The notes under the pieces are model-generated. The model saw only the letters and a list, made by a program, of their open reading frames with translations. It did not search any database and was not told where the DNA came from. Positions 1 through 34,676 of a stretch of DNA of 34,676 nucleotides are shown piece by piece; within the stretch, counting starts at the first letter, position 1, and the number at the start of each line of letters is the position of its first letter. Origin of the DNA: Deltaproteobacteria bacterium (GTDB taxonomy: Bacteria; Myxococcota_A; UBA9160; PR03); the NCBI GenBank assembly GCA_035063765.1, contig JAPSFT010000035.1, forward strand, positions 1 to 34,676, given 5' to 3'. Position numbers and translations under genes: made by a program.

Positions 1-834
1 GCGATCGGGGACTTCATGCGGCCCGACCGGGTCGTGATCGGCGCCGACGACGACGAGGCCGTGGCGATCCTGAAGGACCTCTACCGGCCGCTCTACCTGA
101 TCGAGACGCCCTTCGTGATCACGAACATCGCGAGCGCCGAGCTCACGAAGTACGCGGCCAACGCCTTCCTCGCGACCAAGATCTCCTTCATCAACGAGAT
201 GGCCAACTACTGCGAGCGGATCGGCGGCGACGTCCACGCGATCGCGCGCGGGATCGGGCTCGACAAGCGGATCGGTTCCAAGTTCCTGCACCCCGGGCCG
301 GGCTTCGGCGGCTCCTGCTTCCCGAAGGACACCCGCGCGGCGGCGCACTTCGCGCGCACCGGGGGCGAGGCCTTCGAGATCATCGAGGCGGTGATCCGCG
401 TGAACGAGCGCCAGCGCGAGCGCATGGTCGAGAAGATCGAGCGCGCCCTCGGCGGCGACCTGCGCGGACGCACGATCGCGTTGCTCGGCCTGTCCTTCAA
501 GCCCGAGACCGACGACATCCGCGAGGCGCCAGCGCTCGACATCGCGCGCGCGCTCGAGCAGCGGGGCGCCGCGATCCGCGCCTTCGACCCGGTGGCGATG
601 GCGAACGCCGCGCGCGTGCTGCCGGCGGCCACCTTCTGCGACAACGAGTACGAGGCCTGTAAGGGCGCCGACGCGGTGGTGCTGGTGACCGAGTGGAACC
701 AGTTCCGGATGCTCGATCTGGCGCGCCTGAAGGGGCTGCTGCGCGAGCCGGTCCTCGTGGACCTGCGCAACATCTACGCCCCGGAGACGGTCCGCCGCGC
801 GGGGTTCCGCTACGAAGGCGTTGGCCGGGCGTGA
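1..834 (+). CDS. ugd: UDP-glucose 6-dehydrogenase, C-terminal part (5' end outside window)
   Basis: The frame is open from base 1, so this is the 3' part of a longer gene; the ATG at 16 is internal. The product oxidises UDP-glucose to UDP-glucuronate with NAD+ in the cytoplasm, supplying precursor for exopolysaccharide or LPS. The visible part holds the family's central dimerisation helix region (NAFLATKISFINE), the substrate loop (FLHPGPGFGGSCFPKD) with the catalytic Cys codon at 316-318, and the C-terminal UDP-binding domain starting near LLGLSFKPETDDIREAP. About 277 residues remain; the family is usually 430-450, so the N-terminal NAD-binding Rossmann half is missing only because of the window edge. 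Its stop overlaps the proposed GTG start of manC, which suggests translational coupling. A related UDP-sugar dehydrogenase is possible, but the motifs fit UDP-glucose dehydrogenase best. Confidence 0.93.
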   Translation, partial: AIGDFMRPDRVVIGADDDEAVAILKDLYRPLYLIETPFVITNIASAELTKYAANAFLATKISFINEMANYCERIGGDVHAIARGIGLDKRIGSKFLHPGPGFGGSCFPKDTRAAAHFARTGGEAFEIIEAVIRVNERQRERMVEKIERALGGDLRGRTIALLGLSFKPETDDIREAPALDIARALEQRGAAIRAFDPVAMANAARVLPAATFCDNEYEACKGADAVVLVTEWNQFRMLDLARLKGLLREPVLVDLRNIYAPETVRRAGFRYEGVGRA

Positions 835-1934
835 GGCCGCCCGCGCGCGCACGGAGGGGAGGGGCCCTGGACCTCCACGTCGTCGTGATGGCCGGTGGCG
901 CCGGCGAGCGGCTGTGGCCGCAGTCGAGGAGGCGCCGCCCGAAGCCGCTCCTGCCGGTGGCGGGCGGCGCGACGCTGCTCGGTGCCACGGTCGAGCGGGC
1001 GCGCCGGATCACGGCGCGCGAGCGGATCTGGCTGGTCTGCACGGCCGACAACGCCCCGGCGCTGCGCAAGGAGGCGGGCCTCCCGCCGGGCCGCGTCCTG
1101 GTCGAGCCCCAGGGCCGCAACACCGCGATGGCGGTGGGCTACGCGGCGGCGCGGATCGCGAGCCGGCACCCGGAGGCGGTGCTGCTCGTGCTGCCGGCCG
1201 ATCACGTGATCCCGGACGCGCGCGCCTTCGCCGCGGCGGCGCGCCGCGCCGCGCGCGCGGCGGCGGGCGCCGGCGTGCTGGTCACGCTCGGGGTCCGGCC
1301 GACCCGCCCCGAGACCGGCTACGGCTACATCCACCTGGGCGCGCCCGCCGGCCGCCGGCACCCGGGGCTGCACCGGGTGCGCGGCTTCGCCGAGAAGCCC
1401 GCCCTCGCGCGCGCGCGCCGCTACCTGGCGAGCGGCGCGTGGCTGTGGAACGCGGGCATCTTCGCCTGGCGTGCGGACACGATCCTGGCCGAGATCGAGC
1501 GCCACGAGCCCGCCCTCGCGCGCGCGCTCGCGCCGCTGCGCGCCGCGGGGCGCCCCGCGCCCGCGGCGCTCGCGCGCGCCTACCGCCGCGCGCCAGCGCT
1601 GCCGATCGACGTGGCCGTGCTCGAGCGCAGCGACCGCGTGTGGACCTTGCCGATCGCCTTCCACTGGAACGACCTCGGGAGCTGGGCGTCGCTGGCCGGC
1701 GAGCTCGGGGTCGGCGGGAAGGCGTCGCGCGTGGTGGCGGGCGAGGCCTGGCTCGAGGATGCGCCCGGGAACCTGGTCTGGGGGGCGGGGCGGCCGATCG
1801 CGCTCCTCGGGGTCGAGGGGCTCGCGGTGATCGATGCGGGCGACGCCCTCCTCGTGACGCGCCTCGAGCGCAGCGCTGACGTGCGCCGGATCGTCGGCCG
1901 GCTGCGCGCAGCGGGGCGCCGCGAGCTGCTCTGA
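831..1934 (+). CDS. manC: mannose-1-phosphate guanylyltransferase (GDP-mannose pyrophosphorylase)
   Basis: This enzyme makes GDP-mannose from mannose-1-phosphate and GTP for polysaccharide synthesis. The nucleotidyltransferase signature GGAGERLWPQSRRRRPKPLL lies near the N-terminus. Further family motifs follow: PQGRNTAMAVGYAA, LPADHVI, RPETGYGYI, GFAEKP, LWNAGIFAWR and FHWNDLGSW. At about 367 residues it is the short form without the C-terminal mannose-6-phosphate isomerase cupin domain. I chose GTG at 831 because it overlaps the ugd stop in a GTGA junction. A CTG at 867, preceded by a purine-rich GGAGGGGAGGGG stretch, is a possible alternative. ATG 888 would remove the first beta strand of the fold and is unlikely. 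Identity is secure; the exact start is not. Confidence 0.9.
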   Translation: MRPPARARRGGALDLHVVVMAGGAGERLWPQSRRRRPKPLLPVAGGATLLGATVERARRITARERIWLVCTADNAPALRKEAGLPPGRVLVEPQGRNTAMAVGYAAARIASRHPEAVLLVLPADHVIPDARAFAAAARRAARAAAGAGVLVTLGVRPTRPETGYGYIHLGAPAGRRHPGLHRVRGFAEKPALARARRYLASGAWLWNAGIFAWRADTILAEIERHEPALARALAPLRAAGRPAPAALARAYRRAPALPIDVAVLERSDRVWTLPIAFHWNDLGSWASLAGELGVGGKASRVVAGEAWLEDAPGNLVWGAGRPIALLGVEGLAVIDAGDALLVTRLERSADVRRIVGRLRAAGRRELL

Positions 1935-1935
1935 T

Positions 1936-1954
1936 CTCCGGGCGGCCCCCGGGG
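1936..1954 (+). terminator. possible terminator stem-loop after manC
   Basis: CCGGG (1938-1942) pairs with CCCGG (1948-1952) across a 5-base loop, just downstream of the manC stop. Two further outer pairs are possible, one of them a G-T wobble. There is no T-run, so at most a weak or non-canonical terminator. Confidence 0.22.
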
Positions 1955-2000
1955 CTGCTCCGTGCTCAGGGCCGGCCGCGCTTCCTCCGATGACCCCGCC

Positions 2001-3152
2001 ATGCCCATCCAGGCCCAGGACCCCCGCTACGCCGGCTGGCTGGTCGGGTCGATCCGCTCGGGGCTCGTCGCGATCGACGAGCGCGGCAGGATCGCGGCGC
2101 TCAACGAGGCGGCCCACCGCCTGCTCGGCTGCGCCGGCGCGAGCGCGGCCGACGCGCTCGGGCGCGACTGCCGGGAGGCCCTGGCGGGCGAGCCGGCCGT
2201 CGCCGAGCGCCTCCTCGCGAGCCTCGGCGGGGCCGAGCCCGAGGGCCGCGCCGAGCTGGCCCTGATCGGCCGCCCCGGCCGCCCCGGCCCCACGATCGGC
2301 TTCACGGTGGCGGCCGTACGCGACGAGGCGGGCGCGGTCCGCGGCGCCCTCCTGCAGTTCCGCGACCTCACCCCCTACGAGCGCAGCGCCGAGCAGGAGC
2401 GGCTGCGCGATCGCCTGGCGGCGCTCGGCGAGATGGCCGCCGGCCTCGCCCACGAGATCCGCAATCCCCTGGCCGGGATGGAGATCCTGACCGGGCTCCT
2501 GCGCCGGCGCCTCGCCGAGCAGCCCGAGGAGCTCGCGCTCGTGAGCGAGCTCGCGGCCGAGATCCGCCGCGCGGCCGCGACGGTGACGGAGAGCCTCGAG
2601 TTCGTGCGCCCCGTGGCGCTGCGCTGCGACGAGGTGGACCCGATCGAGCTGCTCGAGGAGTCGCTCGCGAAGGCGCGCGCGCGGGTGCCCTTCGCGGGCG
2701 ACGTCGCCCGCGACTACGCCGAGGCGCTGCCCGCCCTGCGCGCCGACGGCGAGCGGCTCGAGAGCGTCCTCACGAACCTGATGGTGAACGCCATGGAGGC
2801 GATGGAGAGCGCGAAGTCCGACCCGCGCTGGCTGCGCCTCGCGGTGTGCGTCGAGCGCGGCGAGGACGTGGACGCCGGGACCCTGCGCGAGCCCGAGATC
2901 GTGTTCAGCGTGGCCGACTGCGGGCCCGGCATCCCCGAGGAGCTGCGCGAGCGGATCTTCTACCCCTTCTTCACGACCAAGCAGGAGGGCTCGGGGGTGG
3001 GCCTCGCGCAGGCCCAGAAGATCGTGGCGGGCCACGGCGGCCGGCTCGAGCTCGGCAGCGACGCCACGGGCGGCGCCGTCTTCCACGTGCGGCTCCCGCT
3101 GCAAGCGCCCGAAGGGCGCGCGCCGCGCGCCGCCGGCGAGCGCAGGTCATGA
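2001..3152 (+). CDS. soluble PAS-domain sensor histidine kinase (NtrB-like)
   Basis: This is a two-component sensor kinase of 383 residues. Residues about 10-125 form a PAS-like sensor domain (GLVAIDERGRIAALNEAAHR). The HisKA H-box GEMAAGLAHEIRNPLAG places the phospho-accepting His at 151. The catalytic domain shows the N-box (TNLMVNAMEAME, Asn 259 and 263), G1 (DCGPGIPEE, from 306), the F-box (YPFFTTKQEG) and G2 (GSGVGL, 330-335). I see no transmembrane segment or signal peptide, so it should sense something in the cytoplasm. I chose ATG 2001; an in-frame GTG at 1962 would add 13 low-complexity residues. The stop lies 10 bases before the start of a sigma-54 response regulator, which is almost certainly its partner. 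The signal is unknown. Confidence 0.9.
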   Translation: MPIQAQDPRYAGWLVGSIRSGLVAIDERGRIAALNEAAHRLLGCAGASAADALGRDCREALAGEPAVAERLLASLGGAEPEGRAELALIGRPGRPGPTIGFTVAAVRDEAGAVRGALLQFRDLTPYERSAEQERLRDRLAALGEMAAGLAHEIRNPLAGMEILTGLLRRRLAEQPEELALVSELAAEIRRAAATVTESLEFVRPVALRCDEVDPIELLEESLAKARARVPFAGDVARDYAEALPALRADGERLESVLTNLMVNAMEAMESAKSDPRWLRLAVCVERGEDVDAGTLREPEIVFSVADCGPGIPEELRERIFYPFFTTKQEGSGVGLAQAQKIVAGHGGRLELGSDATGGAVFHVRLPLQAPEGRAPRAAGERRS

Positions 3153-3162
3153 GGACGCCGGC

Positions 3163-4632
<1,470 letters not shown>

Positions 4633-4647
<15 letters not shown>

Positions 4648-4677
4648 GTAGGCGGGCTCCCCGCGCCCTCCGCGGGG
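4633..4677 (+). terminator. two stem-loops at the end of the response-regulator gene
   Basis: CCCGCC (4633-4638) can pair with GGCGGG (4651-4656) around the TAA stop. Next comes a tight 7-bp stem, CCCCGCG (4659-4665) with CGCGGGG (4671-4677), with a 5-base loop. There is no T-run. The stems fill the 44-base gap before the TPR gene and could terminate, attenuate or protect the transcript. Confidence 0.35.
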
Positions 4678-4691
4678 ACCCGAGGGCACCC

Positions 4692-7256
4692 ATGATCCGT
4701 TCCGATCGCCAGGCATCTGCCGCGAGCCCGCTCGCCCGCTCGCCGGCCGCGAGCGCTCCCGCTCGCCCGTTCGCCGCACGCCGGCTCGCCCAGAGCCTGC
4801 TCTGCCTGGCCCTCCTGGCGGCGCTCCCGCTCGGCTGCCAGGACGACGCGAGCCGGCTCGCGGAGCACATGGCTCGCGGCGAGCAGGCGCTCGAGGACGA
4901 GAAGCCGAACGAGGCGGTCATCGAGTACCGCAACGCCCTCCAGATCGACCCCAACCACGCCGCCGCGCACTTCGGTCTCGCGAAGGCCTACCTGGCCCAG
5001 CGCGACGCCCGCAAGGCGTACTGGGAGCTCCAGGAGACGGTCCGCCTCGACCCCGAGAACCTCGATGCGCGGCTCGCCCTCGGCCAGTTCCTGCTGCTCG
5101 GCGGGGACGACGAGTTCGGCCAGGCCCTCGAGCAGGCGGACGCGATCCTCGCGCGCGAGCCCGAGCGCTGGGAGGCCTACGTGATCCGCGCGCGCGCGCT
5201 CGAGAACCTGAAGCGCCTCGACGAGGCGCAGACGGACTACGAGAAGGCCGTCGAGCTCGCACCCGACAACGCGGACGTGCTGCGCACGCTGGCCGGGTTC
5301 CTGGTCCGCAAGGGGGACCCGGCGGCGGCCGAGCCGTTGCTGCGCCAGCTCGTCGAGAAGGACCCGAGCGCCCGCTCGTATTTCCAGCTCGGGGCCTTCC
5401 TCTCCCAGGACCGCGCGCGCGACGCCGAGACCGAGGCCGCCTACCGCAAGGCCGTCGAGCTCGCGAAGGAGGACGAGCGCTCCGACGCCTACCAGCGGCT
5501 CGCGAGCTTCTACTACCAGCGCGAGCGCTACGACGAGGCCGAGAAGACGCTCCAGGACGGCCTCGCGGCCACCGGCGAGCACCTCGACCTGATCTACGCG
5601 CTGGCGCGCTACTACCACTCGCGCGGCGCGAAGGACCGCGCCGACCAGATGATCGAGGAGGCCACCCGGGCGAAGCCCGACCAGGTCGAGCCGTACCTGA
5701 TCCTGTCGGCGTACCGCGGCCGCAACGGCGACGTGGCGGGCGCCCTCGAGGCCGCCGAACAGGCGCTCGCGGTGGACCCCGAGAGCATTCCCGCCCGCCT
5801 GCGCAAGGCCGAGCTGCTCGTGGACACGGGCGTCAAGCAGGGCCAGGGCGAGAAGATCGCGCAGGGCCGCGCGATCGTGGACGCCGTCCTCGCGAAGGAC
5901 CCGAAGACGCCCGAGGCGCTCTTCGTGCGCGGCAAGATCGACCTCGCTGAGGGCAAGCCGGCCGAGGCCGTCAACGCGCTGCGCCGCGCGCTCGAGGAGC
6001 GGCCGGACTGGGCGCAGGCGCACTTCCTGCTGGGCTCGTCGCTGCTGGTCCAGGGCGACCGCCAGCAGGCGCGCGCCGAGGCGCTGCGCGCGATCGAGCT
6101 CGACGCGGAGTTCGTCGAGGCGCGCATCCTGCTGGCCCGCGTCCACGCGCTGCTCGGCGAGAACCAGCAGGCCATCGAGGAGGCGCGGCGGATCCTGCGC
6201 CAGCGGCCGGGGGCCGTGGACATGCGCGTGCTGCTCGCGCAGAGCCTCGTCCACACCGGCAAGATCGAGGACGCGCGCGTCGAGCTCGAGGCGGTCCCGC
6301 TCGACGAGCGCAACGCCGAGGTGTACTTCGCGCTCGGCCGGATCGACATGGCGCAGAACAAGCCCGACCTCGCGCGCGAGAAGCTGCTGGCCGCGCTCGA
6401 GCGCGCGCCCGGCCACCCCGAGATCCTGGAGTCTCTGCTGCAGGTGGACGCCGCCCAGCAGCGCATCCCGGAGTCGCTCGACCGCATCCGCAAGGCGCAG
6501 GCCGTGAAGCCCGACGACAGCGCGCTCGTGCGCCTCGAGGGGCTGGCGCTGCTCCTGAACGGGGAGGGGGAGGCCGCCGAGGCGCGGCTGCGGCGCGCGA
6601 TCGAGATGAACCCGAACGACATGGACACCTACCAGGTGCTCGCGCGCTACCTGCTGGGCTCCGGCCGCCGCGAGGAGAGCATCCAGACCTACGAGCAGGC
6701 CGCGAAGTCGCGGCCCGACTCGGCGCCGCTGCGCTTCACCCTCGGGACCCTCTACGAGGCCGAGGGGCGCCGGGACGACGCGATCGCACAGTACGAGGAG
6801 GCGCTGCGCCTCGACGACAGCCTGGCCGTCGCGAAGAACAACCTGGCCTACGTGCTGGCGGAGCAGGGCAAGGACCTCGACCGCGCGCTCGAGCTGGCCC
6901 AGGCCGCCAAGGCGCAGCTCCCCGACAGCCCGAACGCCACCGACACGCTCGGCTGGGTGCTGCTCAAGAAGGGCATCGCGGCGGCGGCCGTGGACTACCT
7001 GAAGGAGGCCGAGAGCGGCTTCCCGCCCGACCACCCCGACCTCGGCTGGGTCCGCTTCCACCTGGCCCAGGCCTACGCGGCGAACCAGCAGCCGGAGGAG
7101 GCGCGGGTGGTGCTCCAGCGCGCCCTCGACGGCTACGCCGCGCTCGAGAAGAGCGCCCGCGAGCGGGGCTTCGAGGGCGAGATCCCGGCCCCGCCCTGGG
7201 TCGCCGACGCCCGGGCCCTGCTCGACCGCCTTCCCCCGGGCCCCCCGGCGGGTTGA
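4692..7256 (+). CDS. large TPR-repeat protein, probable lipoprotein, resembling PEP-CTERM-system PrsT
   Basis: An 854-residue protein made almost entirely of tetratricopeptide repeats, for example EAVIEYRNALQIDPNHAAAH and DAIAQYEEALRLDDSLAVA. It begins with a long basic n-region and a hydrophobic stretch (SLLCLALLAALPLGC), suggesting export and lipidation at Cys49. The lipobox is imperfect, with Pro at -3, so lipidation is probable rather than certain. The length and the conserved C-terminal pair of motifs (KNNLAYVLAEQG, then ATDTLGWVLLKKG) resemble the PrsT group of TPR lipoproteins found with exosortase/PEP-CTERM exopolysaccharide loci. The preceding kinase and sigma-54 regulator, and ugd-manC upstream, fit that context. 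No exosortase or PEP-CTERM protein is in the window. A generic TPR scaffold for envelope or polysaccharide assembly is the alternative. GAGGG at 4682-4686 is the likely ribosome binding site. Confidence 0.8.
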   Translation: MIRSDRQASAASPLARSPAASAPARPFAARRLAQSLLCLALLAALPLGCQDDASRLAEHMARGEQALEDEKPNEAVIEYRNALQIDPNHAAAHFGLAKAYLAQRDARKAYWELQETVRLDPENLDARLALGQFLLLGGDDEFGQALEQADAILAREPERWEAYVIRARALENLKRLDEAQTDYEKAVELAPDNADVLRTLAGFLVRKGDPAAAEPLLRQLVEKDPSARSYFQLGAFLSQDRARDAETEAAYRKAVELAKEDERSDAYQRLASFYYQRERYDEAEKTLQDGLAATGEHLDLIYALARYYHSRGAKDRADQMIEEATRAKPDQVEPYLILSAYRGRNGDVAGALEAAEQALAVDPESIPARLRKAELLVDTGVKQGQGEKIAQGRAIVDAVLAKDPKTPEALFVRGKIDLAEGKPAEAVNALRRALEERPDWAQAHFLLGSSLLVQGDRQQARAEALRAIELDAEFVEARILLARVHALLGENQQAIEEARRILRQRPGAVDMRVLLAQSLVHTGKIEDARVELEAVPLDERNAEVYFALGRIDMAQNKPDLAREKLLAALERAPGHPEILESLLQVDAAQQRIPESLDRIRKAQAVKPDDSALVRLEGLALLLNGEGEAAEARLRRAIEMNPNDMDTYQVLARYLLGSGRREESIQTYEQAAKSRPDSAPLRFTLGTLYEAEGRRDDAIAQYEEALRLDDSLAVAKNNLAYVLAEQGKDLDRALELAQAAKAQLPDSPNATDTLGWVLLKKGIAAAAVDYLKEAESGFPPDHPDLGWVRFHLAQAYAANQQPEEARVVLQRALDGYAALEKSARERGFEGEIPAPPWVADARALLDRLPPGPPAG

Positions 7257-7266
7257 GCCGGCGCCC

Positions 7267-7319
7267 TTCAGGCTCGCCCCCGAGCCGCCGATAGACCCTC
7301 GGGGCCGACCGCTGGTCGG
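7267..7319 (+). promoter_or_regulatory. candidate promoter/operator region upstream of the LysM gene
   Basis: A weak sigma-70-like pair is visible: TTCAGG (7267-7272) and, 17 bases on, GATAGA (7290-7295). Just downstream, CCGACC (7305-7310) and GGTCGG (7314-7319) make a 6-bp inverted repeat with a 3-base spacer, which could be an operator or a leader hairpin. The boxes match consensus poorly, so this is tentative. Confidence 0.25.
7271..7286 (+). terminator. stem-loop after the TPR gene
   Basis: GGCTCG (7271-7276) and CGAGCC (7281-7286) form a perfect 6-bp stem with a CCCC loop, 14 bases after the TPR stop. There is no T-run. The position fits an operon end, since about 106 bases without a gene follow. 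Confidence 0.38.
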
Positions 7320-7362
7320 AGCCCTAGGCCGCCGATGCCGGCGCGCCCCGGGAGGGATCTCG

Positions 7363-8517
7363 ATGCGGATCGCGAGTCTGCTTCTGTGTGCATTCACCTC
7401 GTTCGGCCTGGCCGCCGGCGCCGCCGCCGAGGGCGACGCCGCCGCGCCGGGCGCTCCGGCTGCGGCCGCGACGGAGGCCGGCGCGCCGGCCGCGCCCGCG
7501 AGCGAGTCGAGCGCGCAGCCGGCGCCGGTGAAGCACAAGCCCCGCCTCGGTCCGGTCGGCCACGACGCCGCGGGCCAGCGCGGGCGCATCCACACCGTCG
7601 CCCGCGGCGACACGCTCTGGGACATCTCCGACGCCTACCTCGGCACGCCCTGGGTCTGGCCCTCGCTCTGGCAGGACAACCCCGAGGTGCCGAACCCGCA
7701 CCGCATCTTCCCGGGCGACAAGCTCTGGATCAGCCCGACTGCCATGCGCCGCGTGACGGACGAGGAGGCCGCGCGCCTGCTCGGCGAGGCGCCCGCTTCG
7801 TTCGAGGACGCCTCGGGCCCGCTCGGCACGGTCAGCGTGCCGACGATCGACGCGATCGGCTTCGTGAGCGACTCGACGATCGCGGCTGCTGGCTCGATCC
7901 TCGGCAGCCCGCGCGACGACGACTGGTATTCCGCCGAGATGCCGGTCTACCTGAGCCTCGGCGAGGGCGAGGTCGCCAAGGGCGACCGCTTCACGGTGGT
8001 GCGCATCGAGGACACCGTGGACGACCCCGAGACGAACCGCTCGATGGGCGTCTTCGTGGACCGGCTCGGCTGGGTGGAGGTGGTGGCGGTCCACGCGGAC
8101 AGCTCGGAGGCGGTGATCCGCCAGTCCGCGCGCGAGATGCAGGCCGGCGACCGCCTGCTCCCGCGCACGGAGCCGAGCGCCGAGATCCCGGTGCGGGCCG
8201 CGACGCCGCCGGTGGAAGGCCAGATCGCCTTCCTGGGCTCGACGCGCACGGTCAACGGCGGGCAGGACGTCGTGTTCCTGAACCGCGGCAGCGAGCACGG
8301 GCTGATGACCGGAAGCCCGCTCGTGGCCTTCCGGCCCGGCGACACGGCGCTCGACCCCGACCTTGGCGTGAAGCGCCAGCTCCCGGACGACGTGCTCGCG
8401 AACCTCGTGGTGGTGTCGGCGGAGCCCCGGAGCGCCGTCGCGGTCGTGACCCATGCCTCGCGCGAGATCGAGCGCGGCGACTGGTTCCGGGACACGCGAG
8501 GCGAGCGCCTGGAATAG
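7363..8517 (+). CDS. exported LysM-domain peptidoglycan-binding protein
   Basis: A 384-residue protein with an N-terminal signal sequence (MRIASLLLCAFTSFGLAAGA, probable cleavage near residue 22) and an Ala/Pro-rich low-complexity stretch to about residue 60. One LysM domain spans about 76-124 (HTVARGDTLWDISDAYLG, then IFPGDKLWI), so it should bind peptidoglycan in the periplasm. The remaining 260 residues look beta-rich and match no enzyme I recognise; I see no lytic or peptidase motif. ATG 7363 is preceded by GGAGGG at 7351-7356. Genes for LysM proteins of this kind often sit next to dprA in deltaproteobacteria, which agrees with the arrangement here. A structural or envelope-anchoring role is likely; the exact function is unknown. 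Confidence 0.83.
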   Translation: MRIASLLLCAFTSFGLAAGAAAEGDAAAPGAPAAAATEAGAPAAPASESSAQPAPVKHKPRLGPVGHDAAGQRGRIHTVARGDTLWDISDAYLGTPWVWPSLWQDNPEVPNPHRIFPGDKLWISPTAMRRVTDEEAARLLGEAPASFEDASGPLGTVSVPTIDAIGFVSDSTIAAAGSILGSPRDDDWYSAEMPVYLSLGEGEVAKGDRFTVVRIEDTVDDPETNRSMGVFVDRLGWVEVVAVHADSSEAVIRQSAREMQAGDRLLPRTEPSAEIPVRAATPPVEGQIAFLGSTRTVNGGQDVVFLNRGSEHGLMTGSPLVAFRPGDTALDPDLGVKRQLPDDVLANLVVVSAEPRSAVAVVTHASREIERGDWFRDTRGERLE

Positions 8518-8541
8518 CTCGCCCGCCGGAGGTGAACGCGC

Positions 8542-8560
8542 GGCCGCCGTTGCGGCGGCC
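8542..8560 (+). terminator. stem-loop between the LysM gene and dprA
   Basis: GGCCGCC (8542-8548) and GGCGGCC (8554-8560) form a perfect 7-bp all-GC stem with a 5-base loop, 24 bases after the LysM stop. No T-run follows. It may reduce read-through into dprA or may simply stabilise the mRNA end. Confidence 0.32.
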
Positions 8561-8613
8561 CGCGGCGTCCCGCCATCCTGCCCGACCTCGCCCCGGGTCC
8601 CGGGGAGACGGCC

Positions 8614-9744
8614 GTGCCGGAGGGGGGCCTCCTCGACCCGCGCGACCCCGCACCGGCGGTGCGCGAGCGGGTCCACGCGTGGCTGGCCCTCCAGGCCCGC
8701 GGCGGCTTCGCCCCGGTGGCGGCGCGGGCGGCGCTCGCGGCGGCTCGCGGCGAGCCGGTGGCGGCTCTGCGGCGCCTCACGGGCGAGACGCCGGCCGCGG
8801 TCCTCGGCCGCGCCGCCCTCGACACCGCCTGCGCGCGGCTCGCGCGCAGCGGGGCGCGTCTCCTGCCCTTCGGCGCGCCCGCCTATCCCGCCCGCCTCGC
8901 CGCGCTCGCCGATCCGCCCCCGCTGCTCGCCGTGCGCGGCGAGCCGGCGAGCCTCGGCGGGCCGCTGGTCGCGATCGTGGGCGCGCGCCGGGCGACTCCC
9001 TACGGTGTCGGAGCGGCGCGGCGGCTCGCCCGCCAGCTTGCGGGCCTGGGCTTCGGCGTGGTCTCGGGGCTCGCCTGGGGCATCGACGCAGCGGCCCACC
9101 GCGGCGCGCTCGAGGCCGGCGGGCGCACGATCGGGGTCCTCGGCTGCGGCGCCGACCGGGTGTATCCGCGCGAGCACGCGGCGCTCGCTGCCGAGATGAG
9201 CGCCGCGGGCGCGATCGTGAGCGAGCTGCCGCCGGGCGCCGCGCCCCTCAAGCACCACTTCCCGCTGCGCAACCGCCTGATCAGCGGGCTCGCCCTGGCG
9301 CTCGTCGTCGTCGAGGCGCGCGCCCGCAGCGGCTCGGGGATCAGCGCCGGGCACGCCGCCGAGCAGGGGCGCGAGGTGCTCGCGGTGCCGGGCCCGATCG
9401 ACGCCCCGACCAGCGAGGGGCCGAACCTGCTCCTGCGCGACGGCGCGGCGCCGGCGCTCGACGCGAGCGACGTCCTGCGCGCGCTCGGGCGTACCGAAGA
9501 GGCGGAGGCCTGGCTGCGCCGGCGCCGGGGCGCCCGGGAGGGCGAGGACGGCGGCGAGGCGGCCCTCGCTCCCGAGGCGCGCGCGCTCCTCGCGGCGCTG
9601 CGCGGCGCGCCCGCCACGCGCGACGAGCTGGCGTCGCGGCTCGGGCTCGCACCGGCCGCGCTGGCGGCACGCCTGCTCGCGCTCGAGCTCGACGGCCGCG
9701 TCGCCGAGGACCGCGCCGGCCGCCTGCGGGTCGTCCCGCGCTGA
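8614..9744 (+). CDS. dprA: DNA-processing protein DprA (Smf)
   Basis: DprA binds incoming single-stranded DNA during natural transformation and loads RecA on it. The Rossmann-like core is clear: AIVGARRATPYG (120-131), SGLAWGIDAAAHRGAL (151-166), GCGADRVYP (178-185), HHFPLRNRLISGL (214-226) and GREVLAVPGPID (252-263). An N-terminal helical region (about 15-90) and a C-terminal winged-helix-like domain (about 305-376, TRDELASRLGLAPAALAARL) complete the long form of the family. I chose the GTG at 8614, preceded by GGGGAGA. The family's usual SGSLITA loop reads SGSGISA here. It opens the dprA-trmFO-xerC-hslVU order, but the topA commonly found between dprA and trmFO is absent. DprA is widespread in bacteria that are not known to be competent, so it does not prove transformability. 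Confidence 0.95.
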   Translation: MPEGGLLDPRDPAPAVRERVHAWLALQARGGFAPVAARAALAAARGEPVAALRRLTGETPAAVLGRAALDTACARLARSGARLLPFGAPAYPARLAALADPPPLLAVRGEPASLGGPLVAIVGARRATPYGVGAARRLARQLAGLGFGVVSGLAWGIDAAAHRGALEAGGRTIGVLGCGADRVYPREHAALAAEMSAAGAIVSELPPGAAPLKHHFPLRNRLISGLALALVVVEARARSGSGISAGHAAEQGREVLAVPGPIDAPTSEGPNLLLRDGAAPALDASDVLRALGRTEEAEAWLRRRRGAREGEDGGEAALAPEARALLAALRGAPATRDELASRLGLAPAALAARLLALELDGRVAEDRAGRLRVVPR

Positions 9745-9798
9745 AGCGCCCCCAGCCCTGCGCTTCGCGGGCGTGCCCACGCGCTACCCTGCGCCGCG

Positions 9799-11136
9799 AT
9801 GGGGCTCCCGGACGTCACGATCGTCGGTGGTGGGCTCGCCGGGTGCGAGGCGGCCTGGCAGCTCGCGCAGCGCGGCGTCGCGGTGCGGCTCCACGAGATG
9901 CGCCCCGGCCGCTCCTCGCCCGCCCACACCGGGGCGGATCTCGCCGAGCTCGTGTGCAGCAACTCGCTGCGCTCGGCCCAGCTCGGCAACGCCGTGGGCC
10001 TGCTCAAGGAGGAGATGCGGCGGCTCGGCTCGCTCGTGCTGCGCGCGGCCGACGCCTGCGCCGTGCCGGCCGGCCGCGCCCTCGCCGTGGACCGCACCGC
10101 CTTCGCCCGCCACGTGGGCGACGCGATCGGGTCCCACCCGCGGATCGAGCTGCGCCGCGAGCTCGTGCCCGCGGTCCCCGCGGCCGGGCAGGTGATCCTC
10201 GCGACCGGTCCCCTCACGGCGCCCGAGCTGGCGCGCGACCTCCAGGCGCTGTGCGGCGAGGAGTCGCTCGCCTTCTACGACGCGATCGCCCCGATCGTCT
10301 ACGCCGACTCGGTCGATCCCGAGGTCGCCTTCCGCGCCTCGCGCTGGGAGGAGGGCGAGGGCGACTACTGGAACCTCCCGCTCGAGCGGGCCTCCTACGA
10401 GGCCTTCGTCGACGCGCTGCGGGCCGCCGACCCGGTGCCGCTCCATGCCTGCGAGCAGGCGCTCTACTTCGAGGGCTGCCTGCCGATCGAGGAGATGGCG
10501 CGGCGCGGGCGCGAGACCCTGGCGCACGGGCCGATGAAGCCGGTGGGCCTCGTGGACCCGCGCAGCGGGCGGCGGCCGTGGGCCGTGGTCCAGCTCCGGC
10601 ACGAGGACAAGGAGGGGATGCTCTACAACCTGGTGGGCTTCCAGACCCGCCTGCGGGTGGCGGACCAGCAGCGCGTCTTCCGCACGCTGCCCGGGCTGGG
10701 CGGCGCGGTCTTCGCGCGCTACGGCTCGGTGCACCGCAACACCTACCTGAACGCGCCGCGCCAGCTCGGCCCCGATCTCGCGCTGCGCGCGCGGCCCGCC
10801 GTGCGCGTGGCCGGGCAGATGGCGGGGGTCGAGGGCTACGTCGAGTCGGCGGCGCTCGGCGGGCTCGCGGGGCTCTTCGCGGCGGCCGCGGTGCGCGGCG
10901 AGCCGGTGCCCTTCCCGCCCGAGACGAGCGCGCACGGGGCCCTCCTGCGCCACCTGCGCGACGCCGATCCGCGTCGCTTCCAGCCGACCAACGTGCACTG
11001 GGGGCTGTTTCCGCCGCTCGCGCCCGTCCCGGGCGCGCGCCGTGAGAAGCGCCCCGAGCGCAACGCGCGCCTCGCCGCGCGCGCGCTCGCGGACCTCGCG
11101 CCGTGGCTCGCGGCGGCCGGGACAGCGGGACCATGA
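9799..11136 (+). CDS. trmFO: methylenetetrahydrofolate-tRNA (uracil-5-)-methyltransferase TrmFO
   Basis: This FAD- and folate-dependent enzyme makes 5-methyluridine at position 54 in the T-loop of tRNAs. The protein has 445 residues, the normal length. It opens with the dinucleotide-binding motif VGGGLAGCEAAWQLA and the family signature LVCSNSLRSAQLGNAVGLLK, which contains Cys53. A second conserved cysteine is in YFEGCLPIEEMA (Cys227). Other typical stretches are GPMKPVGLVDPR, HRNTYLNAP, GQMAGVEGYVESAA and PTNVHWGLFPP. The ATG at 9799 has no strong Shine-Dalgarno sequence; a TACCCT hexamer lies about 11 bases upstream. The stop overlaps the xerC start in an ATGA junction, so the two are probably translated together. 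Confidence 0.96.
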   Translation: MGLPDVTIVGGGLAGCEAAWQLAQRGVAVRLHEMRPGRSSPAHTGADLAELVCSNSLRSAQLGNAVGLLKEEMRRLGSLVLRAADACAVPAGRALAVDRTAFARHVGDAIGSHPRIELRRELVPAVPAAGQVILATGPLTAPELARDLQALCGEESLAFYDAIAPIVYADSVDPEVAFRASRWEEGEGDYWNLPLERASYEAFVDALRAADPVPLHACEQALYFEGCLPIEEMARRGRETLAHGPMKPVGLVDPRSGRRPWAVVQLRHEDKEGMLYNLVGFQTRLRVADQQRVFRTLPGLGGAVFARYGSVHRNTYLNAPRQLGPDLALRARPAVRVAGQMAGVEGYVESAALGGLAGLFAAAAVRGEPVPFPPETSAHGALLRHLRDADPRRFQPTNVHWGLFPPLAPVPGARREKRPERNARLAARALADLAPWLAAAGTAGP

Positions 11137-12050
11137 CCTTCGCCGAGGCGCTCGCCGGCTTCGACCGCTTCCTCGCCGCCGAGCGCAACCTCTCGCCCCA
11201 CACGCGGCGCGCCTACGGCTCGGACCTGGCGCAGCTGGCCGCGCACCTGGGCCCGGCGGCGCGCCCCGAGGCGGTGACGGCCGACGAGCTGCGCGCCTAT
11301 CTGGCCGCGCGCCACCGCCGCCTCCAGCCCGCCTCGCTCGGCCGCAAGCTCGCCGCGATCCGCGCCTTCTACCGCTGGCTCGTGCGCGAGGCGGGCCTCG
11401 AGCGCGACCCGAGCGCGGGCCTCGCGGGCCCGAAGCAGCCGCTCCGCCTGCCGCGCCCGCTCTCGGTGGACGACTGCGTGGCGCTCGCCGAGGGGGAGCG
11501 CGCGGGTGCGCCCGCCGGCCGGGCCGAGGCGCTGCGCGACCGCGCGCTCGTCGAGCTCCTCTACGGCGCCGGGCTCCGCGTCGGCGAGCTGGTGGCGCTC
11601 GACGTGCGCGACCTCGACCTGCTGGCGCGCGAGGTGCGGGTGCTCGGCAAGGGCCGCAAGGAGCGCAGCGTGCCGCTGCCCGAGGCGGCGCGGTGCGCGC
11701 TCGCCGCCTGGCTCGAGGCGCGCCGCCGGCCGGGCTACCAGGCGGAGCCCCTCTTCGTCTCGCTCGCGGGCGGGCGCGCCGGGCGCCGGCTCGGCGAGCG
11801 CGCGGTGCGCCGCCTCCTCGCTCGCCGCGCCGCCACGGCCGGGGTGGCCGACCGCGTCCACCCCCATCGCCTCCGACACAGCTACGCGACGCACCTGCTC
11901 GACATGGGCGCCGACCTGCGCGAGATCCAGGAGCTGCTCGGGCACGCGAGCCTCTCGACCACCCAGCGCTACCTCGCCGTCTCGGCCGAGCGGCTCTTCG
12001 AGGTCTACGACCGCGCGCACCCGCGCTCGCGGCGGCCGGCGCGCCCGTGA
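11133..12050 (+). CDS. xerC: tyrosine recombinase XerC
   Basis: XerC with XerD resolves chromosome dimers at dif sites near the division septum. The protein has 305 residues. The N-terminal SAM-like core-binding domain starts FDRFLAAERNLSPHTRRAY. The catalytic domain carries the full tyrosine-recombinase set: Arg149 (GAGLRVGEL), Lys173 (GKGRKERSVPLP), His245 and Arg248 (HPHRLRHSYATHLL), His271 (LGHASLSTTQRY) and nucleophile Tyr280. I chose the ATG at 11133, which overlaps the trmFO stop, over an in-frame GTG at 11103 that would lie inside trmFO. Position between trmFO and hslV is the widely conserved place for xerC, which separates it from XerD or a mobile-element integrase. Confidence 0.95.
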   Translation: MTFAEALAGFDRFLAAERNLSPHTRRAYGSDLAQLAAHLGPAARPEAVTADELRAYLAARHRRLQPASLGRKLAAIRAFYRWLVREAGLERDPSAGLAGPKQPLRLPRPLSVDDCVALAEGERAGAPAGRAEALRDRALVELLYGAGLRVGELVALDVRDLDLLAREVRVLGKGRKERSVPLPEAARCALAAWLEARRRPGYQAEPLFVSLAGGRAGRRLGERAVRRLLARRAATAGVADRVHPHRLRHSYATHLLDMGADLREIQELLGHASLSTTQRYLAVSAERLFEVYDRAHPRSRRPARP

Positions 12051-12092
12051 GGCCGCGGGGGAGGGCGCCATGACGTGGAGGCGGGCCGGTCG

Positions 12093-12638
12093 ATGAGCCG
12101 ACGGGAGCACGTGCGCTCGACCACGGTGCTCGGGGTCCTGCGCGGCGGCCGGCTCGCGCTGGCCGCCGACGGGCAGGTGACGATCGGGCAGGCCGTCGTG
12201 AAGCACGGCGCGCAGAAGGTGCGGGCGGTCGCGAAGGGGCGCGCCGTGGTGGGCTTCGCCGGGGGGGCGGCCGACGCGCTGGCGCTCCTCGAGCGGCTCG
12301 AGGCGAAGCTCGAGGCGCACCCCGGCAACGTGCGCCGGGCCGCCGTGGAGCTGGCCCGCGAGTGGCGCGCCGACCGCGTGCTGCGCCGGCTCGAGGCGAT
12401 GCTGCTGGTGGGCGACCCCGAGGCCCTGCTCGTCGTGTCGGGCAACGGCGACGTGCTCGAGCCCGACGACGGGGTCGCCGCGATCGGCTCGGGCGGCTCC
12501 TTCGCGCTGGCCGCCGCGCGCGCGCTCCTGCGCCACACCGAGCTCCCGGCCCCCGAGCTCGCGCGCGAGGCGCTCGGCATCGCCGCCGAGATCTGCATCT
12601 ACACCAACGACCGCATCGAGGTGGTGACGCTCCCGTGA
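12093..12638 (+). CDS. hslV: ATP-dependent protease proteolytic subunit HslV
   Basis: HslV is the threonine-protease core of the HslUV (ClpYQ) complex, a double ring of hexamers in the cytoplasm capped by HslU. The 181-residue product has the family pattern: [11 protein letters not shown], with Thr10 as the likely N-terminal nucleophile after removal of nine residues, then [20 protein letters not shown] and [15 protein letters not shown]. Thr10 is followed by a second Thr, as in the family's TT start. I chose ATG 12093 over GTG 12075; GGAGG lies at 12077-12081, slightly far from the start. The leader (MSRREHVRS) is longer than the single Met of many proteobacterial HslVs. It is followed by hslU after 43 bases. 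Confidence 0.95.
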
Positions 12639-12681
12639 CCGCGACCCGCGACCGCTTCCCGACGAGCCCGAGGACCGGCGC

Positions 12682-14052
<1,371 letters not shown>

Positions 14053-14080
14053 TCGCGAGCTGCCGGGGGGAATGCCAAGG

Positions 14081-15589
14081 ATGACGAGCCGCACCCGTGT
14101 GTTGGTGGTGGACGACGAGCGCTTCTTCCGCGAGGCGATCCGCGAGCTCCTGGAGGCCGCCGGCCACCCGGTCGCGACGGCGGCCACCGCCGCCGACGCC
14201 CTGGAGGCCGCCGCCGACCCCGAGGTGGGCGTGGTCGTGCTCGACATCCAGCTCCCGGACCGCAGCGGGCTCGAGGTGCTGCGCGCGCTGCGCGAGCGGC
14301 GGCCCGAGCTGCGCGTCGTGATGCTCTCCGCGCACACGGACCAGGAGTACGTGCTGGAGGCGCTGCGCCTCGGCGCCTGCGACTACCTGGCGAAGCCCCT
14401 GCACGAGGAGGAGATGCGGCTCTCGGTCGGCCGCGCGCTCGAGGCCTACGAGCTCGCACGGCGCTTCGGGGCCCTGCGCGGGCGGCTCGGCGCGCTGGCC
14501 GGCGAGGTGGAGCGGCTCGTGGCGGCGCGCGCCGGCGAGGGCGGCGCGGGCCTCGCCGAGGACCGCGCCGCGCTGGCGGCGCGCCTTGCCGAGGCGGCCG
14601 CGCGCCTGCTCGGCGCCGGCAAGACCTCCGTGCTCCTGCGCGAGCCGGGCGGCGACCGGCTCGCCGTGGCGGCCGCGGTCGGCCGCAAGGACCTGGCCGA
14701 GCTCGACCCGGTGCCGATCGGGGGCGGCGTCGCGGGCCGGGCGGTGGCGCAGGGCCAGCCGATCGTGGTGGACGACATGCCGAACGACCCCCGCTTCGGC
14801 CCGGGCGTGCCGGGGCGCTACGAGTCGGGCGCCTTCGCGGTCCTGCCGCTCGGCGCGGGCGGCGAGAGCTTCGGGGCGCTCTGCGCCACCGACCGCGCGG
14901 GCGGCGCGCGCTTCGCCGACGAGGACCTGGCGATGCTGCGGCTCCTGGCGCTCCCGCTCGCGCCCGCGCTCGACCCGAGCCCGCCGCTCGCGGAGGCCCT
15001 GGCCGTGGCAGAGCCGCCGGCGGAGCCGGCGGGTGCGTCCGAGGACGCCGCGCTCGCGCGTGCCGTGTGCGACGCCATGACCGCCGAGGTCGAGCCCGAG
15101 CGCATGCTGCGCGCGGCGCTCGGCGCGGTGGCCGGGCGCCTCGGCGCCGCGTCCGTGGCGGTCTACCTGCTCGACGCCGCGAGCGGGCGCCTGCGCCGCG
15201 AGGCGCAGTGCTGCGAGCCGGCCCGCCCCGAGGACCGCCCCGAGCTGCCGCGCGACGCGGGGCTCACCGCGCTCGCCTACCAGAGCGGGGAGGCGATCGC
15301 GAGCGAGGGCGCCGGCGCCGACCTGCGCTGCGACGCCGCCGTGGACACGCCGGCCGACGGGACGCCGCGCCCGCTCTGGCTCCTGCCGCTGCGCTTCCGC
15401 GGCCGCTGCCTCGGCGTGTGCCGGGTGTTCGGCGACGCGGGCTTCGCCGGGCTCCCCGAGACCACCGGCGCGCTCGTCGCCGCGGCGCTCTCGGCGGCGG
15501 TCCGCAACGTGCTCCTCTACCGTTCGCTCGTCGAGTCGATCGAGGAGGTGGCGCAGGTGCGCCGCGAGGCCGGGCAGCGCGGCGCCTAG
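14081..15589 (+). CDS. response-regulator receiver protein with two GAF domains, no obvious output domain
   Basis: This 502-residue protein starts with a complete receiver domain (about 5-120): acidic pair Asp11/Asp12, phospho-acceptor Asp55 in [10 protein letters not shown], Ser/Thr switch region MLSAHT and Lys105 in YLAKPL. A helical linker (about 115-160) follows. GAF-like domain 1 (about 165-292) shows [20 protein letters not shown], and GAF-like domain 2 (about 325-490) begins after an acidic, Pro/Ala-rich spacer. I find no GGDEF, EAL, HD-GYP, kinase or helix-turn-helix motif, so its output is unknown; it may act through protein contacts. ATG 14081 fits the GGGGGG run at 14065-14070 better than ATG 14072. 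It sits between hslU and argB on the same strand with short gaps, so it is probably co-transcribed with them. Confidence 0.82.
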
Positions 15590-15614
15590 CGCGAGGGCAG
15601 GGGAGGCCGCCGCT

Positions 15615-16469
15615 TTGGTCCAGGACGCGATCGACAAGGCGAAGGTGCTGATCGAGGCGCTGCCCTACATGCGGCGCTTCGTCGGCAAGACGATCGTCCT
15701 CAAGTACGGCGGCGCGGCCATGAAGGACGCGGCGCTGCGCGCCTCCTTCGCCGTGGACGTGGGGCTGCTCAAGCAGATCGGGCTGCGGCCGGTGATCGTG
15801 CACGGTGGCGGGCCCCAGATCGGGGCGCTCCTCGAGCGGCTCGGGCGCACCTCCACCTTCGTGGACGGCCTGCGCGTCACCGACGACGAGACCATGGAAG
15901 TGGTCGAGATGGTGCTCGGCGGCACCGTGAACCGCGAGATCGTCGAGCTGATCCAGCGCGGCGGCGGCCAGGCCCTCGGGCTCACCGGCGCCGACGGCGG
16001 CCTCCTGCGCGTGCGGCGGCGGCTGAAGGACGGCCGCGACATCGGGCGGGTGGGCGAGGTCGTGACGGTCGACCCGGCGGTGGTGGAGGCGGTCACCGAG
16101 AAGGGCTTCATCCCGGTGGTCGCCCCGATCGGGGTCGGTGAGGACGGCCTCACCTACAACGTGAACGCCGACGAGGCGGCCGGCGCGCTCGCGCAGGCGC
16201 TGCGCGCCGAGAAGCTGATCCTGCTCACCGACGTCGAGGGCGTGCTCGACGCCGACGGCAAGCTGATCCGGCGGCTGACGCGCGAGCAGGCCCACGAGCA
16301 GATCGCGAGCGGCACGATCCGCGGCGGCATGATCCCGAAGGTGGAGTGCTGCCTCGCCGCCGTGCAGGGCGGGGTGACGCGCGCCCACGTGATCGACGGC
16401 CGCCTCGAGCACGTCGTGCTGCTCGAGATCTTCACCGACCGCGGCGTCGGGACGCTGCTCACCCGATGA
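15615..16469 (+). CDS. argB: acetylglutamate kinase
   Basis: ArgB phosphorylates N-acetylglutamate, the second step of arginine synthesis. It has 284 residues. The amino-acid-kinase motifs are KYGGAAM (Lys30), [10 protein letters not shown] (61-70), [33 protein letters not shown] and GGMIPKV. The start appears to be a TTG at 15615 with AGGGGAGG about 9 bases upstream; no ATG or GTG fits the known N-terminus. The N-terminal helix ([19 protein letters not shown]) is the type seen in arginine-inhibited hexameric enzymes such as that of Pseudomonas, so feedback control by arginine is likely. The stop overlaps the argF start in an ATGA junction. Confidence 0.95.
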
Positions 16470-17392
16470 GCGCGCCGAAGGACTTCCTCTCGCTTGCCGA
16501 CTGGCCCGCCGGGGAGCTGCGCGCGATCCTGGCGCGCGCCCACGAGCTGAAACGCCTGTCCCGCCGCGGCGAGGCGCCCCAGACCCTGCGCGGGCGCACG
16601 CTCGCCATGTACTTCGAGAAGCCCTCGCTGCGCACCCACGTGACCTTCGAGGCGGGCATGACCCAGCTCGGCGGGCACGCGATCCTGCTGCGCCCCGAGC
16701 AGGTGGGGATCGGCACCCGCGAGTCGCCGGCCGACGTGGCGCGCAACCTCTCGCGCTGGGTGCACGGCCTCGTGGCGCGGACCTTCGACCACGCGCTGGT
16801 CGAGGAGCTGGCCGCCGCCTCCGCGATGCCGGTGATCAACGGCCTCACCGACCTCCTCCATCCCTGCCAGGCGATGGCCGACCTCCAGACGATCAGCGAG
16901 CGCGCGGAGCTCGAGAAGGCGGTGGTCGCCTACGTGGGCGACGGCAACAACGTCGCCAACTCGCTGCTCGAGGCGATCTCGGTGCTGGGCGGCGAGCTGC
17001 GGCTCGCGACGCCCGCGACGCACCAGCCCGCGCTCCTGGTGCGCCAGCGCGCGGCCGCCCTGGCCCGGCGCAGCGGCGCCCGGGTCATCTGGACCCCGGA
17101 GCCCGTCGAGGCCGTGCGCGGCGCCCACTTCGTCTACACCGACGTGTGGACGAGCATGGGGCAGGAGGACGAGAGCGAGCGGCGCCAGGCCCTCTTCGAG
17201 CCCTTCCAGCTCAACGCCCGGCTCCTCCGCCACGCCCCCGAGGCCTTCGTGATGCACTGCCTCCCCGCCCACCGCGGCCAGGAGATCACCGACGACGTCC
17301 TCGACGGCCCGCGCAGCATCGTCTTCGACCAGGCCGAGAACCGCCTCCACGCCCAGAAGGCGATCCTCGAGCGGCTGCTCTCGAGCCCCTGA
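16466..17392 (+). CDS. argF: ornithine carbamoyltransferase
   Basis: ArgF makes citrulline from ornithine and carbamoyl phosphate. Its 308 residues carry the carbamoyl-phosphate motif SLRTH (54-58), HPCQ (132-135), the family signatures [13 protein letters not shown] and DVWTSMGQE (226-234), and the ornithine/catalytic loop HCLPAHRG (264-271). The carbamoyl-phosphate motif is STRTR in most homologues; Leu at the second place is seen in related lineages, and His at the last place is less usual. The ATG at 16466 overlaps the argB stop. The argD often placed between argB and argF in this lineage is absent from this spot. The motifs favour ornithine over acetylornithine carbamoyltransferase. Confidence 0.95.
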
Positions 17393-17424
17393 GCGGGCTC
17401 CGGCGGGTGCGCGAAGATCGGCGC

Positions 17425-18447
17425 ATGGCGGTGCGAGCGGCCGTGGACGCGGAGCTGCCGCCCGACGCCTTCGCGATCGTGATGGCGACCGGCATCGTCG
17501 CGGTGGCGGCCGGCGACCATCGCTACGGCTGGATCGCCGCGGGGCTGGCCGCGCTGGCGTCGCTCGGCTTCGGGCTCCTCGCCGCCGCCCTGGGCCTGCG
17601 CCTCCTGACCCGGGGGCGGGCGATCGCCGCGGGGGCGCGAAATCCCGACGTCGCCCTGCGCATGTTCACCTTCGTGGCGGCGGCCGCCGTCCTGGGCGTG
17701 ATCTGGCAGGGCCGTCCGGTGGCGGTGTGGGGGCTCTCGCTCCTCGGCCTCGGCGCCTGGCTGGTGCTGGTTCCGCTCGCGGCGCGCGACGTCGGGTCCC
17801 GCCCGCGCGCCGCCCTGCGCGACCACGTGCACGGGGCCTGGCTCCTCGCGAGCGTCGCCACCTCCGGGCTCGCGACGAGCGCGGCCGACCTCGCGATCCA
17901 GGCGCGCGCCCCGGCCCTGGCGTGGGTGGGGATCCTGCTCTGGCTGGGCGCCCTCGTGCTCTACGGCGCCGTCACCTGGCTGATCGCCTGGCGCGTCCTC
18001 GCGGCTCCCTTCCGCCCCGAGGCGGTGACGCCGGACAGCTGGATCCTGATGGGCGGCCTCGCGATCGCGGCGCTCGCCGGGGCGCATCTGCGGGACGCCG
18101 CCCGCGCGCTCGGCGCGATCACCGGGCTGGCGGACGGGATGGGCGCGGCCACGGTCCTGCTCTGGGCGGTCGCGAGCCTGTGGATCCCGGTGCTCCTCTA
18201 CGCGGAGATGTGGCGGGTGGACCAGCGGGCGGGATCGCTGCACTTCGCCGGGGTCTGGTGGTCGGCGGTCTTCCCGCTCGGGATGTACGCGGCGGCGACC
18301 GCCGCCACCGGCGCGCGGATGCAGCTGCCCGCGCTCGCCACCGTCTCGCTGGTGTTCTTCTGGATCGCGTTCGCGGTCTGGACGATCGTCGCAGTCGGAA
18401 TGGTCCACACCGCCCTCCTGCGGCGCACGCCCCCCGGTCGAGCCTGA
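17425..18447 (+). CDS. TDT/SLAC1-family membrane transporter (tellurite-resistance/dicarboxylate type)
   Basis: A 340-residue integral membrane protein with about ten hydrophobic segments. The start [19 protein letters not shown] and the late stretch [20 protein letters not shown], followed by [15 protein letters not shown], are typical of the TDT family, which includes the TehA and SLAC1 anion channels and C4-dicarboxylate or sulfite exporters. The substrate cannot be told from the sequence. ATG 17425 is 32 bases after argF on the same strand; there is no strong ribosome binding site. It may be the last gene of the arg run, since a stem-loop follows its stop. A link to arginine synthesis is not evident. 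Confidence 0.82.
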
Positions 18448-18456
18448 CGCCCCGCG

Positions 18457-18473
18457 GGGGATCCTGGATCCCC
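18457..18473 (+). terminator. perfect short palindrome after the transporter gene
   Basis: GGGGATCC (18457-18464) and GGATCCCC (18466-18473) are complementary around a single base; as RNA the inner bases would open into a loop. It lies 9 bases after the transporter stop. No T-run is present. Probable 3'-end stem or weak terminator. Confidence 0.35.
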
Positions 18474-18532
18474 GTCCGCCGACACGGCGGCGGCTCAGCT
18501 TCGCCTCCCTGCGGGCCGATGAGCAACGACGC

Positions 18533-18552
18533 CAGCCATCCCTCGATGGCTG
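18533..18552 (+). promoter_or_regulatory. 8-bp stem-loop just upstream of the J-TPR/dnaK genes
   Basis: CAGCCATC (18533-18540) and GATGGCTG (18545-18552) are perfect complements with a CCTC loop. The element ends 21 bases before the J-TPR start and just before a G-rich stretch that would serve as ribosome binding site. It does not match the CIRCE heat-shock operator. It could be a repressor site or a leader hairpin controlling translation. Confidence 0.35.
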
Positions 18553-18573
18553 CGGGGCGCAGTTGGGGGGGCG

Positions 18574-19856
18574 ATGGCTCTGGCGGGCAGGAGCAGTGCA
18601 GCGGACGAGCGCGTCCCGCGGCTCGGGCCCGGCGTGGACCCGACCTCGCTCCCGCTGACACCGGCCGAGGGCTATCTCCTCTCGCGCGTCGACGGCCGCA
18701 CGCCCTGGCGCGTGCTGCGCGAGATCGGCGGCCTGTCGCCGGTCGAGGTCGATCGCTGTCTCGAGCGCTGGCTCGCCGAGCAGGTGCTGGTGGTCGAAGG
18801 CGCGGCGGGCCGGCGCGCCGCGCGGACGCCGCCGGCGCCGGCCGCGCGCACGCCCGAGCCGCCGGCCGCCGCCGGGCTCGCCGTCGATGCCTCGCTCGAC
18901 CTGCCGGCCGCCGTGCAGGAGCGGCTGCTCGCGCTCGCGGCCCGGCTCGACGCGCCCTACCACGAGATCCTGGGCGTTCCCCCCGACGCGGACCGCAAGG
19001 CCCTCAAGCGCGCCTACTTCGCGCTCTCGAAGGAGTTCCACCCGGACCGCTACTTCCGCAAGAACCTTGGCGCCTTCCAGGCGACGCTCGAGCGCGTGTT
19101 CAAGAGGATTGTCGAAGCCTACGAGCTCCTCTCGGACCCGATGGCGCGCGCCGAGATCGAGAAGTCGCTGGCCGCCATGGCGCCGCCCGCCGCGGCGGCC
19201 GCCGGGGCCGAAGCCGCCGCGACGCCGGCCGCCGCGCCCGAGCCGGGCAAGCCTGCGCCGCCGCGCCGGCCGCACGTGTTCTCGGTGGCCGAGCGCGTGC
19301 GCAAGGAGCGCCGCCAGCGCGCCAAGCGCCTCTTCGAGGCCGGCATGGCCGCCTACGCCGGTGGCCGCTGGCTCGAGGCGGCGGGCGGCGTGCGCCTCGC
19401 GATCGCCTTCGACCCCTGGAACGCGGTCTACAAGGAGCAGTTCGCCGAGGTGCAGGGCAAGGCGCACCAGGAGCGCGCGAAGCAGCACGTGAAGGAGGCC
19501 GAGAGCGCCCTCGAGCTGCGCGACTACCCGGTGGCGCTGCGCGCCTTCGAGGAGGCGCTCCACTACCGCCCGGGCGACGTCGACCTCCTGCGCCGCGCGG
19601 CGCGCCTCGCGCTGCAGACCGGCGGCGACCTGCGCCAGGCGAAGGAGTGGGCGCTCGAGGCCGTCGAGCAGGAGCCCCGCGACGCCGGCGGCCACAAGCT
19701 GCTCGGCACGATCTACAAGGCAGCGGGCCTCACGGCCAACGCGCGCCGGGAGTTCGAGCTGGCGAGCCAGCTCGATCCGAAGGACGAGGAGGCGCGCGCG
19801 GAGCTGCGCGCGGCAGGCGGGGGCCTCGGCGCCCTGCGCTGGCTGGGAGGGAAGCG

Positions 19857-19860
<4 letters not shown>
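18574..19860 (+). CDS. J-domain protein with C-terminal TPR repeats, DnaK partner
   Basis: A 428-residue cytoplasmic co-chaperone. Residues about 25-76 form a small helical N-terminal module ([20 protein letters not shown], then [19 protein letters not shown]) that I recognise only as common in deltaproteobacterial J proteins. The J domain spans about 128-195 with an intact HPD at 156-158 ([10 protein letters not shown]), so it should stimulate Hsp70 ATPase activity. It is followed by an Ala/Pro linker and TPR-like helical repeats (about 250-415, [19 protein letters not shown]). It lacks the G/F region and zinc fingers of DnaJ, so it is a class C J protein. The start is ATG 18574 after a G run. 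Its stop overlaps the dnaK start in an ATGA junction, so the two are very likely made together as a dedicated pair. Confidence 0.88.
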
Positions 19861-21430
<1,570 letters not shown>

Positions 21431-21431
<1 letters not shown>

Positions 21432-21464
21432 CCGGCCTCGCCCTCCTGCCGACGGGCGGCCGGC
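21431..21464 (+). terminator. stem-loop at the dnaK stop codon
   Basis: GCCGGC (21431-21436) pairs with GCCGGC (21459-21464), and CGCCC (21439-21443) with GGGCG (21454-21458), leaving a 2-base bulge and a 10-base loop. That is 11 base pairs, all GC. There is no T-run. It marks the likely 3' end of the J-TPR/dnaK transcript or protects it. Confidence 0.42.
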
Positions 21465-21603
21465 GGGCAGCGAGGTGCTCGCGGGCCTCTCCGCCGCGCT
21501 CGAGACCGAGGTGTCGGCCGTCGAGGCGGTCCGATCGCGGGCGCGGCGCTTGCTCGAGGTCCATGCGCTCACGGCCGCCGCGCGCTGTGCGAAGCTCGGC
21601 GCC

Positions 21604-22533
21604 ATGGCCTCCGGCGCCGGGCCCCCGGTCGCGACCCGCCACCGCCTCCGCTTCACGCCGCCCCTCGACTGGCCGGCCCTGCTCGGCTTCCTCGGCGCGC
21701 GGGCGATCCCGGGCGTCGAGGCGGTGGACGGGCGCGGCTACCGGCGCACGATCGCGGCCGGGGGCGCGACGGGCGTGGTCGAGGTCGCGCTCGCGGCGGG
21801 TGGCGGGCAGCTCGCGGCCACGATCCGGCTCGCGGCCGCGGTCCCGCGCGCGCCGCTCGTCGCGCGCCTGCGCCGGCTCTTCGACCTCGACGCGCCGCTC
21901 GGGCCGATCGCGGCGACCCTGTCCGCGGACCCGCTCCTCGCGCGGCTCGTGGCGGCGCGCCCGGGCCTGCGCGTGCCCGGCGCCTGGGATCCCTTCGAGC
22001 TGGCCGTGCGGGCGATCCTGGGCCAGCAGGTGACGGTCGCCGCGGCGACGGCGCTCGCCGGACGACTCGCAGCGGTGTATGGTGAGCCGCTGGCGCCAGG
22101 CGCCCCCGCGCCCGGCCTCGTCTTCCCGCCGCCCGCGCGCCTCGCGGCGGCCGATCTGGCCCCGCTCGGGATGCCGCGTGCGCGCGCGGCGGCGATCGCC
22201 GGGCTCGCGGCCGCGGCGGCGGCCGACGCGGGGCTCTTCGCGGAGGCTCCGTCGCTCGAGGCCGCGGTCGCGCGGCTGCGGCGGCTGCGGGGGGTGGGCG
22301 AGTGGACCGCGCAGTACATCGCGATGCGCGCGCTGCGCGCGCCCGATGCCTTCCCGCCCGGCGACACGGGGCTCCTGCGCGCGCTGGCGACCCGTGCGGG
22401 CCGCCCGACGCCCGCGCAGCTCCTCGCGCGCGCCGAGCGCTGGCGTCCCTTCCGCGCCTACGCGGCGCTCCACCTGTGGTCCGCGGGCGCCGGCGGTTGG
22501 GACCCGTTCCGGGATCCCCGATGCTTGCTCTGA
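21604..22533 (+). CDS. alkA: DNA-3-methyladenine glycosylase II (AlkA)
   Basis: AlkA removes 3-methyladenine and other alkylated bases to start base-excision repair. The 309-residue protein has an AlkA-type N-terminal domain (LRFTPPLDWPALLGFLGARA) and a helix-hairpin-helix glycosylase domain: DPFELAVRAILGQQVTVAAA, then LRRLRGVGEWTAQYIAMRAL, with the catalytic Asp254 in FPPGDTGLL. The C-terminus WRPFRAYAALHLW is typical. I chose ATG 21604 because the N-terminal domain starts a few residues later. The frame stays open upstream to a GTG at 21475, but those residues match nothing in AlkA. No Ada domain is attached, so alkylation induction cannot be judged. Confidence 0.92.
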   Translation: MASGAGPPVATRHRLRFTPPLDWPALLGFLGARAIPGVEAVDGRGYRRTIAAGGATGVVEVALAAGGGQLAATIRLAAAVPRAPLVARLRRLFDLDAPLGPIAATLSADPLLARLVAARPGLRVPGAWDPFELAVRAILGQQVTVAAATALAGRLAAVYGEPLAPGAPAPGLVFPPPARLAAADLAPLGMPRARAAAIAGLAAAAAADAGLFAEAPSLEAAVARLRRLRGVGEWTAQYIAMRALRAPDAFPPGDTGLLRALATRAGRPTPAQLLARAERWRPFRAYAALHLWSAGAGGWDPFRDPRCLL

Positions 22534-22692
22534 CGCCATGGCACATGGCCAGGAGGTAGACGCTGATCGCCGAGACGCCCGACGACAGGATTCGCACCCC
22601 TCCGCACGTCCAGTCGGCGTGGTGAGGCTCGCCCGCGTCGCGATCGACCGCGTCGCGAGCGCCGAGCAGCCGAGCGCCGAAGCCTTCGTCCG

Positions 22693-22723
22693 TTCCGGCT
22701 TCGCCAGCAATCCGGGCTAGACT
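22693..22723 (+). promoter_or_regulatory. candidate argG promoter in the alkA-argG gap
   Basis: The gap 22534-22746 has no recognisable gene. Near its end TAGACT (22718-22723) matches the -10 consensus at four of six positions, and TTCCGG (22693-22698) lies 19 bases upstream as a poor -35. The -10 box is 23 bases before the argG ATG. Tentative. Confidence 0.33.
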
Positions 22724-22746
22724 GCGCGGCTCCGGAGGAGCCCCCC

Positions 22747-23946
<1,200 letters not shown>

Positions 23947-23974
23947 TCGGGCTCGTGGTGCGGCGGGGCGGGCC

Positions 23975-24042
23975 GAGAGCGCCGGCGGGTCGAGAGCGCC
24001 GGCGGGTCGAGGGCGCCGGCGGGTCGAGGGCGCCGGCGGGCG
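23975..24042 (+). repeat. four tandem 17-bp repeats
   Basis: The unit GAGAGCGCCGGCGGGTC occurs at 23975-23991 and 23992-24008. GAGGGCGCCGGCGGGTC follows at 24009-24025, and a fourth copy at 24026-24042 differs at its last two bases. The array runs straight into the first 118-bp unit. Its core GCGCCGGCGGG is the reverse complement of the sequence near the end of the 118-bp units. It starts 28 bases after the argG stop. Confidence 0.93.
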
Positions 24043-24513
24043 GGGACGTCCTCCTCCGCTTCGCTCGCCGCGCGCGGAGGGGGAGCTGGCGAGGACGCAG
24101 GGCGGCTTCTGGGCGCGGCTCGAAGGCGCTCCGGAGGACGTCCCCGCCCGCCGGCGCACGGGGACGTCCTCCTCCGCTTCGCTCGCCGCGCGCGCAGGGG
24201 GAGCTGGCGAGGACGCAGGGCGGCTTCGGGGCGCGGCTCGAAGGCGCTTCGGAGGGCGTCCCCGCCCGCCGGCTCACGGGGACGTCCTCCTCCGCTTCGC
24301 TCGCCGCGCGCGGAGGGGGAGCTGGCGAGGACGCAGGGCGGCTTCGGGGCGCGGCTCGAAGGCGCTCCGGAGGACGTCCCCGCCCGCCGGCGCAAGGGGC
24401 CGTCCTCCTCCGCTTCGCTCGCCGCGCGCGCAGGGCGAGCTGGCGAGGACGCAGGGCGGCTTCGGGGCGCGGCTCGAAGGCGCTCCGGAGGACGTCCCCG
24501 CCCGCCGGCGCAC
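24042..24513 (+). repeat. four tandem 118-bp units, each a large inverted repeat
   Basis: The copies lie at 24042-24159, 24160-24277, 24278-24395 and 24396-24513 and differ by only a few bases. Each begins GGGGACGTCCTCC and carries GGAGGACGTCCCC near its end, about 78 bases later; for the first copy the pairing extends to 25 perfect base pairs (24030-24054 with 24133-24157). Inner segments (CTTCG with CGAAG, CCGCGC with GCGCGG) lengthen the possible stem. Since 118 is not a multiple of three, the array would shift reading frame at each copy, so it is unlikely to code for protein. It fills most of the 629-base gap between convergent argG and the UbiB-like gene; I see no gene in the flanks 23947-23974 and 24514-24575. 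Possible roles are an extragenic palindromic element, a bidirectional transcription end or a structured RNA. Confidence 0.95.
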
Positions 24514-24575
24514 GGGCTTGCGTGCGGGTCGGGAGGGCGCTTCGCGCGCGGGCGGATGCGTTCGCGCGCCGTTTC

Positions 24576-25961
24576 CTAATCGTGCTCCGCCAGCCAGCGC
24601 AGCAGGTAGGGGAGGGTGGTGCGCATGAGGTCGGCGTCGGGGTCGAGCTGCTCGCCGAGGGCGAAGAGGTAGGAGAGGGTCTTCGCCCAGAGCAGCAGGT
24701 CGTTCGGGAGCTGGAGGCCGGGGGTCTCGCCGAGCAGGCGCTTGGCCTCGTCCTTGAGCGCGAGCACCTGGCCGCCGCCCATGCCGAGAGGGGCGCCCGC
24801 GCTGCGGATGCGCGCGAACATCTCCTCGACGGCGCGGCGTACGCCCTCGCGCGCGCCGGGCGCGATCATGCCGACGCGCTCCATGCCGTCCAGGAAGCCG
24901 TCCACGTCCTGGCGCAGGAGCGCGTGGACCCCGAGCCGCATCTCGCGGCGCAGGGCGGGGTCGAGGCGCTTCGAGAGGCCGAAGTCCACGAAGAGCAGGC
25001 GCGGGCGCACGGCGGCGTCGGGCTCGTCGATCACGAACAGGTTGCCCGGGTGCGGGTCGGCGTGGAAGAGGCCGTCCACGAAGACCTGGCGTGCGTAGGC
25101 GCGGCCGAGCACCGCCACGAGCTCGCGCCGCGGGACGCCGCGCGCCTCGAGGGCCGCGCGGTCGCCGATCGGCAGCACCGGCAGCCAGTCGACGGTGAGC
25201 ACGCGCCGCCCCGACAGCGCAGGGTGTACGCGGGGCACCACCACCTGGGCCTCCCCCGCCAGGTTGGCGGCGATCTCGCCGGCCACCGCCGCCTCGTGCA
25301 CGAAGTCGAGCTCCTCGGCGAGGCCGGCGGCGAACTCGGCGAGCAGCCGCCGGCGGTCGGGGGTGGCGCCGCCGCCGAGCCAGCCGAGCAGGCGCCGCGT
25401 CCAGGCGAGGTCGGCGGGCAGCGAGTGCGCGAGCCAGGGGTACTGCACCTTGACGGCCACCTCGCCCCCGCCGTGCAGGCGCGCGCGGTGCACCTGCGCC
25501 ACCGAGGCCGCGCCGATCGGGGCCGGCTCGAAGTGGGCGAAGAGCGCCCCGAGCGGGGCGCCGAGCTCCTCCTCGACGACCGCCGCCACCTCGGCGAAGG
25601 GGAGCGGGGGCACCTGGTCCTGGAGGCTTCCGAAGGCGGCGCGCACCTCGGGCGCGAGGAGGTCCACGCGCAGCGAGACGAACTGGCCGGCCTTCGCGAA
25701 CGGGCCCTTGAGCTCGCCGAGCAGGCGGGCGAGGCGCCGGGCCGCGGCGTGGCGGCGCGTGGCCCGGCGCCGGGCGCGCCGCGCCGCGCCGCCGAAGAGG
25801 TCGCCGCAGCGTCCGGCCGCCTCGCCGAGCGCCAGGGCGGCGCCGCAGCCGGCGAGCCGGAGCCCCTGCGTCACGCCGAGGGCGCGCAGCGCGAATCGGG
25901 CGCGGCCACGCGGGCGTCCATCCAGGGTCAGCGGCGAGGGGGTCGGCGTGGAGGCATCCAT
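24576..25961 (-). CDS. ABC1/UbiB-family atypical protein kinase-like protein
   Basis: A 461-residue member of the UbiB/ADCK family, ATPases linked to ubiquinone and other isoprenoid-lipid metabolism. The family-specific KxGQ motif is in GPFAKAGQFVSLR (Lys90 to Gln93). The Ala-rich nucleotide loop is PIGAASVAQVHRA (about 148-160), the conserved Lys171 lies in VAVKVQYP, then ELDFVHEA, the catalytic loop LFHADPHPGNLFV and the metal-binding LFVDFGLSKRLD. The N-terminus is basic. I do not see the two C-terminal membrane helices of classic UbiB, so it may be a soluble or peripheral relative. No other quinone gene is nearby. Its start lies within 5 bases of the -35 box of the divergent propeller gene, so the two may share control. 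Confidence 0.88.
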   Translation of the reverse strand: MDASTPTPSPLTLDGRPRGRARFALRALGVTQGLRLAGCGAALALGEAAGRCGDLFGGAARRARRRATRRHAAARRLARLLGELKGPFAKAGQFVSLRVDLLAPEVRAAFGSLQDQVPPLPFAEVAAVVEEELGAPLGALFAHFEPAPIGAASVAQVHRARLHGGGEVAVKVQYPWLAHSLPADLAWTRRLLGWLGGGATPDRRRLLAEFAAGLAEELDFVHEAAVAGEIAANLAGEAQVVVPRVHPALSGRRVLTVDWLPVLPIGDRAALEARGVPRRELVAVLGRAYARQVFVDGLFHADPHPGNLFVIDEPDAAVRPRLLFVDFGLSKRLDPALRREMRLGVHALLRQDVDGFLDGMERVGMIAPGAREGVRRAVEEMFARIRSAGAPLGMGGGQVLALKDEAKRLLGETPGLQLPNDLLLWAKTLSYLFALGEQLDPDADLMRTTLPYLLRWLAEHD

Positions 25962-25965
25962 TTTC

Positions 25966-25993
25966 TTGACAACGCGGCGGCCCCTAGTCTACT
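25966..25993 (+). promoter_or_regulatory. sigma-70-type promoter for the propeller lipoprotein gene
   Basis: A perfect -35 box TTGACA (25966-25971) is followed after 16 bases by TCTACT (25988-25993), four of six matches to the -10 consensus. Transcription would begin near 26000, about 50 bases before the ATG at 26053. The stretch is visibly AT-richer than its surroundings. It is the clearest promoter in the window. Confidence 0.62.
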
Positions 25994-26052
25994 GAGTCGG
26001 GTCCGTTCGCCAGGCGAGTTGCCGAGAGTCGCTCCGCCGGAGGTGCCTTCGC

Positions 26053-27555
26053 ATGACGTCCGTGTCCCCCGTTCGCGGCGCCGCCGGTGCGCTCGCGATG
26101 CTCTCGATGCTGGGGCTTCTCGCCCTCGGCTGCCACGAGGTGCACTTCGACCCGGCCACCCATTCCGACGAGATCCAGATCTTCGACGACCTGTTCACGG
26201 TCTCGGTCCCGTCGTCCGACCACATCGTGGCGGCGGGCTACTGGGGCACGGTGTACGTCAGCCAGGACGGCGGCAAGAGCTTCGTGAAGGGTGAGACCGG
26301 CACGCGCCACCTCCTCTACGGCGTGTCGATGGCGGACGACTCGAAGGGATGGGTGGTGGGCCAGGAGGGCACGATCCTGCGCACCGAGGACGGCGGGCTC
26401 ACCTGGACTCCGCAGACCACGAACAAGCAGGAGGAGGGCACGCACCTCTTCTCGGTGCAGGCGCTCGACGCGAACACGGCGTGGGCCGTCGGCGACTGGG
26501 GCACCCGCATCTTCACCGACGACGGTGGCAAGACCTGGCAGGACTTCTCGCTCACGATCGACGAGACGCACCCGCAGTTCGTATGGCTCTCGCCGCCCGA
26601 GCAGGAGAAGGTGCGCAAGGGCGAGAAGGTCTACGAGGACGTGGGTCTCACCAACGTCTACTGCCGGCCCCCGCCGAGCCAGTCGTGCTGGATCATCGGT
26701 GAGTTCGGCTACATCTTCCGCTCCGAGACGGGCGGGCGCGCCTGGGAGCGCGCGGCGATCCAGCAGGACATCGCGCTCGCGCCGATCGAGGTTCCCTACA
26801 ACCAGATCGAGATCACCGAGACCGATCGCGAGAACCTGCGTCGCTTCGCCAAGCAGATCCTCGAGCTCCCGCACCTGAACGTCGCGATCGAGCCCATGGC
26901 GAGCCCGCAGGAGATCGCCGAGTTCGGCAAGCCGAGCGACCCCTTCCCGCTCTTCGACATCCTCGAAGCACGCACCCAGTCGGTGTCGGCGGTGCTCGAG
27001 GACGCGGGGCTCCTCTCGGACCGCATCCGCAAGCGCGGCTCGCCGCCCTGGGACTTCGAGGACTTCCTCGCCGACGACCCCGAGTTCCTGAACCGCTACC
27101 TCCAGGGCCGTACCCAGGAGAAGCCCGGCATCGACGTCAGCATCTCGCAGAACCCGTATCTGTTCACGGTGCGCTTCGCCAACGAGAACGACGGCTTCAT
27201 CGCGGGCCTGGGCGGCGTGGTGCTCGTGTCGAAGGACGGCGGGCGCAACTGGGCGTACCGGGACACCGGGCTCAAGCAGGCGATCTTCTCGGTCTACCCG
27301 CTGGCGGGCCGTGTCATCGCGGTGGGCGAGAAGGGCTTCGTGCGGGTCTCGACGGACGGCGGGGACACCTGGTCGGTCCCGCAGAGCGGCTTCCCGAACA
27401 TCTTCACCTTCATGCGCGACATCTGGTTCGCCCCCGACGGCAAGAACGGCTTCATCGTGGGCGAGCGTGGCAACGTGCTGCACACGGTCGACGCGGGCGT
27501 CAGCTGGGATCGCGTGCTGCCGCCGGCGGGTCACCGGGCCGCCGCGGGAGGCTGA
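26053..27555 (+). CDS. Ycf48-like seven-bladed beta-propeller lipoprotein with an internal helical insertion
   Basis: A 500-residue exported protein with a signal sequence ending in LLALGC, lipidated Cys27 expected. Seven BNR/Ycf48-type blade motifs are visible: WGTVYVSQDGGKSF (64-77), EGTILRTEDGGLTW, WGTRIFTDDGGKTW, FGYIFRSETGGRAW, GGVVLVSKDGGRNW, KGFVRVSTDGGDTW and RGNVLHTVDAGVSW (472-485). Between blades four and five lies an insertion of about 125 residues (240-365), polar and helix-rich (TDRENLRRFAKQILELPHL). In cyanobacteria and plants Ycf48/HCF136 helps assemble photosystem II; in bacteria without photosynthesis the relatives are envelope proteins of unknown role, often beside RND transporters. 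No transporter is adjacent here. It has its own promoter. The architecture is well supported; the function is not known. Confidence 0.85.
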   Translation: MTSVSPVRGAAGALAMLSMLGLLALGCHEVHFDPATHSDEIQIFDDLFTVSVPSSDHIVAAGYWGTVYVSQDGGKSFVKGETGTRHLLYGVSMADDSKGWVVGQEGTILRTEDGGLTWTPQTTNKQEEGTHLFSVQALDANTAWAVGDWGTRIFTDDGGKTWQDFSLTIDETHPQFVWLSPPEQEKVRKGEKVYEDVGLTNVYCRPPPSQSCWIIGEFGYIFRSETGGRAWERAAIQQDIALAPIEVPYNQIEITETDRENLRRFAKQILELPHLNVAIEPMASPQEIAEFGKPSDPFPLFDILEARTQSVSAVLEDAGLLSDRIRKRGSPPWDFEDFLADDPEFLNRYLQGRTQEKPGIDVSISQNPYLFTVRFANENDGFIAGLGGVVLVSKDGGRNWAYRDTGLKQAIFSVYPLAGRVIAVGEKGFVRVSTDGGDTWSVPQSGFPNIFTFMRDIWFAPDGKNGFIVGERGNVLHTVDAGVSWDRVLPPAGHRAAAGG

Positions 27556-27585
27556 GCTCGGCGGGCGGCCGGCGCGCTCGCGGCC

Positions 27586-29256
<1,671 letters not shown>

Positions 29257-29270
29257 GCTACCCGAGGCGT

Positions 29271-29311
29271 ACCCTGGCGTTCCCCTGGGGCCTCAAGGGG
29301 ATTCCCAGGGT
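29271..29311. promoter_or_regulatory. 41-bp interrupted inverted repeat in a divergent gene gap, possible operator
   Basis: ACCCTGG (29271-29277) pairs with CCAGGGT (29305-29311), and TCCCCT (29281-29286) with AGGGGA (29296-29301), with symmetric 3-base breaks and a 9-base centre. It fills most of the 60-base gap between the acyl-CoA synthetase start and the diguanylate cyclase start. The symmetry and place suit a dimeric regulator; a leader hairpin is the alternative. Confidence 0.5.
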
Positions 29312-29316
29312 CGCCG

Positions 29317-30867
29317 ATGACCGAGCCAGCCGGGCCGCGCTCCGCGGAGGGGATCGAGGGGCGGGGCGGGGGTGTCGTGGCGGAACCGTCGCATCCGAAA
29401 CCCACGGGCGCGGAGGCGCCGGAGCCGAGGCCTGCGGGGCCGGAGACGCCGGGGGTGCGGCCGGACCCGGGGCCGGCGGCCCTGGGCGAGCGGGCGCGCC
29501 CGCGCGTGCTGGTCGTGGACGACACCCGCGTCGACCGCGAGCTCGCGCGCGAGGCGGTCGGCGACCAGGCCGAGGTCGAGCTCTGCGCGAGCGCCGAGGA
29601 GGCGCTCCGGGCGCTCGACCGCGGGCGCTTCGACCTGGTGCTGACGGACCTCGTGCTCCCGGGCCTCTCCGGCGCCGAGCTGCTCGCGCGCGTGCAGAGC
29701 GACCACCCGGGCACCGACGCGATCCTGATCACCGCCCACGCCAGCCTCGACAGCGCCGTCGAGGCGCTGCGGCTCGGCGCGCTCGACTACCTGAGCAAGC
29801 CCCTGCGCGCGGGCGAGCTGGCGCTCGTCGTGCGGCGCACCCTCGAGCGCCGGCGGCTCGAGCAGGAGAACCTCCACCTGCGCGACCTGCTCGCGACGGT
29901 CGAGGAGTGCCGCACGCTCTCGACCTCGCTCGACCCGGCCGAGATCCACCTGGTCGCGCTCGACGTCCTGCTCGCGCGGCTCGGCCGCCTGCGCGGCCTC
30001 ACGCTCTTCCATCGCGCCGCCGAGATGGGCTGCGACGACCTCGCCTGCCGCGGCTTCTCGGACGGCGAGGTGGACGCCTTGCGCACGGCGCTCGCGGGCG
30101 AGAAGGCGCCCGACCTCGACGCGCTCGCGCGCGTCGAGCTGACGCGGGCGGGCCCCCTGCACGAGGCCGTGGAGAGCGCCGGGCTCGCCGCCGCGCGCCT
30201 GCTCGTGGCGCCGGTGCGCGGGCGCGGCGCCGAGGGCGGCGTGCTCGTGGTCCCCGAGGACGAGACGCCCTTCCGTCCGCGCGACCTCGAGATCGCGCGG
30301 CTCGTGGCGAGCCACGCGCAGGCGTCGCTGCACAACGCGGAGCGCTACCACCAGGCCAAGGAGCGCGCCTTCGTCGACGACGTCACGGGTGTCTACAACG
30401 CCCGCTACCTGTTCACGGCGCTCGACCACGAGATCCGGCGCGCCGAGCGCTACGGCTCGCAGATCGCGCTGCTCTTCCTCGACGTCGACCGCTTCAAGCT
30501 GGTCAACGACCAGCACGGGCACCTGGTCGGCTCGCGCACCCTGCGGCGGCTGGCCGAGGTGCTGGGCGGCTGCATCCGCCAGGTCGATACGCTGGCGCGC
30601 TACGGGGGCGACGAGTTCACGATCCTGCTCGTCGACACCGGCCTCGAGACAGGCCTCGTGATCGCCGAGCGGATCCGCGCCGCGGTGGCGGGCAGCCGCT
30701 TCGAGGCGCGCGGGCGCGACGGGCTGCGCGTCTCGGTGAGCGTCGGCGTCGCCGCCTACCCCGCACACGGCACCACGCCCGAGACGCTCCTCGACGTCGC
30801 CGACAAGGCGATGTACCGCGCGAAGTCGCTCGGCCGCGACCGGGTCTGCTCCGCCTCGGAGCTGTGA
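29317..30867 (+). CDS. response regulator with receiver, GAF-like and GGDEF domains (diguanylate cyclase)
   Basis: A 516-residue signalling protein expected to make cyclic-di-GMP from two GTP. After a disordered Pro/Gly-rich leader (1-60) comes a receiver domain (about 62-180): Asp68/Asp69, phospho-acceptor Asp111 in LVLTDLVLPG and Lys161 in YLSKPL. A GAF-like domain (about 190-350) follows, then a GGDEF domain (about 360-516) with LFLDVDRFKLVND and an intact RYGGDEF active site (430-434). The inhibitory I-site RxxD is present (RQVD, 421-424), so product feedback is likely. I chose ATG 29317, with AGGG six bases upstream; an in-frame GTG at 29377 would trim part of the leader. No cognate kinase is adjacent. 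It is followed by aspS after about 105 bases containing a promoter candidate. Confidence 0.92.
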   Translation: MTEPAGPRSAEGIEGRGGGVVAEPSHPKPTGAEAPEPRPAGPETPGVRPDPGPAALGERARPRVLVVDDTRVDRELAREAVGDQAEVELCASAEEALRALDRGRFDLVLTDLVLPGLSGAELLARVQSDHPGTDAILITAHASLDSAVEALRLGALDYLSKPLRAGELALVVRRTLERRRLEQENLHLRDLLATVEECRTLSTSLDPAEIHLVALDVLLARLGRLRGLTLFHRAAEMGCDDLACRGFSDGEVDALRTALAGEKAPDLDALARVELTRAGPLHEAVESAGLAAARLLVAPVRGRGAEGGVLVVPEDETPFRPRDLEIARLVASHAQASLHNAERYHQAKERAFVDDVTGVYNARYLFTALDHEIRRAERYGSQIALLFLDVDRFKLVNDQHGHLVGSRTLRRLAEVLGGCIRQVDTLARYGGDEFTILLVDTGLETGLVIAERIRAAVAGSRFEARGRDGLRVSVSVGVAAYPAHGTTPETLLDVADKAMYRAKSLGRDRVCSASEL

Positions 30868-30905
30868 GCGGTGCGCGGGCGGCCGCCGCGCGCGCCGCGA
30901 CCCGT

Positions 30906-30934
30906 TTGACCGTCGCCGGAGCGGCTGCTAACCC
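30906..30934 (+). promoter_or_regulatory. candidate aspS promoter
   Basis: TTGACC (30906-30911) is followed after 17 bases by TAACCC (30929-30934), preceded by TG one base upstream as in an extended -10. The -35 is good and the -10 poor. The ATG of aspS is 39 bases downstream. Confidence 0.45.
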
Positions 30935-30972
30935 ACCGCTCCGTCGCATCCTTTCCTGCCTCCGAGGCCGCC

Positions 30973-32856
30973 ATGAGCCAGCCCGAGAGCCCCGCGCCCG
31001 GGGGCCGCGCCGACGTCGCCCTCGACCCGATGCTCGGGCTGCGCCGCACGCACGCCTGCGGCGCGGTGACGGAGGATCTGGTCGGGCGCGAGGTGGTGGT
31101 GGCCGGCTGGGTGCACGGCTGCCGCGACCACGGCGGCGTGCTCTTCGTCGACCTGCGCGACCGCGAGGGCCGGGTGCAGGCGGTGTTCCGGCCCGAGGTG
31201 GACACCGCCTCGCACGCGCGCGCGGGCCTCCTGCGCTCGGAGTTCGTCGCGATGGTGCGCGGCGTGGTCGAGCGGCGCACGCCCGAGACGGTGAACCCGA
31301 AGCTCGCGACGGGCGCGCTCGAGATCGTGGCGCGCGAGCTGCGGATCCTGAACACCGCGACGCCGCCGCCCTTCGCGCTCGACGACGACCCGGGCGCGGA
31401 CGAGACCGTGCGCCTGCGCCACCGCATCCACGATCTGCGCCGCGCGCCGCTCCAGCGCGCCCTGCGCGTGCGGCACGCGCTCTACCAGTCGGCGCGCCGC
31501 ACGCTCACCGAGCTGGGCTTCCTCGAGCTCGAGACGCCGATCCTCGCCAAGGCCACGCCCGAGGGCGCGCGCGACTTCCTGGTGCCGAGCCGGCTCCAGC
31601 CGGGCGAGTTCTACGCGCTGCCGCAGTCGCCGCAGATCATGAAGCAGCTCTTCATGATTGCGGGCTTCGACCGCTACTTCCAGATCGCACGCTGCTTCCG
31701 CGACGAGGACCTGCGCGCCGACCGCCAGCTCGAGTTCACCCAGATCGACCTCGAGATGTCCTTCGTCGGTGTCGAGGAGGTGCTCGCGGTGCTCGAGGAG
31801 CTCACCTGCCGGGCCTGGCAGGAGGCGGGCGGGATCGAGCTGCCGCGCCCCTTCCCGCGCCTCTCCTACCAGGAGGCGATGGCCCGCTACGGCTCCGACA
31901 AGCCGGACGTGCGCGTGCGGCTCGAGCTCGTGGAGCTCAGCGACCTGTTCCGCGCCTCGGAGTTCCGCGCCTTCCGCCAGGCCGTCGACAAGGGCGGGAT
32001 CGTGAAGTGCCTGCCCGTGCACGACGCCGACGCGCTGACCCGCGGCGAGATCGACCGGCTCGAGGCCTTCGTGAAGAAGGAGCTCGGCGGCAAGGGCCTG
32101 GCCTGGGTGCGGGTCGTGGCGGACGGCTCGTGGCAGTCGCCGATCGCGAAGTTCCTCTCGGAGTCCGAGCGCGCCGGGATCGCCGCGCGCACGGGCGCGC
32201 GGCCGGGCAGCGTGCTCTTCTTCGCGGCCGACGAGTTCGCGAAGGCCAACGCGATCCTGGGCCGCCTGCGCACCGACCTGGGCCGCCAGCTCGGGCGCGT
32301 GGACGAGCGCGCCTGGGCGCCGCTCCTCGTGCTGGGCTTCCCGGTCTTCGAGCGCGGCGAGGACGGCCAGCTCACCTTCATGCACATGCCCTTCGTGGCG
32401 CCGGCGGACGAGGACCTGGCGCTGCTCGAGAGCGACCCCGAGCGCGTGCGCGGCAGCCACTACGACGTCGTCGTGAACGGGCTCGAGCTCGGCTCCGGGA
32501 GCCTGCGCAACCATCGCAGCGACGTGCAGCGGCGCATCTTCGAGCTGCTCGGCTACTCGAAGGACGAGATGGAGGCGCGCTTCGGCTTCCTGCTGAACGC
32601 GCTCGACGCCGGCGCGCCGCCCCACGGCGGCTTCGCCTTCGGCCTCGACCGGATGGCGATGCTCCTGGCGGGCGCCGAGAGCCTGCGCGACGTGATCGCC
32701 TTCCCGAAGACCCAGCGCGGGCAGGATCTCCTGATGGGCGCGCCCTCGACGGTGGAGCCGGCGCAGCTCGACGAGCTGGCGCTGCGGATCGCGCCGCCGG
32801 CGGGCGCCGCCGGTGGGGCCGCGCCGAGCCCAACGGGTCCGAAGCGGGGCCGCTGA
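30973..32856 (+). CDS. aspS: aspartyl-tRNA synthetase
   Basis: This class II enzyme charges tRNA with aspartate. The 627 residues match the bacterial type with its GAD insertion. The N-terminal anticodon-binding OB fold shows GWVHGCRDHGGVLFVDLRDR, then TPILAKATPEGARDFLVPSR, LPQSPQIMKQLFMIAGFDRY, motif 2 CFRDEDLRADRQLEFTQIDL, and motif 3 GGFAFGLDRMAMLL. An HHPF sequence is usual in the aspartate-binding region; here it reads HMPF, with Met472 in place of the second His. A Pro/Ala-rich tail ends the protein. Whether it also misacylates tRNA-Asn depends on the presence of GatCAB, which is outside this window. glpA begins six bases after its stop. Confidence 0.95.
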   Translation: MSQPESPAPGGRADVALDPMLGLRRTHACGAVTEDLVGREVVVAGWVHGCRDHGGVLFVDLRDREGRVQAVFRPEVDTASHARAGLLRSEFVAMVRGVVERRTPETVNPKLATGALEIVARELRILNTATPPPFALDDDPGADETVRLRHRIHDLRRAPLQRALRVRHALYQSARRTLTELGFLELETPILAKATPEGARDFLVPSRLQPGEFYALPQSPQIMKQLFMIAGFDRYFQIARCFRDEDLRADRQLEFTQIDLEMSFVGVEEVLAVLEELTCRAWQEAGGIELPRPFPRLSYQEAMARYGSDKPDVRVRLELVELSDLFRASEFRAFRQAVDKGGIVKCLPVHDADALTRGEIDRLEAFVKKELGGKGLAWVRVVADGSWQSPIAKFLSESERAGIAARTGARPGSVLFFAADEFAKANAILGRLRTDLGRQLGRVDERAWAPLLVLGFPVFERGEDGQLTFMHMPFVAPADEDLALLESDPERVRGSHYDVVVNGLELGSGSLRNHRSDVQRRIFELLGYSKDEMEARFGFLLNALDAGAPPHGGFAFGLDRMAMLLAGAESLRDVIAFPKTQRGQDLLMGAPSTVEPAQLDELALRIAPPAGAAGGAAPSPTGPKRGR

Positions 32857-32861
32857 GCGGC

Positions 32862-34634
32862 GTGGAGCGCAGCCTGCGCGTCCAGGTGCTCGTGATCGGC
32901 GGCGGCATCAACGGCGCCGGCATCGCGCGCGACCTTGCCCTGCGCGGCGTCTCCTGCGCCCTCGTCGAGCGGCGCGAGCTCGGCTCCGGCACCTCGTGGG
33001 CGTCGTCGGGGATGATCCACGGCGGGCTCCGCTACCTCCAGAAGGATCCCGAGGTCACGCGGCACTCGTGCGTCGACTCGGGCGCGATCCAGCGCATCGC
33101 GCCGCACCTGGTGTTCCGGATCCCCTTCGTGATGCCGGTCTTCGCCGAGGACCCGATCGGGCCCGAGCTCGTCGAGGTCGGCCTCGAGATGTACGACCGC
33201 TACCAGCCCTTCAAGAACGGGCGCCCCCACACGCGGCTCTCGCGGGCCGAGGCGCTGCGCCTCGAGCCTGCCCTCTCGCCGCGCCTCGACTGCGCCTTCA
33301 CGCTCGACGAGTGGGGCGTCGACGCCGCGCGCCTCACGGCCGCCAACGCCCTCGACGCCGCCGCGCGCGGCGCCCACCTGTGGACCCACGTCGAGGCCGT
33401 CGAGCTCCTGCGCGAGGGCGCCCGCGTGACGGGCGCCCGCGTCCGCGACCGGCTCTCGGGCGACGCCTGGCGGATCGAGGCCGAGCTCGTGATGAACGCC
33501 ACGGGGCCCTGGGCGCCGAAGGTCGCGAGGCTCGCGGGGGTCGAGGTGCGGCTGCGCCCGGCCAAGGGCATCCACCTGGTCTTCGAGCGCCGCGTCTCGC
33601 AGCTCGCGATCTACGCGCGCGGCGTCGACGGCCGCGATCTCTTCACCTTCCCGCACGAGCAGAACAGCCTGGCGGGCACCACCGACGACGACTTCTACGG
33701 CGATCTCGACCGGATCGAGGTCGGCGAGGACGAGGTCGAGTACGTGCTCCAGGCGATGGAGCGCTCGATCCCGGGCATCCGCGCCCATCGCGTGATCCAC
33801 ACCCTCCAGGGCGTGCGCCCGACCCTCTACGGTTTCGGCTGCTACGAGGACGAGCTCTCGCGCGACTACGCCGTCGTGGACCACGCGGGCGCCGGGGCCC
33901 CGGGCTTCTTCTCGATCCTGGGCGGCAAGCTCGCCGCCTATCGCCTGATGGCCGAGGACGCGAGCGACCGGCTGTGCGCGGCGCTCGGCGTGCGCGAGCC
34001 CTGCCGCAGCGCGACGACGCCGCTCCCGGGCGGGGACGGCACCCTCGACGTGCGCGCGGTGGCCGCGCGCTTCCGCACGCCGCCGGCCGCCGTGCTGCGG
34101 CTCGCCTTCCGGCACGGCACGCGCGCCGAGGAGGTGCTGGCGCCCTGGGCGCCCGCCTCGGGAGTGCCGCCGCGGCCGGTGTGCCTCTGCGAGCCCGTGC
34201 TCGACGCGGAGCTCCTCTACGCCGCCCGGCACGAAGGGATCCGCACCCTCGGCGACTGCGCGCTGCGGGTGCGCCTCGGGGTCGGCGCGTGCCAGGGGGC
34301 GGCCTGCGCGGCGCCCGCCGCGGACCTCCTCGCCGAGGCGCTCGACTGGCCGGCGGAGCGGAGGGCTGCGGAGGTCGCCGCCTTCGCGGCCGAGCGCTGG
34401 CGCGCCGGCATGCCGGTGCTCGCGGGGCGCCAGCTCGCGGCCATGGAGATCCATCGCCACGCGCATCTCGCCGCGCGTGGCTTCCAGGCAGGGGCCCGGA
34501 GCGCACGCGCTCCCGTGCGCGCCGCGGCCCGCAGCGCGCCGGCCCCGCCGCCGGATCCGGCACCGGATCCGGCGACGCGCCGGACGCTCGCCCGCTGGCG
34601 CGCCGGGCCCGGCGGCGGGGAGGAGCCCTCGTGA
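32862..34634 (+). CDS. glpA: anaerobic-type glycerol-3-phosphate dehydrogenase subunit A
   Basis: GlpA oxidises glycerol-3-phosphate to dihydroxyacetone phosphate with FAD and passes electrons through GlpB/GlpC to the quinone pool. Its 590 residues open with the FAD motif VIGGGINGAGIARDLALRG. They continue with GTSWASSGMIHGGLRYL, NATGPWAPKVARLAGV, GTTDDDFYGDLDRIEV and ILGGKLAAYRLMAEDASD. A C-terminal BFD-like iron-sulfur domain has four cysteines in VCLCEP and GACQGAAC, which distinguishes GlpA from aerobic GlpD. After that domain, a further Pro/Ala-rich tail (SAPAPPPDPAPDPA) makes it about 50 residues longer than the E. coli protein. I chose GTG 32862; upstream open frame is only GC-rich shadow of aspS. 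Its stop overlaps the next gene's GTG start. Confidence 0.93.
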   Translation: MERSLRVQVLVIGGGINGAGIARDLALRGVSCALVERRELGSGTSWASSGMIHGGLRYLQKDPEVTRHSCVDSGAIQRIAPHLVFRIPFVMPVFAEDPIGPELVEVGLEMYDRYQPFKNGRPHTRLSRAEALRLEPALSPRLDCAFTLDEWGVDAARLTAANALDAAARGAHLWTHVEAVELLREGARVTGARVRDRLSGDAWRIEAELVMNATGPWAPKVARLAGVEVRLRPAKGIHLVFERRVSQLAIYARGVDGRDLFTFPHEQNSLAGTTDDDFYGDLDRIEVGEDEVEYVLQAMERSIPGIRAHRVIHTLQGVRPTLYGFGCYEDELSRDYAVVDHAGAGAPGFFSILGGKLAAYRLMAEDASDRLCAALGVREPCRSATTPLPGGDGTLDVRAVAARFRTPPAAVLRLAFRHGTRAEEVLAPWAPASGVPPRPVCLCEPVLDAELLYAARHEGIRTLGDCALRVRLGVGACQGAACAAPAADLLAEALDWPAERRAAEVAAFAAERWRAGMPVLAGRQLAAMEIHRHAHLAARGFQAGARSARAPVRAAARSAPAPPPDPAPDPATRRTLARWRAGPGGGEEPS

Positions 34635-34676
34635 GGGCGGTCGTGGTGGGCGGCGGCCTCGCCGGCTCGGCGGCGG
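34631..34676 (+). CDS. glpB: start of a flavoprotein gene, probably glpB (3' end outside window)
   Basis: A GTG at 34631 overlaps the glpA stop in a GTGA junction, and the first 15 codons read MRAVVVGGGLAGSAA (GTG read as Met), a dinucleotide-binding fold start with GGGLAG. In the known glpABC order this would be GlpB, which anchors GlpA and transfers electrons. Only 46 bases are visible, so the assignment rests on position and this motif. Confidence 0.62.
   Translation, partial: MRAVVVGGGLAGSAA

Follow-up and report, generated by a model that had tools for sequence, protein, structure and literature searches.

A small dispersed family of extragenic palindromes with mirror-matched arms, tandemly duplicated between argG and a UbiB-like gene

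Introduction

The ERIC/IRU (127 bp) and YPAL (168 bp) families are palindromic repeats of enterobacteria (PMC2229807, PMC2267715). REPs measure 20–40 bp, carry a GTAG or CGTC tag, lie mostly between convergent or unidirectional genes, and are sometimes clustered (PMC3733652). Two further systems bear on how the stems of such palindromes stay paired. Template switching has been described as creating, and possibly maintaining, hairpin stems (PMC8794818), and in the terminators of Bacillus cereus, 79% of the switches are G-U-capable, with G-U as the usual intermediate (PMC5381666).

The palindrome described here lies in a window of 34,676 nucleotides, which is the whole stretch of DNA that was analyzed, and we refer to it and its relatives as family A. 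Family A adds a new, small family to an established kind of repeat, the ERIC/YPAL-like extragenic palindromic repeats, and what makes it interesting is the mirror evolution of its arms. This kind comprises dispersed intergenic palindromes of 100–170 bp that encode no protein, and family A has these features at three loci in two genomes, all of them intergenic. Like ERIC/YPAL and the stem-loop families (PMC2267715), it is around 127 bp long, forms one long stem-loop, and is likely transcribed at gene ends. However, family A has a high G+C content and only three loci, against tens to hundreds for those families, its arms vary between copies yet stay perfect, it forms a tandem array, and its host is a different one. 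Assignment to ERIC proper was rejected, as ERIC has 5'-TA ends and is A+T-rich (the latter stated for most such repeats), whereas the element begins with GC and the array has a G+C content of 81%.

With REP and RAYT-TIR elements (PMC3733652), family A shares extragenic palindromes, convergent-gene gaps, and clustering, but it is 126 bp long and has neither a GTAG tag nor a neighboring transposase. A REP proper would carry an unpaired GTAG or CGTC end tag; GTAG is absent, and CGTC occurs inside the arms, with none unpaired at the ends. Nor is it a member of a MITE family by the features tested, as MITEs have constant terminal inverted repeats, whereas the arms differ among all three loci. Two other classes were rejected: integron attC arrays, as there is no GTTRRRY and neither GTT nor AAC in the array; and CRISPR arrays, as the units follow one another directly and match at 95% along their full length.

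A complete palindrome and three truncated copies

Tandem Repeats Finder detected four 118-bp tandem units at 24031–24516 (period 118, 4.1 copies, 95% matches, no indels), which confirmed the array of near-identical units reported in the first-pass annotation. Its placement between the 3' ends of argG and a UbiB-like gene is borne out by the flanking gene coordinates (Table 1), the 13-base matching arms are present, and the annotation was right on copy 2 (G-U change) and copy 4 (true mismatch). The unit boundaries, however, have to be redrawn. Copy 1 has perfect 25-bp arms, giving a full element of ~126 bp, and the 13-bp arm is a truncated form. When 435 kb of the genome were simulated with a first-order Markov model, chance alone gave perfect arms of up to 16 bp, and an arm of 25 bp is far beyond this. 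The inner complementary segments, which together with the arms had been proposed to let every unit fold into a long hairpin or cruciform, are weaker: copies 2 and 3 (z of −0.78 and −1.63) fold little better than shuffles, whereas copy 1 with its full arms reached a z of −5.55 on the minus strand.

Table 1 Positions of the array, its flanking genes, and other palindrome sites in the genus
Feature	Position	Strand	Remarks
argG, argininosuccinate synthase	22747–23946	+	
argG/UbiB-like gap bearing the array	23947–24575	.	629 bp
17-bp tandem repeat (GGCGGGTCGAGAGCGCC x4.4)	23967–24040	.	adjoins array on left
GAGG before family A element	window 24026–24029		
Copy 1	24030–24157	+	sole complete element; 25-bp arms, 78-nt interior
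Copy 1, left arm	24030–24054	+	GCGCCGGCGGGCGGGGACGTCCTCC
Copy 1, interior	24055–24132	+	family-conserved ends TCCRCTT... and ...TCGAAKGCGYTCC
Copy 1, right arm	24133–24157	+	exact reverse complement of left arm
Copy 2	24160–24275	+	left arm trimmed to 13 bp (24160–24172); right arm 24251–24275, one G-U type change
Copy 3	24278–24393	+	left arm trimmed to 13 bp; no mismatch in the inner 13 bp
Copy 4	24396–24511	+	left arm trimmed to 13 bp, one A-to-C mismatch
CGGG at array right end	24513–24516	+	4-bp overlap with GCGGGGACG of left arm; would explain 118-bp junction
ABC1/UbiB-like kinase gene	24576–25961	-	convergent to argG
GAGG / NYGGG sites	L118 14394–14397 and 14524–14528		
GAGG / NYGGG site	L124 17533–17536		
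Family C sites (G000)	L117 15375–15465; L119 16492–16586; L163, L171, L159, L115		
Family E sites (G001)	L127 9312; L131 12157; L132 935; L177, L178, L184, L187, L189		

At the copy-to-copy junctions, the GCGC of the right arm is followed by ACGGGGACG, and the right end of the array, GCGCACGGGCTTG, has CGGG in common with the left-arm sequence. These junctions are consistent with an origin of copies 2–4 by tandem duplication at the CGGG overlap. Such a duplication would yield a 118-bp unit and would take 12 bp off the left arm, therefore leaving copies 2–4 truncated. As such, the array is an ordinary tandem duplication, and the earlier proposal of a noncoding structural unit with tandem amplification is supported.

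As the window is one of the 57 contigs of its assembly and the array is longer than short reads, we considered that the tandem copies or the perfect arms might be an assembly artefact. The array copies differ from each other at 4–7 of 118 positions, and this lack of identity argues against a simple assembly duplication. Moreover, other loci, including some in a second assembly, likewise have perfectly mirrored arms, which makes an artefact very unlikely.

The core of the adjoining 17-bp repeat, GCGCCGGCGGG, is the same as the outer left arm of copy 1, and either may derive from the other.

Dispersed relatives of the element

The first-pass annotation had named other intergenic copies with covarying arms as support for a wider family, and searches with the unit found such loci. 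In the host genome, one further family A locus was detected on contig C8 (79% over 88 nt), and the sister genome G001 carries one on CAADGG010000083.1 (C83) of uncultured proteobacterium PRO3. Both are single and complete with perfect 24-bp arms, and the interior of the element is kept at both, with lengths of 78 and 64 nt, respectively. All three family A loci lie between convergent genes, 41–83 nt after a stop codon. The gene pairs are argG/ubiB at the array, a ThrE-like exporter and arginine deiminase at C8, and a sigma-70 factor and a pyridine nucleotide oxidoreductase in G001. Family A is thus a tiny dispersed family with three independent loci in the genus.

Across 80 genomes of the order, a covariance model with strict filters and a motif pattern returned only the six known copies, and pattern scans covering 84,980 species as well as viral contigs gave the sister genome as the sole true match outside the host genome. 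Ten other loci from these scans were rejected for want of arms, and phage and plasmid collections gave no match to the element. A weak model match (C3:101787) has no palindrome of the family A kind, and weak BLAST matches at L009, L010, and L033 are devoid of arm structure and look like coding sequence; all four were discarded. GAGG stands right before and NYGGG right after all three family A elements (n = 3), as possible end tags.

No direct repeat indicative of a target-site duplication was seen at the three family A sites (n = 3), and no dedicated transposase tied to family A was found. An alternative is that family A is a MITE or REP-like element mobilized by a Y1 (RAYT/TIRYT) transposase of its own genome. 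Such a gene (Y1_Tnp) occurs once in every member of the genus. In the host, inverted GGGGACAG / CTGTCCCC repeats of another family (C) lie on both sides of it and fit the GGGGWSAS motif (PMC3733652), and empty sites show that family A has dispersed. However, family A is not beside the Y1_Tnp gene, has no GTAG tag, and has arms that vary from copy to copy, where terminal repeats would be expected to stay the same, so that movement by this enzyme is improbable.

Arms that change in mirror image

The arm sequences differ among the three family A loci, yet each pair is Watson–Crick. In the inner 16-bp helix, 48 of 48 cells pair (100%) with no G-U pair across the three loci, and eight pairs have changed in both arms and none in a single arm only. 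Helix covariation was 0.708, compared with 0.044–0.125 in slid controls, which contained 0–1 two-sided pairs. Insertions are mirrored as well: between copy 1 and G001, one base is extra in the left arm, and its complement is extra at the mirrored spot of the right arm (alignment columns 13 and 116).

The same mirror pattern was observed in two families unrelated to family A, family B, with arms of 26 bp and an interior of 68 nt, and family D, with arms of 20 bp and an interior of 75–76 nt, which came from a scan of 1.31 Mb of two genomes for perfect arms of at least 15 bp, a scan biased towards perfect pairing. Of the host genome, the sampled stretches amount to 19%. Family D has four pairs altered in both arms and none in just one; its copies were re-found by whole-element similarity, and those of family B partly so. 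Overall, 264 of 264 arm pairs in families A, B, and D are Watson–Crick, with no G-U. Only 7 of 19 substitution switches are able to pass through G-U, and most are transversion switches; relative to the 79% of Bacillus cereus, the binomial P is 8e-5, a rough comparison given the small numbers, the related sequences, the other base composition, and a scan demanding perfect arms.

Array copies 2 and 4 carry uncorrected one-sided arm changes, as expected of young duplicates with truncated arms. Correction is therefore either not fast or limited to long arms.

Assessment of a terminator or RNA role

It had also been suggested that the array might act as a bidirectional terminator or a structured RNA, a role that our results do not support: there is no U-tract on either side of the hairpin (the longest T run downstream is 3), the window has no Rfam match above the gathering score, and relatives have no hairpin at the same junction. 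A terminator or a 3'-end stabilizing hairpin, with selection on the RNA stem keeping the arms complementary and the array multiplying the terminator, would account for the covariation of the arms, the high stability of the hairpins on both strands, and the position of every family A member shortly past a stop codon in a convergent gap, where its G+C-rich hairpin would be expected. However, hairpins are not clearly enriched at 3' ends across the host genome, and T-runs are almost absent there. With so little sign of intrinsic terminators in the genome and hairpins devoid of a U-tract, we treat termination as a rival rather than the lead. The pairing data point the same way, as the lack of G-U among the 264 arm pairs and the prevalence of transversion switches are unlike the G-U path of selected terminators. 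Bidirectional intrinsic terminators (PMC5381666) likewise are hairpins between convergent genes with compensatory changes, but family A differs in its 25-bp arms, 78-nt interior, and dispensability in relatives. Taken together, we consider a terminator role unlikely.

The position between convergent genes does not discriminate. Among long-loop palindromes in the 1.31 Mb, 9 of 12 lie between convergent genes against a base rate of 21–28% (P ~1e-4 to 1e-3, with heuristic gene calls based on third-position G+C), and this enrichment is predicted by both insertion tolerance and terminator function.

Empty junctions in relatives

The convergent argG/ubiB pair is conserved in the relatives G012 and G004, where the spacer is 13 and 22 nt, respectively, compared with 629 here, and holds no hairpin. 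Similarly, at the rpoD junction, which carries the element in G001, the spacer of G000, G002, and G005 is short. Because the same junctions have short spacers devoid of the element, the elements are lineage-specific and dispensable.

At the matching sigma-70 junction of G011 (L149 2787–2906), there is an unrelated palindrome with perfect 22-bp arms and a 76-nt interior.

Origin and maintenance of the element

The three genus loci have a common interior, and their arms are perfect inverted repeats with mirror-image differences between loci; all three occupy convergent gaps, and orthologous junctions are empty. We regard it as probable that a dispersed extragenic palindromic element of ~126 bp was gained in this lineage between argG and ubiB, had its arms re-matched by template switching, and was amplified to four copies. 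In the proposed mechanism, the hairpin would form during replication and one arm would be copied onto the other, whereby an arm mutation would be either erased or mirrored on both sides at once and the arms would be kept identical at the DNA level. The 118-bp repeats may then have come from slippage or unequal exchange at the CGGG overlap. The effect on the cell is probably slight, as convergent gaps contain no promoters and the element would be tolerated there. In RNA form, it is predicted to be a strong 3' hairpin, which might delay RNA decay or hinder transcription from the opposite direction.

Hairpins maintained by template switching (PMC8794818) likewise have perfect stems and mirrored changes with no G-U intermediates seen, although they were described in microRNA and rRNA genes, whereas the present ones are dispersed bacterial palindromes with 20–26 bp arms. 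Against template switching, family A has only three independent loci, and no ancestral series traces a switch event through its stages. Intermediates could also be hidden by strong selection on pairing.

Compensatory stem changes are usually taken as a sign of functional RNA. Here the substitutions and one insertion are mirrored, no G-U step is seen, and the elements concerned are dispensable and absent from relatives. As a tentative extension, less likely than not, several unrelated palindrome families of the genus may keep their 20–26 bp arms complementary while drifting, with template switching outpacing point mutation; they would then be self-perpetuating DNA structures and not selected RNAs. 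Should template switching be responsible, RNA function in bacterial palindromes would be overestimated from covariation alone, and the palindrome families of this genus would be a natural test set.

Other palindromes in the genus

Family D is nested in a larger palindrome of ~190 bp with outer arms like CAGGCTTGCCGAAAATCGGCC (L125, L128, L129, and L185; G001). Family C palindromes, GGGGACAG[A/T]CCCGGCGAT..., have 14 motif copies in 835 kb (G000), and the inverted copies on either side of the host's single Y1 transposase gene (L135 909 and 1985) look like a TIR-type RAYT element. Family E in G001 consists of hairpins with perfect 39–46 bp arms and 1–3 nt loops, CGTCAAGAAAGGGG[C/T]CGGGTT..., which are present in many copies and often lie at most 30 nt from gene ends. 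In addition, G003, from the same taxonomic family, carries a different 104-bp palindromic unit in 1.9 tandem copies directly after its sigma-70 gene (L148 2742–2944), and tandem arrays of extragenic palindromes thus recur.
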